Below the pieces are notes generated by a model. The model did no database searches, was not told the DNA's origin, and was given only the letters and a program-made list of their open reading frames with translations. This document shows, piece by piece, positions 1 through 64,000 of a stretch of 64,000 nucleotides of DNA (its first letter is position 1; the number at the start of each line of letters is the position of its first letter). Origin of the DNA: Chloroflexota bacterium. GTDB taxonomy: Bacteria; Chloroflexota; Anaerolineae; Anaerolineales; Villigracilaceae. The stretch lies in contig JAJYOU010000008.1 in the NCBI GenBank assembly GCA_021795965.1, positions 1 through 64,000 of the forward strand, written 5' to 3'. The translations under genes were made by a program, and so were the position numbers.

Positions 1-1
1 T

Positions 2-302
2 GCCGTATCTTACGTGTTTTATATACTATTGTTCTTTGTGGCAACTTCTAATTTTAACAGTGTGGCTAAACTTAAGAACTTACTCTACGTTCTTTATGCA
101 AGCGCAAGCATACTTGTGGTAATAAGCCTACTTTCATTCTTTAAAGTTTTTGTGTTACCCTTCAGCTTTACTCAAGCGGTTAATTTCACGCCGACGGGTT
201 CATCTTTTTCCACTGTTGCATTTTTACTGATGCTTTTGCCCCTTCCTTTAATTTCGTTGTCAAAAAACAATAAATACATGCCCGTTGCGCTTGCAATTCC
301 CG
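2..302 (+). CDS. partial hydrophobic membrane protein, open at the window edge
   Basis: An open frame runs in from the window edge with no start and encodes an almost wholly hydrophobic stretch with about three predicted membrane segments, including TPTGSSFSTVAFLLMLLPLP. This style resembles O-antigen-ligase-like or uncharacterised integral membrane proteins of Patescibacteria; that resemblance is an impression, not a search result. The DNA is AT-rich compared with the rest of the window. The protein-like sequence stops at about position 302, where 23S rRNA sequence begins with no spacer, so the frame beyond that point is meaningless. Most likely this piece belongs to a different genome joined at the edge of an rRNA repeat. 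Confidence 0.45.
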
Positions 303-371
303 TCGCAGTTTCCCACGTCCTTCATCGGCACTTTGCGCCTAGGCATCCACCGTAAACCCTTAGTAACTTCT
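303..371 (-). rRNA. rrl: 23S rRNA, 5'-terminal fragment (~70 nt)
   Basis: On the minus strand the sequence contains ACGGTGGATGCC and GATGAAGGACGTG, the conserved 5.8S-like 5' end of bacterial 23S rRNA. It lies in the expected place after 16S, tRNA-Ile and tRNA-Ala. After about 70 nt the 23S sequence ends abruptly and is replaced by protein-coding-like sequence, so roughly 2.8 kb of 23S is missing. The 5' end is placed by analogy with E. coli and may be off by a few bases. Confidence 0.85.
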
Positions 372-656
372 CCGCGTGATACGGAGAATTCGATACTTTT
401 TCGTTTACTTCTTTGTGATGCTTTAGGTATTTCTTTTGACGCTATTCTGTTGTCAAGGTTCTGGCTTTACCGTCAAACGGTAAGCGATGCTTCCAAGTTC
501 CCTCGGGTGCATCGGTCACCCTTTAACTCTCCCGACTAAACAACCCGGCTCTCCGCCGGGCATCCTATTCCTGCCTCGCGTTCTCGAGCCTTCCTCTTAC
601 TCTTCCCTTTTACTTCCCAATTCTCCCAATCTTCTCCTTCTCCTTCTTTCACTCAG

Positions 657-728
657 TGGAGATGGCGGGATTTGAACCCGCGACCTTCGCCTTGCAAAGG
701 CGCTGCTCTCCCGCTGAGCTACATCCCC
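657..728 (-). tRNA. tRNA-Ala (anticodon TGC)
   Basis: The minus strand folds as a standard cloverleaf. The acceptor GGGGATG pairs with CATCTCC, the D-arm carries TAGCTCAG, the anticodon loop is TTTGCAA (anticodon TGC) and the T-arm contains GGTTCAAATCC. CCA is not encoded. It sits between tRNA-Ile and 23S in the 16S-23S spacer, the usual position, and would be processed from the rRNA transcript. Confidence 0.97.
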
Positions 729-747
729 AAGCTCCACTCCTCGCTTG

Positions 748-821
<74 letters not shown>

Positions 822-943
822 GATCCACTTCCCTCAACAACTGATCAGTGATAGAAAATACTTTCTCCCTGTCTTACCTTCTCGCACCGCGCGATATAGG
901 ATTTCTTCAAGCCATCCGCGTGAGTGGTTGGCTCTTCTCTCAA

Positions 944-2452
<1,509 letters not shown>

Positions 2453-2720
2453 TTATCATCCTTTCGGATGCATTTTACGGTTCCGTACTAAATCAACAGG
2501 GTTTGTCGTATTTCCTATCACTCTTCAGTTGTTAAGGTCCTGTATTCTCTCTCTCGCCTCCACCATTGTCTCTCCCGAGAGACTAATTCAACCGATGTCT
2601 CTTCTTTCCAACATCGGCTCGCCTTCTTCCTCTTCTTTTGCTTCGCTTCCGGCGGGGACGCTCTCGTTTGTCCAGGTCTGCTCTTCTTCAGAACGAGACC
2701 TCTTCCTCAATGGCTTCACT

Positions 2721-2748
2721 ATTATATTCATATCACCCCCTCTGTCAA
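2721..2748 (-). promoter_or_regulatory. sigma-70 promoter of the rRNA operon
   Basis: On the minus strand TTGACA (2748-2743) and TATAAT (2726-2721), both perfect consensus hexamers, are separated by 16 bp. They point into the 16S gene with a leader of about 260 nt. This is the only strong promoter seen upstream of 16S. Confidence 0.88.
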
Positions 2749-2984
2749 GCCTTTTCTTATCCCAATTTGAATTTTGGTAGGAAAATTGATCTATTTGGAG
2801 GAAACATTTTTAAAAACAGTAGCTTTTGGAGGGATCTGAGGGATTTTTAACTTCCCAGGTCGAATTTGCTTCAATATTTACAGCTTGATAGTGAAATATT
2901 CAAATCAATGCGCTTTGGATGGGTTGTCAATTTTCTGCTGGATTCGATAAAGGACTCAAATTCAAAATTTGCAGTTTATTAAAA
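2749..2984. other. intergenic region upstream of the rRNA promoter
   Basis: AT-rich stretch between the rRNA promoter and the ferredoxin terminator. No convincing open frame or RNA fold was seen. The A/T tracts just upstream of the -35 box could act as an UP element, which is only inference. Confidence 0.4.
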
Positions 2985-3015
2985 CTTTACGAAGGCTGTA
3001 AAAGCCTTCGTAAAG
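2985..3015 (-). terminator. Rho-independent terminator after the ferredoxin gene
   Basis: A perfect 13-bp hairpin (CTTTACGAAGGCT and its complement around a 5-nt loop). On the minus strand it is followed by TTTTAATAAA. It lies about 85 nt beyond the ferredoxin stop and insulates it from the rRNA operon. Confidence 0.8.
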
Positions 3016-3098
3016 AGAATCAAGTTTGGTCCAGCGAGATAAAGTTATCGGGGTTTTCCTAAAATAAAAAAGGTAGCCCTGAAGAAAATATCTGATGA

Positions 3099-3287
3099 CT
3101 AGGCTTTTTCAATGCAGTCAACCGGGCAAACATCCTTGCAGCGCGGGGCATCGAAATGCCCGACACATTCCACACAAGTATCAGCGTTGATCACATAAAT
3201 CGTATCACCCTCGCTGATGGATTCGGTGGGGCATTCCGGCAAGCAGGCGCCGCAGGAAATGCAATCATCCAGAATTTTCATAGCCAT
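3099..3287 (-). CDS. 2[4Fe-4S] ferredoxin, Allochromatium (YfhL) type
   Basis: Small electron carrier of 62 aa. Two cluster-binding motifs are complete: CISCGACLPECP near residue 9, and a second CxxC followed after eight residues by CxxxCP near residues 38-54. The longer spacing in the second motif marks the Allochromatium/YfhL-type ferredoxins rather than clostridial ones. I chose the ATG at 3287 because AGGAG lies about 9 nt upstream; a longer open frame exists but has no ribosome site. It stands alone between the M32 peptidase and the rRNA operon and ends at a strong terminator, so its redox partner cannot be read from context. Confidence 0.93.
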   Translation of the reverse strand: MAMKILDDCISCGACLPECPTESISEGDTIYVINADTCVECVGHFDAPRCKDVCPVDCIEKA

Positions 3288-3384
3288 ATCAACACACTCC
3301 TGAGAAAGAATAATTTTATTGCTTATACCGATCTTGTAATTAAGCGTCAAGTGTCAAATGACATACTTGACCCATAATTATCCG

Positions 3385-4899
3385 CTAAAGATCATAAAGC
3401 TCACCGTATTTCGTTTTAAGGTATTGAATATACGGATTGATCGTTAACGGGCTGCCGGTAGCTTTTTTAACAATCTCATCGGCTGTGAATTTTCTGCCAT
3501 ACTGGTAGAGATTTTTATTGAGCCATTCATGTAATTGAGTGAACTTGCCAGTTTTAATTTCAGCTGGAATTTGAGGATGAGCTTTTAATGCGGCGGCATA
3601 AAATTGTGCGCTGAGAATATTTCCGAGTGTATAACCCTGGAAGGCACCGCCAATAAAGCCGCCATACCAGTGGACATCCTGCATGACTCCATCCCGATCA
3701 TTGGTGGGTTTGATATTGAGATCACTGGCATAGCGATCATTCCAGGCTTCAGGCAGATCGCGGACAGAAAGTTTTCCTTCAAGTAATGCCAGTTCAAGAT
3801 CGAATCGCAACATTACATGCAGGTTATAAGTCACTTCATCGGCATCTGTCCGAATGAGGGATCGTTCGACCTTGTTAATGCCCCGATAAAACTGTTCCAG
3901 CGTTATTCCGCGCAATTGTTCAGGGAACTCTTCCTTAAGGAATGGGAAGAAGTAAATCCAAAATTCCCGGCTTCGCCCCACAAGGTTTTCCCAGGTGCGG
4001 GACTGGCTTTCATGGACTCCGGAGGAGGTTCCGGTGCCGAGTGGCGTCGCTTCATAATCCAGATTGATGCCCTGTTCGTACATGGCATGACCGGATTCGT
4101 GAATGTTGCTGAAAATTGTCTCTCCAAAATAATCTTCCTTCACGCGGGTGGTAATTCGAACATCGCCCAGGGAAAATTTGGTCATGAAGGGATGGTGGGT
4201 CTTGTCAATTCGTCCGCGATTAAAATCATATCCCAGGGTTCGCACTACCTTTTCAGCAAAACGCAACTGCTGGGCTTCGGGATAAATTTTGTGGAGAAAG
4301 CTGGAATCTGTGGGCGGCTGGGAAGTAATGGTATTTACGATTGGAACCAGTTGATCACGGAGTTCTTTAAAGAGCTTGCGAATGGTTAACGCCTTCATCC
4401 CATAATCTGAAACATCGATCAACGGGTCGGCGATATGTTCGTAGCCAGGGAAAAAATCGGAATATTTTCGACTCAATTCCAGGGTTTTTTCAAGGTAAGG
4501 TTGAACTTTTTTGAAATCGTTTTCCGGACGAGCCTGAGCCCAGGTCTGGTAAGAATCGGAAGAATGCAGATTGTATTCCAGCATGAATTCGGGTGGGACT
4601 CGAATGGCACGCTCGTAATCAAGTCGGGCGATTCTGATCAGACTTGCATCATCCGAATCATAGGGGAGACTTTCCTCGTAAGGGCGCAAGTCATCCAGTA
4701 ACTTCCCGATGGCTGGATCAATCAACTTTTCCTGGGCAATTTTTGCAAGGGTCGCCATTTGTCGACCGCGAGCTTTGGCGCCGCCGGATGGCATATAAGT
4801 TGACTGATCCCAATTTAGAAGCGCCCCTGACATTTCCAAGTCATTAATTTCAGATAGTTTATTTTTTAATTCAACCAGCTTTTTTTCCTGGTTAATCAT
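3385..4899 (-). CDS. M32 family metallocarboxypeptidase (carboxypeptidase Taq)
   Basis: A 504-aa cytosolic zinc carboxypeptidase that removes C-terminal amino acids from peptides. The zinc-binding HESGH (HExxH class) lies near residue 266 within NIHESGHAMYEQG, the M32 signature, and the family motifs GTGTSSGVHESQSR and VTYNLHVMLRFDLE follow in order. The length is normal for M32. There is no signal peptide. Start at ATG with AGGAG about 7 nt upstream. It lies downstream of valS on the same strand with an 80-nt gap, so read-through is possible, but the functional link is probably only general peptide turnover. Confidence 0.95.
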   Translation of the reverse strand: MINQEKKLVELKNKLSEINDLEMSGALLNWDQSTYMPSGGAKARGRQMATLAKIAQEKLIDPAIGKLLDDLRPYEESLPYDSDDASLIRIARLDYERAIRVPPEFMLEYNLHSSDSYQTWAQARPENDFKKVQPYLEKTLELSRKYSDFFPGYEHIADPLIDVSDYGMKALTIRKLFKELRDQLVPIVNTITSQPPTDSSFLHKIYPEAQQLRFAEKVVRTLGYDFNRGRIDKTHHPFMTKFSLGDVRITTRVKEDYFGETIFSNIHESGHAMYEQGINLDYEATPLGTGTSSGVHESQSRTWENLVGRSREFWIYFFPFLKEEFPEQLRGITLEQFYRGINKVERSLIRTDADEVTYNLHVMLRFDLELALLEGKLSVRDLPEAWNDRYASDLNIKPTNDRDGVMQDVHWYGGFIGGAFQGYTLGNILSAQFYAAALKAHPQIPAEIKTGKFTQLHEWLNKNLYQYGRKFTADEIVKKATGSPLTINPYIQYLKTKYGELYDL

Positions 4900-4981
4900 T
4901 TTTCATCTCCTGATTTATTAAACAAGTTAATCACCAACATTTTATTTGCAATGAAATTCCAGCCTGCCAGAAAACGGATTT

Positions 4982-7669
4982 TTATTTCAGTTGAATTTTA
5001 ATTTTATCAGCAGTTTCCTGATAAGCAGTTAATTTTCCGCGTTCCTTCTGCACAACGCTTGCCGGGGCTTTACTGGAAAAGTCGCTGGAAAGGAGCTGCT
5101 CGAGGCGGGCAATGTGAGTTTCCACTTCAGCCAGGTCCTTCCTTAAGCGGGCTTCTTCTTCAGCCGGATTAATGAAATCGGAGAGCGGTAAATAAATTTC
5201 CACCGCTCCAGCCACCAGTGCAATTTGCCCTTCAGGCTTTTCAGTCAAGGTATTGAAAATTTCCAGTTTATTCTGATCCAGACCAGCCAGGGCGGAAATC
5301 ACACTGGATTCAGCTTTCATCAGACCCGATGAATCGACCAGGATCGCCGATAATTTCAAGCCGGGTTTGACATTCTTTTCAGATCGCAGGTTGCGAATCG
5401 TCCGGACCACTTCCTGCACCATTTCGAAATTTGCGATTTTAGCGGTCTCCCAACCTTCAGGCTGGCGAACCTCGGGCCAGCGGGCGATCATCAAAACGGC
5501 AGGCCAATCCGCAATTTCTTCAGCCAGGATTGATGTTTGGGTCGCACGGCGCAGATGACCCCAAATCTCTTCAGTGACAAAGGGGGTGAAGGGATGCAAT
5601 AAGCGCAGGGAAATATCAAAGATCCGCAGGAGAGTTTGAGCCGTCAGGTAAGCGCGCGCGCCTCCCTGGGAAAGCTGGTTTTTTGCGACTTCCAGGTACC
5701 AATCGGCAAAATCACTCCAGACGAAATCATAGATCAACTGTCCGGCTTGACCGTATTGGAAAGTGCCAAAAAGCCTTTCCACGTCATTCACCAGGGCTTG
5801 CATGCGTGCCCAGATCCAGGAATCTGCCAGAGTCCAGTCCACAATTTCTGCAGATTTATCCTCTTGGGAGGTGATGGCATTGATCACGAAACGTCCCGCA
5901 TTCCAGAGTTTGTTGGCAAAGTTCCGGTTGGCTTCCACCTTCTTCAAGCTCAGGTTGGAGTCTTTCCCGGGCGTCGAACCAACCAGCAGGGTAAAACGCA
6001 GGGCATCGGTCCCCAATTCACCCATGACGATCAGTGGATCAATCACGTTCCCCTTGGTCTTGGACATTTTTTGACCGTGTTCATCACGTATCAAACCGTG
6101 AAGATAAACGGTGTTGAAAGGCGCTTTGCCGGTAAACTCCAAACCAGTCATGATCATTCGCGCAACCCAGAAAAAGAGGATATCGTACCCGGTCTCCATG
6201 TAGCTGGTAGGGTAAAAATACTTCAAATCGGGGGTTTCATCCGGCCAACCCAGGGTGGAAAATGGCCAAAGCCCTGATGAGAACCAGGTGTCCAAAACAT
6301 CCGGATCCTGCACGATCTCGCTTGAGCCGCAGTGGGAACAGACAGTGGGATCAGTGCGGGAGCAGGTCTCCTTGCCGCAGGTCGAGCAATACCAGACCGG
6401 TATGCGGTGTCCCCACCAGAGTTGGCGACTGATACACCAATCGGTGATATTTTCCAACCAGTTGAAATACACCTTTTCAAAATGTTCAGGCACAATCTGA
6501 ATAGCCCCATTTTTTACGGCGTCCAACCCGTTTTGGGCAAGCGAGTGCATGCTCAAAAACCATTGGGTTGAAATCATGGGTTCGATAATTTCGCCGCCGC
6601 GCTGCGAGCGAGGGACATTCAAGGTGTAGGGCTCTTCCTTGATCACCAGTCCGGCTGCTTTCATATCAGCCCAAATTTTCTTGCGGCAGTCGAATCGGTC
6701 GAGACCTGCATAGGGTCCACCAATCTGAGTGACTTTGGCATCCTTATCCAGCATCGATAAAATCGGCAGGTGATGGCGCAACCCGATTTCATAATCATTG
6801 GGGTCATGTCCGGGTGTGATTTTCAAGGCGCCGGTCCCAAAATCGCGAGTGACGTAGGCATCTGAAATCACGGGAATTTCGCGGTTTAAAATCGGGACGA
6901 TTACTTTTTTCCCGATATATTTTTGATAGCGCTCGTCTTCCGGATGTACCGCCACAGCAGAATCACCCAAAATAGTTTCGGGGCGTGTGGTTGCAACCGG
7001 GATGAATTCCCCATCCTGACCGGCAAGCATATATTTGAAGAAATACAAAATTCCCGGTTCTTCGGAGTATTCCACTTCCAGATCTGATACGGCTGTTTTA
7101 AGACCCGGCGACCAGTTGATCAGTCGCGGACCCCGATAAATTTTGCCGGCATCATAAAGACGGACGAACGCTTCACGCACCGCTTTTGACAGCCCTTCAT
7201 CCATGGTGAATCTTTCGCGGGTCCAGTCGCAGGAAGCGCCCAGGCGGCGGATTTGGCGGGTGATCATTCCACCATATTTTTGTTTCCATTCCCAGGTCCG
7301 GCGCAGAAATTCTTCGCGACCAACCTGTTCACGGCTGGTGCCTTCCTTGATGAGTTGGCGCTCCACCATCAACTGGGTGGCGATGCCTGCATGATCTGTG
7401 CCTGGCAGCCACAAAGTGGAATAACCTTTCATGCGGTGGTAACGGATCATCAAGTCTTCAATGCTGACAAACATGGCATGCCCGGTATGCAGCTCACCGG
7501 TCACATTCGGCGGCGGAATGGATATTACAAACGGTTTAACATCTGGATCAAAACCAGCTTTGTTCGGGTCATTATGCGGTTGGAAATACCCGCCTTCCTC
7601 CCACATTTTATAAATGCGCTCTTCCGTTTCCTTAAAATCATAAGCTTTAGGTAATGTATATTCAGCCAT
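4982..7669 (-). CDS. valS: valyl-tRNA synthetase
   Basis: An 895-aa class I aminoacyl-tRNA synthetase that charges tRNA-Val. The HIGH-type motif is HTGH at residues 61-64 after PPPNVTGEL, and the KMSKS-type motif is KMSKTKGN near residue 534. A zinc-knuckle-like CSTCG...CSHCG is present in the middle, followed by DPDVLDTWFSSGLWPF, typical of ValS. The C-terminal ~65 residues form the charged coiled coil that clamps tRNA-Val. The length is normal. Expression is very probably controlled by the T-box leader immediately upstream, so the gene responds to uncharged tRNA-Val. Confidence 0.98.
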   Translation of the reverse strand: MAEYTLPKAYDFKETEERIYKMWEEGGYFQPHNDPNKAGFDPDVKPFVISIPPPNVTGELHTGHAMFVSIEDLMIRYHRMKGYSTLWLPGTDHAGIATQLMVERQLIKEGTSREQVGREEFLRRTWEWKQKYGGMITRQIRRLGASCDWTRERFTMDEGLSKAVREAFVRLYDAGKIYRGPRLINWSPGLKTAVSDLEVEYSEEPGILYFFKYMLAGQDGEFIPVATTRPETILGDSAVAVHPEDERYQKYIGKKVIVPILNREIPVISDAYVTRDFGTGALKITPGHDPNDYEIGLRHHLPILSMLDKDAKVTQIGGPYAGLDRFDCRKKIWADMKAAGLVIKEEPYTLNVPRSQRGGEIIEPMISTQWFLSMHSLAQNGLDAVKNGAIQIVPEHFEKVYFNWLENITDWCISRQLWWGHRIPVWYCSTCGKETCSRTDPTVCSHCGSSEIVQDPDVLDTWFSSGLWPFSTLGWPDETPDLKYFYPTSYMETGYDILFFWVARMIMTGLEFTGKAPFNTVYLHGLIRDEHGQKMSKTKGNVIDPLIVMGELGTDALRFTLLVGSTPGKDSNLSLKKVEANRNFANKLWNAGRFVINAITSQEDKSAEIVDWTLADSWIWARMQALVNDVERLFGTFQYGQAGQLIYDFVWSDFADWYLEVAKNQLSQGGARAYLTAQTLLRIFDISLRLLHPFTPFVTEEIWGHLRRATQTSILAEEIADWPAVLMIARWPEVRQPEGWETAKIANFEMVQEVVRTIRNLRSEKNVKPGLKLSAILVDSSGLMKAESSVISALAGLDQNKLEIFNTLTEKPEGQIALVAGAVEIYLPLSDFINPAEEEARLRKDLAEVETHIARLEQLLSSDFSSKAPASVVQKERGKLTAYQETADKIKIQLK

Positions 7670-7744
7670 TCTTACTCCTTGATTGCACTTGATTTCTTTT
7701 TGCCATTTTACAAATTAATGGTTCAATTTTCGCTTGTTCACTTC

Positions 7745-8038
7745 CTTTAAAATAATAATCTTTCGTCCCAAGAGGACGAAAGATGAATCTTCCGCGGTAC
7801 CACCTCAATTCGCCAAGATTGGCGCACTCGATCAGCCTGGTTTTACACCAGGGCTACTGGCTATCACCAGTCCACGCTTTAACGGGCGCACCCGTGCCGG
7901 TCTACTAATCCGGGAACATCCTCCCGAGGATTTTCTGCGACAATAATTTCGAGCGACATTCGGCGAAGATTTTCTGTGGAAGATTTCAGCCAAGTCTTCC
8001 TTCTCTGACATCAAATCATTCACCTACTCTTCTCGAAT
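7745..8038 (-). promoter_or_regulatory. T-box leader (tRNA-Val sensing) with terminator upstream of valS
   Basis: The minus strand contains the T-box core AGGTGGTACCGCGG (about 7793-7806). It is followed by a terminator hairpin at 7758-7784 (ATCTTTCGTCC and its complement) and a T-rich tail, and preceded by the long structured stem region. The antiterminator and terminator are mutually exclusive, as in class I transcriptional T-boxes. A Val codon GTC at 7957-7955, in the context GAATGTCGCTC, is a plausible specifier. That choice is my inference; the stem I fold was not computed. Short open frames across this leader are not genes. Confidence 0.92.
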
Positions 8039-8044
8039 ATACCT

Positions 8045-8073
8045 ATTATAGTATTTTCGTAAATGAGCGTCAA
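8045..8073 (-). promoter_or_regulatory. sigma-70 promoter for the T-box-valS transcript
   Basis: On the minus strand TTGACG (8073-8068) and TATAAT (8050-8045) are separated by 17 bp. The predicted start is near 8038, just upstream of the T-box. It lies immediately after the EamA stop codon. Confidence 0.85.
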
Positions 8074-8075
8074 GT

Positions 8076-8915
8076 TCAGATTGTCAGGAAGAAAATCGCC
8101 ACAAGAGCCGATAAAATTCCCAGTTTTTGAATGTTATTCATTTGTTCTTTTAAGACCAACCAAGCCAGCAGGACAGTCATGCCGGGATAAAGCGAGCTGA
8201 TCGTTGCAGCGATATCCAGCCGTCCGGTTTGACCGGCAAGAATGTAAAAAGCATTCCCGCCCACGTCCAGGATGCCGTTTAAAACGATCAGGTACCAGGT
8301 TTTGTTATTTTTTACCTGAAACTTTTCTTTTTTAAAGAGGAGGAAGAGGAAAATGATCAAAACACCTGAGACCCGGGCAGCCGCCATTGGCCAGATGATG
8401 CCTGTCTGGCTGGCTTGATGGATCAAAATAAAATAAACACCAAAACAAACCCCTGAAAATAGTGGCCAACGTAGATCAGCCAAGCGATTAAGCTGCGTTT
8501 GGTTACTCCGTTCCTGCGCCACCAGCCAGACCGCCAGGAATGCCAGGAAAAACCCACCGATTTTTGTCGCAGCCGGGACACCCTCCAAAAATGAACCGAC
8601 CGCAACAGGAATCGCAGCCGCCATCAAAGCCGAAACCGGGGTGGCAATACTCATTTGTCCTTGCGCCATGGCATAGTACAGAATTATCAGACCGACCGAC
8701 CCGAGTGCGCCAGCCAATGCTGCAATGAGCAGGATATTCCAGGTTGGAATGGCTTCCTTGTAAAAAATAAAAGTCCCAAATAGAAAAACTGAGCCAGTTA
8801 ATTCGCCAAATAAAACTGCCAGAAAAGGACCAGTTTTCCGGCTGGCCAGCCCGCCAAAAAAATCACCGCTGCCCCAGGAGACGGCAGAAAGAAGAGCAAA
8901 TAAAATTGATGTCAA
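8076..8915 (-). CDS. EamA/DMT-family transporter
   Basis: An inner-membrane permease of the drug/metabolite transporter superfamily with about ten hydrophobic segments in two EamA halves; the first begins FALLSAVSWGSGDFFGG. The substrate cannot be read from sequence. The longer frame starts with TTG at 8960 and would overlap the upstream lyase gene. I prefer the TTG at 8915 (279 aa), which has AGGA 7 nt upstream and avoids the overlap. It is the last gene of the biotin-carrier/MaoC/CitE-like run. The valS promoter follows directly. Confidence 0.87.
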   Translation of the reverse strand: MTSILFALLSAVSWGSGDFFGGLASRKTGPFLAVLFGELTGSVFLFGTFIFYKEAIPTWNILLIAALAGALGSVGLIILYYAMAQGQMSIATPVSALMAAAIPVAVGSFLEGVPAATKIGGFFLAFLAVWLVAQERSNQTQLNRLADLRWPLFSGVCFGVYFILIHQASQTGIIWPMAAARVSGVLIIFLFLLFKKEKFQVKNNKTWYLIVLNGILDVGGNAFYILAGQTGRLDIAATISSLYPGMTVLLAWLVLKEQMNNIQKLGILSALVAIFFLTI

Positions 8916-8928
8916 TGGGATATCCTGA

Positions 8929-9798
8929 TTAAATTTTTCCGGCAGCTTTTGCCCTGTCAATTACTTTTTGAGCGTTTTTGACGATGGGCATATCAATCAT
9001 TTTTCCATCCAACTCGTACGCCCCGGCTCCATCAGATTGATGAGCGAGAAAGGTATCCACCACCCTTTGAGCATATTCGATGGCGGAAGCTGACGGGGTA
9101 AAGGCTTCCTGGACGGGCGCCACCTGCGCGGGATGAATGATCTGTTTCCCAGTGAACCCCATGGCGGCAGCCTGTGAAGCTTCAATTTTCAAGTTGACCT
9201 GATCCCGAAAATCAACAAAGATCATATCCAGGGCTTGCAAACCAAAAGCTGCGGCATGGGTAACCACTGAACTCCGGGCAACCATCACTTCCCATCCGCC
9301 CCGCGAACGAGTGGCACCGATGCTGGCTGCGAAATCTTCTGCGCCAAAGATCAAACCATCCAGCCGGGGATGATTGGCCATCTCTTTTAAATTAACGATT
9401 CCGAGGGCGGTTTCGATGCACACGAGCAGCCGGATGGAATATTTCTCCCAACCCTGGGCTTGTTCTTCCTTCCCAATCATTTCATCCGCCCAATCGATCT
9501 GGCTGCCTGATTCGATTTTAGGAATGACGATGCCGTCCGGGTGGAATGGTAAAACACTTTCAAGATCTTCCTTTTCAAAACCAGACCCAATGGAATTGAT
9601 GCGGACCAGTTTCTCGGATTTGCCGAATGAAAGCTCTTGCAGGGCACGGATGATCGTATCGCGGGCTTCGGCTTTACGATTTAAAGCGGTGCCATCCTCC
9701 ATATCCATGCAAATGGAATCCACGTTGAGGGTAATGGCTTTGTTGATCTTATTCCAATCAGTTGCGGGCATGTAAAGGAGTGCGCGTCGAACTTTCAT
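8929..9798 (-). CDS. HpcH/HpaI aldolase - citrate lyase beta-like (CitE-like) CoA-ester lyase
   Basis: A 289-aa TIM-barrel protein of the CitE/malyl-CoA lyase superfamily. The N-terminal RRALLYMPATDW and SICMDMEDGTA (Mg2+/acid region) and the GKQIIHPAQV segment near the C-terminus are typical. These enzymes make or cleave 3-hydroxyacyl-CoA esters such as malyl-CoA or citramalyl-CoA. Citrate lyase alpha and gamma subunits are absent nearby, so it is not a true CitE of citrate lyase. Neighbours are a MaoC hydratase and a biotin carrier, which suggests acyl-CoA metabolism such as a methylmalyl/mesaconyl-type route; this is inference. Start ATG with GGAG about 8 nt upstream. Confidence 0.9.
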   Translation of the reverse strand: MKVRRALLYMPATDWNKINKAITLNVDSICMDMEDGTALNRKAEARDTIIRALQELSFGKSEKLVRINSIGSGFEKEDLESVLPFHPDGIVIPKIESGSQIDWADEMIGKEEQAQGWEKYSIRLLVCIETALGIVNLKEMANHPRLDGLIFGAEDFAASIGATRSRGGWEVMVARSSVVTHAAAFGLQALDMIFVDFRDQVNLKIEASQAAAMGFTGKQIIHPAQVAPVQEAFTPSASAIEYAQRVVDTFLAHQSDGAGAYELDGKMIDMPIVKNAQKVIDRAKAAGKI

Positions 9799-9909
9799 TT
9801 AATAAACTCCGTGATGTCTTTCTTATTCAAAAGGTATACCTGCCAGAAAAGATCAGGACAAGTCCATCAAATAAAATCTGGAAACCCCTGGGCTGGAGGA
9901 ACCAATCGA

Positions 9910-10365
9910 TTAATTCGGGTTCTTTTTTAGAAACATGGCTGTCCGCTCAAATTCTATCACCAGGGTTCCGTCTGGTTTTCGTCCCCAATGCTTGATTTGA
10001 ACGATTCCCACATCAGGCCGGGATTTGGATTCGCGTTTTGATAAAATTTCGCTCTCGGCATAGATTGTATCCCCGTGAAAAGTGGGATTTGGACTGACGA
10101 CATGATCATAACCCACAGTCGCGACGATCGTTCCTTCAGTCAGATCAGGTACTGTCATCCCAACAACCAGCCCGAGGATAAAAACTCCGTTGACAATGCG
10201 CTGTCCGAACTGGGTGCGGCTTGCGAAATCCTCATTACAATGAAGCGGCTGGGAATTCATGGTCAACATTGAAAAGAGAACATTGTCCATCTCGGTCACG
10301 GTCCGCCCGTTAGAATGCTTGATTCTTTGACCGACTTCGAGGTCTTCGAAAAATTTTCCAGGCAT
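9910..10365 (-). CDS. MaoC-family dehydratase (hot-dog fold)
   Basis: A 151-aa single hot-dog-fold protein of the MaoC/R-specific enoyl-CoA hydratase group. It starts FFEDLEVGQRIKH, as mesaconyl-CoA hydratase-like MaoC proteins do. The QPLHCNEDFA segment near residues 39-48 occupies the position of the hydratase active-site motif. It probably adds water to an unsaturated acyl-CoA. Start ATG with AGGAG upstream. It sits between a biotin carrier and a CitE-like lyase on one strand. A hydratase next to a hydroxyacyl-CoA lyase makes a chemically sensible pair, but the substrate is unknown. Confidence 0.9.
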   Translation of the reverse strand: MPGKFFEDLEVGQRIKHSNGRTVTEMDNVLFSMLTMNSQPLHCNEDFASRTQFGQRIVNGVFILGLVVGMTVPDLTEGTIVATVGYDHVVSPNPTFHGDTIYAESEILSKRESKSRPDVGIVQIKHWGRKPDGTLVIEFERTAMFLKKNPN

Positions 10366-10397
10366 GGGATCTCCTTTACATCACTGTCATTGCGATT

Positions 10398-10907
10398 TTA
10401 TTTTTGCGCCTGAGGTTCAATTTCCATCAATTCTTTCCCGCGCTCCACCGCCTGACCAACTTCAATCGATATCTTTTTTACTTTGCCGTCAAAAGGAGCC
10501 GTCACCTTGTTTTCCATTTTCATCGCTTCAATGACCGCCAGGGTCTGCCCGGCTTTAACCGATTCGCCTTTCTTGACGGCGACCATCCTGATCAGTCCTG
10601 GCAGCTGGGACCTGATCAGTTCCTTTAACGGGGCATCAGAAGTGTTCAGGCGGGCGGGTACCGTTTTTGTGAGGGGATAAGTATGCCCATTAATGGTTAT
10701 CCAACGCTTGGGACCATCTCTTGAAACGAAGGCTGTCGCAGCAGCGCCACCCACCCGGAAATTTATACGGTTATCGTTGACCCCAATCAATTCGACATCA
10801 ACAGGATTCCCGTCCAAGCTCGCCTGGAAAATTTTACCCGAGGTGTCTCTGCCTGACGCCAGTTCCACACTAAAGTTTTGATCTTTGTAGGTATAAGTGT
10901 ATTTCAT
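10398..10907 (-). CDS. biotin/lipoyl carrier protein of an acyl-CoA carboxylase
   Basis: A 169-aa protein with the biotinylation motif EAMKMENKV near its C-terminus, where the second-last Lys of AMKM is the biotinylated residue. The N-terminal ~80 residues form a beta-rich domain like the BT domain of propionyl/3-methylcrotonyl-CoA carboxylase alpha chains. It therefore looks like the detached C-terminal part of a carboxylase alpha subunit. The biotin carboxylase and carboxyltransferase subunits are not in the window. The longer frame starts with a TTG at 10919; I chose the ATG at 10907 (MKYTYTYKDQ) with GGAAGA just upstream. It is first gene of the run with MaoC and the CitE-like lyase. Confidence 0.9.
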   Translation of the reverse strand: MKYTYTYKDQNFSVELASGRDTSGKIFQASLDGNPVDVELIGVNDNRINFRVGGAAATAFVSRDGPKRWITINGHTYPLTKTVPARLNTSDAPLKELIRSQLPGLIRMVAVKKGESVKAGQTLAVIEAMKMENKVTAPFDGKVKKISIEVGQAVERGKELMEIEPQAQK

Positions 10908-12106
10908 AAATTCTTCCAAAGCAGGGTGGTCTTTATATGATTATTCAGCAGCTCCTGAGAGTTATTAATAGTTTACCGGAAATTTAAAATTTATGATATC
11001 GATTCAACCCAATTCAATTTCTGATGAGAATAAATCCCGCAGCGTCGACACTCTTTCCATGTCACGCCGGGGGATTATCCTGTGCCGGACGCTTAAAACG
11101 CCGGCACTGCTGCTGAATCAATTTCGAATAACCAGAAAATCGAGGGGAAAACTCTGCCTGAGGAATCTGCCAGATTAATATGAAATGGCACCCCGCCATT
11201 TGGCAACAGTCATGGGGGCAGATGCCGGCGAAGTGCCCTCCGAAGTTCTGGCAAAATGAGGATGATCCCAGCCCGGGCTCCCGTTTCAGGCTGAAAATGT
11301 AGGGTATGTAGGGTATGTACCCTTTGCCGGGAATTTCGCTTAAGGGGCTTGCTATACATTAACAATAGGACAAACCATACATACTATACACACTATACAT
11401 TGACTTAAAAAAAGGATCATAGAGCAGACTTTTAAAGACTATGCAATTGCCCGGCAGGTCAGGGGAAAGACCGACAGCAATTTGCCCCCATCTGGAGCGG
11501 ACGGCCTGGGATGGGCGGAATCGACCAATAAAACAGGGTGGAATCATGGACACAAAACCATTCCGTGCTGGTGAGCGTGGGTCCAGGATCCTGGACGTTT
11601 CAAAGCGCATGGCATACCCTGGAGTTTGACCGAAACCTTTTCAACGAAATGCAGGCTGAAGCCAGTAGAATCATTGATGAGGTGGTCACTACCATCCAGA
11701 TTCAAATCTCCCAGATCAAAGTTCCCCCAGATGTGGAGGGATTATATTCCGTTATTTACAATGTTTTTATCGCGTACTACACAAATTGCATTACATTTGC
11801 ACCAGCGGTAAACTTTCCCTCTGGGGCAATGTGGCAAAGGAACCTTAAGCTTCATCCTATACCTTGACAACCTACTTTATACTTTTCAAGACGTTTGAAA
11901 TGGAAATCTGACATTTTTTAGCCTGTCTCCAATAGATCACTGTCCAAATTTGTAGGTATTATCTCATCTTCGTGACCAGAAAGCGTCTTCCAAGTGGATA
12001 ACGTTTCAAGTATCCAATTAATAAATTCCTAATCATCTGCCTAAATGTATACCGGCGGATAAATTGTTTTGAAGAAGACATATTCTTGGTTATTCCGAGA
12101 TTATTC
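10908..12106. other. 1.2-kb region without a convincing gene
   Basis: No open frame here looks protein-like. The region holds a short tandem repeat TGTAGGGTA x2 followed by TGTACCCTT near 11297-11325 that forms the palindrome AGGGTA-TG-TACCCT. A cluster of CTATACAT-like octamers lies at 11349-11401 (ctatacatt, ccatacata, ctatacaca, ctatacatt). These may be operator repeats or decayed sequence. The region marks the border between the metabolic genes and the defence island, so it may be an old insertion scar. Confidence 0.4.
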
Positions 12107-14248
12107 CTACAACTTGTTTAAAGCTGCGACAAGATCCTCTCCATGTAAGTCTACAAGATCACTTGCAGATTGAGGTTGACTTTCATCATCCTGACTAAAG
12201 AAACTTGGCAGAACCTGGCGTAAAAGGTCAACCTGGCCATAGAAATATTCTTCGAGCAGTGGTACGACCTGGTAATTCCAGATGTCGTCTAAACAGACCA
12301 GTTTTTCCGCCTCGTTTCCGATTCCTTGTATAGGTAAAAAATAACTGTGTCCGATTTGATAATCTGCACCACGCAGTTCAACAATGCGCTGATTCAAATT
12401 CCTCAAGCAAGTTCCAATATTTAATGCATCTTCTTCTGCTAACGAAACGTTGATTCCGTTGAGTAGTTCTGCCTCAGGCAATAATTTTAAAAAAGCAAAC
12501 CGCCGGCGCAGGGCAACATCCAGTAACGCTATGCTACGATCAGCGGTGTTCATTGTGCCGATAATAGCAAGATTTACGGGAACCTGGAAATCCTCCTTGC
12601 TGTATGGAAGTTCTACAGACAGATTACCACGCTTATCGGCTTCAATTAGTGTCATCAGTTCGCCAAATATCTTAGCCATATTTCCACGATTTATCTCATC
12701 GATAACTAAAACGTATTGATTATTCGGATCATCTTTAGCGCGAGCACACAAGCTACGAAAGATTCCAGGTTTCAATTCAAAGGCTAAGACCATGGAATCG
12801 CCTTGCTCGGTTTTGGGGCGTAAGCCTTCCACAAAATCTTCGTACGCATAGGACTGGTGAAATGTCACCCAACGAATAAAATCTTCTGGTTGGTTCGTTG
12901 GAGGAGGACCTTGTTTGATCAAGGTAAAACGATCCGTTAAAGTACCTTGGACATATTCTTTGCCGGCAGGTGTCAAAAACCATTGGCTATTTGCAGTTTT
13001 GTCAAAAAGGAAAGGCTCAGCACGTGAAGTCAGATTGACGGTCTGGCTTTCGATAGCCGTATGTGATTGTAGATACCCCCATATTTGGTTTTTTTGGTGT
13101 TTTACCGGACTTTGTCTAAAACGAGCCTGAACCAATTCCATTTCTTCAAGCTGAGGAACGGTATATTTTTTGTCATGTCCTGTTCTGTACATATCCAAAG
13201 CTAAAATATCGTAGAAGGGTAAATCCTCTATGACCGTTTGCAGAAAGGTCGCTCGTGACTGCGCCTGTTTGAGTTGAGGAGCAACAAGTCTGTTTGCAAT
13301 AATTTTCGCCCAGAAAGTTTTGCCTGTTCCAGGAGGACCGAAAAGAATCAAATTTTTAAAGCGGTTCAACAAGCGCAATGCATCGATTACCATCCTGTTG
13401 TCTTTTTGAGGTTCTTCCGGTTTTTTGCCTGTCTCAGGTTGCGGCGATGTCTCCACTTCATCGGGATTCCATTCTTGCTTAAGATCCCTATAAAAGTCAA
13501 AATTTTGACCATTTGGTTGGGTGCCGGCTAAACTTTGACGAATTTGGAGCAATCGTGTGTCCAGATCTGTGTGAGGATCAGAAACTAGCTTTATGTAACG
13601 ACCAACAATCTTTTCTTTGTGAGCGGTGCTGATAATGCGTTCGTATTGATCGGGGAACATCAAATACAAGATGGCATGCCGGAGATCATAAGCTCGATCA
13701 CCTTTTGCTGGGATACCCTCCAGAATTTCATCGAGCATTGATTGGACCTGGGTTGAATCTGTTAATATTTGTATAGCATTACCTTGCTCTTTTAATCGTA
13801 AAGCAAATGCAGCCAATAAATGGAGTTGAGCATAACGGAAATGATATTTCTGCGTAGTTCTGGTAAATCCATTTTTTTGGGCTGCCCAAATGGGATCGTT
13901 TTCTGGAGGTAGAGTCAAGCCGCTTTTCTGAGCAGCCCAGCCTATATTGCGCAAACGTGTGGCAAGCGTAATGTTCGCAGATGGTAAATAGTAAACATAG
14001 TGCAAATCAGCTGCCAACCCCCACAAGATTGGTGGTGCGCCAACAAGTTGTTGTTCTAATTTCTCGTTGAAATTTAATTCTCCTTCCAGGTTGGGGCTAT
14101 CAATTACTTGCGTTTTCCAACGCTGTAAATTGGCAATCGTCCATATCGGTTGGTCTGGCCAAATGAGTGAACGGTCCTGCTGTAAGCAGCGTTCCTGAAA
14201 CAGGTAGAACGCATCATAGAGTGGTTGGTATTCTGTCATGCGGGCCAT
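12107..14248 (-). CDS. mcrB: McrB-type AAA+ GTPase of a type IV restriction system
   Basis: A 713-aa motor subunit of McrBC, which cleaves DNA with modified cytosines. The N-terminal ~290 residues are the variable DNA-recognition part, with no family I can name. The AAA+ core follows, with Walker A GPPGTGKT near residue 305, Walker B VLVIDEINRGNMAKIFGEL, and the McrB-specific NTADRSIALLDVALRRRF. The C-terminal ~80 residues are helical. Its start overlaps the mcrC stop by 13 nt with GGAGG just upstream, so translation is coupled. Order is mcrC then mcrB in transcription, the reverse of E. coli. Target specificity lies in the N-terminal domain and cannot be predicted. Confidence 0.95.
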   Translation of the reverse strand: MARMTEYQPLYDAFYLFQERCLQQDRSLIWPDQPIWTIANLQRWKTQVIDSPNLEGELNFNEKLEQQLVGAPPILWGLAADLHYVYYLPSANITLATRLRNIGWAAQKSGLTLPPENDPIWAAQKNGFTRTTQKYHFRYAQLHLLAAFALRLKEQGNAIQILTDSTQVQSMLDEILEGIPAKGDRAYDLRHAILYLMFPDQYERIISTAHKEKIVGRYIKLVSDPHTDLDTRLLQIRQSLAGTQPNGQNFDFYRDLKQEWNPDEVETSPQPETGKKPEEPQKDNRMVIDALRLLNRFKNLILFGPPGTGKTFWAKIIANRLVAPQLKQAQSRATFLQTVIEDLPFYDILALDMYRTGHDKKYTVPQLEEMELVQARFRQSPVKHQKNQIWGYLQSHTAIESQTVNLTSRAEPFLFDKTANSQWFLTPAGKEYVQGTLTDRFTLIKQGPPPTNQPEDFIRWVTFHQSYAYEDFVEGLRPKTEQGDSMVLAFELKPGIFRSLCARAKDDPNNQYVLVIDEINRGNMAKIFGELMTLIEADKRGNLSVELPYSKEDFQVPVNLAIIGTMNTADRSIALLDVALRRRFAFLKLLPEAELLNGINVSLAEEDALNIGTCLRNLNQRIVELRGADYQIGHSYFLPIQGIGNEAEKLVCLDDIWNYQVVPLLEEYFYGQVDLLRQVLPSFFSQDDESQPQSASDLVDLHGEDLVAALNKL

Positions 14249-15609
14249 ATTACCTCCGATGGTGAGCCTACTTGCGAGAAAGTCGAATACAAAATATTAC
14301 GAAATTCCTGGATCAATGGAAAAATTTTATTCAATGGTTGATGCAAATTCAAAGTCGCAACGAATATCCGGATAGAGGTTTGCTCAACCATCAGCATTTT
14401 AGGCGGAAACACTTCTGCTCCAAGTGTGTGCGGGTACATAAGTAAAATACTACGACAATGAAATTGGGTTGCATACGCCAGCATTTGATAAGCGTCGCCT
14501 TCAGCGACAGCTCGATATGACTGTTTTAAAGGTAGCGCCTTATTTTTTGTGTCTATAATCAGATTTGGTTGACCGGGTAAACCTAATAAGATGTCAGGTT
14601 TTAGGGGAAACATCGGCTTCTCAGGCAGGGGCATCGGTAAGACCAGGTGTCGCTTTGATATGCTGCCTTGTAATTCAATTGGTAACTCTCGCCATTCCTC
14701 AGGCAGAATAAGCCGGCTGTAAGTTTGCAAAAAACTGGCGATAAACTGCTCAAACAGACGATCCATATCAAAAACAAACGCAAATGCATGCTGCCCACCA
14801 GCCAACAACTGCACCGTTAGCCCTTCCAACAATAACCGAGCTAATTGAAAAGCAGGATAAAAACGCTCATTTAAGCGATTGAATTCAATATGATCTAGGT
14901 CTACGGAACTTAACTGCGCAGGTAGGTGAACAGGCTGCAACCAGCTTTCAAGATCAGCCAACGACTGACGATTTTGTGTATCACGTGTAATCCGCTGTAA
15001 CCGATCTACTGCAAGACGGAAAACCCGGTTAAGTAAAGTATCTGGCAAATAATCATCGTAAGAGACATCCAATCCTTGAGTTAAGTTCGGCTGACGGGAA
15101 AATTGTCTTGCAACGTTCCATCGCCCGCGCACATATGGGAGTAAATCTTCTCTACGAACATAATCCTGGTGAAAACCCTGTTGTAATTGGGTTAGCAGTT
15201 CGACAGCGAACAGACGAGTAAGCATTTCAAGCCACGTGCCACGATTGGTACTTAATGACGCCAAAGATTGGTTATGCAATTTCAGGTGGCGCGCATGGGT
15301 TAATAAGTGCAAAAAGTTTTGCGATGCAGAGACAGCCGCTCTTTCATAAGATGCTGAGCCTACGACTGCTTCAGCATTGGCTTCTGGATCACAATCAATT
15401 TTGGGTAAGATTTGAATCGTGCGTCCCCCTGCCTGGATCACTCCCACAAATTGAGTGGCGCGCAAACCCTTGCGTTCAAGGCGGATCAATTCCTTTCCTG
15501 AATTTTGATTTAACCGATCCAGGATTTCCAACAATGGATCATTGGCTGTCAAGCCAAGAGCCTGGTAAGGAATTGTTTGTCTCTCAAAAAGGGTTATTAT
15601 GCTTTCCAC
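14236..15609 (-). CDS. mcrC: McrC nuclease subunit of the type IV restriction system
   Basis: The endonuclease subunit that works with the McrB ring. It has the McrC beta-rich N-terminal half (RLERKGLRATQFVGVIQ, TIQILPKID) and a PD-(D/E)xK nuclease core: KPDILLGLPGQPNLIIDTK near residue 340, with the catalytic D and DxK. The longer frame begins with a TTG at 15687. I prefer the GTG at 15609 (457 aa, VESIITLFERQ), which has GGAAAG 7 nt upstream; the start is not certain. A TATAAT at 15704-15699 could be the -10 box of the operon, but its -35 is weak. McrC and McrB form one operon beside an AbiE pair. Confidence 0.93.
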   Translation of the reverse strand: MESIITLFERQTIPYQALGLTANDPLLEILDRLNQNSGKELIRLERKGLRATQFVGVIQAGGRTIQILPKIDCDPEANAEAVVGSASYERAAVSASQNFLHLLTHARHLKLHNQSLASLSTNRGTWLEMLTRLFAVELLTQLQQGFHQDYVRREDLLPYVRGRWNVARQFSRQPNLTQGLDVSYDDYLPDTLLNRVFRLAVDRLQRITRDTQNRQSLADLESWLQPVHLPAQLSSVDLDHIEFNRLNERFYPAFQLARLLLEGLTVQLLAGGQHAFAFVFDMDRLFEQFIASFLQTYSRLILPEEWRELPIELQGSISKRHLVLPMPLPEKPMFPLKPDILLGLPGQPNLIIDTKNKALPLKQSYRAVAEGDAYQMLAYATQFHCRSILLMYPHTLGAEVFPPKMLMVEQTSIRIFVATLNLHQPLNKIFPLIQEFRNILYSTFSQVGSPSEVIWPA

Positions 15610-15899
15610 TATTGTACTTTCCAAAATTCTACATGCGTAACAATCAGGAAACCTAAAAATGGAAATGAATCCTTTTAAAGTATGCAACTATCCCCTTAAT
15701 TATACGTTCATCGGACTCAAATAAGTTTTTATAACACGAACGCTCATTCTGTTTTGGTACTGATTCGCAGAAAAACCAAGGAGTGAGAAATTGGGGAGCT
15801 TAATATCTCGTTAGTCGGGTTTCCCCTAAAATCTTTCTGCGAGGATAAATTCTCAAGCATTTATTAATTGAATATAGATTGATTTTGCGTTTTTGGACA

Positions 15900-15967
15900 T
15901 TGAATTAATTCTCCAATTGTGTTATTATCTAACTAGGTATTTACAAGAATACTTGTGCGATAATAAC
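15900..15967 (+). promoter_or_regulatory. abiE promoter with overlapping inverted-repeat operator
   Basis: TTGAAT (15900-15905) and TATTAT (15923-15928) are 17 bp apart and point at abiEi. A perfect 9-bp inverted repeat GTTATTATC (15921-15929) and GATAATAAC (15959-15967) overlaps the -10 box. A smaller ACAAG-AATA-CTTGT lies inside at 15943-15956. AbiEi antitoxins of Streptococcus repress their own promoter by binding inverted repeats, so this is the likely autoregulatory site here. That role is inference from the family. Confidence 0.65.
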
Positions 15968-15982
15968 ATAAGAGGTAATAAG

Positions 15983-16645
15983 GTGAAACGAATTGGATAT
16001 AAACAATATATTGCGGAATATGTTTTCCGCTTGCCATTTAATATTCCGATCTATACAGAGGACATTGCATTTAATCTTGCTGGTCACTTTAATATTGAGG
16101 TAGGTCAAGCCAAGACTCTTGTAAATGTAAACTTACCCCGGATTGCAGAGGACTATGATTTAGTGAGGTATCAGAAAGGAATATACTATAGAGCTCAAAA
16201 CACTCCTTTCGGAAAAACCAAACTCAATCCAGCTCTCATTAATCGTGATCGTTACACACAAAAAGGCGGGGTCGTTACCGGTTATGAGACTGGAGCCTCG
16301 TTTTTGAATCAGATTGGGCTTACGACCCAAATTCCAAAATATAAAAAGTATGCGACCAATGCTTTTAACCAGTTCGGCGGTAAAGAAAATAAAAAGTTAA
16401 TGGTTATTATTCAAAAACCACGAACTCACATTACAGAAGACAATTATCTCTATTTGCAGATATTGGATGCAATTTCGAATAAAGATAAAGTGACTTTTGA
16501 CGTTCCCCAACCTGAGAAGGTTATTCTTGATTATATAAATGCCAGGAAACTCGATTTTATAAAGCTGGTTGGGTATGCAGGAAAATACTACAACAAAAAG
16601 ACCCTATTACGAATCAGTGAAATTGCGATAGCCGGATCATTATGA
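15983..16645 (+). CDS. abiEi: AbiEi-type antitoxin (DUF6088-like)
   Basis: Antitoxin of a type IV toxin-antitoxin pair of the AbiE abortive-infection family. The sequence has the N-terminal winged-helix-like part (YIAEYVFRLPFNIPIYTEDI) and a C-terminal domain with GKTKLNPALINRDRYTQKGG and YETGASFLNQIGLTTQIP. It probably both represses the promoter and counters the toxin. A longer open frame begins at a TTG at 15893, but that would start inside the promoter. I chose the GTG at 15983 with GAGG 7 nt upstream, giving 220 aa. Its stop overlaps the start of abiEii by 4 nt (ATGA). Base composition is AT-rich compared with flanking genes, a sign of transfer. Confidence 0.86.
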   Translation: MKRIGYKQYIAEYVFRLPFNIPIYTEDIAFNLAGHFNIEVGQAKTLVNVNLPRIAEDYDLVRYQKGIYYRAQNTPFGKTKLNPALINRDRYTQKGGVVTGYETGASFLNQIGLTTQIPKYKKYATNAFNQFGGKENKKLMVIIQKPRTHITEDNYLYLQILDAISNKDKVTFDVPQPEKVILDYINARKLDFIKLVGYAGKYYNKKTLLRISEIAIAGSL

Positions 16646-17586
16646 AGCTCCATGTAGATCAACCTGCGTTCGAAACTCTCTTACTCAATGAATCAGAGGG
16701 CTCCGGTATTCGAGCGGATATTCTTGAAAAAGATTATTACGTTACACTAATTCTCAATGAACTGGCTAATAAACAAGATCAAGCCTTTGCATATTTCAAA
16801 GGGGGGACCGCATTATACAAAGCAATTGGCAGTATAAGACGTTTCTCTGAGGACATTGATTTAACTGTCTCAATTGAAGGGTGCACAAATAGTCAAGCCA
16901 AAAAAAGAGTAGAGCGTGCGACTTTAGAGTATTCATGCCTACCGAGGAATAAAGAAGATGAACAGGACACAAATACTAAAAGGTCGATCACAAGTATTTA
17001 TCAATATAAGTCTGTGGTAAGTGTTGACCATAATGATGAGTTGCAAAGATTTGAAAGGGTAAAAATTGAAGCCACCTCATTCACGGTTAGCGAACCGCAT
17101 GAGCCCATGCTTATTACGCCAATAATTCTTGATATTGCTACAGATGAACAAAAAGAGATTTTGAAAAACCAATACGATATTAGCGCTTTTAATATCGAGA
17201 CAATTAAATTGGAAAGAATTTTCATTGATAAGGTTTTTGCTGCAGAGTTTTATTTTCTACGCAATATGTATTTCGATATGGCAAAACACCTTTACGATAT
17301 TGTGGTTCTATTGAAGAATGAAAGAATCCAGGAAGCACTGCATGATAAGAAATTGATAGATTATCTGATTGCTCTGAAGCGAAGGGAAGAATCGCAAAGA
17401 ATTGGTAGCGATCTTGATCAGAAGGCAATTGGTCAATTCAGCTATTTGCAGGTCGGAATGGAAGACGATGAGTTAATACGGCAATTTACCCAAATGCAAA
17501 AAATATATGTCTTCAATAATGAGTACCTGATTCCTAACGAAGAATTGCAAAATGGGATTAATGAATTAAGAATAGGATTCGCCTGA
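16642..17586 (+). CDS. abiEii: AbiEii/AbiGii-family nucleotidyltransferase toxin
   Basis: A 314-aa toxin with a DNA-polymerase-beta-like nucleotidyltransferase fold. Characteristic motifs are KGGTALYKAI (residues 53-62), with the metal-binding FSEDIDL at 69-75, then IKLERIFIDKVFA and DMAKHLYDI downstream, all in the AbiEii order. Related toxins (MenT, AbiEii) transfer nucleotides to tRNA or bind GTP and stop growth on phage infection. It is co-translated with the antitoxin through an ATGA overlap. The length is normal and catalytic residues are intact, so the pair looks functional. AT-rich like abiEi. Confidence 0.94.
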   Translation: MKLHVDQPAFETLLLNESEGSGIRADILEKDYYVTLILNELANKQDQAFAYFKGGTALYKAIGSIRRFSEDIDLTVSIEGCTNSQAKKRVERATLEYSCLPRNKEDEQDTNTKRSITSIYQYKSVVSVDHNDELQRFERVKIEATSFTVSEPHEPMLITPIILDIATDEQKEILKNQYDISAFNIETIKLERIFIDKVFAAEFYFLRNMYFDMAKHLYDIVVLLKNERIQEALHDKKLIDYLIALKRREESQRIGSDLDQKAIGQFSYLQVGMEDDELIRQFTQMQKIYVFNNEYLIPNEELQNGINELRIGFA

Positions 17587-17605
17587 GGGTAGAAAAATTT
17601 GGTTT

Positions 17606-17635
17606 CATACTCATACTCTAGTAGATATGAGTATG
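17606..17635. promoter_or_regulatory. palindromic operator overlapping the start of the second abiEi-like gene
   Basis: Perfect 10-bp inverted repeat CATACTCATA (17606-17615) and TATGAGTATG (17626-17635) around a 10-nt centre. The right arm covers the candidate start codon ATGAGTATG. A dyad placed on the start fits self-repression by an AbiEi-type regulator or translational masking. It lies only 20 nt after the abiEii stop. Confidence 0.6.
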
Positions 17636-18044
17636 GTTGTAAAACATGAATTTTCGCAATTAGAAAGAATAAGAAAACTTCTAAAAGACCAACAGGGAAC
17701 ACTTTTAACATCCGATCCGGCTAAGTTCAATATTCCTAAAATCTACCTTTCAATCTTGGAACATAACCGTGAGATTGAACGGGTTTCAAGAGGAATTTAT
17801 AGGTTGGTTGCTTCTATCGACGATGAAATGTTTAACTTCCAAGTCAGATACAAGTCGTCAATATTCTCACATGAAACTGCTCTCTACCTTCACGATTTGA
17901 CGGATAGAACCCCATTGTCCTATTCAATTTCTATACCAATTGGTTATCATTCAATTTCATTAAACGAGGGTGGACATAAAATATTTTATGTAAATCGCGA
18001 GCTATTTGCTTTGCCTGGCATAATCCAGGTTGTTTGTCTTGATT
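17627..18044 (+). pseudogene. 3'-truncated AbiEi-family antitoxin gene
   Basis: The first ~135 residues look like an AbiEi antitoxin N-terminal and central domain: a winged-helix-like start (FSQLERIRKLLKDQQGTLLT), then FSHETALYLHDLTDRTP and IPIGYHSISLNEGGHKIFYV. After FALPGIIQV the similarity stops and the frame runs antisense into the rhodanese gene, so the C-terminal third is lost. No AbiEii partner follows. It appears to be the remains of a second, different AbiE system cut off by a deletion whose other side is the rhodanese 3' end. Two in-frame ATGs are possible starts, and the ribosome site is weak. Confidence 0.75.
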
Positions 18045-18884
18045 CTATTTCTCAACCGGAACGCCGATCAATGTGCTCCATTCTGCCCATGAGCCATCAT
18101 ATAACCGGACTCTTGGGTAGCCAAGCAGATAAGTCAATACGAACCATGTCAGGTTGGAGCGACCGCCAACAATACAGTAGGAGATCACTTCCTTGTCTGG
18201 AGTAACCTTGTTCTCGAAATATATTTTTTGGAGTTCTTGAGCGGACTTGAATGTACCATCTTCCTTAAACGCCTGGTCCCAGGGAATGTTAACCGCTCCC
18301 GGAATATGACCACCCCGCTGGCTGGCTTCTGCCTGGTACTTCCACATCTCCCACAATTGACCATGATATTCTTCCGGGGTGCGCACATCCACCAACACGC
18401 TTTCCGGTTTGCCAATCGAATCCAGAACCTTCCTGCGGGACGCACGAAGCCTCCAATCAGGTTCACTGGCATGGTAGGAAGCTGTCGGAAGGATCGGAAT
18501 TTCTGTCGTCAGAGGACGACCTTCGGAAATCCATTTCTCGCGATTTCCATCCATCACACGCACGTCTCGATGCCCATATATTTTCAAGAGCCAAAGGGCG
18601 AAGGTTGCATATCCATTCCTGCGGGATCCATAAACAAGGATGGTCGTATCATTATCGATCCCGGAGCGGGAGAGTAATTTTTCCATCCCCTCCTTGGTTG
18701 GAAGGTCTTTGCGGATGGGATGCTGGAAGTCCGTGCTCCAACCCCAGCCGGTGGCACCTGGGATATGACCGGCGTTGTAATTATCAACATCATACCCCAC
18801 CTCAACCAGCCTTACCTTTGGCGAGTTGAGATGCTCAGAGACCCACTGGGTGTCAACAACGATATTATCATCAGCATAGCCCAT
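18045..18884 (-). CDS. sulfurtransferase (tandem rhodanese, thiosulfate:cyanide type)
   Basis: A 279-aa cytosolic protein with two rhodanese domains. The N-terminal domain (VDTQWVSEHL...YNAGHIPGATGW) is structural. The C-terminal one carries the catalytic Cys in YCIVGGRSNLTWFVL, which accepts a sulfur atom from thiosulfate or a similar donor. The usual Arg after the Cys is Ile, so donor preference may differ. Start at the ATG at 18884 with GAGG about 8 nt upstream; the longer frame to 18935 begins with TTG and lacks a ribosome site. Its 3' end abuts the broken AbiEi gene. Confidence 0.94.
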   Translation of the reverse strand: MGYADDNIVVDTQWVSEHLNSPKVRLVEVGYDVDNYNAGHIPGATGWGWSTDFQHPIRKDLPTKEGMEKLLSRSGIDNDTTILVYGSRRNGYATFALWLLKIYGHRDVRVMDGNREKWISEGRPLTTEIPILPTASYHASEPDWRLRASRRKVLDSIGKPESVLVDVRTPEEYHGQLWEMWKYQAEASQRGGHIPGAVNIPWDQAFKEDGTFKSAQELQKIYFENKVTPDKEVISYCIVGGRSNLTWFVLTYLLGYPRVRLYDGSWAEWSTLIGVPVEK

Positions 18885-19039
18885 GCCACGTTCCTCCCAG
18901 CCAGGGTTATATCCCGGTTCAAAAATTTTTCTCAATTATTGGTTATCGCGCGGGGGAGATAATCATCCCGGTTAAGATAACCACGATCTCCGCAGGGAGA
19001 CGAGTCTGAAGCCCCCGCTCCGTCTCCCCGCAAATTGCG

Positions 19040-19231
19040 CTAAACAGGTTTGATGCTTGCCTCCACAGCTTTGGTCAGTTCAGCCATAGCGCTCTCGGTC
19101 ATACCCTTCAAAATATCTGCGTGGGCAACTGCTGCATGAGCAAACGCCTTCTCTTTCACTTCTTCGACAGTCGCACCCGTTGTGACAAAGTCGCATTCAA
19201 CACCAACATCCCTGCAGGCATACTTCAACAT
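19040..19231 (-). CDS. DUF1059 domain small protein
   Basis: A 63-aa protein matching the DUF1059 pattern: KYACRDVGVECDFVTTG near the start with two conserved Cys, then a helical VEEVKEKAFAHAAVAHA segment. The biochemical role of the family is unknown; members are often near redox or mercury/metal genes. Start ATG at 19231 with AGGAG 7 nt upstream. It lies between the rhodanese and SDR genes on the same strand, but with wide gaps, so it is probably transcribed alone. Confidence 0.88.
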   Translation of the reverse strand: MLKYACRDVGVECDFVTTGATVEEVKEKAFAHAAVAHADILKGMTESAMAELTKAVEASIKPV

Positions 19232-19658
19232 GATTTTTCTCCTTTGGAAATATGAATCCTTCGAACCCTGGAAAAACTCCCTCAACCGGTCTGCGAAATG
19301 CCGGCTTGATAAGCCAGGCATGAAACGCCAAGGAAAAATTGATATTTTCTGAAATTTGCCTGCCGGGACCACGCGGAACATTTCTGGCAAGCAAAAGATA
19401 TTGGCAACAAGGCAGAAGCCACCTTTTTTGGAGACTTTTTGCTCGGATTTTTGAGGATATGAATTTAATATTCAGGGACAATTAACCAGACCCCGCTGTC
19501 CAAGTTTCCGGATTACTGGTTTCATTAGATTATGCCTTTAGATATCTGCATTCTCCAACTGAATTAAAAAATTGTACAACAATCCAGAAGACTATTCAAG
19601 GGGTTTTAAGATAAAAAAGGTAATATTAAGACAAATTTGAACACTTTACATATGTCTG
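19232..19658. other. intergenic region between DUF1059 and the SDR gene
   Basis: About 430 bases with no protein-like frame, no clear terminator and no strong promoter seen on either strand. Confidence 0.4.
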
Positions 19659-20492
19659 TTACTCGCGCAGGCGCAAAACGTAGAGATCTTTCTCCAGGAT
19701 CTCATCAGCACGTTGAATCATTTCATCAAGGTCGTTGAGTACATGCAGGTAGCGACCTGTAAGCCGGTCAGCCTTTCCAGTGGCAAGGGCAACGCATAAT
19801 TCACCCGCCCGTTCGCCCGGTAACCATTCCGATTCTGGCACATCCTTGAAAATTGAAAGATCCTCGGTCATGGTCGTTCTGACCAGGCCGGGACTGATCG
19901 CGAAAATGCTGATACCGTAAGGATTTGTCATTTCAGCGAGGCTATCGGTGAAACGGAAAAGAGCGGCTTTACTGACGGGGTAACCAGAATTGAAGGCGGA
20001 AGGGACCGTACCCGCACCGCTTGCGACGTTAATAATCCTGCCAGCTTTACGTGAAACCATCCACGGCAACACAGCGCGTGAACACAGAAATGGTCCATGC
20101 AGGTTGACCTCGATGATTTGCCACCATTCAGATGGATCCGCCTCCCAGATCGGTGCTTCATCCTTGGAAGAGAATCCTGCGTTGTTCACAAGGAGATCAA
20201 CCGGACCCAACTGCCGGATTGTTTCATCGACCATTCGTTCAACGCCCTTTTGGTCGGTGACGTCCAAAGTGAAGGAAATTGCCTGCCCGCCCTGCTCCTG
20301 TATGAAGGCAACCGTTTCATCGAGCTGGCTGCGTGTCCGGGCAGCCACGGCGACTTTTGCACCCGACGTTGCCAAAGCCTGGGCGATGGAACGTCCAACT
20401 CCTCGCCCACCGCCAGTCACAATCGCAACCTGTCCTGCCAATGGTTTTGGAACTGTTTCAAGCTTGTCCATCATTTCCTCCTGTTGGCGCAT
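19659..20492 (-). CDS. SDR-family NAD(P)-dependent oxidoreductase
   Basis: A classical short-chain dehydrogenase. The cofactor motif TGGGRGVG sits near residue 25, NNAG in the middle, the catalytic Ser region is NVASGAG and the Tyr-Lys pair is GYPVSKAAL. The substrate cannot be told. Two starts are plausible: ATG at 20492 with GGAGGG 9 nt upstream, or the ATG at 20471 (MDKLETV) with AGGAGG 5 nt upstream. The gene is preceded by the remains of a YdeI-like gene and separated from the divergent Rieske oxygenase by about 460 bp. Confidence 0.92.
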   Translation of the reverse strand: MRQQEEMMDKLETVPKPLAGQVAIVTGGGRGVGRSIAQALATSGAKVAVAARTRSQLDETVAFIQEQGGQAISFTLDVTDQKGVERMVDETIRQLGPVDLLVNNAGFSSKDEAPIWEADPSEWWQIIEVNLHGPFLCSRAVLPWMVSRKAGRIINVASGAGTVPSAFNSGYPVSKAALFRFTDSLAEMTNPYGISIFAISPGLVRTTMTEDLSIFKDVPESEWLPGERAGELCVALATGKADRLTGRYLHVLNDLDEMIQRADEILEKDLYVLRLRE

Positions 20493-20499
20493 AACATGG

Positions 20500-20646
20500 C
20501 ACCCTCCATTTCAATTCTTCTTTCAGTTGACAATCGAGGATGATCCTGCTTAATTCAGGCACTTCTCTGCCAATTTTTTCTTTGATAAAATTAAAATCAA
20601 CCATGGGATTCATGCCATTTATTTTTTGATCTTCAAATAATTTCAT
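20500..20646 (-). pseudogene. truncated YdeI/DUF1801-like gene (5' part only)
   Basis: The minus strand encodes MNPMVDFNFIKEKIGREVPE followed by ILDCQLKEELKWRVPCYAP, which matches the beginning of YdeI/DUF1801 proteins (consensus style MNPKVD...LTEELKWGVPCYT). Homology stops after about 48 residues and the frame runs into the SDR ribosome site. It is therefore a 5' remnant probably left by a deletion that brought the SDR gene next to it. Confidence 0.55.
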
Positions 20647-20951
20647 TGACTGATTTATTTTGGCTCGGGGAATTCAAAAAAGAAATTCCGAAGCCATTCA
20701 ATTCCTCAATACAGCCAGATTCATGCAAGCTTGAAATAAATGATCAAGACTTTGTATAAGCTACAATTATGCCATAAAACCAAAAACCGCTTCCCGTTTC
20801 AAGCCGGCGCACCAATCCAAATTTACAATGGACCTGGCTCGGGCAGCAGCCTTGAAATTCAGCCTGAGCAATTAAAGTACTCTCCCGGAACACATGGAAA
20901 CCCGTGAATAATTTTATTTGAGTGTGAGGATAATAAGGAGATTTCTAAAAA
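20647..20951. other. intergenic region upstream of the Rieske oxygenase gene
   Basis: About 300 bases without a gene. It contains a phrase resembling those beside terminators in the 22-28 kb region (AATTATGCCATAAAACC near 20766), but here without a hairpin. No strong promoter was identified. Confidence 0.35.
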
Positions 20952-21929
20952 ATGATCCGGAATCAATGGTACGTTGTTTTGGAATCATACGAAGTTGGAA
21001 ACAAGCCCATAGGGGTGACACGCCTGGGGGAGAAAATGGTCTTCTGGCGTGATTCAAGCGGCAAGGTCAGCGCTGCGGTGGACCGCTGCCCGCACCGAGG
21101 GGTGGCGCTCAGCACCGGCGTGATCGAGCACGGGTATTTGCAATGTCCTTTCCATGGCTTCGAGTACGATGCGACAGGCAAATGCGTACTCGTACCAGCC
21201 AACGGACGCAACGGGGTGATACCCAGCGCCTTAAGGCTGAACTCTTATCCCACCTACGAAGCCCATGGATTGATCTGGCTCTGGTGGGGACATACTTCCT
21301 CACAGGAATTGCCCACGCCCGAATTCTTCGATAACCTGGATGATTCTTTCTTCTATGGTTCAGCCCACGACCCCTGGGATGCACACTACTCACGTGTCAT
21401 CGAAAACCAACTGGATGTGGTTCATCTACCTTTCATTCACCGCAATACCATTGGGCGCGGCAACCGCACCCTTGTGGATGGTCCCGTGGTGGAATGGAAG
21501 GGTGACAAGATGCTTTACACTTATGTTTTCAACCGCGTGGATGATGGAACGCCACCCCTGAAACCGGCTGATCTTTCACCCAAAAACTCCAGTAGTGTTC
21601 ACCTGGAATTTATCTTCCCGAACTTGTGGCAAAACTATATCAGCGAAAATGTCCGCGTCTTTGCTGCCTTCGTCCCGGTGGACGAAACTCACAGCCTGCT
21701 TTACCTGCGCTTCTACCAAAATTTTATGCGCCTGCCGCTCCTGGGGAAACTGGTTGCCCGCCTGGCGATGCCCAGTAATCTTTACATCACTCATGAAGAC
21801 CGGCGGGTGGTGATCACCCAGCAGCCCAAAGTCAGCGGATTGAAAATTGGCGAAATCCTGATCCAGGGGGACTTGCCCATCATTGAATACCGAAAAAAAC
21901 GTGCAGCCCTGCAGGCTCTGGAGGAATAA
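20952..21929 (+). CDS. Rieske [2Fe-2S] non-heme iron oxygenase
   Basis: A 325-aa aromatic-ring-hydroxylase-type oxygenase. The Rieske cluster ligands CPHRG and CPFHGF lie near residues 46-66. The catalytic domain has the mononuclear-iron pattern ENQLDVVHLPFIH near residue 155. It resembles the PaO/phenylpropionate-dioxygenase alpha family, which hydroxylates or demethylates ring compounds with electrons from a separate reductase. No reductase or ferredoxin is adjacent, so the substrate is open. GGAG lies about 11 nt before the ATG. Confidence 0.92.
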   Translation: MIRNQWYVVLESYEVGNKPIGVTRLGEKMVFWRDSSGKVSAAVDRCPHRGVALSTGVIEHGYLQCPFHGFEYDATGKCVLVPANGRNGVIPSALRLNSYPTYEAHGLIWLWWGHTSSQELPTPEFFDNLDDSFFYGSAHDPWDAHYSRVIENQLDVVHLPFIHRNTIGRGNRTLVDGPVVEWKGDKMLYTYVFNRVDDGTPPLKPADLSPKNSSSVHLEFIFPNLWQNYISENVRVFAAFVPVDETHSLLYLRFYQNFMRLPLLGKLVARLAMPSNLYITHEDRRVVITQQPKVSGLKIGEILIQGDLPIIEYRKKRAALQALEE

Positions 21930-21975
21930 GCTTTTAAAAATTCTTTTTAGATATGGTATTGAGTAATTTTTTCTT

Positions 21976-22323
21976 TCAATTGGAAGCTGAGGTTCCCCTG
22001 CGAATCCCAGCTTTCATTAAATAGCCGAGGAATCCGAGAATAAAGCCACATAAGGCTCCAAACAAACCAAGCAATGCGAAGAAAGGAATACGGCTAAACA
22101 AGGAAGCACTCCCGTTATAACCTGCAATCATGAAAACAAATGACACGCTGAATCCAAAGATAGCTCCATTGATCATTGAATTCCGTTTATTGCTCCAGGC
22201 TCCGATTGCCAACCCGGCAATCGACCAGGGCACGAGACTTAGCCAGGATCCGACAAAAAGATAGCACGCTCCAATTATTCCCAGGAGGGTGCCGACAATG
22301 ATGGAAACAAGCACTTTTCTCAT
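21976..22323 (-). CDS. small integral membrane protein, unknown function
   Basis: A 115-aa protein with about four hydrophobic helices (VLVSIIVGTLLGIIGACYLF, then WLSLVPWSIAGLAIGAW, AIFGFSVSFVFMIAGY and FFALLGLFGALCGFILGF) and a basic C-terminus. I recognise no family. Start ATG with GAGG 7 nt upstream. It is convergent with the Rieske gene and lies just outside the accessory region that begins at 22.4 kb. Confidence 0.75.
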   Translation of the reverse strand: MRKVLVSIIVGTLLGIIGACYLFVGSWLSLVPWSIAGLAIGAWSNKRNSMINGAIFGFSVSFVFMIAGYNGSASLFSRIPFFALLGLFGALCGFILGFLGYLMKAGIRRGTSASN

Positions 22324-22422
22324 TTGAATACCTCGTTAAATGAAATGACGGGCTCCTCACGTAATTTAGCCGCTCAACCATTAATTATACGGTTTATTAA
22401 TTTTCTGCAAGTTCGCTGTGAG

Positions 22423-22460
22423 AATCAAATAACGCCCTCCATTCTGAAAGGCGTTTGATT
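22423..22460. terminator. hairpin terminator H1, probably bidirectional
   Basis: AATCAAA-taa-CGCC pairs with GGCGTTTGATT. The plus strand continues with CTTTTTT. It sits at the end of gene remnant C on the minus strand and marks the left end of the accessory region. Confidence 0.65.
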
Positions 22461-22468
22461 CTTTTTTG

Positions 22469-22540
22469 CCAAATTACCCCTGCATCACGGGTCGAAAACT
22501 ATAGCCGTATTTCCGACTTGGTCCTCGCTGAGGTTATAAA
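22469..22540 (-). pseudogene. remnant C: 3' tail of a DUF35-like gene
   Basis: One minus-strand frame ends RKYGYSFRPVMQG-stop, very like the end of the intact DUF35 gene (VYGYKFRPVMGA, stop at 28576). Only about 18 codons are readable before an in-frame stop. Another frame also looks open here, so the assignment is tentative. It is adjacent to hairpin H1, in the same tail-plus-hairpin arrangement seen at 25.9, 27.1 and 28.5 kb. Confidence 0.4.
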
Positions 22541-22604
22541 AATCATCAAACCAATTGGGTTGCAAAAGCATTATCGCCCGGAATTGATTCTTATCAATAG
22601 AGTT

Positions 22605-23180
22605 CTACACCTTGAGCGAGCCGCGGAACCCTCTCCCACCATAGTATGAGTCTGCGCCGTTATGATAAATGAAAACATGATCGTAGCGGCGATCGCCAAA
22701 GATGGCGCCGCCGAGCTTTCTAATTTCCGGGGGTGTCATCAACCAGCTGGATGATTTCGTGTCGAATTTCCCAAGTTTCTGCAACTCACGATATTGTTCT
22801 TCGGTTAATATTTCGATCCCCATTTCAGCTGCCATATCCATGGCGGAAGTTCTTGGTTTAAATTCTTTCCTCGCATCCAGCGCTTTCCGGTCATAACACA
22901 CATTTCTGCGGCCTTGGGGGGTTTCCGGTGAACAATCGTAAAAAATGTACTCGCCGGTCTCGTCGTCATGACCAACAACATCTGGTTCGCCGCCTGTTCG
23001 CTCCATTTCATTGAGAGACCAAAGTTTTTCAGGACTGGCTTCCAGCTTTGCCTGTACTTTAGCCCACTCAAGCCCTGCATGGCGGATGATGTTTTTCTCA
23101 AAACGGGCTTTCAACGTTCGGATAATTTCTTCACGTTGTTCTGGTGACAATTCCTTAATATTACTATTGATGTTATTCAT
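22605..23180 (-). CDS. DUF4256 domain protein
   Basis: A 191-aa cytosolic protein. It shows the DUF4256 pattern: RFEKNIIRHAGLEWAKVQAK, NEMERTGGEPDVVG, YIFYDCSPETPQGRRNVCYD, MAAEMGIEILTEEQYRELQ and the end DHVFIYHNGADSYYGGRGFR. The family's activity is unknown. It is usually a stand-alone accessory gene. The ribosome site is weak. It is the last gene of the all-minus accessory block. Confidence 0.9.
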   Translation of the reverse strand: MNNINSNIKELSPEQREEIIRTLKARFEKNIIRHAGLEWAKVQAKLEASPEKLWSLNEMERTGGEPDVVGHDDETGEYIFYDCSPETPQGRRNVCYDRKALDARKEFKPRTSAMDMAAEMGIEILTEEQYRELQKLGKFDTKSSSWLMTPPEIRKLGGAIFGDRRYDHVFIYHNGADSYYGGRGFRGSLKV

Positions 23181-23406
23181 GGCTTAATATTATCCCTCGG
23201 ATGGAAGGGCGTCAACACGAATAACAGCCGGGTTTCTCAAATGCCCGCCAGCCTGCCCTGGTGGGCCAGACCAGGGAAAAATGTTTGAAAATGCGCCAGG
23301 GGCATATCAGGGGTTGCGCCCTGGGTTGGTGGCAGTTTGTTTGATAAGAGACCCGTGTTTACCTCAGACATCCGACTCAGGCTTTTTTCCTATGGACAAA
23401 GATCAA

Positions 23407-23784
23407 TCAAGGTTCTGGAACTATCGCAACATGGGTGATGTTGTTTTTTTGCCATATTTGTATTGTTACAATTTTCTCGTCTTTCGCAAACCAGAGAGAA
23501 AATGCTTTGAAATCCTGACCACTCATATCACCTTTGCCGAGTAATTCCCACCCAGCCGTCTTCATCTCATCTACATAGAATTTCTCTACGGTTTTTATTT
23601 CCGTGTTGGTTGTATACTGATAACCCGTGACAGGCATTGACTCATTGCTTGCAACTGCATCGGGCATGATTGGCACATCTTGCCAATTGCTTTGGGCAGT
23701 TGGTTTTGCGCTGCCCGCTCCATTGGCTGTACACGATACCAGCAGTACTGCAATCAAAATATGAAAAACCCAGCTCCTCATCAT
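23407..23784 (-). CDS. small secreted lipoprotein, unknown
   Basis: A 125-aa precursor with a signal peptide (MMRSWVFHILIAVLLVSC) ending in the lipobox LVSC, so the mature protein is anchored by Cys-18. The mature part (~105 aa) has the pattern FYVDEMKTAGWELLGKG followed by beta strands (VTIQIWQKNNITHVAI). This resembles small periplasmic proteins with an amphipathic helix and a sheet. Start ATG with GGAGG 8 nt upstream. A 130-nt imperfect inverted repeat follows it (see findings). Confidence 0.8.
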   Translation of the reverse strand: MMRSWVFHILIAVLLVSCTANGAGSAKPTAQSNWQDVPIMPDAVASNESMPVTGYQYTTNTEIKTVEKFYVDEMKTAGWELLGKGDMSGQDFKAFSLWFAKDEKIVTIQIWQKNNITHVAIVPEP

Positions 23785-23996
23785 TGTGTTTACCTCCTTT
23801 CACTCGGAAGAAAAACCCTGACTATAGCAGGTATGAAAAGTTTCCGTACAGGGTTGGTGTTACCGACGGTTGGGGAGAATAAAGCTCGAAAATGGGAAGA
23901 TCGCCACATCCCAGAACCAGCTCCAAAAACGGGCAAAGTACCAGCCATTCGGTGCGCGCGATGTTGGGTGCGGTTTTGATTTTACAAGATAGTAAA

Positions 23997-24569
23997 TTAA
24001 ATTTTACTCAGTAATTCTTCTTTCTTTTTGATAAATTCTTCTTCAGTCAAAACGCCCTTGTCTTTCAACTCTCCTAATTGTTTTATTTTTTCGATTGGGT
24101 CAATTAATGTACTTTGAGTGGTTGCAGGTTGTTTGGATTTTTGAATCGTCTCAGAAATCAATCTTGAAACTTCAATAACATCTTTGTTTGGCAGGTCAAT
24201 TTCCATGACATTAGTTATGGATTGGATACGCAAAACAGCAAAAATCAATCCACCCTTAGACTCTACATTATTTATATTTTCCATCATGATTTGTTCAACT
24301 TTAGAATTAAACAATATCTTTGAACAATGCAACAATCTTTTACTTGTAATCAGAAAAATTCCAGCGGTTTTATTTTTGAAATCAAACGGCTTAATTTTTA
24401 GAGCCTCACCCGCAGTGAGTATTCCAACATTAGGATTGCTCAGGTATATAATTTGCTCATCACGTAATAATTGTTTTTCAAGAAAATCATAAGCACCCTT
24501 CCCTATCAATGGGTTTAGCCTTTTACAGCCCTTTGCTACATCATATGCTTTTTGTAAATCAGCACGCAT
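23997..24569 (-). CDS. PH-like/SHOCT domain protein
   Basis: A 190-aa cytosolic protein. The central part (EQIIYLSNPNVGILTAGEAL...GIFLITSKRLLHCS) resembles bacterial PH-like domains. The last ~30 residues, PIEKIKQLGELKDKGVLTEE followed by EFIKKKEELLSKI, are a textbook SHOCT oligomerisation module. Such proteins are common cargo of mobile or cassette regions; no enzymatic motif is present. Start ATG with AGGAGG upstream. A cassette-boundary-like GTTGAGC lies about 50 nt before the start (24628-24622 on the minus strand). Confidence 0.85.
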   Translation of the reverse strand: MRADLQKAYDVAKGCKRLNPLIGKGAYDFLEKQLLRDEQIIYLSNPNVGILTAGEALKIKPFDFKNKTAGIFLITSKRLLHCSKILFNSKVEQIMMENINNVESKGGLIFAVLRIQSITNVMEIDLPNKDVIEVSRLISETIQKSKQPATTQSTLIDPIEKIKQLGELKDKGVLTEEEFIKKKEELLSKI

Positions 24570-24984
24570 AATACCCTCCTTTTTATTCTGACTCGGAATT
24601 ACTTTTCTGTTTGCAAGGAACGCTCAACGGCTTCTTAATGTGCTGTTCCCAGAGGGCGCTAAGATCCATCCAAGCTCAAAACAACTCCCCCAACACTTTC
24701 GCACCAATATGATTCCTAATTCTATCCAGGTTACTGTCAAATATATTGTCTCCGATGAAGTATGCGGACGTCTCTCGAACTCCTCTGGATTATAGTACTT
24801 CGTTAAAATGGAATATGCCTTTTCTACATGCTCTCGAATTCCACAAGTCGATGGAAGCATACTTGGAATTACTTTCAGAAATCTAGGAGTGACCTCGCAT
24901 TGATGCGAACTAGCATCGCCTTGATAATGAAGCCGCCTAACTATTACTTAAACGGAATGTCGATATGCTGTAATTATGGCACAA
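24570..24984. other. intergenic stretch with decayed sequence
   Basis: No convincing complete gene. A minus-strand frame at 24624-24860 (78 codons) has no recognisable domain and no ribosome site, and may be a remnant. The motif GTTGAGC on the minus strand at 24628-24622 fits the integron R' consensus GTTRRRY, but its partner arm is not evident. Confidence 0.4.
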
Positions 24985-25017
24985 AAATCAAAAATCGCCT
25001 TCCATCTCTGGAAGGCG
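24985..25017 (-). terminator. hairpin terminator H2
   Basis: A perfect 9-bp stem CGCCTTCCA/TGGAAGGCG with a 4-nt loop, followed on the minus strand by a GATTTTTGATTTTTG tail. It terminates remnant D just upstream. Confidence 0.75.
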
Positions 25018-25037
25018 CTTCATGATGCTCAAATAAA

Positions 25038-25160
25038 TTACCCATGTATCAACGATTGGTTCTTATCAGCGTAACCGGTGATCCCAAACTCACCGCCATC
25101 CTGACGGATGCGGTCTCGCGACATAAAATGCTGCTGGTTTTTTTTACAAATTGCGCTTGT
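25038..25160 (-). pseudogene. remnant D: 3' tail of an unidentified gene
   Basis: A minus-strand frame reads MSRDRIRQDGGEFGITGYA, continues DKNQSLIHG and then stops, with clean codons and a terminator right after. It looks like the end of a real protein, but there is no start or ribosome site upstream. I do not recognise the family. It adds to the pattern of gene tails plus terminators in this region. Confidence 0.4.
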
Positions 25161-25201
25161 CCTGTCACCCAATTAATCAGTTTTTCGATGATCCCTGACT
25201 T

Positions 25202-25666
25202 TTAGTATTCAGCTTTGATGACGAAGAACGAACCTCGAATCACCCCGGCCAGTTTCGATTTTTGCCTGGCAAAGCGGAATTTATCTTTCAGTTCAGCGGG
25301 CACTTCCATTCCTTCCGAAAGTTTTAATCCAACCGCTCTTTTCTTTGGATCGTCGATCGTGTACATAACGTTTATAGAAAGCCCATTTTCGTAGAACACA
25401 TAAGCCATCCGGAGGTTAGCCACTGTGAATGAAGAAGTTTCAAGAGGCTTCGAAGAAATTGTGATGTCTCTTTCTTTTAGAAGGATGTTATTGACATAAT
25501 CCAATGTTTTTTGATCTTCATTTGCAGGGGTAACTGTAAAATCGTGGTTGTATTTGTTTTTATAGTACCTTGCTTCATTTGCACGCAGTCCGGCGAGAGT
25601 TTTTGAAACTGGAGAAGACTCCAAACCTTCCAATGATACATTTACGAAATCGACTATTTTTCCCAT
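25202..25666 (-). CDS. unknown 154-aa protein with a truncated paralogue nearby
   Basis: The first ~40 residues (MGKIVDFVNVSLEGLESSPV then SKTLAGLRANEARYYKNKYN) are shared with a broken gene at 28255-28431. The remainder has no known motif; it is mixed helix and strand with no membrane segment or signal. Start at the ATG at 25666 with GGAG 7 nt upstream; the longer frame to 25687 is less likely. It is followed by remnant D and hairpin H2. Function unknown. Duplication within one accessory block is the most telling fact about it. Confidence 0.75.
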   Translation of the reverse strand: MGKIVDFVNVSLEGLESSPVSKTLAGLRANEARYYKNKYNHDFTVTPANEDQKTLDYVNNILLKERDITISSKPLETSSFTVANLRMAYVFYENGLSINVMYTIDDPKKRAVGLKLSEGMEVPAELKDKFRFARQKSKLAGVIRGSFFVIKAEY

Positions 25667-25840
25667 AGATTTTCTCCTGATACTCAATTAAATCACGATC
25701 AATTCGAATACACAAATACCTGTTAATTTGTTCGCCCAGCGGACTCCATTTGCAATCAATGGTCAAGGCAATGGATTACGGTGATCATTCCGCTTATTTA
25801 CCATCCTAACATATTACACAATTATTCTAATAATCATATT

Positions 25841-25868
25841 AAAAACCGCCTTCCTCGCGGAAAGCGGT
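25841..25868 (-). terminator. hairpin terminator H3
   Basis: ACCGCcTTCC pairs with GGAAaGCGGT, and the minus strand continues in TTTTT. It lies directly after repeated gene tail A. Confidence 0.65.
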
Positions 25869-25907
25869 TGTCCTGTTTACTAACTACCAATCAATCAAAT
25901 TTTTGCT

Positions 25908-25990
25908 GCATCACCGGGCGGAATTTACGACCGCAGGGAGTGCAGAGCATAGCCGCCTGCCCCGGTCCTTTCGGGGTATAGACGACTCGG
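25908..25990 (-). repeat. repeat copy A: gene tail encoding ...CGRKFRPVMQ
   Basis: About 80 bp nearly identical to copy B at 27072-27150. On the minus strand one frame reads VYTPKGPGQAAMLCTPC and then GRKFRPVMQ before a stop. The last ~28 nt also match the 3' end of the DUF35 gene. A hairpin (H3) follows. No start or ribosome site exists, so it is a repeated 3' gene end rather than a gene. Confidence 0.65.
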
Positions 25991-26031
25991 CCCACGCGGG
26001 GGGATTTGAGGATGTCGATCTAGCGCTCATT

Positions 26032-26087
26032 ACAACCGGCTGGCTATGGCGCGCAACGGAATTGCCAGTCCGGGTTGATGCGGTTGT
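26032..26087 (-). repeat. attC-like imperfect inverted repeat downstream of the DUF6994-like gene
   Basis: Outer arms ACAACCG (26032-26038) and CGGTTGT (26081-26087), inner arms CTGGC (26040-26044) and GCCAG (26064-26068). On the minus strand it begins CTAACAACCGCATCAAC, which resembles the start of Vibrio-type integron attC repeats. The other end, GGTTGTAATG, does not fit the R' consensus exactly. A cassette recombination site is plausible but unproven. Confidence 0.45.
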
Positions 26088-26103
26088 TAGTTGCTGGTTA
26101 TAC

Positions 26104-26808
26104 TCATTTTCCTTCACTTTTTATATAATTTTCTATTCGTTTGTTTCTTGATTTAATGAAGCCAACCACCCTTTCTTTGTATAAAAGATATTGGTTGACA
26201 TCGGAAAATGACGGACGAGTTTTGAAACCATCAAAAGGCAAATAAAATTTAATCTTATGGTTTTCATTTATCAGATCATCCAAGAAGAAAAAATGGATGT
26301 ATCCCATAAAATCATGGAACAATTCGAAAAAATTCTCATATCTCAATAAAGTATTATGAAGTGGACTTTTTTCTCCAGAATAATAGAGACGGATGCATTC
26401 TAATGTTAAATCAAATCTGTCATCAATTAAACTGTTTACTCCGCGAGCTTGATTGATTGTATGTTTTCCATCAATTCTATTATTTGGAAAGATAATATAA
26501 GCCGCAATGGTAGAACCGGTATCAAAAAGCTCATTTACTTCATTTGGAATTTGTTCTGTGAGCCACTTCTTACTTTTATGATCTTTATACGAATGTGTTA
26601 TAGCATCGCTGCCCAAAAAAAACTCTCCAAGTTCTGACTCGTAATATAAATAAGCGCCATTTTTGTCATCACGTAATTTTAGGAGGTTACCATTTGGCAA
26701 TGGTTTGCTCCACAATATCTTATGATATTTACGGAGTGTTGGACTGGTGCTGTCAGGGTCACCGCCCTTTGAATCGGAGTAAAAATTAAAATTAGTGTCA
26801 ATTATCAT
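26104..26808 (-). CDS. DUF6994-family-like protein
   Basis: A 234-aa soluble protein starting MIIDTNFNFYSDSKGGDPDS followed by PTLRKYHKILWSKPLPNG, a pattern I associate with DUF6994 proteins. FFLGSDAITHSY, NQARGVNSLIDDRFDLTLEC and EFF-like aromatic-rich helices follow. The function is unknown. An open frame continues 56 codons upstream, but it runs through the inverted repeat at 26855-26957, so the ATG at 26808 is the sensible start. The ribosome site is poor. The gene is flanked on both sides by attC-like inverted repeats, and it is AT-rich. Confidence 0.8.
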   Translation of the reverse strand: MIIDTNFNFYSDSKGGDPDSTSPTLRKYHKILWSKPLPNGNLLKLRDDKNGAYLYYESELGEFFLGSDAITHSYKDHKSKKWLTEQIPNEVNELFDTGSTIAAYIIFPNNRIDGKHTINQARGVNSLIDDRFDLTLECIRLYYSGEKSPLHNTLLRYENFFELFHDFMGYIHFFFLDDLINENHKIKFYLPFDGFKTRPSFSDVNQYLLYKERVVGFIKSRNKRIENYIKSEGK

Positions 26809-26854
26809 TTTCGTTTTATATATCAAATCGCTATTTCTCGATATATTCCTGCTT

Positions 26855-26957
26855 GCACATAACGGTTTGCCTTCGCGAAGCATGGCGCTGGGACAGGCAT
26901 GAACGAGGCTGGGGAGGAGGGAAAACTTGAAGCCAGAAAACTGCTTGCCGTATGTGC
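26855..26957 (-). repeat. attC-like imperfect inverted repeat upstream of the DUF6994-like gene
   Basis: Arms GCACATAACGG (26855-26865) and CCGTATGTGC (26948-26957) pair with one bulged A. Read on the minus strand the 3' arm ends CCGTTATGTGC, close to integron R' ends of the GTTATGY kind. The gene start follows about 50 nt later. The fold length (~100 nt) fits attC sites. Interpretation is inference. Confidence 0.45.
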
Positions 26958-27000
26958 CGCAGAATCCTATAAACACAATTTAATTATGCCACCAGAATCA

Positions 27001-27026
27001 AAAAGCGCCTCCATTTTTGGAAGGCG
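27001..27026 (-). terminator. hairpin terminator H4
   Basis: CGCCTCC pairs with GGAAGGCG (one bulge), followed on the minus strand by CTTTTTGATT. It directly follows repeat copy B. Confidence 0.7.
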
Positions 27027-27071
27027 TTTCGATCTTAACAAGAACAGTGCGTTCAAACGCGAGCGCACCCT

Positions 27072-27150
27072 ACTGCATCACCGGCCTGAATTTACGACCG
27101 CAGGGAGTGCAGAGCATACCCGCCTGCCCCGGTCCTTTCGGGGTATATAC
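27072..27150 (-). repeat. repeat copy B: gene tail encoding ...CGRKFRPVMQ
   Basis: Nearly identical to copy A. The minus strand reads VYTPKGPGQAGMLCTPC and then GRKFRPVMQ before a stop. Nineteen consecutive bases (catcaccggcctgaattta) are shared with the 3' end of the DUF35 gene at 28.58 kb. Hairpin H4 follows. Confidence 0.65.
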
Positions 27151-27310
27151 GGAATGGCTTAGAATAGCAATCTAGGGCCTGCGTTAGCCTTATGTGGGTT
27201 GGATACGGGTTATGCTTGGGAGCAGGATTCTGCCGAGGGGTCGCAAACCTTAATAATACAGCGAATCCCGCTTGTGAGCTGCACGCCGTGTTAGCCTGCG
27301 CTCACTTTCA
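27151..27310. other. spacer with partial cassette-site-like motifs
   Basis: On the minus strand it contains GGCTAACACGGCGTGCAGC (near 27298-27280) and GGCTAACGCAGGCC (near 27190-27177). Both resemble R''-type starts of attC sites. No complete fold is evident, and no gene is present. Confidence 0.35.
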
Positions 27311-28159
27311 TTAGGCAGGCAATTTTTGTGCAATACATTCAATCAAAACGATCCGATTCTCGTTGAGATTGCGCACTTGATTCTGAGCCATTACACGAAA
27401 GTCTGGTCCTAGCAGAACATGAAATCCAAGTGCTGGACTTACGCCTTGTTGCTCAATTTTTGTGGCAACTTCTTTGAACCATACCCGGCCAACTTCAGAC
27501 GTATCACGCCAACTGAGAATGTGTAATCCTGTAGTCTCCAAGATTTCGTTAAGTTTTTCCGGAGTTATCAAGAAACTAATTGAGGATTCGGATGCCCAGG
27601 GAACCGGGTAATACAATGGACTGACTGGCCCAGCAAGAACATCGTACATGGCGAAGTAGCCATTTGGCCGCAACACCCGTGCGATTTCAGAATAGAGTTT
27701 TGGTTTATCAGCAATGTTCATGGCAGCATGTTGAGTCCAGACTACATCAAAGGAGTGGTCCTCAAATGGCATGTCGAGAGCACTACCTTGTCGATAAGTC
27801 ACAAGTGAAGAAAGACCCAGCCAATCTGCGAGCGATTGAGCAACGTGGCAATATTCATCAGTTAGGTCGATGCCTGTGACTTGACAACCATACTCCGAAG
27901 CTAGATAGCGTGAGGCGCCGCCAACACCGCTGCCGACATCTAAGACTTTGTAATTGGAGTTTAGCTTTACCTGGGAAGCTAGTTCACGGGTTGCTTCGCG
28001 ACCACGGATGTGAAATTCATCAATTGGCGCAAGATCTTCCAATTTTAGGCGATGAATGTCTTTGCCTGCTGCTGTCAAGGCTGCTAAAATGGCACCTTCT
28101 AAACCCCGGAGGCTGTAATGTTCTTGGATATCGTACTCTTGTGAATTGTGTGATGACAC
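27311..28159 (-). CDS. class I SAM-dependent methyltransferase
   Basis: A 282-aa cytosolic methyltransferase. Motif I VLDVGSGVGGASRYLA lies near residue 73, the acidic residue binding the SAM ribose is in VTGIDLT, and motif II/III are SFDVVWTQHAAMNI and ARVLRPNGYFAMYDVLAG. The layout (helical N-terminal cap, WTQHAAMNI) is like sarcosine/dimethylglycine and sterol-type small-molecule methyltransferases. The substrate is unknown. Start ATG with AGGAG about 12 nt upstream. It is one of the single-orientation accessory genes and is unrelated to the neighbouring mevalonate operon. Confidence 0.92.
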   Translation of the reverse strand: MSSHNSQEYDIQEHYSLRGLEGAILAALTAAGKDIHRLKLEDLAPIDEFHIRGREATRELASQVKLNSNYKVLDVGSGVGGASRYLASEYGCQVTGIDLTDEYCHVAQSLADWLGLSSLVTYRQGSALDMPFEDHSFDVVWTQHAAMNIADKPKLYSEIARVLRPNGYFAMYDVLAGPVSPLYYPVPWASESSISFLITPEKLNEILETTGLHILSWRDTSEVGRVWFKEVATKIEQQGVSPALGFHVLLGPDFRVMAQNQVRNLNENRIVLIECIAQKLPA

Positions 28160-28254
28160 GTTTGGGTCTCCTATTCATAAAGTTAACGAACGAGAGAATG
28201 CTACTGATATATTTTTAGATCTATTTTCTATCAACCTTGGGTAAGCAAGGTAAC

Positions 28255-28431
28255 TTATTGCACAACCTGCGGTGCGTGTGAGCATGGATTTGCCATCGAA
28301 AAGATGAGATCAAGGATGTATTTGTTATTGTAATGTTTGGCTTTAAGCGCACGCACACCTGCCAGTGTTTGTACTACTGGTGAAGAATCCAATCCCCCTG
28401 TGGATACCTGCTCTAAATATACTAATTTCAT
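28255..28431 (-). pseudogene. truncated paralogue of the 154-aa unknown protein
   Basis: The minus-strand frame starts MKLVYLEQVSTGGLDSSPVV and continues QTLAGVRALKAKHYNNKY. It aligns with the first ~40 residues of the protein at 25202-25666. Homology then ends and a stop follows after 58 codons. AGGAG lies 7 nt before the ATG, so the start is intact and a short peptide could still be made. As with the intact copy, it is preceded by a hairpin and a DUF35-like gene tail. Confidence 0.65.
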
Positions 28432-28498
28432 AATATTACTCCTAATTGATATTGTATATCAACAACATCTCAATTTCAAGGTACATATATATTCAAAT

Positions 28499-28528
28499 GT
28501 AAAAACCGCTCCCTATATGGGGAGCGGT
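28499..28528 (-). terminator. hairpin terminator H5 of the mevalonate operon
   Basis: A perfect 9-bp stem ACCGCTCCC/GGGAGCGGT followed on the minus strand by TTTTTACA. It lies about 50 nt after the DUF35 stop and ends the mevalonate operon. Confidence 0.82.
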
Positions 28529-28575
28529 GTAAGATATTTACGATTCGCTGTTCTCAGTTCTCAAAACTCTTGATC

Positions 28576-28977
28576 TCACGCACCCATCACCGGCCTGAAT
28601 TTATAGCCGTAAACAATGACCCCGCGCTCGTCGCCGTCATTCCGAATTTTTCGCGTTACCATCTCGACGGGCATGCCAATTTCGACCGGCTGTTCACCAA
28701 GATCGGTCAGCTGGGCTGTGATCATGGGTCCTTCAGTAAGTTTGACAATTGCCACGGTGTAGGGTGCGTTGGAATCATACCCGGTCGGGGCTTCATAAAT
28801 CGTGGTGTAAGAAAAAATTTCACCCTTACCGCTAAAGGTGTACTGGGTCCTGGCTTCATTCCCGCAGTTTGGACAAATATCGCGGGGCGGAAAAATCTTG
28901 TAATCACAGTGAGGGCAAACCTCACCGACCAGACCATATCGTTGTTGTTTTAAGCGCCAGTGGCGTGCAATTTCCAT
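28576..28977 (-). CDS. Zn-ribbon OB-fold protein (DUF35) of the thiolase/HMG-CoA synthase complex
   Basis: A 133-aa protein with an N-terminal zinc ribbon (CPHC near residue 20 and CPNC near residue 35) and a C-terminal OB fold ending VYGYKFRPVMGA. In archaea the DUF35 protein bridges acetoacetyl-CoA thiolase and HMG-CoA synthase and holds a shared CoA site, which lets the intermediate pass directly. Here it is the last gene of the same set, after the thiolase-like gene. Start at the ATG at 28977 with AGGAG 9 nt upstream; a longer frame to 29034 lacks support. Diverged copies of its 3' end lie at 22.5, 25.9 and 27.1 kb. Confidence 0.93.
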   Translation of the reverse strand: MEIARHWRLKQQRYGLVGEVCPHCDYKIFPPRDICPNCGNEARTQYTFSGKGEIFSYTTIYEAPTGYDSNAPYTVAIVKLTEGPMITAQLTDLGEQPVEIGMPVEMVTRKIRNDGDERGVIVYGYKFRPVMGA

Positions 28978-29130
28978 ATTAAAAAACTCCTTTTGAAGAT
29001 GCCTGAGTGTGATTCTATTCCCGGGCACTATCAAAGTCTATCAAACAGGCTATCAATCCCTATAATCTTTATCATAAAAAACAGACAGCCTGGTTTAGCT
29101 GTCTGGAATCTTCAATTATGGGCATTTCGT

Positions 29131-30291
29131 TTAGCTGGTTTTTTTCAAAACGAAACTAACTGCCGTGGATGCCGGTCCGCCAAGGGATTGAATTAATGCG
29201 TGCTGGGGATTTTCAACCTGGTTTCTTCCAGCGGAGCCTCTCAGCTGCAGGGCTGCTTCAATCGCCTGGTAGATTCCACTGGCTCCCCCGGTAAAACCGC
29301 GGGCTTTCAAACCTCCCATGGTGGCGCAAGGAATCTTTCCTTTCAACCCAATCGAACCATCAGCTGCCAGCTGCCATCCCAGCCCACGTTTGGCAAAACC
29401 AGCAGCTTCCAGGGATAAGGCTGCGTAAATGCTGAACGCATCATGATATTCAAAGAGATCGATCTGTTCGGGAGAAATTCCGGCTCTTTTTAATGCCTGG
29501 GTGGTGGCAATCTTAGCTGCTTGAAATGAGAGGAGATCCTGCCGGTCATGAAGAGCCAATGTGTCGGTGGAGCTGCCCATTCCCGCGATGCTGATGAGTG
29601 GGTGGGAATATTTTTGTGGAATCAAATCACGGCGGGTTAAAATAAGCGCTGCTGCGCCATCTGCAAGGGGAGCTGCATCAAACAGATTGAGAGGGTCACA
29701 AACTTTTTCCGCCCGGGCATAAGTTTCAGGTTTTATGGCTTTTTGGTACATGGCAAATTTGTTTCCCGCCCCGTTGGCGTGTGCGGTCAATGCAAATCCG
29801 GCGAATCCATCAGCAGGTACTTTGTACTCGTAAATATAGCGCTGCATTAAGAAGGCTGCCTGGGCGACCGGGGTCAATCCCTGCATGGCTTCATAATCAC
29901 TATCCATGCCAGATGCCAGGGCAGCTTCCACATCGGTCCCGATTTTATCAGTGAATTTTTCAACGCCGACAACCAGGGCAGTATCCACCAGACCGCTGGC
30001 GATGGCAAGGTAACCCTGGCGCAGAGCCGCGCCTCCTGAAGCGCCGGCTGCCTCCAGCGTGACTGCTTCGATGCCGGTCAAACCCGCATAATCAGCCAGC
30101 AATCCACCCAGGTGAGCTTGATTGGAGAGATTAAGAGAAAGCATATTCCCAACGAAAAGAGCCTGCGGTTTTAATCCGCCGCTATCATCCAATGCCTGTT
30201 TGATAGCCTGATAAGCGAGATCTCGCAGGGAAATTTCCCATTGTTCCCCGGCAGCAGTTTGACCTATTCCAGAAATGACAATTTCTTTCAT
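29131..30291 (-). CDS. thiolase-fold protein of the mevalonate operon, catalytic Cys and His missing
   Basis: A 386-aa protein of the archaeal/SCP2-type thiolase family, normal in length. Archaeal thiolases have a nucleophilic Cys in a motif like EAACASGGAA; this one reads EAAGASGGAA with Gly at residue 83. The later GHPxGATG motif, which carries a catalytic His, reads GFTGGASG with Phe at residue 333. The His of EYHDAF (residue 283) is retained. Gene order (HMGR, HMGCS, this, DUF35) is that of a thiolase-HMGCS-DUF35 complex. It may be a non-catalytic partner, or use a different chemistry. Start ATG with AAGGG upstream, 29 nt after the HMGCS stop. Confidence 0.9.
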   Translation of the reverse strand: MKEIVISGIGQTAAGEQWEISLRDLAYQAIKQALDDSGGLKPQALFVGNMLSLNLSNQAHLGGLLADYAGLTGIEAVTLEAAGASGGAALRQGYLAIASGLVDTALVVGVEKFTDKIGTDVEAALASGMDSDYEAMQGLTPVAQAAFLMQRYIYEYKVPADGFAGFALTAHANGAGNKFAMYQKAIKPETYARAEKVCDPLNLFDAAPLADGAAALILTRRDLIPQKYSHPLISIAGMGSSTDTLALHDRQDLLSFQAAKIATTQALKRAGISPEQIDLFEYHDAFSIYAALSLEAAGFAKRGLGWQLAADGSIGLKGKIPCATMGGLKARGFTGGASGIYQAIEAALQLRGSAGRNQVENPQHALIQSLGGPASTAVSFVLKKTS

Positions 30292-30320
30292 TAATACCCT
30301 TTCAAAAATCTTTTCGTCAT

Positions 30321-31403
30321 TTATTTCATTTGCAGCTTGCCACGATAGCGTGCGTAGGTGGCGTAATCAATTTCAGTCCGGCGCGAAATATATTCCTGAG
30401 TTTTGGTTGCGCGACCCTGTGCGTCAAGCAGCTTATCTGTAACGACAATGTCAAAAGCATCTGAACCAGCTCCGGAACCAAACGAAACCATCAGGATCCG
30501 ATCACCCGGTTGGGCAATATCCAGGATGCCGGTTAAACCGATCAAGGCAGCCCCCGCATAGGTGTTTCCAATCACCGGCACCAGGAGGGAGGGAGCGATT
30601 TGTTCCAGGCTAAAACCCAGCATCCCGGCGACCCGCTGTGGAAACTTTGAGTTGGGCTGATGAAAAGCCGCCCACTTGTAATCAGAAGCCTTTGTGCCTG
30701 AAGCTTGCATTAAAGCCGTGGCTGCTTCGGTGATGTGTTTGAAATAAGCCGGTTCCCCGGTGAAACGCATGCCGTGTTCAGGGTACTTCTGATTTTCGCG
30801 GCGCCAGAAATCCGGGGTATCCGTGACATAAGAATAGGAAGAATTGATGACCGCCATGGATTCTTCGGCGGGTCCAACAATATACGCGGCGCCGCCCGCT
30901 CCAGCCGTGTATTCGAGTGCATCTCCGGGTTTTCCCTGGGCGGTATCCATGCCAATTGCCATGGCATAACGAGCCATACCCGAACCAACCAGACCCATCG
31001 CAGCAACCAGGGCTTCTGTGCCAGCTTTACAGGCAAATTCCCAATCAGCTGCCTGTGTATTGGGAACAGCGCCAATAGCTTCAGCCACCAGCGTGGAGGA
31101 GGGTTTTACCGCATAGGGATGTGATTCCGAGCCAACCCAGACCGCCCGCAACTCCATGGGATTAATTTGTGCCCGAGCCATTGCATTTCTGGCAGCTTCA
31201 ATCGACATGCTGATCACGTCCTCGTCCAATCCGGGAACAGCCTTTTCCTTGATGGGCAGTCCGCCTTTGCCGCCGGTCCAAACCCTTGCCACTTCCCGGG
31301 CTGGCAGGCGGTAACGGGGAACATAAGCGCCGTAGCCAACGATTCCGACCGGTTTATTGGGCTTGAGCAGGGTATTAGATGTTGTTTCGCTGGAATTTGT
31401 CAT
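30321..31403 (-). CDS. hydroxymethylglutaryl-CoA synthase, archaeal type
   Basis: A 360-aa enzyme that condenses acetyl-CoA with acetoacetyl-CoA to HMG-CoA. It has the archaeal-type start [16 protein letters not shown], the catalytic Cys at about residue 125 in [12 protein letters not shown], the His motif FHQPNSKFP, and [12 protein letters not shown] near the C-terminus. All key residues are present, unlike the adjacent thiolase-like protein. The longer frame starts at 31412; I chose the ATG at 31403 because AGGA lies 8 nt upstream. It is tightly linked to HMG-CoA reductase (18-nt gap) and the thiolase gene. Confidence 0.95.
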
Positions 31404-31421
31404 GAATACCATCCTGAATTT

Positions 31422-32699
31422 CTATTTCATCAACTCTTTCAACAATGATTCCGCCCGGTCAATCCGGATCGTTTTCTCCGCAATCATACGGGCAGAAATT
31501 TTTTCAATCATATCACCGCGCGCGCCGGCAGCTACGGCGACCTGCCTGGCATGCAGGGTCATATGTCCGCGTTGGATTCCTTCGGTTGCCAGGGCACGCA
31601 GAGCAGCCAGGTTTTGAGCCAAGCCAACTGAGACAATAATTTCCGCCAATTCTGAAGCTGTTTTGACTCCCATTAATTTGAGTGCCGCACGGGCAGCGGG
31701 ATGAACCCTGGTTGCCCCGCCAATAATTCCGACAGCCATGGGCATTTCAAGGGTGCCTACCAGGTCTCCATTTGCATTTTTACCCCAGGTGCTCAAGCTG
31801 GTATATCTTCCCGAACGCGAAGCATACGCATGCGCTCCAGCTTCGATCGCCCGCCAATCGTTCCCCGTGGCAATCACCACGGCATCAACACCGTTCATGA
31901 TGCCCTTGTTTTGCGTGGCAGCTCGGTATGGATCGACCGCTGCAAAAACATACGCCGCGATAATTCCATCGCGGACACTTTCTCCAGTGTACTGGTCAAA
32001 AGCAAGATCTTGAATTGGAATAGTGCAGCGTGCCCGGGTGATGCGCCTGTCTGCCAGGTTTGATAGGATGCGCAGATGGACCCTGCCTCCGGTAATCGCC
32101 TCAACCTGGGGCGCAAGCCGTTCACAGGCAGTATTGACAGCATTCGCGCCCATGGCATCGCGCACATCATAAATCAGGTGGATCACGATGAAGCCCCCGA
32201 TGGCTGAATCCTCAAAAATATGCACTTCCAAATCGCGCGCCCCGCCGCCAAATTTTTTCAAAACGGGATCGATGGAATCGGCTGAAGCCAGCAACTCGGC
32301 TTTATGCTCATACAGTTTCAGGGAGGCTTCCTGCAAATTGGGCAGATCAAGCACTTGCATTTGACCAATCATTTCGGGGGAACTGGAAGTTGCCTGAAAA
32401 CCGCCGGAACTGCGGGCGAGCTTGGCCATAAAGGATGCCCCCGCCACGACTGAAGGTTCTTCAATGGCCATGGGAACGAGAACATCCCGACCATTGACCA
32501 GAAAATTTAAGCCGATACCGAGAGGCAAAGAATGGACGCCAACCACATTCTCTATCATGTGTTCGGCTGCATCAAGCTCGAGACCGCCCGTTTTCCAGGC
32601 TGCCAGATCATCCGGCGTCAAATTAGCATTTTCCGCAGCTTGGGATAGGCGTTCATCAGCATTCAATTTGTAAAACCCTGAAAGGCGAGAGGTTCCCAT
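31422..32699 (-). CDS. hydroxymethylglutaryl-CoA reductase, class II
   Basis: A 425-aa class II (so-called degradative) HMG-CoA reductase that makes mevalonate from HMG-CoA with NAD(P)H. It shows ENVVGVHSLPLGIGLNF with the catalytic Glu, EEPSVVAGASF, the Lys region NKGIMNGVDAVVIATGND and the terminal LHARQ with catalytic His. It lacks the membrane anchor of class I enzymes. In this operon with HMG-CoA synthase it is biosynthetic in role. Start at the ATG at 32699 (MGTSRLSGFYKL) with AGGAA upstream; an extended frame to 32735 begins at TTG. It is the first gene of the operon and divergent from the histidine kinase. Confidence 0.95.
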   Translation of the reverse strand: MGTSRLSGFYKLNADERLSQAAENANLTPDDLAAWKTGGLELDAAEHMIENVVGVHSLPLGIGLNFLVNGRDVLVPMAIEEPSVVAGASFMAKLARSSGGFQATSSSPEMIGQMQVLDLPNLQEASLKLYEHKAELLASADSIDPVLKKFGGGARDLEVHIFEDSAIGGFIVIHLIYDVRDAMGANAVNTACERLAPQVEAITGGRVHLRILSNLADRRITRARCTIPIQDLAFDQYTGESVRDGIIAAYVFAAVDPYRAATQNKGIMNGVDAVVIATGNDWRAIEAGAHAYASRSGRYTSLSTWGKNANGDLVGTLEMPMAVGIIGGATRVHPAARAALKLMGVKTASELAEIIVSVGLAQNLAALRALATEGIQRGHMTLHARQVAVAAGARGDMIEKISARMIAEKTIRIDRAESLLKELMK

Positions 32700-32781
32700 A
32701 AAAGTTCCTGTGGTGATCCGTCCTGGTAAAATCAAACGACCAACGATATTTTACTTTTATCTTCTGGCAAAACCTATCAAC

Positions 32782-32809
32782 TTGACAATTCGGATTGCTA
32801 GGGTAGAAT
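32782..32809 (+). promoter_or_regulatory. sigma-70 promoter of the histidine kinase gene
   Basis: TTGACA (32782-32787) and TAGAAT (32804-32809) are 16 bp apart and followed about 20 nt later by the kinase start. It lies in the divergent region shared with the mevalonate operon. Confidence 0.72.
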
Positions 32810-32830
32810 AAATCCGATAGGAGATTGTAG

Positions 32831-34507
32831 ATGTTACTGTCGCACCAGCAATTGGAAGATCGGCTTATGGAACTCCATCAAGCCAGCCTCCAAATTGTGG
32901 GGGATGTCTCGTTGGAGTCATTGTTAAAGCGGATCGCGACAGTGGCTTGTGAACAAGTCCAGGCGCGATATGCTGCGTTAGGTGTTTTTGGGGATAACGG
33001 AAAGCTCAAGCAATTTGTTTCTGTCGGAATGACCCAGAATGAAATCCTCCATATTTCTCACCCTCCAGTCGGGAGCGGTTTGCTTGGATTATTAAAAAAC
33101 TCAGATCATCCCATTCGTATTTCAAATATCTCAAGTGACAGCCGCAGTGCAGGGTTTCCGAAAAATCACCCTGCCATGGAGACTTTCCTGGGGGTTCCCA
33201 TCCTTTTGGGAGATGTTCAGCTCGGACAGATTTATCTGACTGAAAAACTTAACCATGAAGAGTTTTCGCTTGAAGATGAAAACATCATCATGCTGCTTGC
33301 AAATTATGCCGCGGTTGCCATCAATAATGCGCGCAATTATGAAGAACTTAAGCTCAGAGACCAGGCTCTGACCAGGAGAAACCAGGACCTGGCTTTATTA
33401 AATAACATCGCTGGCGTCCTGACCGCTTCCTTGAAGCTGGATGAAATTTTGCACAAAACACTCTCCCTGGTGATGGACTATATGGAAGTGGAATCTGGTG
33501 AGATCTTTCTCCTGGAGGATGACAAACAAACCTTGCGCCTGGTTCTGCACCGCGGACAGGCTGCAGATGTTTTTTGGACCCGTAATCGATTTATGACCGG
33601 CGAGGGGATTATTGGGCTGGTTGCCAAAACTGGCGAAGCGGTCGTCAGCCATGATCTGGCGCATGACATGCGCTATTTAAGAGACGCGGTGGTGGATGCT
33701 GGTTTCAAACAAATGGCTTGTTTTCCTTTGGCTTCCAGCGGGAACCTGGTAGGCGTATTGAGCGCAGTAACCCGCGGCTCGACCCCATTAAATGATCATG
33801 ATATCCAGGTGATTACTGCGATTGGCAGTTGGGCAGGACTGGCGATTGAAAATGCCCGTCTGCACAGTGAATCCCGCCGGTTGGCTATTTTGGAAGAGAG
33901 AGATCGAATTGGGATGGACCTTCATGACGGCATCATTCAGTCCATCTACGGGGTCGGTTTGGTGCTCGAACATGCCAGGCTGCTGGCAAATGAAGAACCG
34001 GCCAAGGCTGCAGACCGGATTCAACTGGCAATCAACAGTCTCGATCACACGATTCGGGATATTCGTTCTTATATTTTGGATTTACGCCCACGTCAATTTG
34101 CGGATGAAAACCTGATGGATGGTTTGCGGCGGCTGGTGATGGAATTTCGAATTAATACCCTGGCGGAAGCAAATTTAATTGGCAACCAGGATGAATTGAA
34201 GGAAATCCCTTCTGCTCACGCCATGGTCATGTTCCATATTTGCCAGGAGGCTCTTGCCAACGCCGCCAAGCATGGTCATCCCAAAAAGGTGGATGTTTCC
34301 GTCTGGACCTCGCCCGAACGAATTGTTCTCGAAGTTCAGGATAACGGACAGGGGTTTGAAATTGAAAAAATGAGCATGACTCTCGGGCATGGTCTTTCAA
34401 ATATGCTCACTCGCGCGCGTCATGTGGGAGGAGATGTTGAAATCACTTCAACAATTGGTGAAGGAACTTCCATCATGGCATGGATACCCAGAAATCCGCA
34501 GAAGTAA
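32831..34507 (+). CDS. GAF-domain sensor histidine kinase (HisKA_3, NarX/LiaS type)
   Basis: A 558-aa cytosolic kinase without membrane segments. Two GAF domains lie at about residues 20-165 and 190-345. The dimerisation/phosphoacceptor domain has DRIGMDLHDGIIQSIYG with the His near residue 363. The HATPase domain has the N-box EALANAAKHGHP and the G-box DNGQGFE near residues 475-515, followed by GHGLSNMLTRA. Kinases of this class pair with NarL/FixJ regulators, but none is adjacent, so it is an orphan here. The GAF domains may sense a small molecule, nitric oxide or redox. It is transcribed divergently from the mevalonate operon. Confidence 0.95.
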   Translation: MLLSHQQLEDRLMELHQASLQIVGDVSLESLLKRIATVACEQVQARYAALGVFGDNGKLKQFVSVGMTQNEILHISHPPVGSGLLGLLKNSDHPIRISNISSDSRSAGFPKNHPAMETFLGVPILLGDVQLGQIYLTEKLNHEEFSLEDENIIMLLANYAAVAINNARNYEELKLRDQALTRRNQDLALLNNIAGVLTASLKLDEILHKTLSLVMDYMEVESGEIFLLEDDKQTLRLVLHRGQAADVFWTRNRFMTGEGIIGLVAKTGEAVVSHDLAHDMRYLRDAVVDAGFKQMACFPLASSGNLVGVLSAVTRGSTPLNDHDIQVITAIGSWAGLAIENARLHSESRRLAILEERDRIGMDLHDGIIQSIYGVGLVLEHARLLANEEPAKAADRIQLAINSLDHTIRDIRSYILDLRPRQFADENLMDGLRRLVMEFRINTLAEANLIGNQDELKEIPSAHAMVMFHICQEALANAAKHGHPKKVDVSVWTSPERIVLEVQDNGQGFEIEKMSMTLGHGLSNMLTRARHVGGDVEITSTIGEGTSIMAWIPRNPQK

Positions 34508-34591
34508 ATTCCTTTTAATCCCAGCATCCGTTTTGATGATTTATTTGAAATTATTTGATTGTGGTGAAAACCACATTTTTTCTATCTAAAT

Positions 34592-35446
34592 ATGCCTGGC
34601 GAAGCAGTTCTACTTCTTTTTCTCTCAGCAGTTTTACATACAACCTGGAATTTTCAATTAAAGCAGCTTCGAGAAAAATATATCGCCATCTGGTGGTCAA
34701 TATTAATCGGATCGGGGATATTTTTACCTTTTCTAATTTTTTTTGGCCTCCCTGCCTGGAAGATTTGGCCGTACCTCCTCGCCAGTGTATTTGTCGAAAT
34801 TTGTTATTTCATCGCGCTTTCCGCCGCCTACGGGGATGCAGATTTTTCACTGGTGTATCCGATTGCCAGGGGTTTCGCCCCGGCGCTGATCGCGACCTGG
34901 TCCGTATTATTCCTGGGGGAGAAATTGACCTGGGGTGGAGTTTTGGGGGTGGGGACAATCATCCTCGGCCTCCTGATCATCAGCGTTCAAAATATCTTTC
35001 AAGTTGGAATTAAAAAACCCAGCCTGATCGGATTGCTACTCCCGATCCTGCTCGCATTCTTAATCTCGATATATTCAACCATTGATGGAGCGGCGGTCAA
35101 GCTGACCCCGGTCTTCTCTTACACGGTTCTGGTTTTTTTCCTTTCCCCGGTTTTATCCACACCTCTTCTCTTAAAAAAATATCCCTGGCAAATGATCGTT
35201 GAAGAATTTTCCAAACAACGTTTCCAAATCATCAGTATTGGTTTACTGACCGTCTTCGCATATTTTCTGGCTTTGATTGCCTATTCGATTGCGCCTGTTA
35301 GTTATGTCGGTGCCATCCGGGAAGTCAGCGTCGTTTTGGGGGCGCTGGCTGGCTGGAAAATTTTCGGGGAAAAAATGGGAGGAGTCCGTGTCATTGGTTC
35401 CCTGGTGATATTTCTCGGGATCATGATCATTGCTCTGAAGGGTTGA
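34592..35446 (+). CDS. EamA/DMT-family transporter
   Basis: A 284-aa integral membrane protein with ten hydrophobic segments in two repeats (FLSAVLHTTWNF..., then LIGLLLPILLAFLISIYSTI...). It has the DMT pattern DFSLVYPIARGFAPALIATW. The substrate is unknown. It is not closely similar to the EamA protein at 8.1 kb by eye. It lies alone between the kinase and dnaA. Confidence 0.9.
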   Translation: MPGEAVLLLFLSAVLHTTWNFQLKQLREKYIAIWWSILIGSGIFLPFLIFFGLPAWKIWPYLLASVFVEICYFIALSAAYGDADFSLVYPIARGFAPALIATWSVLFLGEKLTWGGVLGVGTIILGLLIISVQNIFQVGIKKPSLIGLLLPILLAFLISIYSTIDGAAVKLTPVFSYTVLVFFLSPVLSTPLLLKKYPWQMIVEEFSKQRFQIISIGLLTVFAYFLALIAYSIAPVSYVGAIREVSVVLGALAGWKIFGEKMGGVRVIGSLVIFLGIMIIALKG

Positions 35447-35957
35447 ATAAAATACTGGTAAACAAGGGTCGAATCTGAATATATTCATCATCTGGAAATT
35501 TTTGCTGGGTATGGGTTGATCTTAATAATTGTGAATCCTCAAAATACACCTTTCACATTCTCGAAAAAATTATTTCGACCCTCTTAATTTTTTTAAGATG
35601 GATATACGATATGCCGGTTTTTTCGTGTTTTTATCCCATATACAGGGCTTATTCTTTTAATGAAGGTGTTTATGGCGACAACATTTGTTCTAAACATGCG
35701 TGTTACCAAACAATCTTGAAAACTCATATTTTAAGGTTGTCTAATCTTAAATTAAAGAATGTTTTTAAGATAGCGTAGGCTAAGCGTGTAGCGCAATTTA
35801 TTCCTTTTTGCTAAAATTTATTCAGTTATCCATTCGGGATGGCAACGGAAAATCGTCCCTTTTTATATTTCAAAACAATCAATTAGATCTTTTCCCTCTC
35901 TCTAAAAAAAATAATTTAGTGAGCCTGGTGAAATTTTACCAACTAACGGAGTAGCAA
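35447..35957. other. AT-rich region upstream of dnaA
   Basis: About 510 bases without a gene and distinctly AT-rich. Near-DnaA-box sequences such as ttatcccat and ttatccatt occur, but I see no perfect TTATCCACA cluster here. One perfect TTATCCACA is inside the EamA gene at 35153-35161. The region probably contains the dnaA promoter; an origin cannot be supported. Confidence 0.4.
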
Positions 35958-37313
35958 ATGAACCCTGAACAGGCATGGCAATCCGTACTTGGCCAGCTCC
36001 AAATGGAAATGTCCCACGCTTCATTCGATACCTGGGTGCGTAACACAAGCCCACTATCCTACGAAAACGGGGTGATGAAAATTGCTGTACCCAATGCATA
36101 TGCTCGTGACTGGCTCGAGAACCGGCTTACCAGTACGGTATCACGCATGCTGATCGGGATGATGAATCGAACAGTCAGTGTTGAATTTGTGGTTGCCGCC
36201 ATGGAAAACTCTTCAAGTTTGGATGAGGAAGGCGAGGAAGTTGAAAGTCCCAGCCTGGTGCAATCATCAAAAATGCAGCAGCGCAACCCGACTCTGAATT
36301 CTCGCTATACTTTTGACAATTTTGTGGTGGGAGCAAACAACCGTCTGGCTCACGCAGCCGCGCTCGCTGTCGCCGAAAATCCTGCCCGTGCCTACAATCC
36401 CCTGTTTTTATACGGCGGGGTGGGTCTTGGAAAAACTCACCTGCTGCACGCAACCGGTAATGCCTGCCATAACCAGGGTTTGAACGTTCTTTATGTTTCG
36501 TCTGAAGAATTCACCAATGACATGATCAACGCGATCCGGACCCACGCCACCCAGGCGTTTCGCGAGAAATACCGTTCTGCAGATGTTTTATTGATTGATG
36601 ATATTCAATTTATTGCCGGCAAGGAAGGAACCCAGGAAGAGTTCTTTCACACGTTCAATACCTTGCACAGCCAGGAAAAACAGATCATCATCTCATCAGA
36701 CCGGCCGCCCAAATCCATGGTGACCCTGGAAGAACGTTTACGTTCGCGCTTCGAATGGGGTTTAATTGCGGATATCCAGATGCCCGATATCGAAACTCGC
36801 CAGGCAATTCTGCGCTATAAAGCAGAAAAAGCTGGGCGGGATGTGCCGAATGAAATTCTGGACATGATTGCAAAACGGGTGCAATCCAATATTCGCGAAC
36901 TGGAAGGGGCTTTAAATCGCGTTGTTGCTTTTTCAGAGCTCTCGGGTATTCCTCTCAACCTGCAGCTGGCAGAAATGGCTTTGGCTGATTTATTACCGCA
37001 GGTTCATAACGTGCCCCCTTTGAAATTGATCAGCCTGGTCGCCAATGAATGGCAGACCTCTGTCGAAGCTTTGATCGGGCGGGATCGTTCTCAGAAAATT
37101 GCAGAACCGCGCCAGGTTGCCATGTATTTGCTCAGGCAGGAAACAAATGCCTCCCTGCCGCAAATTGGTGAAGCCCTGGGTGGTCGCGATCACACAACGG
37201 TGATGTACGCCATTCAAAAAATTACCAATGAAATCATGATTAAAAAAGATATCGAACGCAAGGTAAACCGGGTCAAACAGCAATTATATGGTCAGGCTGC
37301 AGCGGCATTGTAA
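35958..37313 (+). CDS. dnaA: chromosomal replication initiator protein DnaA
   Basis: A 451-aa AAA+ initiator that binds DnaA boxes and opens the origin. Domain I (helicase/self-interaction) spans about residues 1-75 and is followed by a short linker. The AAA+ part has Walker A GGVGLGKTH near residue 152 and Walker B LLIDDIQFI near residue 215. The C-terminal helix-turn-helix ends in GGRDHTTVMYAI, the DnaA-box reader. GGAG lies 6 nt before the ATG. It is not followed by dnaN or recF, unlike the common layout; tRNA-Leu and ychF follow. Confidence 0.98.
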   Translation: MNPEQAWQSVLGQLQMEMSHASFDTWVRNTSPLSYENGVMKIAVPNAYARDWLENRLTSTVSRMLIGMMNRTVSVEFVVAAMENSSSLDEEGEEVESPSLVQSSKMQQRNPTLNSRYTFDNFVVGANNRLAHAAALAVAENPARAYNPLFLYGGVGLGKTHLLHATGNACHNQGLNVLYVSSEEFTNDMINAIRTHATQAFREKYRSADVLLIDDIQFIAGKEGTQEEFFHTFNTLHSQEKQIIISSDRPPKSMVTLEERLRSRFEWGLIADIQMPDIETRQAILRYKAEKAGRDVPNEILDMIAKRVQSNIRELEGALNRVVAFSELSGIPLNLQLAEMALADLLPQVHNVPPLKLISLVANEWQTSVEALIGRDRSQKIAEPRQVAMYLLRQETNASLPQIGEALGGRDHTTVMYAIQKITNEIMIKKDIERKVNRVKQQLYGQAAAAL

Positions 37314-37335
37314 TTTTTTGGCAAATCCTTTATGG

Positions 37336-37373
37336 ATGAGCGGCAACCCAAGCGGTTGCCGCTCATTTTATTA
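37336..37373 (+). terminator. Rho-independent terminator of dnaA
   Basis: A perfect 13-bp stem ATGAGCGGCAACC and its complement with a 5-nt loop, followed by TTTATTA. It lies 22 nt after the dnaA stop. Confidence 0.88.
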
Positions 37374-37531
37374 CCCATCCCTTTGGATGATTTAATCGAG
37401 ACATTTCATTCCATGATAAAATTTAGATCAGTCAGACATTTTTTTCGACTTTATCCCGGATAATCCGTCGATTGGATCCATTCCAACACAATCGCATGAA
37501 ATCAAAAACTCCCCAACAATTTGGGGAGTAG

Positions 37532-37613
37532 TGCCGAAGGTGGGAATCGAACCCACATTCCTCACGGAACACGATTTTGAGTCGTGCGCGTCTGCCTATT
37601 CCGCCACTTCGGC
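37532..37613 (-). tRNA. tRNA-Leu (anticodon CAA)
   Basis: The minus strand gives acceptor GCCGAAG pairing with CTTCGGC. The anticodon loop CTCAAAA sits on the stem CACGA/TCGTG, giving anticodon CAA. A long variable arm is present (class II tRNA) and the T-arm contains GGTTCGATTCC. CCA is not encoded. It lies convergent to dnaA and antisense to the leader of ychF; an apparent N-terminal extension of the ychF frame through this tRNA is not real. Confidence 0.95.
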
Positions 37614-37656
37614 AGTGGGCAGGTCAAAGTATACCACTCTCAAGCATAGGGTCAAG

Positions 37657-38709
37657 ATGAAACTAGGAATTATTGGGCTGCCCCAATCTGGAAAAACAAC
37701 CATTTTTAATGCACTCACACGCAGTAATACTCCAACCACAGCCTCTGCTGGTCGAATTGAAGTCCATACTGGAGTGGTGGATGTGCCGGATACACGCATT
37801 GATAAATTAAGTGCGATGTTCAAACCAAAGAAAACCATTTATGCCAAGGTTACCTATGCAGATATAGCCGGTCTTGAGGGCACTTCCAAGGGAATTTCTG
37901 GTAATTTACTCAATTCTCTCAGTCAGATGGATGCATTTATACATGTAGTCCGGAGTTTTGAAGACGACAATGTTCCTCATCCTTCTGGGTCGGTTAATCC
38001 CTCGCGGGATGCGGATGCGATGCTGACCGAACTTTTACTCAACGACCAAATTACCGTCGAGCGAAAATTGGAGCGGCTGGTCGATGAACGAAAAAAAGGT
38101 GGAACCGATAAGAGTCTGAACGAACGCCAGACTGTTTTATTCAACCGCCTGCTTGATGCACTGAATGAGGGTCAGCCTTTAAGAAAACTGTCCTTTACCG
38201 CCGAAGAAGAGAAGGAACTTGCCAGTTTCGGTCTGCTTACCCGCAAACAAATCCTGACGGTTTTTAACCTGGGTGAAAACCAGGTATCGCCAGAGGTGGA
38301 TCTGGATCATCCTTTTATTGCCTTACCCGGCAAGCTGGAAATGGAGATATCTCAATTATCCCCGGAGGATGCACAGTTGTTCATGTCAGAATACGGCATC
38401 GAAGAACCGGCATTAAACCGGATGATCCGCCTTTCCTACAGCCTGCTCGACCTCCAATCTTTTTTCACCGTCGGCGAGGACGAAGTACGAGCCTGGACCA
38501 CCCGCAAGAATTCAACCGCCCTGGAATCAGCCGGGGAGATCCATTCCGATATTGCGCGTGGGTTTGTTCGAGCGGAAGTGGTGGCATACGAAGATTTAAT
38601 CAGCCTGGGGTCAATGGCAGAATGCAAGGCAAAGGGAAAATTCCGGCTGGAAGGGAAGGAATATATCGTGAAAGATGGGGATATTGTTCACATCCGCTCC
38701 AGTCTATAA
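37657..38709 (+). CDS. ychF: YchF/OLA1-family ATPase
   Basis: A 350-aa Obg-related P-loop protein. The G1 motif GLPQSGKTT starts at residue 6, and the G4 region has the non-canonical NLGE instead of NKxD, the hallmark of YchF, which prefers ATP. A helical hairpin domain and a C-terminal TGS domain follow (RAWTTRKNSTALESAGEIHS, then AKGKFRLEGKEYIVKDGDIV). It binds ribosomes and modulates stress responses. Start at the ATG at 37657; earlier in-frame codons fall inside the tRNA-Leu gene. Confidence 0.95.
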   Translation: MKLGIIGLPQSGKTTIFNALTRSNTPTTASAGRIEVHTGVVDVPDTRIDKLSAMFKPKKTIYAKVTYADIAGLEGTSKGISGNLLNSLSQMDAFIHVVRSFEDDNVPHPSGSVNPSRDADAMLTELLLNDQITVERKLERLVDERKKGGTDKSLNERQTVLFNRLLDALNEGQPLRKLSFTAEEEKELASFGLLTRKQILTVFNLGENQVSPEVDLDHPFIALPGKLEMEISQLSPEDAQLFMSEYGIEEPALNRMIRLSYSLLDLQSFFTVGEDEVRAWTTRKNSTALESAGEIHSDIARGFVRAEVVAYEDLISLGSMAECKAKGKFRLEGKEYIVKDGDIVHIRSSL

Positions 38710-39074
38710 ATTAAACGCATCCATGCTTAAGAAAATGGATTTACGAGGAAATCAATCAAACGGACCAGAATCCATTTTAGTAAGATCCAGAGGCGCACCA
38801 AAGTTGAAATGACCAGGTATCTCTTTTTGAGACTGGCACCAGGTAAAAAAGCAAGCTTTTGATCTGGCGGTGATCCTGATCATCCATGATTTCCCAAGAC
38901 GAATCCCCGGTCAACCGGGCTTTTTAGGCCGCATATAATTCCCGAATTCGACCTATTCCGCTGAATTAATTTGGAGATTTCCCTTCGTTATCAAATATCA
39001 AACGCGGATAAACGGATTGAGAAATTTTCATTTGACGGGAGTAAAATTCGTTGAATATCCGAGGTAAAAACTCC
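38710..39074. other. intergenic region before the phosphodiesterase gene
   Basis: About 365 bases without a protein-like frame. No clear hairpin terminator for ychF and no strong promoter were seen. Confidence 0.35.
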
Positions 39075-40139
39075 ATGACTAATCGATCCCAAAAACATTT
39101 ATCTCTCCTTTTTACGCTTGTAATCCTGGCGTTAACTGCCTGTCTGCCGGTTAATCCAAATTCCATTCCTCTTCGAACTGAATCTCAGACATCCCAGTCA
39201 ACCACCCCTGCCGCAGCAGCAACCTTTGAGCCAACTTCGACCAGTACCCAAATCCCTGCTCCCAGCCCAAACCCGACACTTCCAGACACTCCTGCAGCCA
39301 GCGCCACCCCAGCAGCGAGGGTTCAGCGCGTCCTGATCATCAGCTTCGATGGTTTGCGACCAGATGCAATCGACCTGGCGCCCATGCCAACGCTGCAGGC
39401 TTTGATGAAAATCGGGGCTTATTCACTGACCGCTCGAACCATCTTTCCAAGTGTCACATTACCTTCCCACACCTCCATGTTGGATGGGCTGTGTCCCGCC
39501 AAACATGGGGTCGATTGGAATGATTATCTTCCAGCCAAAGGCTTTGCACATGGAACCAATTTAATGGATTTGGCACATGCAGCCGGGTTAAAAACCGTGA
39601 TGTTTGTGGGCAAGGAAAAATTGGTCCAGGTTGGAAATCCGGCAAATGTTGACTTATTCCGTTATATTAATGATCGCGATACGGTGATTGCACAACGATT
39701 TACAGAAGAATTACCGTTGGATTTCGGAGTGATGTTCTTACATTTTCCAACAATTGATGGAATGGGTCATGCTTATGGATGGATGTCTCCCCAATACATG
39801 AGCGTAGCCCGCAGGGCTGATCAGGCGCTGGCGATGGTCTTGAAAGATCTTGAGGACCACAGTCTGCGGGACGGTACACTGATTTTCCTGACTGCCGATC
39901 ATGGGGGTCATTTGCAATCACACGGAACAAAAAAGACTGAAGATATGTTAATCCCGTGGGTGGTGGTTGGACCTGGTGTTCATCCGGGAATTTTAAAAAC
40001 CCCGGTTGAAACCACAGATACAGCCGCAACCGCTGCCTGGGCACTGGGTCTTCCCATTCCGCATGATTGGGATGGAGTGCCTGTTTATGAAATCTTTGGC
40101 GAAACGGGAAAACCCCGCTTGAACCCTTATTGTGAGTAA
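39075..40139 (+). CDS. secreted alkaline-phosphatase-superfamily phosphodiesterase (lipoprotein)
   Basis: A 354-aa exported protein. The signal peptide ends in the lipobox LTAC near residue 23. A Pro/Thr/Ser-rich linker of about 60 residues follows, a tether common in surface lipoproteins of this group. The enzyme domain is of the type I phosphodiesterase/nucleotide pyrophosphatase family: metal-binding SFDGLRPDAID, the nucleophile Thr in FPSVTLPSHTSM, HFPTIDGMGHAYG and TADHGGHLQSHG. It hydrolyses phosphodiester or pyrophosphate bonds outside the cell; the substrate is unknown. Start at the ATG at 39075 with GAGG upstream; an earlier TTG frame is unlikely. Confidence 0.93.
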   Translation: MTNRSQKHLSLLFTLVILALTACLPVNPNSIPLRTESQTSQSTTPAAAATFEPTSTSTQIPAPSPNPTLPDTPAASATPAARVQRVLIISFDGLRPDAIDLAPMPTLQALMKIGAYSLTARTIFPSVTLPSHTSMLDGLCPAKHGVDWNDYLPAKGFAHGTNLMDLAHAAGLKTVMFVGKEKLVQVGNPANVDLFRYINDRDTVIAQRFTEELPLDFGVMFLHFPTIDGMGHAYGWMSPQYMSVARRADQALAMVLKDLEDHSLRDGTLIFLTADHGGHLQSHGTKKTEDMLIPWVVVGPGVHPGILKTPVETTDTAATAAWALGLPIPHDWDGVPVYEIFGETGKPRLNPYCE

Positions 40140-40153
40140 AAAATGGAGATCCT

Positions 40154-40999
40154 ATGTCTCAGTCCCTTAGAACAGTTGTTACCATGGAAGAACTCTTTTC
40201 AGCTCGAAACTCCCTGCCCGGGACAGTTGGCCTGGTTCCCACCATGGGATATCTTCACGAAGGTCATATCTCGCTTGTCAGAAGGGCAAGAGCCGAGTGC
40301 GACCACGTGGTGACCAGCATTTTTGTAAACCCGACACAATTCGGTCCCGCAGAGGACCTGGAAAAATACCCGAGAGATATTGAAAATGATACAAGGCTTC
40401 TGGAAAATGCGGGAGCAGAACTTGTCTGGACACCCACAGTCAAAGAGATGTATCCAGACAATTTTCAAACCTGGGTGGAGGTGGAAAAACTGACCAAACC
40501 GCTCGAAGGAGCCATGCGCCCGGGTCATTTCAGGGGTGTTTCGACCATCGTTGCCAAGTTATTCAATGCTGTCCGTCCTGATAAAGCGTATTTTGGTCAG
40601 AAGGATGCACAGCAGGCGGCGGTTATCCGCCAAATGACCCGAGACCTGAATTACCCGATTGAGATCGTCGTTTGTCCCATCATCAGGGAACCAGATGGAT
40701 TGGCAATGTCAAGCCGAAATACTTACCTGGACTCCAAGCAAAGGCAGGCTGCTATCGTTTTGTTCCGTGCCCTTACTCAGGCTCGGAAATCCTTTGAAAA
40801 CGGCAACAGGGATGCCGAAAGCCTTAGAAAAATCGTCAAGAGCGTCATCGAGGAGGAAGCGCTGGCTCAGGTACAGTATGTTTCCTGTGCCGATTATGAT
40901 ACTTTGACCGAGCTAGATACGATTAACCGGAAAGCGCTGCTCTCGCTGGCAGTCTATTTTGGGAAGACCCGATTAATCGATAACTTTATACTGGGTTAG
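40154..40999 (+). CDS. panC: pantothenate synthetase
   Basis: A 281-aa enzyme joining pantoate and beta-alanine with ATP, the last step of vitamin B5 synthesis. It has the N-terminal VPTMGYLHEGH (nucleotide HxGH motif), VFVNPTQFGP-type INPTQFGP as FVNPTQFGP, GAMRPGHFRGVSTIVAKLFN, and FGQKDAQQ, EPDGLAMSSRN. Length and motifs are standard. GGAG lies 5 nt before the ATG. panB and panD are not nearby. Its 3' end overlaps the convergent rnhB gene by 14 nt. Confidence 0.97.
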   Translation: MSQSLRTVVTMEELFSARNSLPGTVGLVPTMGYLHEGHISLVRRARAECDHVVTSIFVNPTQFGPAEDLEKYPRDIENDTRLLENAGAELVWTPTVKEMYPDNFQTWVEVEKLTKPLEGAMRPGHFRGVSTIVAKLFNAVRPDKAYFGQKDAQQAAVIRQMTRDLNYPIEIVVCPIIREPDGLAMSSRNTYLDSKQRQAAIVLFRALTQARKSFENGNRDAESLRKIVKSVIEEEALAQVQYVSCADYDTLTELDTINRKALLSLAVYFGKTRLIDNFILG

Positions 41000-41615
41000 A
41001 AATTGGGGAAATATTGAAAGATTTTCGATGAATTTCTGATAAGCCAAGCTTTTTGATGGCATTACGGTGGATCAGGGTTCCATATCCCTTGTGGCGGGAA
41101 AATTCATAGCCGGGATAAAATTCATCCAACTGGCGCATCAGGGAATCACGAAAAGTTTTAGCAATCACTGAAGCAGCCGCAATACTGAGCGACTTGCTTT
41201 CACCCTTAATCAGGCGTTCTCCCGGGAACGGGCAATCCTTCCAGTGGATAAAATCAAATAAAAAAAAGCTTGGGGGAGGGTCAAGCAATTGAATGGCTCG
41301 AATCATGGAGAGGCGATTTGCAGGCAGGATTCCGATCGTATCAATTTCCTGGGCAGAGACAATTCCCACTGACCAAGAAAGAGCGTATTGTTTGATTTTT
41401 TCCACCCAAAACTCCCTCTGGCGGGGAGTCATTTTTTTGGAATCTCGAACGCCGGCAAGTTTATGCTGAAGATCTTCATCCCTGGGCAGAATAACTGCAC
41501 CCGCCACAATTGAACCCGCCCATGCACCGCGACCTGCCTCATCGACCCCCGCAATAAATTGATGCCCCGCCTGCCAGAGATTTTTCTCCAAGTCCAGCCC
41601 GGGGAAATCAATCAT
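40986..41615 (-). CDS. rnhB: ribonuclease HII
   Basis: A ~209-aa nuclease that removes single ribonucleotides and RNA primers from DNA. The catalytic acidic residues are in GVDEAGRGAWAG (D, E), the DSKKM motif follows, and the family segment AAASVIAKTFRD supplies a further Asp. An upstream ATG at 41633 would overlap the glycosyltransferase gene by 26 nt and has no ribosome site. The ATG at 41615 (MIDFPGLDLEK) with GGGA is preferred, overlapping by 8 nt. It is the end of the minus-strand run with GT2. Confidence 0.95.
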   Translation of the reverse strand: MIDFPGLDLEKNLWQAGHQFIAGVDEAGRGAWAGSIVAGAVILPRDEDLQHKLAGVRDSKKMTPRQREFWVEKIKQYALSWSVGIVSAQEIDTIGILPANRLSMIRAIQLLDPPPSFFLFDFIHWKDCPFPGERLIKGESKSLSIAAASVIAKTFRDSLMRQLDEFYPGYEFSRHKGYGTLIHRNAIKKLGLSEIHRKSFNISPISNPV

Positions 41616-42330
41616 AAATCCCAGCTCGTCCATTTCGACGGATGGTTAACAAATCAAGAAACATCCGCCATGAATCTCGAAAAACATGGACTTTACTCTC
41701 AGGATTAAAATACCAGGGAATGGGTATTTCCAAAATCGGGTACTTCAGATGACCCGCAATCACCAGGAGCTCGACATCGAATGACCAGCCCATCAGCGTT
41801 TGCCGTCGAAAAATTTCACCGGCTGCATCCGCCCGGAACATTTTAAAGCCACATTGGGTATCATTGAGGTCAGGCAATACCAGTTTTCGAATCAACAGAT
41901 TAAAAACCCGCCCGGTCAGATGCCTGAAGGGAGGTTCATTATATCGCACGGCTCCAGGCGCTTCCCTGGAAGCAATTGCGATCGGAATTTCAACCATTGG
42001 GGGTAAAAAGCGAGTAATCTCAGAGACGGGCATGGAGAAATCAGCATCAGCAAAAAAGCGATACTCTCCCCTGGCTTCATTCATTCCAAGCTGGACAGCC
42101 CGTCCTTTTCCAGGGAGATCAAGGTGCAGAACTTTGACCAAATTTGGATGGCGGGTGGCATATTCAGTGGCTAATTCGAGCGTACGATCCTGACTGGCGT
42201 TTTCGACGATCAATACTTCGGTCTGGAAAGTTTGATTCGAGGCAAAAAGCAATACCTGCTCCAATGTTTGGGGCAGGCGGCGTTCCTCATTATGAGCGGG
42301 GATGATGATACTTAGAAATGGAAGGGTCAT
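41608..42330 (-). CDS. family 2 glycosyltransferase, dolichyl-phosphate glucosyltransferase-like
   Basis: A 240-aa GT-A-fold enzyme. The nucleotide-sugar site is LSIIIPAHNEERRL at the start, the metal-binding DxD is ADADFSMP near residue 98, and DTQCGFKMFRAD and WSFDVELLVIA are typical of the polyprenyl-phosphate glucosyltransferase branch. It probably loads glucose onto a lipid-phosphate carrier at the membrane. The start ATG overlaps the stop of the upstream gene (TAATG), so it is translationally coupled. An extended frame upstream to 42375 is rejected for that reason. Confidence 0.93.
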   Translation of the reverse strand: MTLPFLSIIIPAHNEERRLPQTLEQVLLFASNQTFQTEVLIVENASQDRTLELATEYATRHPNLVKVLHLDLPGKGRAVQLGMNEARGEYRFFADADFSMPVSEITRFLPPMVEIPIAIASREAPGAVRYNEPPFRHLTGRVFNLLIRKLVLPDLNDTQCGFKMFRADAAGEIFRRQTLMGWSFDVELLVIAGHLKYPILEIPIPWYFNPESKVHVFRDSWRMFLDLLTIRRNGRAGIYD

Positions 42331-43409
42331 TAACTGTTGATGTAAATAAAAAAGCCAGCGATAACCAGTAACCAAATGACTAAAATACTTCCGAGAATTA
42401 ATTTTTGTTTTTTGGTCATCCCCAGGAAACCACTCTGTTTTGGAGTGTGGTGGACTTGCTTTTCCTTATTCTGAGTGCCTGAAAAAACAAACTCATTTAA
42501 ATTTGAATCAACCTGATTCTTCGGTAAAGTGGTTTCATCAAATTCATTGGTTTCTACTTCGTTTGAAGTATTCTCGCTTGGGCTTTGAACAAGGTTAAAC
42601 GGGTCATCCAGTTCAGAGGTATAAGGTTCATAAAACAGTTTTGATAAATTTTCGTCGACGAAATTTTCCTGAATGGTATTCGCCTGGGTGCTCGATGAAG
42701 ATGTTGCTTCCGAATCGTTTTCTTTCATCAAAAGGGTGCTTGGATCAAAATTAATAAAAGGATTTTCAGAATCATCGATCACATTATCTGTATCATCGGG
42801 TTGATTTGACCCTTTTAGTATCACCGTTACAAGCTCTTCAATTTTCGTGTTGTTGAAGGCGGGTAAATTTTGATTCACGGATGTGGCAAAGTTCTCAATG
42901 GCATCGCTCATCACAACCCGTACAGCAGGATGTATGGATTCAATATGCAAACCCGGGTTGGTCGACATGAGGACAGGTTCAATTTCAAGATTTGGAAAGC
43001 CGGCATTTTTCAGGTAAATTTGAAGAATTCGCGCGAGCTTGATCGTCTTTTGGACCTGGTTGACATTCGCTGGTACAAAGGATGTGCCTGAGGCTGAAGC
43101 CCACTCTGCCCCCCGGACTCGAAAAACACCATGATCATGGATTGTGTTGATGATGAATATGCCTGAAGGTCCGAATAATATCAGCGGAAATTGAATATTG
43201 GTGCCTGGCAGATTGATGTTGCGTAAAAGGACGTAGCGGGAATCCAGAATTTTATTAAAGATCCGGATGACCGATTTTTGCGCCTGCATCTGATCGTACC
43301 AATTCAGTCCAAACCTGATCGTTCCCTGAATGCGACCAAATATATCAATTATTCCATTATCATTTTGAAATTGAGTCCAGTCAGCAATTTTCATGGCAGG
43401 TGCAATCAT
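42330..43409 (-). CDS. unknown protein with NERD-like N-terminal part and C-terminal membrane anchor
   Basis: A 359-aa protein. Residues ~40-130 (SRYVLLRNINLPGTN... LFGPSGIFIINTI) recall a nuclease-related (NERD) domain fold by eye, but catalytic residues are unclear. Residues ~210-320 are a long acidic, low-complexity linker rich in Asn, Glu, Ser and Thr. The end is a membrane helix (LILGSILVIWLLVIAGFFIY). It would be tail-anchored with the bulk in the cytoplasm. It is translationally coupled to the downstream glycosyltransferase. The domain assignment is weak. Confidence 0.75.
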   Translation of the reverse strand: MIAPAMKIADWTQFQNDNGIIDIFGRIQGTIRFGLNWYDQMQAQKSVIRIFNKILDSRYVLLRNINLPGTNIQFPLILFGPSGIFIINTIHDHGVFRVRGAEWASASGTSFVPANVNQVQKTIKLARILQIYLKNAGFPNLEIEPVLMSTNPGLHIESIHPAVRVVMSDAIENFATSVNQNLPAFNNTKIEELVTVILKGSNQPDDTDNVIDDSENPFINFDPSTLLMKENDSEATSSSSTQANTIQENFVDENLSKLFYEPYTSELDDPFNLVQSPSENTSNEVETNEFDETTLPKNQVDSNLNEFVFSGTQNKEKQVHHTPKQSGFLGMTKKQKLILGSILVIWLLVIAGFFIYINS

Positions 43410-43425
43410 ATTTTAATTTTTGTAA

Positions 43426-43719
43426 TTAGAATGTTGGGACTTCATCAAGTTTGTCAATGGAACCCGCGGATGTATTGATCACGTCTCCATTTAATTGTAC
43501 ATATTTTCCTGTTTTAAAGGTGCTCCCCATGTATGCCGTTCGAACACCTGTCATAAATTTCTGTCCTTTTTTTAATCTTTCGACCAGGCTGGAACGGTTG
43601 AGTATGACGCAGTCAGAAAAAGTTGCACCGCGGCGCTCATATGCACGAACAATATTGATTCTTCCTTCAGGGGTGTAACGCACGGCTTCTATCAAACCAT
43701 CAAATTTCATTTTTGCCAT
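43426..43719 (-). CDS. small conserved-looking protein, unknown function
   Basis: A 97-aa soluble protein beginning MAKMKFDGLIEAVRYTPEGR, with beta-rich character and no Cys cluster or signal. GGAGG lies 6 nt before the ATG, a strong ribosome site. It is the first gene of the minus run toward the NERD-like and glycosyltransferase genes, with a 16-nt gap. No function can be inferred. Confidence 0.75.
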   Translation of the reverse strand: MAKMKFDGLIEAVRYTPEGRINIVRAYERRGATFSDCVILNRSSLVERLKKGQKFMTGVRTAYMGSTFKTGKYVQLNGDVINTSAGSIDKLDEVPTF

Positions 43720-43834
43720 CTTTATCCTCCATCAAAATATCCCTGTTATTTTACTTCCATTTCAGTGCTTGATCAGGTATTTTTTTGGATTCAAATTAAA
43801 AGCCGCTGACTTGATAAAGCCAACGGCTACCTGG

Positions 43835-43907
43835 TCGGGGTGGGCGGACTTGAACCGCCGACCCCCGCGTCCCAAACGCGGTGCGCTGCCAACTGCGCTA
43901 CACCCCG
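43835..43907 (-). tRNA. tRNA-Pro (anticodon TGG)
   Basis: The minus strand has acceptor CGGGGTG pairing with CACCCCG, D-arm TAGCGCAGTTGG, anticodon loop TTTGGGA (anticodon TGG) and T-arm GGTTCAAGTCC. CCA is not encoded. It is a single tRNA gene upstream of the minus run. Confidence 0.95.
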
Positions 43908-43978
43908 AAAAGTTTGGCGAGGAGAGAGTATAATGCCATCCTGTCTAACCGTCAAATTAATTAGCCCAAATTACAAAA

Positions 43979-44881
43979 ATGCCTTATTTTCTTACTGGTT
44001 TTCAAAAATATTTCATTTTGCTGGTTTTATTTTTATCGGCTTGTGCACCCGGGAAATTTCCCGCTCAGCAAGCCCCGATTCCACCAGTGAGCCCAACAAG
44101 CATTCTCAGCGAGAACCTGCCGACGCAAACACTGCCGCCGACATTAATTGTCTCCACCGCCACTCCGGTGCCATCTTGTACTGCAACCAGGGGTTTTATC
44201 GTTTCTGGGGTTGTCACGACAGAGATGCTGGCAAAACCCATGAACTACAAAATCTATCTGCCTCCCTGTTATTTATTTTCAAGTGAGCAGCGCTACCCTG
44301 TCCTGTATTTGCTTCATGGACAGGGTTCAACCGAGGATCAATGGATCAATATCGGGGTAACTGACGCGGCAGATCAATTGATCAATTCCGGGAAAGTCCC
44401 TGCGTTTATCATGGTCTTTCCTTATGATTATTCGACCAAACAACCCACGGAATACAACTTTGAGAAGGTCTTTATCCAGATCCTCATCCCTAAAATCGAT
44501 TCCGCTTACCGGACCCTCCCAGATGCTCATGACAGAGCCATCGGCGGCATGTCACGCGGCGGGGCATGGGCTTTGCATCTAGGGATAAATCATCCCAATT
44601 TGTTTGGCGCAATCGGAGGGCATTCCCCGGCAATTTTCTATTCTGATCGCAATTCTCTCACTCGAATTTTACAGGAAACACCAGAGGCGATGATTCCCCG
44701 CATTTGGATCGATGCAGGAAACAATGACAGTGAATTATCATTAATCCGCGAATTCGAAAGTTTTTTAACAGATCAAAATATTCCACATGAATGGCATGAG
44801 TTTATTGGATTCCATGACAAAAATTACTGGTCACTGCATGTCAATCAATACCTGAATTGGTATACGAAGAATTGGCATTAA
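43979..44881 (+). CDS. secreted esterase-D/feruloyl-esterase-like lipoprotein
   Basis: A 300-aa exported alpha/beta hydrolase. The signal peptide ends in the lipobox LSAC near residue 22 and is followed by a Pro/Thr-rich linker of about 50 residues. The enzyme part has YPVLYLLHGQGSTEDQW (oxyanion region), the nucleophile Ser in GGMSRGG, an Asp region in WIDAGNNDSE and a His in FIGFHDKNYW, typical of the putative esterase family (esterase D, feruloyl esterase). It hydrolyses an ester outside the cell; the substrate is unknown. Confidence 0.92.
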   Translation: MPYFLTGFQKYFILLVLFLSACAPGKFPAQQAPIPPVSPTSILSENLPTQTLPPTLIVSTATPVPSCTATRGFIVSGVVTTEMLAKPMNYKIYLPPCYLFSSEQRYPVLYLLHGQGSTEDQWINIGVTDAADQLINSGKVPAFIMVFPYDYSTKQPTEYNFEKVFIQILIPKIDSAYRTLPDAHDRAIGGMSRGGAWALHLGINHPNLFGAIGGHSPAIFYSDRNSLTRILQETPEAMIPRIWIDAGNNDSELSLIREFESFLTDQNIPHEWHEFIGFHDKNYWSLHVNQYLNWYTKNWH

Positions 44882-44903
44882 TGGAATACGTTATAATTCC
44901 TGC

Positions 44904-45191
44904 ATGGCTATTTCCCTTGAGGATGTTGAGCACATTGCTAATCTTGCCCGAATAAACTTGACCGAAGATGAAAAATTTCGTTTCCGGGAACAACTTTCGG
45001 CAATACTGGATTATGTCGCACAACTGCAGAAGGTAGATACCACTACTGTCGAGCCAATGGCAATGGTGTTTAAAACGGATGACCCTCTTCGTCCGGATGA
45101 GGTTCGTCCCGGATTAACCACCGGGGAGCTATTGGGAGCTGCAGATCAGGTAGCGAGATCCCAGTTTAAGATTCCACCGGTATTTGAATAA
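44904..45191 (+). CDS. gatC: Asp-tRNA(Asn)/Glu-tRNA(Gln) amidotransferase subunit C
   Basis: A 95-aa stabilising subunit of GatCAB, which converts mischarged Glu-tRNA(Gln) or Asp-tRNA(Asn) to the correct aminoacyl-tRNA. It shows the GatC pattern VEHIANLARINLTEDEKFRF, then FREQLSAILDYVAQLQKVDT, with DPLRPDEVRPG and the end FKIPPVFE. It is 49 nt upstream of gatA on the same strand. gatB is not in the window. Confidence 0.95.
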   Translation: MAISLEDVEHIANLARINLTEDEKFRFREQLSAILDYVAQLQKVDTTTVEPMAMVFKTDDPLRPDEVRPGLTTGELLGAADQVARSQFKIPPVFE

Positions 45192-45240
45192 TATTGCTTT
45201 ACACCCAGTCCGAATTGGATGAATACAATTTCGCCTGCAT

Positions 45241-46710
45241 ATGATCATGGATATTTCAACCCTTTCGCTCACCCAAGTCAGCGCCCTGCTTCAGCAAGGT
45301 GAAATTTCAAGTCTTGATCTGACTCGTGCGGTCCTTGACCGGATTGCCCTGATAGATGATCAGCTGCACGCTTTTCTTTATTTAGACACGGATCGGGCTC
45401 TCGAACAGGCAGAAAAAATCGATCGTGAACGAAAAAAGGGGTCAAAGATCGCAAAACCGCTGCTCGGGATTCCGCTGGCAGTGAAGGATGTTCTTGCTGT
45501 TAAAGGCATGCCCTGTACCTGTGGATCAAAAATCCTTGAAAACTACCACCCTCCTTATACCGCAACCGCAGTCAGGCGTCTGCAGGATGCAGGAATGATC
45601 ATCATTGGGAAAACCAATACAGATGAATTTGCCATGGGATCTTCCACTGAAAATTCAGCCTATGGGATAACCCGTAATCCCTGGGATGCGACGCGTGTTC
45701 CGGGAGGTTCTTCGGGCGGCAGTGCCGCCGCTGTTGCCGCCCGGATGGTTTCAGCCGCGCTAGGCACAGACACCGGTGGGAGTGTGCGGCAACCCGCATC
45801 CTTCTGTGGAGTCACCGGTCTAAAACCGACTTATGGACGCGTTTCCCGTTATGGACTGGTTGCCTATGGGTCCTCCCTGGATTCCTGTGGAGCCTTCGGG
45901 CATTCTGCCCGAGATGTGCAAATGTTATTTTCAGCCATGGCAGGTCATGATCCACTGGATGCCACTTCGCAAAACGTCGCAATCCATTCAATGGATTTCA
46001 CAAAAAATCCTGATCTGCGCGGGGTCCGGATTGGCGTTCCAAGGGAATATTTCCTGCCAGGCATGCAAAAAGATGTTGAATCAAAGGTGCGCGCGGCGAT
46101 TGAGATTTTTTCAGAATTAGGCGCACAAGTAAAAGAAGTCAGTCTTCCACATACCGAATTTGCGGTCCCCGTTTATTATTTGGTGGCACCGGCAGAAGCA
46201 TCTGCAAATCTTGCCAGGTATGATGGGATTCGTTTCGGTCCACGCCTCGATGGAGAAAATCTCTGGGATGTTTTTACCCGCACACGCGGAGAAAAATTTG
46301 GAGATGAGGTCACCCGCCGGATCATGCTGGGAACGTATGCATTATCGGCTGGTTATTATGATGCTTATTATGGTCAGGCTCAGAAGGTTCGCGCGCTCAT
46401 TAAACGCGATTTTGAAGAAGTGTTCAAGGAAGTGGATACAATCGCCTGCCCGGTAGCTCCAACGACAGCCTTCAAGATCGGGGTGCACGGAGATGATCCA
46501 CTCGCCATGTACCTGGAAGATATTTTTACACTACCCGCCAACCTGGCAGGAATACCCGGGCTGGCTTTTCCGGTTGGCTTCGACCAGGAAGGTCTGCCAG
46601 TGGGAATGCAGCTGATGGGGAAACATTTTGACGAATCGAATTTATTCAAACTGGCAGATGCCTACCAACAGGTGACTGATTGGCACAAACGCTCTCCTGA
46701 GCTTAAATAA
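45241..46710 (+). CDS. gatA: Asp-tRNA(Asn)/Glu-tRNA(Gln) amidotransferase subunit A
   Basis: A 489-aa amidase subunit of GatCAB that releases ammonia from glutamine. The Ser-cis-Ser-Lys triad is complete: the Lys in GIPLAVKDVL near residue 83 and the serines in GGSSGGSAAAVAARM and GTDTGGSVRQPASF near residues 158-182. The length is normal. The first ATG (45241) and a second ATG two codons later are both possible starts, and neither has a strong ribosome site. It is co-transcribed with gatC. Confidence 0.97.
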   Translation: MIMDISTLSLTQVSALLQQGEISSLDLTRAVLDRIALIDDQLHAFLYLDTDRALEQAEKIDRERKKGSKIAKPLLGIPLAVKDVLAVKGMPCTCGSKILENYHPPYTATAVRRLQDAGMIIIGKTNTDEFAMGSSTENSAYGITRNPWDATRVPGGSSGGSAAAVAARMVSAALGTDTGGSVRQPASFCGVTGLKPTYGRVSRYGLVAYGSSLDSCGAFGHSARDVQMLFSAMAGHDPLDATSQNVAIHSMDFTKNPDLRGVRIGVPREYFLPGMQKDVESKVRAAIEIFSELGAQVKEVSLPHTEFAVPVYYLVAPAEASANLARYDGIRFGPRLDGENLWDVFTRTRGEKFGDEVTRRIMLGTYALSAGYYDAYYGQAQKVRALIKRDFEEVFKEVDTIACPVAPTTAFKIGVHGDDPLAMYLEDIFTLPANLAGIPGLAFPVGFDQEGLPVGMQLMGKHFDESNLFKLADAYQQVTDWHKRSPELK

Positions 46711-46800
46711 ATTCATATTTCCTGTCCTCCATATTCCGGGTTAATGGTCAGGCCGGGAAATATTGAACAAAAACGTTGCAGGCAGAAAGGATGGGATTTC

Positions 46801-47787
46801 ATGAATATTTTTGTCACGGGTGGAGCCGGTTATATCGGGTCGGCTGCCGCGGAGGCTCTTTTAAAAACCGGCCATCAGGTTACGGTTTATGATTCCCTGG
46901 TGACTGGTCATATTAATGCGGTCCCAACTGGAGCAGAGTTTATCCAGGCTGATTTATCCGACAGTGTTAAACTGGCAAAAGCCTTAAGCTGCCGGGAATA
47001 TGATGCGGTCATGCATTTCGCTGCTTTCATCGAAGCCGGAGAAAGCATGAAGAATCCGGGAAAGTTCCTGCGGAATAATCTTGTAAATTCAATTTCCCTG
47101 ATTGAAAGTGCAGTAAAAGCAAATATTAAACGATTTGTTCTTTCCTCCACCGCCGCGATATTTCAATCCAGCGAAAAACCGCTCAATGAAGACTCACCTT
47201 TGGGTCCCACAAATACGTATGGATTCACAAAACTTGCGGTGGAAGAAACCCTGGATTGGTATAACAAAATTTATGGTTTGCATTATGCAGCCCTGCGTTA
47301 TTTCAATGCAAGCGGCGCCCTGCCAGGGCGAGGTGAAGCTCATCAGCCCGAATCGCATCTCATACCGCGGGTTTTAGCGGTGGCACTGGGAAAATCTGAG
47401 GCTGCCTATATTTACGGCACCGATTACCCCACACCGGATGGCACCTGTATTCGCGATTACATTCATATCGGCGACCTGGTTTCGGCGCACATTCTAGCCC
47501 TGGAAGAATTATCAACACGCGAAAAATTGGTCTATAATCTTGGTTCTGGCACAGGCTATTCTGTGCGTGATGTCATCGATACTGCAAGGGAGGTTTCCGG
47601 CAAGAGTATACCCATTAAAGAAATGGAACGCCGGCCGGGAGATCCGGCCAGGCTGGTAGCTTCATCTGAAAAAATTAAAAAGGAATTAGGCTGGAAACCA
47701 GAGCATGATTCCATCAAGGATATTATTTCCTCTGCCTGGGAATGGCATTCAAGTCATCCATTTGGTTACAATGAAAATCATCAGTGA
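46801..47787 (+). CDS. galE: UDP-glucose 4-epimerase
   Basis: A 328-aa extended SDR enzyme interconverting UDP-glucose and UDP-galactose with bound NAD+. It has TGGAGYIGS at residue 6, the Ser-Thr region LSSTAAIF, the catalytic YGFTKLAVEE (Tyr-xxx-Lys) and RYFNASGA. A longer frame begins at 46744, but the ATG at 46801 starts the domain directly after a purine-rich AAGGATGGG. It precedes the FAH hydrolase by 7 nt and is probably co-transcribed with it. Confidence 0.93.
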   Translation: MNIFVTGGAGYIGSAAAEALLKTGHQVTVYDSLVTGHINAVPTGAEFIQADLSDSVKLAKALSCREYDAVMHFAAFIEAGESMKNPGKFLRNNLVNSISLIESAVKANIKRFVLSSTAAIFQSSEKPLNEDSPLGPTNTYGFTKLAVEETLDWYNKIYGLHYAALRYFNASGALPGRGEAHQPESHLIPRVLAVALGKSEAAYIYGTDYPTPDGTCIRDYIHIGDLVSAHILALEELSTREKLVYNLGSGTGYSVRDVIDTAREVSGKSIPIKEMERRPGDPARLVASSEKIKKELGWKPEHDSIKDIISSAWEWHSSHPFGYNENHQ

Positions 47788-47794
47788 GGAATAA

Positions 47795-48559
47795 ATGAAA
47801 TTAGTCCGATTTCAATATAAGAACATGCCCGTAAAGTATGGTTGGATGTTCGAAGAAAAAGTTGGCGAAATTGAAGGGAATATTTTTGGTGAATATCGCC
47901 GGCAGGAAGCGAACATTCCCATTCAGGATGTTAAATTAATGGCTCCCAGCCAACCCAGTAAAATTGTTTGCGTTGGCAGAAACTATGCAGACCATGCAAA
48001 AGAGCTTGGCAACGACGTCCCCAAAATTCCATTGATTTTTCTCAAACCCCCGTCATCGATCATCAATCCGGGTGACGCCATTCTTCTGCCGCCACAGTCA
48101 AATCAGGTGGAACACGAAGCCGAGCTGGTGGTTGTGATTGGCAAACAATGCCGGAATGTCCCTGCAGAAAATACGCGGGATTACATCCTGGGTTACACCA
48201 TCGGAAACGATGTGACTGCCCGGGATCTGCAAAAAACTGATGAACAATGGACCCGTGCCAAAGGGTTTGATACCTTCTGTTCGTTCGGTCCATGGATAGA
48301 AACTGACCTGGATATTTCAGACGCGTTGATTACCTGCAAAGTATCAGGTCAACCTCGACAGATGGCTTCCACTCGCGACATGATGTTTAATGTTCCGATC
48401 CTGGTTGCTTTTGTTTCTTCGATCATGACCCTCGAACCGGGAGATATCCTCTTCACGGGGACCCCGGCGGGAGTTGGTCCATTAAAAGCTGGTGACGAAG
48501 TGATGATCGAAATTGAAGGCTTGGGAACTTTGTCCAACCCGGTCAAAACCAGAGATTGA
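47795..48559 (+). CDS. fumarylacetoacetate hydrolase-family protein
   Basis: A 254-aa enzyme of the FAH superfamily. The N-terminal small domain is followed by the catalytic domain with SKIVCVGRNYADHAKE, FLKPPSSI, the metal-binding glutamates in VEHEAELVVVIG, GYTIGNDVTARDLQ and ILFTGTPAGVGPL. The family includes hydratases, decarboxylases and acylpyruvases acting on 2-keto acids; activity is not assignable. It lies just after galE and before a bidirectional terminator. Confidence 0.93.
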   Translation: MKLVRFQYKNMPVKYGWMFEEKVGEIEGNIFGEYRRQEANIPIQDVKLMAPSQPSKIVCVGRNYADHAKELGNDVPKIPLIFLKPPSSIINPGDAILLPPQSNQVEHEAELVVVIGKQCRNVPAENTRDYILGYTIGNDVTARDLQKTDEQWTRAKGFDTFCSFGPWIETDLDISDALITCKVSGQPRQMASTRDMMFNVPILVAFVSSIMTLEPGDILFTGTPAGVGPLKAGDEVMIEIEGLGTLSNPVKTRD

Positions 48560-48579
48560 TTCAACTGTTGGATTAAAAG

Positions 48580-48620
48580 AAAAAACCCACCGATTGACAA
48601 ATCTCAACGATGGGTTTTTT
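48580..48620. terminator. bidirectional terminator between convergent genes
   Basis: AAAAAACCCACCG pairs with CGATGGGTTTTTT (one bulge), giving a T-run on both strands. It lies between the FAH gene and the convergent membrane-protein gene. Confidence 0.82.
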
Positions 48621-48632
48621 CATTTTAAAATA

Positions 48633-49403
48633 TCAAAGACGAAGTTTTCGAATCAACAGGAAAGAAAAACCCTGAATAAAGATGGCGGCCAGGGTTGCAG
48701 AAATAAATGAAAAACCCAAACCGAGCGGCTCCAAGGATAATGCCAGGACCAGGTAGAATCCTGCAAAGCCAAAAAGACCGTACAAAAGTCCTTTCAGAAC
48801 ACTGGTGGCGCCGGAAGGTCCCTGGAGTCTGTGGGCAAAAATTGTCAGAATGGCTGTAAAAAGTGGAATCGTCGAGAGCAAACCTGTCAACCTCGCTCCG
48901 ATATAGGGGGCGATGCCGGTGATAATCAGGATGAAACAGGTTCCAAGGATTATTCGCGCAGGCAAGTCCCATTTTCCCGGGGGAGTGTGATTGATTTCGG
49001 CCTGGTCAATGGCAGGCATCAGCCGCAGACCCAGCAGAATCGCCAGGAGAACCAGTAAAAAAATCAAAAATAACGGCAAAACAATAAATTGCATTACCAA
49101 AGTTGCCAAAATAAAAGAAAATATACTGACCGCAAGCGCGGCTTGCCAGCGAAAACGCACCGCCATCCAGGCATAGGACAAAATAAAAATGACCAGCGGC
49201 AACCCGCCGCTCAGAGTGCCCAGGATGGTCGATTTTAGAAAAGCGCTGTCGTGGCTGAAGGCGACGAAAAAAGCCACCGGACCTGAAGTAAGCGGCAAGC
49301 CAATTAACCAGCCGCTGATCATGGGTCCCCAGCGCCGACCTGCCAGGCTGGCACCTCCCAGGATAATTGGAACCATGATTAATTTCAAAGCCAGGATATT
49401 CAT
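48633..49403 (-). CDS. polytopic membrane protein coupled to mevalonate kinase
   Basis: A 256-aa protein with about eight hydrophobic helices and no motif I can assign. Two internal segments share a GP-rich loop pattern (GPMISGWLIGLPLTSGP and LQGPSGATSVLKG), perhaps two halves of a pseudo-repeat. Its ATG overlaps the stop of mevalonate kinase by 4 nt (ATGA), so it is translationally coupled to the UbiA-mevalonate kinase pair. A transport or flipping role linked to prenyl lipids is only a guess from position. Confidence 0.82.
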   Translation of the reverse strand: MNILALKLIMVPIILGGASLAGRRWGPMISGWLIGLPLTSGPVAFFVAFSHDSAFLKSTILGTLSGGLPLVIFILSYAWMAVRFRWQAALAVSIFSFILATLVMQFIVLPLFLIFLLVLLAILLGLRLMPAIDQAEINHTPPGKWDLPARIILGTCFILIITGIAPYIGARLTGLLSTIPLFTAILTIFAHRLQGPSGATSVLKGLLYGLFGFAGFYLVLALSLEPLGLGFSFISATLAAIFIQGFSFLLIRKLRL

Positions 49404-50326
49404 TGGATCGTGGTGATAATCGTTTGCCTGGCGCCAGCAGCCAGAAGAGCTGAAGAAACCTGGTTGGCTTGGGCGGGTGAAGTCAGGGCAATCATGTTCC
49501 CGCCCCGTCCGCCGCCTGATAATTTTGCCCCGAGCGCACCCGCATTTTTTGCGGCGGCAATGAGGTTTTCAAGTTCATTTGATGAAACGGTCATTTGTTT
49601 TAGGAGAGCCTGGTTTAAATCCATCAGGGGACCCAAATCACGCCATTGACCATTTTCGATTGCAACGCGTGCTTTTCTCACAAGATTTCCAACCTGGTTA
49701 AAAATTTTATTCCAACGATCCGGATCCGCCTCCCACAGTTTTTTCAAATCCCCAACTGATTCTTTCGTTGGAGCGGGTAGCCCTGTATCAGCAATCACGA
49801 TCGTAAAGGACTCCTTCACCTGAAAAGTTTCAATGGGTTGATTTTTAATAAAATAAACTGGTTTTGCAAAGGTGATGACCGTATTATCAATGCCTGAAGG
49901 CGAGCCATGATGAAGTTTTTCGATTTCGAAACAGAGATCGTTAACCATCACATCACTGAATGGATGACCCAAGTGAGCAGATAATGCCCGGATAAGCGCA
50001 ATCGAAACTGCGGCTCCTGACCCGAGACCGGCGGCAACTGGGATGGTGGATGTAATCTTGATTTTGAGATCAGGCAAAGTGGCAAGAGAGAGGATTTCAA
50101 ACACCCTTGTAATCGCTTTTCGCAGGGCATTTTCAGCTGCCAGAGAAGCAAGCTCAGAGTTCAGGTCAATGCTGGAAGCGACAATCCATATTCCTGGACG
50201 TGCTGAATTCTGTACCTCGACCTTGACCTGAACCTGCATCACAGGAACCGCAATTGCCGGCTGATTGTAAACAACAGCATGTTCACCAAACAGAATTATT
50301 TTCCCCGAAGCCGTTGCAAAGGTCAT
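49400..50326 (-). CDS. mvk: mevalonate kinase
   Basis: A 308-aa GHMP kinase that phosphorylates mevalonate. It starts with GKIILFGEHAVVYNQPAIAVP, the mevalonate kinase signature (GEHAVV). The ATP loop is PVAAGLGSGAAVSIA near residue 95, and GHMP motif 3 KLSGGGRGG lies near the C-terminus. It extends the mevalonate pathway of the operon at 28.6-32.7 kb. No phosphomevalonate decarboxylase/kinase or isopentenyl phosphate kinase is in the window. It overlaps the UbiA gene upstream and the membrane protein downstream by 4 nt each. Confidence 0.95.
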   Translation of the reverse strand: MTFATASGKIILFGEHAVVYNQPAIAVPVMQVQVKVEVQNSARPGIWIVASSIDLNSELASLAAENALRKAITRVFEILSLATLPDLKIKITSTIPVAAGLGSGAAVSIALIRALSAHLGHPFSDVMVNDLCFEIEKLHHGSPSGIDNTVITFAKPVYFIKNQPIETFQVKESFTIVIADTGLPAPTKESVGDLKKLWEADPDRWNKIFNQVGNLVRKARVAIENGQWRDLGPLMDLNQALLKQMTVSSNELENLIAAAKNAGALGAKLSGGGRGGNMIALTSPAQANQVSSALLAAGARQTIITTIQ

Positions 50327-51192
50327 TGGAGGTAAAAGACCGCCAGAACAACCAACCCGGCTAATAAAATACTGAGCTGGATGGGTCGGTCAGATAATAA
50401 AACTTCTTCAGGCGACCCGGTATTTTGAGACATATGAATTAAATATAAATACCGGAAAATAATATAGGTTACAAAGGGGATGGTCAGCATCATGCTATGA
50501 TTGGCTGGCAAATTGGTTGCTGAAAATGTGTAAAGCGAATATGAAAGAATGGTCGCAGCCGAAACAATGGTGATGTATTGATCGAGTAAAGGAATGCTGT
50601 ACCCCTCGAGAACTTTTCGGTATGAGCCTGCACCATTTGAATTTAGAGTCAATTCGGCTCGGCGTTTGCCAAATCCCAGGTAAAGCGCGCCCAGGGTTGT
50701 AACGATGTACAACCAAGGTGAAAATCGTTCAACAACGATCAGTGTTACGCCAGCTTCCACACGTAAAACAAATCCCGCAGCAATGATAAATACATCCAGG
50801 ATGGGTATGTGTTTCAACCACTTGGAATATGCCAAATTAATAACCAGGTAGGCAACCAGAACTGCAAAAAAAGCCGGGGAAAGCCAGTAAGCCAGTGGAA
50901 TAATAATCAGAACCAGCACCGCTGCAGCGATCCAGGCAGCTTTTACCGATAATTTTCCAGATGGAAGGGGGCGAAGTTTTTTTACTGGATGATTTCGATC
51001 AGCTTCAATATCTGCAATATCATTGATAATGTAGACAACGCTGGAAACCAGGCAAAAAAGGACAAATCCCGCTAAAGTGCGAATAAATGCAGGCAGATGA
51101 AAAAGCTGTTTATCAAAAACAATGGCAAAAAAGATGAAGACGTTTTTTGTCCATTGCTTTGGACGCATGGTTTTGATCAAACCTTTTAACAT
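50323..51192 (-). CDS. UbiA-family prenyltransferase, decaprenyl-phosphate phosphoribosyltransferase-like
   Basis: A 289-aa integral membrane enzyme with about nine helices. The N-terminal RPKQWTKNVFIFFAIVFDKQ and the Asp-rich NDIADIEADRNHPVKKLRPL are characteristic of the UbiA branch that includes DPPR synthase (Rv3806c). That enzyme moves phosphoribosyl to polyprenyl phosphate for arabinan-type polymers. Whether this one makes an arabinose donor is not proven. It heads a three-gene unit with mevalonate kinase and a membrane protein, a logical supply of isoprenoid for its own lipid carrier. Confidence 0.9.
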   Translation of the reverse strand: MLKGLIKTMRPKQWTKNVFIFFAIVFDKQLFHLPAFIRTLAGFVLFCLVSSVVYIINDIADIEADRNHPVKKLRPLPSGKLSVKAAWIAAAVLVLIIIPLAYWLSPAFFAVLVAYLVINLAYSKWLKHIPILDVFIIAAGFVLRVEAGVTLIVVERFSPWLYIVTTLGALYLGFGKRRAELTLNSNGAGSYRKVLEGYSIPLLDQYITIVSAATILSYSLYTFSATNLPANHSMMLTIPFVTYIIFRYLYLIHMSQNTGSPEEVLLSDRPIQLSILLAGLVVLAVFYLQ

Positions 51193-51320
51193 GAGATTAT
51201 TTTACCTTACCTGGGGTGTGGTTTGGGTTGTGAGTTGGGTTTGAAGGTAGAATAATAAAATATCTTTTCGGAAATATATAATCATTATTCAGGCTGGAAA
51301 AGTTAGCGGAAATCAAAGGC

Positions 51321-52097
51321 ATGCCAAAAATTCGACTGGATGTTTTGCTCGTTGAAAGAGGTCTGGCTGAAACCCGCTCCAAAGCCCAGGCAATCATTAT
51401 GGCTGGTCAGGCGCGGGTAAATGGAGAAATGGTGGACCGGGCTGGCGCAGCCTTTTCTTCTGAAGTTCAAGTGAGCATTGATTCTGGACCACGGTTTGTT
51501 TCTCGCGGTGGAGACAAACTCCTGGCTGCCTTGAATGCTTTCCAGGTTTCTCCCGCCGGATTGATCTGCGCTGATGTCGGTGCTTCCACAGGCGGATTCA
51601 GCGATTGTTTATTGCAGCACGGCGCATCCAGGATTTATGCAATTGACGTTGGGAAAGGAATCTTGCACTGGAAACTGCGTTCGGACCCGCGCATCATTGT
51701 CATGGAAGAAACGAATGCGCGCTACATCGAATCTCTGGCTGAACCGGTGCAGCTGCTGGTTTGTGACGCCTCCTTCATCTCGCTGAAGACTCTTCTTCCT
51801 GTTTTTATCCACTGGCTTGACGGAGATGCAAACGTCATCACCCTGATCAAACCTCAATTCGAAGCCGGGAGGGTGGAAGTGGCGCGGGGAGATGGGGTCA
51901 TTCGCGATCCACTTGTTCATCGCCGGGTGCTGGAAGATGTGCTGACATTTATTCAAAATCAGGGGCTGAGTGTAAAAGGGCTCATCCGCTCCCCACTTTT
52001 GGGTCCGAAGGGAAACACCGAATTTCTAGCCTGGCTGGACAAAACTAAAACTCCGGCTGATATTCCTTCTTTGGTTGAGAAGGCAATCGGAATCTGA
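51321..52097 (+). CDS. tlyA: TlyA-family rRNA 2'-O-methyltransferase / S4-domain protein
   Basis: A 258-aa protein with an N-terminal S4 RNA-binding domain (MPKIRLDVLLVERGLAETRS, then KAQAIIMAGQARVNG) and a C-terminal FtsJ-like methyltransferase (ADVGASTGGFSDCLLQHGAS). The KDKE-type residues fit: Lys in FVSRGGDKLLAAL, Asp in VCDASFISLKTLLP, Lys in LIKPQFEAG, Glu near the end. TlyA methylates riboses of 16S and 23S rRNA and is also annotated as hemolysin A. Short leader; divergent from the UbiA gene. Confidence 0.94.
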   Translation: MPKIRLDVLLVERGLAETRSKAQAIIMAGQARVNGEMVDRAGAAFSSEVQVSIDSGPRFVSRGGDKLLAALNAFQVSPAGLICADVGASTGGFSDCLLQHGASRIYAIDVGKGILHWKLRSDPRIIVMEETNARYIESLAEPVQLLVCDASFISLKTLLPVFIHWLDGDANVITLIKPQFEAGRVEVARGDGVIRDPLVHRRVLEDVLTFIQNQGLSVKGLIRSPLLGPKGNTEFLAWLDKTKTPADIPSLVEKAIGI

Positions 52098-52129
52098 TCG
52101 TTTCCTTCATAAATCGAGTGTAAATAAAT

Positions 52130-53095
52130 TTATTTGAAAATTTTTGAACCAGCATCGACAGAATTTTTTCGTCCTTCGGCGAGGATCTGTTCGATACTCA
52201 TATTCACGTAGCGGGCGTCGCTGGGATGGTAATGAACATGGACCCTTCTCAAGTTGGGTATTTTATCAAGGAGCAGGTTCTCAACCCGGCTGGCAATTTC
52301 ATCCCCTGCCTGCACTGAGAGGTTTTCGTCGACACCGATGGTGACGTTCACCACGATGTGAGGACCGAATCGATGCGCCTGGACTTCATGCAGTTGTTCA
52401 ACCCCGGCTACATTTCGCAAAATATCTGAGATTTGATCTGCCAGTTCCTTGCTTGGGACCGCGTCCATCAACTCGACTGAAGATTCACGCAGAATGTAAA
52501 TGCCGGTCCGCAAAATCAGCAGGGCTACAATGGCGCCAGCCAGCGGGTCCACCCATGGCAAACCTCGCTGCCCAAGAAATATCCCGATGGATGCCGCGAT
52601 TGCAGACATCAGATCATTGCGGTGATCATAAGCCATGGCTTCCACCACCGGATTATTCGTTTCCTTCCCCAATTTTCGAACATAAAAAGTCAGAAATAAT
52701 TTAATTCCCACGGTTATCAAAGCAACCCAGAGGGCAATATCCAGAGCTCCGCTTGAAACAGTTTTTCCCGAGAGTAAATCCCAAATCTTATCGACAGCAT
52801 CCCAGAAAACTGCCACCGCGGTGGTAACGATGAAAGATCCCACCACCACCGCTGCAATACTTTCCAACTGCTGATGACCATACGGATGTTCTTCATCTGC
52901 CGGTTTATTTGCCATTCGCACAAAAATGCTGGCAACGACATAATAAGCAACATCGGATGTGGAATTGATGCCTTCAGCAAGTAGCGCCGGGCTATGCCCA
53001 ATAATGCCAATAAAGGTTTTTAACGCGGCAAGGACAATATTTATTCCCAACCCAAGGTTTACTGCAAGAATACTTTTTTGATTTCGATCTTTCAT
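52130..53095 (-). CDS. cation diffusion facilitator (CDF) metal transporter
   Basis: A 321-aa inner-membrane metal/proton antiporter with six predicted helices and a C-terminal cytosolic ferredoxin-like domain (ISDILRNVAGVEQLHEVQAH). The first metal-site helix reads HSPALLAEGINSTSDV, with Glu in place of the usual first Asp, and the second, AYDHRNDLMSA, is canonical. Glu at the first position is seen in some CDF groups and may alter metal choice (Zn, Mn, Fe or Co). Start ATG; wide upstream spacing suggests its own promoter. Confidence 0.93.
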   Translation of the reverse strand: MKDRNQKSILAVNLGLGINIVLAALKTFIGIIGHSPALLAEGINSTSDVAYYVVASIFVRMANKPADEEHPYGHQQLESIAAVVVGSFIVTTAVAVFWDAVDKIWDLLSGKTVSSGALDIALWVALITVGIKLFLTFYVRKLGKETNNPVVEAMAYDHRNDLMSAIAASIGIFLGQRGLPWVDPLAGAIVALLILRTGIYILRESSVELMDAVPSKELADQISDILRNVAGVEQLHEVQAHRFGPHIVVNVTIGVDENLSVQAGDEIASRVENLLLDKIPNLRRVHVHYHPSDARYVNMSIEQILAEGRKNSVDAGSKIFK

Positions 53096-53562
53096 CTTTT
53101 TTATCTCGAAACGGTATCTGGATTGATTGGATAAGTTATCTGTGATCGATCAAATGAAGTTAAGAATTTTATGATCAATGATCCGAGAAATCAATCTACT
53201 TTTTCAACGTGAATGCTAAAGCCAACAGGCTTTGATCTAGCTCTTGGGGAGCTCATTTTTGAGTTCCCTCTCGAGACTTTTTTACCTTTTTTTTGCAACC
53301 GTTCGCCGATTTCTGAGAGTATAACTCAATTTGACACTTCGCTTACGACAATATTTTTTGGTCAGAATCCCGCTTTCCGTAATAATTTTTGGATGGGTAC
53401 GATTTGATTCCCCGGGTGGAGAAACTTCTTGGATGGAAAAAATATGGTTATCCATCAGAGGCTAAGTTCCTGTAACAAAACCTTCCCTTTTGGACCTTGC
53501 TGGGCAGAGAATTCTGAACGGATCCAACTTCACGCCTATCGAATAAGGTGGACGCATTCAAT
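53096..53562. other. intergenic region with hairpins, upstream of the metK leader
   Basis: No gene. Hairpins AAAGCC-AACA-GGCTTT (near 53217-53232) and GGGAGCTCA/TGAGTTCCC (near 53244-53268), the latter followed by T-rich sequence, look like leftover terminators or attenuators with no gene in front. Possibly a scar of a lost gene. Confidence 0.35.
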
Positions 53563-53591
53563 TTGACTTGACAGTTGACCTGTGGTAACAT
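53563..53591 (+). promoter_or_regulatory. promoter of the SAM riboswitch-metK transcript
   Basis: TTGACT (53563-53568) and TAACAT (53586-53591) are 17 bp apart and the predicted start is about 25 nt before the riboswitch. The -10 box is weak, but the spacing is ideal. Confidence 0.6.
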
Positions 53592-53621
53592 CGGATTACA
53601 TTTAAATAGCCCCAACACGGC

Positions 53622-53848
53622 ACTCTTATCCAGAGAGGCGGAGGGAACGGCCCTATGATGCCTCGACAACCGGTCGATTTTTCGGTTCACTGCTCGTTTT
53701 ATTAATCAAAGAGCAATCCTTTTTTCAGGAAAAACTGAAATTTCAACGCGGTGCCAATTCCGACAGAGAATCAAATCTGGGAGATGAGAGGGCAACCAAG
53801 TATATTCGAAATGCCCTTTCAGCTTAACCCGAACGGGTATTTTTTATT
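53622..53848 (+). promoter_or_regulatory. SAM-I riboswitch (S-box) with terminator, controlling metK
   Basis: Conserved S-box elements are in order: CTCTTATCCAGAGAGGCGGA, AGGGA-CGGCCCTATGATGCC, TCGACAACCGG, GCGGTGCCAATTCC and the closing GGGAGATGAGAG (to ~53791). The expression platform ends in the hairpin ACCCG-AA-CGGGT (53827-53838) plus TTTTTT. At high S-adenosylmethionine the terminator forms and metK is shut off; at low SAM transcription continues. The control sense is from the known class. Confidence 0.95.
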
Positions 53849-53863
53849 TCAGGAGAAAAAGAT

Positions 53864-55075
53864 ATGAGCAATTCTTTTATGGATTCCGCCAAACTACTTT
53901 TCACATCGGAATCAGTGACGGAAGGTCATCCGGACAAACTCTGCGATCAAATTTCAGACGCGGTTCTGGATGCTTGTCTCGAACAGGATCCGTACTCGCG
54001 CGTAGCCTGCGAAACTGCAACCAAAACAGGTGTTGTTGTTTTGCTGGGCGAAATTACCACGAATGCCTTTGTCAATTTTGACGACCTGGTGCGTAAGGTG
54101 GTCAAAGAAATTGGTTATGACAGCAGCGAAAAAGGTTTCGACGGAAATACCTGCGCCGTTCTTTCAGCCATTGCCAGTCAGAGCCCTGATATTGCCATGG
54201 GTGTCGATCATGCCATGGAAGATAAAAGCGGGGAGATGACCGATAAAGATATTGAACATCTGGGTGCCGGAGACCAGGGCATGATGTTCGGTTATGCCTG
54301 CAATGAAACCGAAACCTTGATGCCGATGCCAATTTATATGGCACACAAGCTTTCCCGCCGCCTGAGCGAACTGCGCAAAGATGGAACCCTGCCCTGGCTT
54401 CGACCCGACGGCAAAAGCCAGGTCACAGTTGAATATTCGTATGGAAAACCAAAACGAATTGACACGGTGTTGATTTCCACCCAGCACGCCCCGGAAATTT
54501 CGCAAAACGAAATCATGGAGTTGGTCTGTGAAAATGTTATTTATCCCACGCTGCCGGCAGAAATGGTGGATGATAAAATCAAACTTTTTGTCAACCCCAC
54601 TGGTCGATTTGTAATCGGCGGTCCAATGGGAGATGCAGGTGTCACGGGTCGAAAGATTATTGTCGATACGTATGGAGGAATGGGACGCCATGGTGGCGGC
54701 GCCTTCTCAGGAAAAGACCCGACCAAGGTGGATCGATCTGCCGCTTACGCCGCCCGCTGGGTGGCAAAGAATGTCGTTGCGGCTGGTCTGGCGGATCGCT
54801 GTGAACTCCAGGTTGCATATGCCATTGGCATTGCCCACCCGCTTTCGATTAATGTCGAAACTTTCGGGACTGGAAAGATCTCGGATGGTAAGATCGTGGA
54901 CTTGATCAACAAATTTTTCGATCTACGCCCGGGCGCAATCATTCGGGATTTAAATTTGCGGCGCCCGATCTATCGGAAAACTGCTGCTTATGGGCATTTT
55001 GGACGCGATGATGTTCAATTCCCCTGGGAAAATACAGAAAAAGCGGCTGACATGCGCAAGGCTGCCGGGATTTAA
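53864..55075 (+). CDS. metK: S-adenosylmethionine synthetase
   Basis: A 403-aa cytosolic enzyme making SAM from methionine and ATP. It has [20 protein letters not shown] at the start, [12 protein letters not shown] in the middle, and [20 protein letters not shown] with [19 protein letters not shown], all MetK signatures. The length is normal. AGGAG lies about 10 nt before the ATG. Regulated by the SAM-I riboswitch directly upstream, an autoregulatory loop. Confidence 0.98.
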
Positions 55076-55095
55076 TTTTTTACGCTTACCAACAA

Positions 55096-55131
55096 GAGAG
55101 CTCTCCCAGGATCGGGAAAGCTCTCTTTATT
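55096..55131 (+). terminator. Rho-independent terminator of metK
   Basis: AGAGAGCTCTCCC pairs with GGGAAAGCTCTCT (internal AA) and is followed by TTATTTTTA. It lies about 20 nt after the metK stop. Confidence 0.82.
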
Positions 55132-55192
55132 TTTATGGACATCATTCAGCCTGGAACCTGGTCCAACTTTCTTTTTGAAATAATCCAAATGA

Positions 55193-56716
55193 TTAATTTA
55201 AATTTCCGACGACAGCCTGCACTTCGTCCAAAATTTCGCCTGATTTTACCAGCGCCTTCATATTGTTATGATCAATATGCAGTGGACGATCAATTTCCAA
55301 ATGGGCAACAATTTTTCTTATGATTTCCCTGGCTTTTGAGGTGCCAATGCCTGGAGTAAAAGATCTAAAATCCAGCGCCTGCGCGGCAGCCATGAACTCA
55401 ATTCCCAGGATGCCGTAAGCATTATCCAGGATTTGTCCATTTTTAATTGCAGTATTCATGCCCATGGAGACAAAATCTTCCTGATCAGCCGCGGCAGGGA
55501 TGGATTGGATTGACGCTGGGGCGGAAAGAATTCTCTGCTCCACGATTAAGTGGTCAGCGGTATATTGACTGAGCATCATGCCCGAAAAGAATCCCGGTTT
55601 ATGTGCCAAAAAATCAGGCAAACCCGTACTCAGAGCCGGGTTGACCAGGCGGTTGAGGCGCCGCTCTGAGAGAACACAAACCATTGTGATCGCTGCACCC
55701 GCCATATCCATCGGGAGGGAGACGGGTGACCCCTGGAAATTGGCTCCAGTGAGGGTCAGTTTGAGATCCGGGAGATAAATTGGGTTATCGCCAACCCCAT
55801 TTAATTCGATCTCCACCTGCGAGCGCGCATAGGCAATTGCGTCGCGCGCCGCTCCAATCACCTGCGGGGTGGAACGCATTGAATAAGCATCCTGAACCTT
55901 GGTTTTAATCTTTCCAGTGGCAAGATCAGATTTTTCAAGGCACTTCATAATATTCTTCGCACTGGTTATTGAACCACTGAAACCTCGTAATTCGTGCAAC
56001 CTGGTATTGTAAGGCTTGAGATTACCGAGCAAGGCTTCAATCGACATGGCTGCACAAATTTCAGCCTGCTTGAGGAATCTCTGCATATCATAAATTTGCA
56101 GACCACTGATTGCGGTCAATAAATTCGAACCGTTTATCGCAGCCAGGCCATCTCTTGCCATTAATCCTGGAATTTGGATTCCAGCTTTTTCCATCGCGAC
56201 TTTTCCAGGGAGACGCTCGTTTTGATAAAATGCCTCTCCTTCACCCATCAACAAAAGGGCTGCCTGAGCCATGGGAGCAAGATCACCGCTGGCGCCCACC
56301 GAGCCTTTCTGGCAAACGACAGGAGTCACCCCCTTATTAAGCATTTCGACAAAAGTAAGGGTGATTTCAGGGCGGCAACCCGAATTACCATGCGCGTGCA
56401 CATTAATCCGGCCTGCCAGTGCGGCGCGAACCGATTCGATTGCCACCGGTTCGCCAATGCCGGCAGCGTGGTTATAAATCAGGTAGCGTTGAAATTCTTT
56501 GGTTTGCTCATCGGTGAGAACTATTTCTGAGAATTCACCGATACCCGTGTTAGTTCCATACATAATTTCATGCTTTGCGAGCTTGTCTTCCAACATTGCC
56601 CGGCAGGTTTTGATCCTCTCCAAAGCTGCAGGAGCAAGCTCCACTTTTTCGCCAAATCTGGCTATCGCAACCAGTTTTTCGATGGTCAGAGAAGAACCGT
56701 CAAGGATAATGGTCAT
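55193..56716 (-). CDS. hutH: aromatic amino acid ammonia-lyase, histidine ammonia-lyase-like
   Basis: A 507-aa MIO-dependent lyase. The self-made cofactor comes from Ala-Ser-Gly in GSVGASGDLAPM (near residue 143). The catalytic Tyr loop is YGTNTGIGEF (residues 53-62), with YNHAAGIGEP at ~83, and INGSNLL and QDAYSMRSTPQ follow. The segment VEQRILSAPASIQSIPAAAD carries the Glu expected in HAL, but the usual His of HPAS is Ala, so the substrate (His, Tyr or Phe) is not certain. No hutU/I/G genes are nearby. It stands alone, convergent with metK. Confidence 0.88.
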   Translation of the reverse strand: MTIILDGSSLTIEKLVAIARFGEKVELAPAALERIKTCRAMLEDKLAKHEIMYGTNTGIGEFSEIVLTDEQTKEFQRYLIYNHAAGIGEPVAIESVRAALAGRINVHAHGNSGCRPEITLTFVEMLNKGVTPVVCQKGSVGASGDLAPMAQAALLLMGEGEAFYQNERLPGKVAMEKAGIQIPGLMARDGLAAINGSNLLTAISGLQIYDMQRFLKQAEICAAMSIEALLGNLKPYNTRLHELRGFSGSITSAKNIMKCLEKSDLATGKIKTKVQDAYSMRSTPQVIGAARDAIAYARSQVEIELNGVGDNPIYLPDLKLTLTGANFQGSPVSLPMDMAGAAITMVCVLSERRLNRLVNPALSTGLPDFLAHKPGFFSGMMLSQYTADHLIVEQRILSAPASIQSIPAAADQEDFVSMGMNTAIKNGQILDNAYGILGIEFMAAAQALDFRSFTPGIGTSKAREIIRKIVAHLEIDRPLHIDHNNMKALVKSGEILDEVQAVVGNLN

Positions 56717-56866
56717 CGTTATTTCTCCAAGGAGATCATGGGTTTTGATTTCGAATAAATCGGGTCATCCTTGATATTGTAATCCCCCAGTTATCTTTTG
56801 CGAGTGACGACATGCATGCCGTTGAAGGTTGAAAATCAGTTTTTTAAATTCGCAGGCAGAAATTCA

Positions 56867-57976
56867 TCAATGTGTTGGAAAATATTTATCCTTAAGATTC
56901 AGGATCGGTTTTTCAATGAACTTATAACTCAAACTTGCGACCAAAACCGTGGCGATAAAAGCCGGAACAGCGCTGATCATCTGGTTCGTTTCATAGGAAA
57001 GGGGGCTGAAATCATTAATTCGCCCGGCAAAATAAATCAAAACAAAATGATAAACGTAAAGACCGTAGGATATTTTCCCGATATATTTTAACCAGGGCAA
57101 TTCGAGGAAGCGGTTAAAGAGTCCGTCCCTGGCAACGGCGAAAATTAATACCGCAAAAAAATAATCCAGAAGACTATAGCCCCAGATCTGTTTAAAACCG
57201 CCAAAAATAGGTAAAGTAAATCCCAACCCGGATAGATACCCGAGACTACCGGTTGAAAGGTATTCAGACAGGAAGCCAATGGCGGGAACAGCAATCAATA
57301 GAAGCCAGAATTGTTTTCTGGCTTTGGGAATACGAAATTGGGAGATGTAAGCACCAAATCCAAAAGCGTCCACATGAGAAAATGGCAGTGCATAAATACT
57401 ACTCGCCGGATCCGAATTTAAGACCGAGAAAATGTGATGAGTGAAAACATAAGTCAAGCCCAGCCTGAAGAGAGGTCCTGCGATGATGGCTGCGATGAAA
57501 AGCTTTTTATAATGCCTTTTGGGGGTCAGAAGGATAATGAGCGGCCAAAAAATATAAAATTGCTCCTCAACAGATAAGGACCAGAAATGGTTGATAAAGA
57601 CCGATTCCTTGTACCATTTGCTCGCCCAAAAGAAGTCATAAACATATGAAAGCGCATACGGAACCTGTTGGAAGTATTCAAGCATCCGTCCCGGGCGATA
57701 TCCCACTGAATACAACCAAAAAGCGATCAGAAGCGTGATGATTAAATAAAAATAATAGAGAGGGAATATGCGCAGGAAACGGCGAAAATAAAACTTCAGG
57801 AAATATTCATTGACAGGGAGGGATTCCTTCATGTCGATCAAGATCCCGGTAATGAGAAACCCTGAAAGAACAAAAAATAATATCACCCCCGACCAGCCAA
57901 AAAGGAAGAAATTGGTGTGAATCAGAAAGACCAGAATAAATGCAACTGCGCGTAAACCGTCAAGTCCGGGGATCAT
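56867..57976 (-). CDS. acyltransferase-3 (OafA/YrhL) family membrane protein
   Basis: A 369-aa integral membrane O-acyltransferase with about ten helices. The starting motif PGLDGLRAVAFILVFLIHTN includes the family Arg and His (R/H pair needed for catalysis). FYFRRFLRIFPLYYFYLI and FWSLSVEEQFYIFWP follow. It transfers an acetyl or longer acyl group onto a surface glycan or lipid. It is the last gene of the lipid cluster; the wide ATG spacing means it may have its own promoter. Confidence 0.92.
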   Translation of the reverse strand: MIPGLDGLRAVAFILVFLIHTNFFLFGWSGVILFFVLSGFLITGILIDMKESLPVNEYFLKFYFRRFLRIFPLYYFYLIITLLIAFWLYSVGYRPGRMLEYFQQVPYALSYVYDFFWASKWYKESVFINHFWSLSVEEQFYIFWPLIILLTPKRHYKKLFIAAIIAGPLFRLGLTYVFTHHIFSVLNSDPASSIYALPFSHVDAFGFGAYISQFRIPKARKQFWLLLIAVPAIGFLSEYLSTGSLGYLSGLGFTLPIFGGFKQIWGYSLLDYFFAVLIFAVARDGLFNRFLELPWLKYIGKISYGLYVYHFVLIYFAGRINDFSPLSYETNQMISAVPAFIATVLVASLSYKFIEKPILNLKDKYFPTH

Positions 57977-58013
57977 ATAAGTTCCCCGTGAAATGGCTCA
58001 CCCGGATTCCAAT

Positions 58014-58580
58014 TTACCATAAGGGTAATCCCAGGGAGGTCACCAGGAAATGATTAATCGCCGAAAATATAAGCGGGGAAATTTCCCATCCAATTAACGC
58101 AACCGCAATGCCGAAAACTGCACCTGCAATGACATCTGAGAGATAATGAACTCCCATCGCCACCCGCGCCAAGGATACCAGCGGCGCCCAAACCCAGAGC
58201 CCGACCGCCAACCAGGCGGGACCCAGCAGGCTTGCAAGAATCGCAATCAAGAAAGCCCGGGCAGCATGTCCGGATGGAAATGAATTTGGATCAGTGTTGC
58301 GATAGACAGCCCCCCAATCGCCCTCTGGGCGTTTTCGCCGAATCGAAAATTTGATGGTCATGACCAGAACGATCAAAATAGTTATCCAGAAGAATTGGTA
58401 AACTGACCATTTTTTCCACTCCGGGCTCGAGAACCACAGGATGATTAATCCCAGGCCCCAAAACCAGGAATCGCCGGAATGCGCAAAAAACCTGGCCAGG
58501 GTGCGCCTGAATCCGGGTTTTTCGGCAATTCGCATGCGATAGGATAAGTCACGATCAATCTTTAAAATATCTTTATCCAT
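58014..58580 (-). CDS. PAP2-family lipid phosphatase
   Basis: A 188-aa membrane phosphatase with about five helices. The complete PAP2 signature is present: RRKRP (KxxxxxxRP-like), SFPSGHAARAF and RVAMGVHYLSDVIAG. The active-site His is intact. It may dephosphorylate phosphatidic acid, phosphatidylglycerophosphate or undecaprenyl diphosphate. A second, divergent PAP2 gene lies 60 nt upstream. Confidence 0.92.
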   Translation of the reverse strand: MDKDILKIDRDLSYRMRIAEKPGFRRTLARFFAHSGDSWFWGLGLIILWFSSPEWKKWSVYQFFWITILIVLVMTIKFSIRRKRPEGDWGAVYRNTDPNSFPSGHAARAFLIAILASLLGPAWLAVGLWVWAPLVSLARVAMGVHYLSDVIAGAVFGIAVALIGWEISPLIFSAINHFLVTSLGLPLW

Positions 58581-58640
58581 AATTTTTCAAGGTGAATTTC
58601 CATCATCATAAAACCGCGAACAGATTATTTGGCTATTTCA

Positions 58641-59234
58641 TTAAAGAAAAGGGAAAACCAACCAAAATACACCGGCAAAGAAAACACCCATTCCAGTTCC
58701 TGCAAGGACATCCAGGAAATAATGAACACCGAGGCCAATTCTACCAAAGGAAACAAAAACAGCCAGCAGGAGAGAGGGCAGAATCAAAAACCAGGAAAAG
58801 TGGAAGATAAACGGAAATGTTAATGCCAGAAACCAGATCCTGAGACAATCACCACTTGGAAAGGAAGAATCCCGTGGTTTGCGTGGTTGCTCGACGGGAA
58901 TTTCGGTAATCGTTTCAAAAGGTCGCGGCCGTTTGACAAATTTTTTTATGGTTGATTCCAGCAGCGCAGAAAGTAAAAACACCACCCCTACAACCAGACC
59001 TGTTTTCCAATCGCTTACCAATAAAAACAGGATAAGCGCCAGCATGAAGGGAGTGGTTCCGAGCGGCCAGGCGATTCTGAAAAAAGGGGTAAATTGATTT
59101 TTACGAAAAAAAAGATTTAATTTAAGGAAAACGACTTGGTCCCACCTGGCAAACCTTTGATTTCGATGTGCCCACCCAATCAAAAAAAAACTTAGCCCCA
59201 ACAAGCACAAGAAAAACGAAAAATTGGAGGTCAT
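58641..59234 (-). CDS. PAP2-like membrane protein with altered active-site motif
   Basis: A 197-aa protein with about six helices and the PAP2 layout: KKFVKRPRPF, SFPSGD in place of PSGH, and GRIGLGVHYFLDVLAG. The PSGH His, which protonates the leaving group, is Asp here while the other motifs are normal. It may be inactive, regulatory or specialised. No clear ribosome site was seen before its ATG. It lies between an intact PAP2 and a lysophospholipid-type acyltransferase on one strand. Confidence 0.85.
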   Translation of the reverse strand: MTSNFSFFLCLLGLSFFLIGWAHRNQRFARWDQVVFLKLNLFFRKNQFTPFFRIAWPLGTTPFMLALILFLLVSDWKTGLVVGVVFLLSALLESTIKKFVKRPRPFETITEIPVEQPRKPRDSSFPSGDCLRIWFLALTFPFIFHFSWFLILPSLLLAVFVSFGRIGLGVHYFLDVLAGTGMGVFFAGVFWLVFPFL

Positions 59235-59259
59235 CGCACGGAGGGTTTAACCGAATTTA

Positions 59260-60153
59260 TTACGAATTTTGTTCCCAGACAGGATAAAACATCAACCATT
59301 GATCAGGAGCGTCCAGAATCCCTTTTTCGATTTTTTCCAGGACTTTTCTTCCATTATTTTGAATTTCATCCATCTTATTGGGATAACGCACCATTTCAAT
59401 CGGTTCAGAAAACCTGACGTGGTAAGTACCGTCCTGCAGCATATTTGTTACAGCCACGACAATTCTTGCCCCGGTTTTAATTGCCATGCGTATGTAACCA
59501 GTTGGAACAAAGGAAGGTCGTTGGAAAAAAGTAAGGATGGGTTTTTGTAAATCAGAAGAATCCGGACGATCGACCCCGGTGGCAACCACTCCGCCGTTTT
59601 TCAATCGAGTAAATGCCTTTTCAATCGCAGAAGTGGTGACCGGGGTCACCTCCAATGCATAATTCTCCCTGACAAAATTTTGGATCTTATAACCACCGTT
59701 AGGATGACTGTAAGTCAGTACCTGCGCTTTTAAACCCTGGCAGGCAAGGGAAAGCAACGCCATGTCAAAATTACTCAAATGAGGGGTAACCAGGAGTGTG
59801 CCTGTTTTACTATTTTGACAACTGTCAATGAATTTCAATATTTCAGACCGATCGTTAACTTTTTGGATCAGTTCATCGGGTTTGCGATAGTAATGATATA
59901 AATCTGCCAGGCATTTTCCGCCATGGTTGAAAACTGAGTGCACGCTTTGGTCCAGCTCTTCAGGAGAAACATTACCACGAATGAGGCGCTGATTTTCCCG
60001 GACAGCCCGCACCAAGGATGAGTTTTTTTTCTTGCTTAACCAATCAGAAACAAAATTTGCCAGGGAATAATTAAATTTTATTGGCAAATTTTGACCCATT
60101 AAAACACCCAGAGAAACTGTAATGGGGCTGTTGGTGAAGTCTTGAATTTTCAT
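59260..60153 (-). CDS. lauroyl/myristoyl-like (LpxL/HtrB, PIM PatA-type) acyltransferase
   Basis: A 297-aa LPLAT-superfamily acyltransferase. The catalytic HxxxxD is TPHLSNFDMALL near residue 130, followed by GGVVATGVDRPD and FQRPSFVPTGYIRMA. No lipid A genes are present, and this family in non-Gram-negatives (such as PatA) acylates phosphatidylinositol-type glycolipids. It follows the CDP-alcohol transferase by 8 nt, so the two are probably coupled. Confidence 0.92.
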   Translation of the reverse strand: MKIQDFTNSPITVSLGVLMGQNLPIKFNYSLANFVSDWLSKKKNSSLVRAVRENQRLIRGNVSPEELDQSVHSVFNHGGKCLADLYHYYRKPDELIQKVNDRSEILKFIDSCQNSKTGTLLVTPHLSNFDMALLSLACQGLKAQVLTYSHPNGGYKIQNFVRENYALEVTPVTTSAIEKAFTRLKNGGVVATGVDRPDSSDLQKPILTFFQRPSFVPTGYIRMAIKTGARIVVAVTNMLQDGTYHVRFSEPIEMVRYPNKMDEIQNNGRKVLEKIEKGILDAPDQWLMFYPVWEQNS

Positions 60154-60161
60154 CGTCTAAT

Positions 60162-60761
60162 TTATTCAGTCTTTTTTACACGAAATAATTGATATCCTTC
60201 AATTAAGACCGGCAGTCCGCGCACCACGGTCAAAGTGATCGTGATCCAGGATAATATTTCCGCAACCAGGAGGATTGTAGGAAATTGTGGAAGAAACGCC
60301 TCCTTCAACCATAAGCTTAAGGTCAGGAATACAAAAGCAACAGCCTTGGTAATCCCATAAAAATTGCGCATAAAGCGCGAAGAGACCAAAAAACGGTTGA
60401 ATGGGTGTTTAACCTGGTCGAATGCAGCCGTACCCTGTCCAATTCCCACCGCTCGAATTGCATCCACCGTGGTACCTCGAACAATTGCGATCAAAGGAAT
60501 AATGACCGGGATTAATTTGAGATCAGCGAAAGCCACCCACAAAACAATTTCAAGCGTCCGGTCAGTGGCAATATCCAAAGCACTTCCGAGTAAACTGACT
60601 TCTCCCAGAATTCGCGCAACGAATCCATCAATCGTATCGAGATAAAAAATAAATGCAACCAGCGGGACGCACCATAAAGCTGCCACTGGACCACCGAAAT
60701 AAATCAGCAATAAATAAATAAAAATTAATGGGAAACGAATTAATGTGATCAGATTAGCCAT
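60162..60761 (-). CDS. CDP-alcohol phosphatidyltransferase
   Basis: A 199-aa integral membrane enzyme with six predicted helices. The full signature D-x2-D-G-x2-A-R-x8-G-x3-D-x3-D is present as DTIDGFVARILGEVSLLGSA followed by LDIATD. It moves a phosphatidyl group from CDP-diacylglycerol to an alcohol (glycerol-P, inositol-P or similar). The alcohol cannot be told. Start at the ATG at 60761 with AAGGAT upstream; a TTG frame extends further. It is first gene of the lipid cluster. Confidence 0.92.
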   Translation of the reverse strand: MANLITLIRFPLIFIYLLLIYFGGPVAALWCVPLVAFIFYLDTIDGFVARILGEVSLLGSALDIATDRTLEIVLWVAFADLKLIPVIIPLIAIVRGTTVDAIRAVGIGQGTAAFDQVKHPFNRFLVSSRFMRNFYGITKAVAFVFLTLSLWLKEAFLPQFPTILLVAEILSWITITLTVVRGLPVLIEGYQLFRVKKTE

Positions 60762-60977
60762 TACATAATCCTTTGTGGTCACCAACGTCCGTTGCGATCA
60801 AATTCATAACAAGATTTCTCCTCCAGATTCCTTGTTGAATTTCGATCTTGGGTTCTAGTATATCATTTTGTACTCTTAGAAAGCGAATTTTTCTGGGGGA
60901 CTCAAGATGATACCAATTCAATGAAACCACCAGATTTATTGGCGTTTATTTACTAAAAGAACGATTTTTGTCGAATC

Positions 60978-62786
60978 TTAAGTGTTTTCCAATGCTTCCC
61001 ACCTCTGGTAAGCCAAAGCCAAAGCTTCATCAATTTCTTTCAACCTGGCTGCATTCCTGGCAATTTCGAATTTGTCGTTTTTATAGAAAGCTGGATCTGA
61101 CATTTTCTGGCTGATGGTTTGATGTTCTGCTTCGAGTTTCTCGATACGCCTGGGTAATTCATCCAATTCCTGCTTTTGAGCGAGCAACTCCTTATTCCCA
61201 GGTCTTTTGGGTAACTTTGCTGGGCTTAAGGAGGATTTTAATATTTTTTCCTTAACATTCGATTTCTCATTATTTTCCGCCAGACTCTGCTGCTTCCAGT
61301 CATCATACCCGCCGACATATTCTTTTATGGTGCCAGAGCCATCAAGAACCAGGGTACTGGTAACCAGGTTATTTAAAAATGCACGGTCATGACTGACCAG
61401 CAAGAGGGTGCCCCGGAAGTCCATCAACATATCTTCCAAAATTTCAAGCGATTCAATATCCAGGTCATTGGTCGGTTCGTCCATGATCAGGAGATTGGTC
61501 GGCTGTGCAAAGATTCGGGCTAATAATAAACGGTTGCGTTCTCCACCAGAAAGTGCACTGATGGGGGCGTGAATTCGATCCCGATCAAAAAGAAAATCTG
61601 CAAGATAGCTGATGATATTTCGCGGTTTCCCGTTAATCATGATGGAATCAGCACCCTGGGCAACATTTTCCTGTATCGACTTGGTTTCATCCAGCTGGGC
61701 ACGGAGTTGATCGTAATAAGCCATTTTCAGGTTTGTTCCAAATTCGATTGTTCCGCTTGTTGGGGATAATTCACCCAACAATAAACGCAAGAGGGTCGTC
61801 TTACCCGATCCGTTTGATCCAATAATGCCAACTTTATCGCCTCGTTGAATGATGGTTGAAAAATCCCTGGCGATAATCTTTGAGCCGTAAGAATAGCTGA
61901 TTGAATTTGCCTGGATCACAAGCTCCCCGGAAACACGATCAGCCTGAATTTGCAAATTAATTTTACCCGGGCGATCCCTGCGCTTTTGGCGCAGGTCTCT
62001 CAATTTTTTTAAAGCTCGAACCCTGCCCTCGTTTCGAGTGCGGCGTGCTTCGATACCCTTTCGGATCCATTGTTCTTCAAGCGCGAGTTTTTTGTCAAAA
62101 ATCAGGTTCTGTTGTGTTTCTGAAGTGAGAACGGCGTCTTTGCGCTGGAGAAAAGTTTGGTAATCGCAATTCCAATCATAAAGCTGTCCCCTGTCCAATT
62201 CTATAATTCTCGTTGCCAGGCTTTTTAAAAATGCCCGGTCATGTGTCACGAACATCAAGGTTCCGGTCCAGCGTTTCAAAAAGTCTTCCAGCCATTCGAT
62301 TGATTCGATATCCAGATGATTGGTTGGCTCATCCAGTAAGAGCAGCTCCGGGTTCTTGACAAGACCTCGAGCCAATAAGACTCTACGTTTCAAGCCGGCG
62401 GACAGGGTTGAAAATTGCCACTTCGAATCAATTTGCATCCGTGAAATTATCTGCTCGATCTGTAACTGGTTTTTCCAATGTTCGTCCGAAACTTTTTCGC
62501 TCTGATCCCCTGCCAATCCCGCGGATACAATATCATAGACACTGCCAGTCAATTCCTGAGGAACTTCCTGGGGTAAATATGCAATTCGAAGGTTTTGCTG
62601 CCTGGAAATAGAGCCGCTCCCAGGCGCCAAATCTCCACTGAGAAGCTTCAGCAATGTGGATTTCCCCATCCCATTCCGCCCCAGGAGACCGACGGATTCA
62701 CCCTGTTCAATCTGCAAGGAAATGGAATCCAGGAGGAGGGGTCCTCCGAATCCCAGGCTTATTTCCTTTAAACTAATCAAAGCCAT
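60978..62786 (-). CDS. ABC-F family ATPase, Uup-like
   Basis: A 602-aa soluble protein with two ABC domains in tandem. Walker A is GRNGMGKST near residue 35 and GSNGSGKTT in the second half. The signatures are LSAGLKRRVLLAR and LSGGERNRLLLAR, and Walker B LLLLDEPTNHLD and LLIMDEPTNDLD. The linker is charged, and the C-terminal ~90 residues are a Uup-type coiled coil. ABC-F proteins act on ribosomes. Start at the ATG at 62786 with AGGAA upstream; a frame to 62831 is longer but unsupported. Confidence 0.95.
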   Translation of the reverse strand: MALISLKEISLGFGGPLLLDSISLQIEQGESVGLLGRNGMGKSTLLKLLSGDLAPGSGSISRQQNLRIAYLPQEVPQELTGSVYDIVSAGLAGDQSEKVSDEHWKNQLQIEQIISRMQIDSKWQFSTLSAGLKRRVLLARGLVKNPELLLLDEPTNHLDIESIEWLEDFLKRWTGTLMFVTHDRAFLKSLATRIIELDRGQLYDWNCDYQTFLQRKDAVLTSETQQNLIFDKKLALEEQWIRKGIEARRTRNEGRVRALKKLRDLRQKRRDRPGKINLQIQADRVSGELVIQANSISYSYGSKIIARDFSTIIQRGDKVGIIGSNGSGKTTLLRLLLGELSPTSGTIEFGTNLKMAYYDQLRAQLDETKSIQENVAQGADSIMINGKPRNIISYLADFLFDRDRIHAPISALSGGERNRLLLARIFAQPTNLLIMDEPTNDLDIESLEILEDMLMDFRGTLLLVSHDRAFLNNLVTSTLVLDGSGTIKEYVGGYDDWKQQSLAENNEKSNVKEKILKSSLSPAKLPKRPGNKELLAQKQELDELPRRIEKLEAEHQTISQKMSDPAFYKNDKFEIARNAARLKEIDEALALAYQRWEALENT

Positions 62787-63354
62787 ACTTATTGGTTCCT
62801 TTTTGGAAAAGTGACTTGCGATTTGAGCCAAGGTGGTGCGAAAACAATATTGAGAATTCTATCTCGCGCCTGGATGTAATAAGGGTTACTGAAGATTTTC
62901 TCAAGATGGCAGTGATCTGGTCAAAACTGCTCCCGGGAGCGTTGGCTGGTGCGGGGCGCTGTTAATGATGATTTACGCTCTGGATTCTCAAGAATAAAAT
63001 CAATGCAGGTCCTTTGTGATGACTTCAAAATTTGCAGCCTGTATCATACCGCTTGATAGTCTCGCTGCCAAAGCAATTCTTTGCAGTTCATGTCTGATCG
63101 CATTCAGTCGCCCTGGTTATTGATCCTCTAATAAATCAGCGCTGCTTTTTAAAACACTCGATGGTGCTCCTCCGATGTTTCCACGCATTAAAAAGTGACA
63201 ACTTTCTTATGTGTTGCTTGATCGCGAATGAGCTTATAGCGCGAGGTAACCCGTTAGTCATTATGCAAAGGATGGTTGGGTTATACTTGCTCATCCACAA
63301 TTGGATGAACGCAAAAGAAACCCTATCACCAGGAAACCAGGAAAAAAGTTAAAA
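62787..63354. other. intergenic region before the last gene
   Basis: About 570 bases without a convincing gene. A short frame around 63161-63352 has no domain or ribosome site. No clear promoter or terminator was recognised. Confidence 0.35.
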
Positions 63355-64000
63355 ATGGACCCAAAAATTAATGTGCGGAATTACAACCGGGAGGCGTGGG
63401 ACAAGCAGGTTGAAATTGGTGAGAATCCCTGGACAAAACCTGTCAACCCTGAAGTCATTGAGAATGCGCGGAAAGGATTTTTCCAGGTCTTATTAACCGA
63501 AACGAAACCTGTGCCATTGGACTGGTTCCCGCCTTTTAAAGGTTTGAAAATTTTGGCACTCGCAAGCGGCGGTGGGCAGCAGGGACCGGTTTTTGCAGCC
63601 CTGGGTGCTTCGGTGACAGTTTTTGATAATTCACCCCGCCAGCTGGGCAGGGATCGGGAGGTGGCTGAGCGGGAAGGTTTAACAAAATTAAGCACCGTTG
63701 AAGGGGATGCCCGGGATCTTTCCATTTTTCCGGATCAATCGTTCGACTTAATTTTTCACCCGGTTTCCAATGTTTTCATCCCTGAAATCGTTCCAATTTG
63801 GCGGGAAGCATTCAGAGTATTACGTCACGGAGGTACCCTGTTATCCGGCTTTATGAATCCAGCCTATTACATTTTCGATTTCGATCAAGCAGAAAATGGA
63901 ATTCTGGAGGTAAAGTATAAACTCCCCTATGCAGATATCGATCATCAGGAAATTTATCAACGACAAGTGGATCATCATTGGCCGTTAGAGTACAGCCACA
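63355..64000 (+). CDS. class I SAM-dependent methyltransferase, cut by the window edge
   Basis: A frame from ATG at 63355 stays open to the window edge (215 codons seen). It begins MDPKINVRNYNREAWDKQVE. The SAM-binding motif I ILALASGGGQQG lies near residue 65, the acidic residue in VTVFDNS follows, and FDLIFHPVSNVFI and VLRHGGTLLSGFMNP are the post-motifs. This is a small-molecule methyltransferase of the UbiE/YrrM-like style. AGGAAA lies upstream but at a long distance, so the start is moderately sure. Confidence 0.88.
   Translation, partial: MDPKINVRNYNREAWDKQVEIGENPWTKPVNPEVIENARKGFFQVLLTETKPVPLDWFPPFKGLKILALASGGGQQGPVFAALGASVTVFDNSPRQLGRDREVAEREGLTKLSTVEGDARDLSIFPDQSFDLIFHPVSNVFIPEIVPIWREAFRVLRHGGTLLSGFMNPAYYIFDFDQAENGILEVKYKLPYADIDHQEIYQRQVDHHWPLEYSH

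Follow-up and report, generated by a model that had tools for sequence, protein, structure and literature searches.

The mevalonate operon on the minus strand of the 64,000-nucleotide stretch of DNA analyzed here (hereafter the window) raises the question of why a thiolase-fold protein without the catalytic Cys and GHP His of a thiolase is retained beside HMG-CoA synthase, as the sequence-only reading of this DNA had pointed out. The operon runs in the order HMG-CoA reductase (HMGR; 31422–32735; PF00368 and TIGR00532), archaeal-type HMG-CoA synthase (HMGCS; 30321–31412; TIGR00748, 530.6 bits against a cut-off of 353.35), thiolase (29131–30291; 386 amino acids), and DUF35 protein (28576–29034; zinc ribbon plus OB fold, PF01796 and PF12172), the true start of the last likely being the ATG at 28977–28975. 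Thiolase and HMGCS are the first and second enzymes of the mevalonate route to isoprenoids. HMGR and HMGCS are separated by 9 bp and HMGCS and the thiolase by 29 bp, the thiolase ORF is intact with an ATG start, and all three genes of the complex type (thiolase, DUF35, and HMGCS) are adjacent.

The sequence-only reading had proposed that the nucleophile Cys is replaced by Gly and the GHP His by Phe, and alignment confirmed both replacements. In phmmer alignments with the solved archaeal thiolases 7yvy and 6esq, a Cys stands opposite Gly83 (motif EAAGASGG; codon GGC, 30043–30045, minus strand) and a His opposite Phe333 (motif ARGFTGGASG; codon TTT, 29293–29295, minus strand). The His of the EYHDAF motif, His283 (codon CAT, 29443–29445, minus strand), is kept in this protein and varies across the clade described below. 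Because the change from His to Phe takes two base changes and because relatives share the losses, they are neither a sequencing error nor due to chance. Further, the fold and length remain as had been claimed: the N- and C-terminal thiolase domains (PF00108 and PF22691) scored above their cut-offs, PRK06064.1 matched over residues 1–384, and the matches span the full length of the protein. The AlphaFold2 model of the single chain reached a pLDDT of 94 and a pTM of 0.94, and a Foldseek search with it returned the thiolase chains of 7yvy and 6et9/6esq on top (TMq 0.95–0.96 for 6et9/6esq), followed by ST0096, SCP2 thiolases, TbSLP, Ltp2, Sal, BbsB, and PhlC. The closest solved sequence is Pyrococcus furiosus PFC_04095 (7YVY; 343 bits, 46–47% identity), which, unlike the window thiolase, has both the Cys and the GHP His.

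Alignment with relatives showed that the loss of the Cys extends beyond this genome and is common to a large Anaerolineae clade. When 61 genomes, that of the window and those of 60 relatives, were searched at the protein level, thiolase matches were found in 60 and, fragments and distant homologues aside, fell into two sets, with 51–75% and 44–50% identity to the window protein. None of the 50 loci of the first set, the window's own included, has the Cys, and the GHP His is absent from 49 of them, being kept in L041 (genome G031); HMGCS lies inside the fetched stretch at 49 of these loci and 2.4 kb away at the remaining one (L024, genome G012). All 21 members of the alignment of the second set have Cys/His/His (C/H/H) at the three positions. 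Calling the first kind dead and the second active, 51 of the 61 genomes carry a dead thiolase, seven an active one only, and three neither. Rows without the Cys in which the GHP His is kept (mixed; seven rows) lie inside the dead clade and were counted with it.

Similar results were obtained in wider collections, in which the labels come from the three columns 83, 283, and 333. The best 80 named loci from GTDB genomes, whose records name Chloroflexi/Chloroflexota, Anaerolineae, or members thereof, comprised 65 dead (including L141, which is without the Cys region), six mixed, and nine active loci; a named strain among the dead is Leptolinea tardivitalis YMTK-2 (L104), a cultured relative that also has HMGCS and DUF35. 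The best 30 loci of a class-wide search comprised 25 dead and five active ones, and nine of these 25 belong to families f48 and f49 of the same class and a different order. The dead-clade alignment matched 269 of 298 genomes class-wide, a figure that mixes dead and active thiolases. The same genomes occur in two of the collections, so that loci overlap, and nonredundant sets were used for conservation and trees. Profile scores do not separate the two kinds: against PRK06064.1 (cut-off 420), the window protein scored 380.8 bits, dead L104 367.7, and dead L109 443.5, compared with 440.6 and 456.2 for the active controls L053 and L067, and all five proteins, active ones included, missed the NF053570 cut-off of 600. 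Because L109 passes PRK06064.1, curated NCBIfam cut-offs were rejected as a marker of the dead state.

The dead thiolases share a single origin in trees. For a quick tree, 24 of 180 rows (short or identical) were dropped and the rest thinned to 113; in this tree of 115 rows, the 80 non-C/H/H rows formed one clade (SH-aLRT 100). After further thinning for the residue counts and the maximum-likelihood tree (L003, described below, is absent from both trees), a maximum-likelihood tree of 75 rows, from which columns 83, 283, and 333 had been removed, united all 36 dead and mixed rows in a single clade (support 100/97), recovered in 100% of 200 bootstrap trees. We place weight on this tree because the 33 active rows used for residue counts are C/H/H by labelling, and the tree separates the two kinds without those columns. 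Active rows beside HMGCS and DUF35 (families f24, f30, and f2) fall outside the dead clade, as does family f59, for which DUF35 alone was seen, at a contig edge. As judged from these trees, the loss of the Cys is one ancient event in the ancestor of many Anaerolineae. One locus, L046 (genome G040), has HMGCS, dead thiolase, DUF35, and active thiolase in one gene run and is likely a surviving tandem duplicate, the gene order suggesting a duplication scenario.

We next consider what the dead clade has lost and what it has kept, counting residues in 94 dead-clade rows (pairwise identity <85%) and 33 active rows. Position 83 is Gly in 61 of the 94 rows, Asp in 22, Glu in six, Ser in two, Gln in two, and Asn in one, with no Cys; position 283 is His in 64, Phe in 10, Tyr in six, Ser in six, Asp in three, Cys in two, Trp in two, and another residue in one; and position 333 is Asn in 45, Phe in 34, and His in six, plus others, so that each of the three positions holds six or more residue types within the clade. 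Of the columns conserved in active rows (127), 29 are relaxed in the dead clade; active-site loops account for 44 of the 127 and for 19 of the 29 (hypergeometric p 1e-4, with loop borders placed around known thiolase motifs after the list of relaxed columns was seen). Ten columns are newly conserved in the dead clade (A84, L90, T140, A145, M181, F204, A207, L245, W306, and L370) and offer no acid, base, or thiol and one hydroxyl, that of the Thr. The sole column with Cys in at least 30% of the rows is that of Cys322 (Cys in 37 of 94, Ile in 45), and a replacement nucleophile was rejected, no conserved substitute Cys being found across the 94 rows. The loops have kept E281, D284, R331, G332, and G336, with Asp284, Glu281, and the glycine loops present in nearly all rows. 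In a deep branch (e.g. L109, L117, and L170), the set Asp83/His283/Asn333 recurs (15 of 94 rows), which could hint at residual chemistry.

Selection was gauged from dN/dS in 46 pairs of related dead genes; in the 41 pairs with dS < 2, the ratio was 0.038–0.165. The pairs are not independent, some sharing loci. On these ratios, the dead clade is under purifying selection, and none of the dead matches is listed with a stop codon. The partners are conserved as well: Glu96, Cys128, and His251 of HMGCS are present in all 125 aligned rows, among them those from the window, which bears out the claim that the neighboring HMGCS keeps its active residues, and the four zinc-binding Cys of DUF35, kept in the window protein, are found in 90 of 90 aligned rows. 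By sequence and predicted fold, the window thiolase has the features of a pseudoenzyme: the fold is kept, the catalytic residues are lost, and dN/dS lies well below 1.

The genomic context of the dead thiolase was then compared among the 61 genomes. HMGCS scored above the TIGR00748 cut-off in 52, of which 50 carry a dead thiolase; in the remaining two, G037 and G051, the operon thiolase is an active one and a dead copy is lacking. All HMGCS matches lay below the cut-off in G031, which has a dead thiolase, and in G058, in which no dead copy was found. At E ≤ 1e-30, HMGCS was not found in G006, G011, G021, G024, G041, G042, and G053, and neither was a dead copy; of these seven, four have a full HMG-CoA reductase, G006 has a fragment, and G042 and G053 have none, and DUF35 matches of >150 bits occur in G011, G021, and G042, with a fragment in G006. 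Because reductase or DUF35 remains in some of these genomes, and because the gaps may be missing contigs, the joint absence of HMGCS and dead thiolase was dropped as a phyletic argument. Of the 51 dead-carrying genomes, 48 have a DUF35 orthologue (>150 bits). In some genomes, 8–19 kb separate DUF35 from the thiolase or the two lie on different contigs, and at some loci HMGCS and thiolase are 1–3 kb apart, which weakens the case for strict co-translation. In genome G018, a short ORF (L202:6193-6642) that immediately precedes the dead thiolase gene is weakly thiolase-like (22.7 bits), with no Pfam match. DXR of the MEP pathway was found in 0 of the 61 genomes by a search that was positive in nine of 14 control genomes, and the window's genome contains a gene above the mevalonate-diphosphate-decarboxylase cut-off. 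Because DXR was not found, the isoprenoid route served by the operon is probably the only one in these bacteria.

If the operon thiolase is dead, acetoacetyl-CoA would have to come from another thiolase, as the sequence-only reading had supposed; candidate genes for this are present, and the actual supply is inferred from them. In the window's genome, which is 62% complete, the search for an active-type thiolase returned a C/H/H paralogue (G000:C30:49887-51038) and four matches to TIGR01930 (AtoB/FadA-type). A C/H/H paralogue, with the residues seen in every case, occurs in 36 of the 51 dead-carrying genomes (that of G055 was pieced together from two contig ends), and all of the 15 dead-carrying genomes without one have TIGR01930 thiolases. 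The nucleophile Cys and GHP motifs were present in 12 of 12 TIGR01930 ORFs checked, which were picked by the motif NEAF and of which seven come from six of those 15 genomes; a second Cys motif pattern matched in four of the 12 only. The only genomes of the 61 without a TIGR01930 match are G037 and G051, and these same two alone have HMGCS next to an active thiolase without also carrying a dead one. The window's genome also encodes, at G000:C16:14816-15931 (L003), a thiolase-fold protein without the nucleophile Cys that adjoins a DUF35 gene; its YDSY motif sits where Ltp2 and Sal have YDHF and YDCY, and it is possibly a DUF35-linked aldolase.

Together, these observations point to the thiolase probably being a pseudoenzyme, the predicted noncatalytic subunit of an archaeal-type thiolase/DUF35/HMGCS assembly. 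The dead thiolase would still dimerize and bind DUF35 and HMGCS and would keep HMGCS assembled or stable with its CoA site complete; acetoacetyl-CoA would be made by the stand-alone C/H/H paralogue or an AtoB/FadA-type thiolase and would enter HMGCS from solution or via the vestigial thiolase pocket. The model for such an assembly is the complex of Methanothermococcus (6ESQ/6ET9), in which, according to an excerpt from PMC6392133, residues of all three proteins bind CoA; passages of PMC12329534 cite the archaeal thiolase/HMGCS complex for channelling of the intermediate via the shared CoA site and describe DUF35 partners as holding the subunits of such complexes together. The window resembles this complex in having the three gene types side by side, in the retained HMGCS catalytic residues and DUF35 zinc Cys, and in the structural match given above, and differs from it in that its thiolase, known here from genes, is without the nucleophile Cys and the GHP His. 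Against a pseudoenzyme scaffold, the retention of His283 in 64 of 94 rows and of Asp284, Glu281, and the glycine loops is perhaps more than a pure scaffold needs, and we also count against it the GHP His kept in six of 94 rows and the score of the deep-branch member L109 above a curated thiolase cut-off. It is possible, albeit doubtful, that the dead thiolase is a dedicated receiver, which would bind acetoacetyl-CoA made elsewhere and swing it via the fused CoA site into HMGCS; if so, channelling would have become independent of catalysis and would now serve as an import dock for the one isoprenoid route of these bacteria.

Other explanations for the retained protein fare less well than the pseudoenzyme reading. 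In type II polyketide synthases, KS-beta pairs with KS-alpha, and by analogy the dead subunit might pair with an active paralogue and tether it to HMGCS. The C/H/H paralogues of 36 dead-carrying genomes are consistent with such a hetero-oligomer, which may be possible in the gene run of L046, with its active and dead copies; nevertheless, we consider it unlikely, given that 15 of the 51 dead-carrying genomes have no such paralogue and that 19 of 20 paralogue loci (L053–L072) have no HMGCS or DUF35 homologue in the stretch taken, L067 being the one that has. Thiolases use the nucleophile Cys as the acyl acceptor, and replacement by Gly removes that acceptor. Weak acetoacetyl-CoA thiolase activity retained via another nucleophile is thus very improbable, even with His283 kept in most rows, and no substitute Cys is conserved. 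Least probable, to the point of being hardly credible, is a decaying gene, a relic retained only through its position in the operon: the active-site columns are relaxed, as decay would have it, but intact copies occur in families belonging to more than one order, and a single old loss was followed by long retention. The low dN/dS and the intact frames contradict a pseudogene.

The sequence-only reading had also offered new chemistry, in which the remodelled pocket (Gly/Asp83, His283, and Asn/Phe333) would catalyze another acyl-CoA reaction, aldol or decarboxylative, like those of Ltp2 and Sal. Passages of PMC12329534 describe these steroid aldolases as thiolase-fold proteins that have a DUF35 partner and an active site unlike that of thiolases, a combination that the window protein shares, and the retained fold, the kept loop residues, and the Asp83/His283/Asn333 set of the deep branch are in keeping with such a change. 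However, the catalytic Tyr of the aldolases (YDHF/YDCY) corresponds to His283 in the window (HDAF) and occurs in six of 94 rows, and the setting is a mevalonate operon, not the steroid side chain; an aldolase of the Ltp2/Sal type was rejected on the absence of this Tyr. Given the variation at positions 83, 283, and 333 across the clade and the absence of any newly conserved acid, base, or thiol, new chemistry is unsupported so far, and we regard it as distinctly unlikely.

Known systems bracket the proposed pseudoenzyme. PhlABC (PpATase), the Friedel-Crafts acylase of Pseudomonas protegens, likewise combines HMGCS-like, DUF35, and thiolase subunits, one catalytic-type subunit being dead; according to an excerpt from PMC6392133, its HMGCS-like PhlA is without the catalytic Cys and Glu, and PhlA and PhlB are regarded as needed for a properly folded PhlABC complex. 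It is, on that account, the mirror image of the window's arrangement, with PhlA dead and the thiolase PhlC active, and lies outside mevalonate metabolism. The active site is altered also in the thiolase-fold proteins TbSLP (5AB4-7) and ST0096 (4YZO); in ST0096, Ser stands opposite residue 83 and Trp opposite residue 306 of the window thiolase, and, unlike the window thiolase, ST0096 keeps the GHP His. Pseudoenzyme subunits and DUF35/thiolase assemblies are already known; searches of the open PMC literature gave no earlier report of clade-wide loss of the catalytic residues from a mevalonate-complex thiolase. The subunit has been kept across many Anaerolineae families with its catalytic residues gone, in what is apparently their sole isoprenoid operon, and the service of the thiolase subunit to HMGCS besides the making of acetoacetyl-CoA becomes a directly testable question. 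The results further suggest that acetyl-CoA acetyltransferase would be a misleading name for these genes.

Three further observations were made alongside. A second, separate clade of Cys-less thiolases (L183:2152-3519, L184:2344-3504, L185:2465-4102, and L186:2105-3322; genomes G038, G039, G057, and G058; support 100/100) has Thr for the Cys and keeps both His, with no HMGCS or DUF35 homologue within the stretches taken. At one of these loci, an intein-splicing domain lies within an RtcB RNA ligase gene (L184:3513-5495). In the window itself, two plus-strand ORFs (25903–26151 and 26899–27162) encode nearly the same peptide, HHRxEFTTAGSAEHxRLPRSFRGI, and the DUF6994 gene there thus seems to lie between copies of a repeated DNA element.
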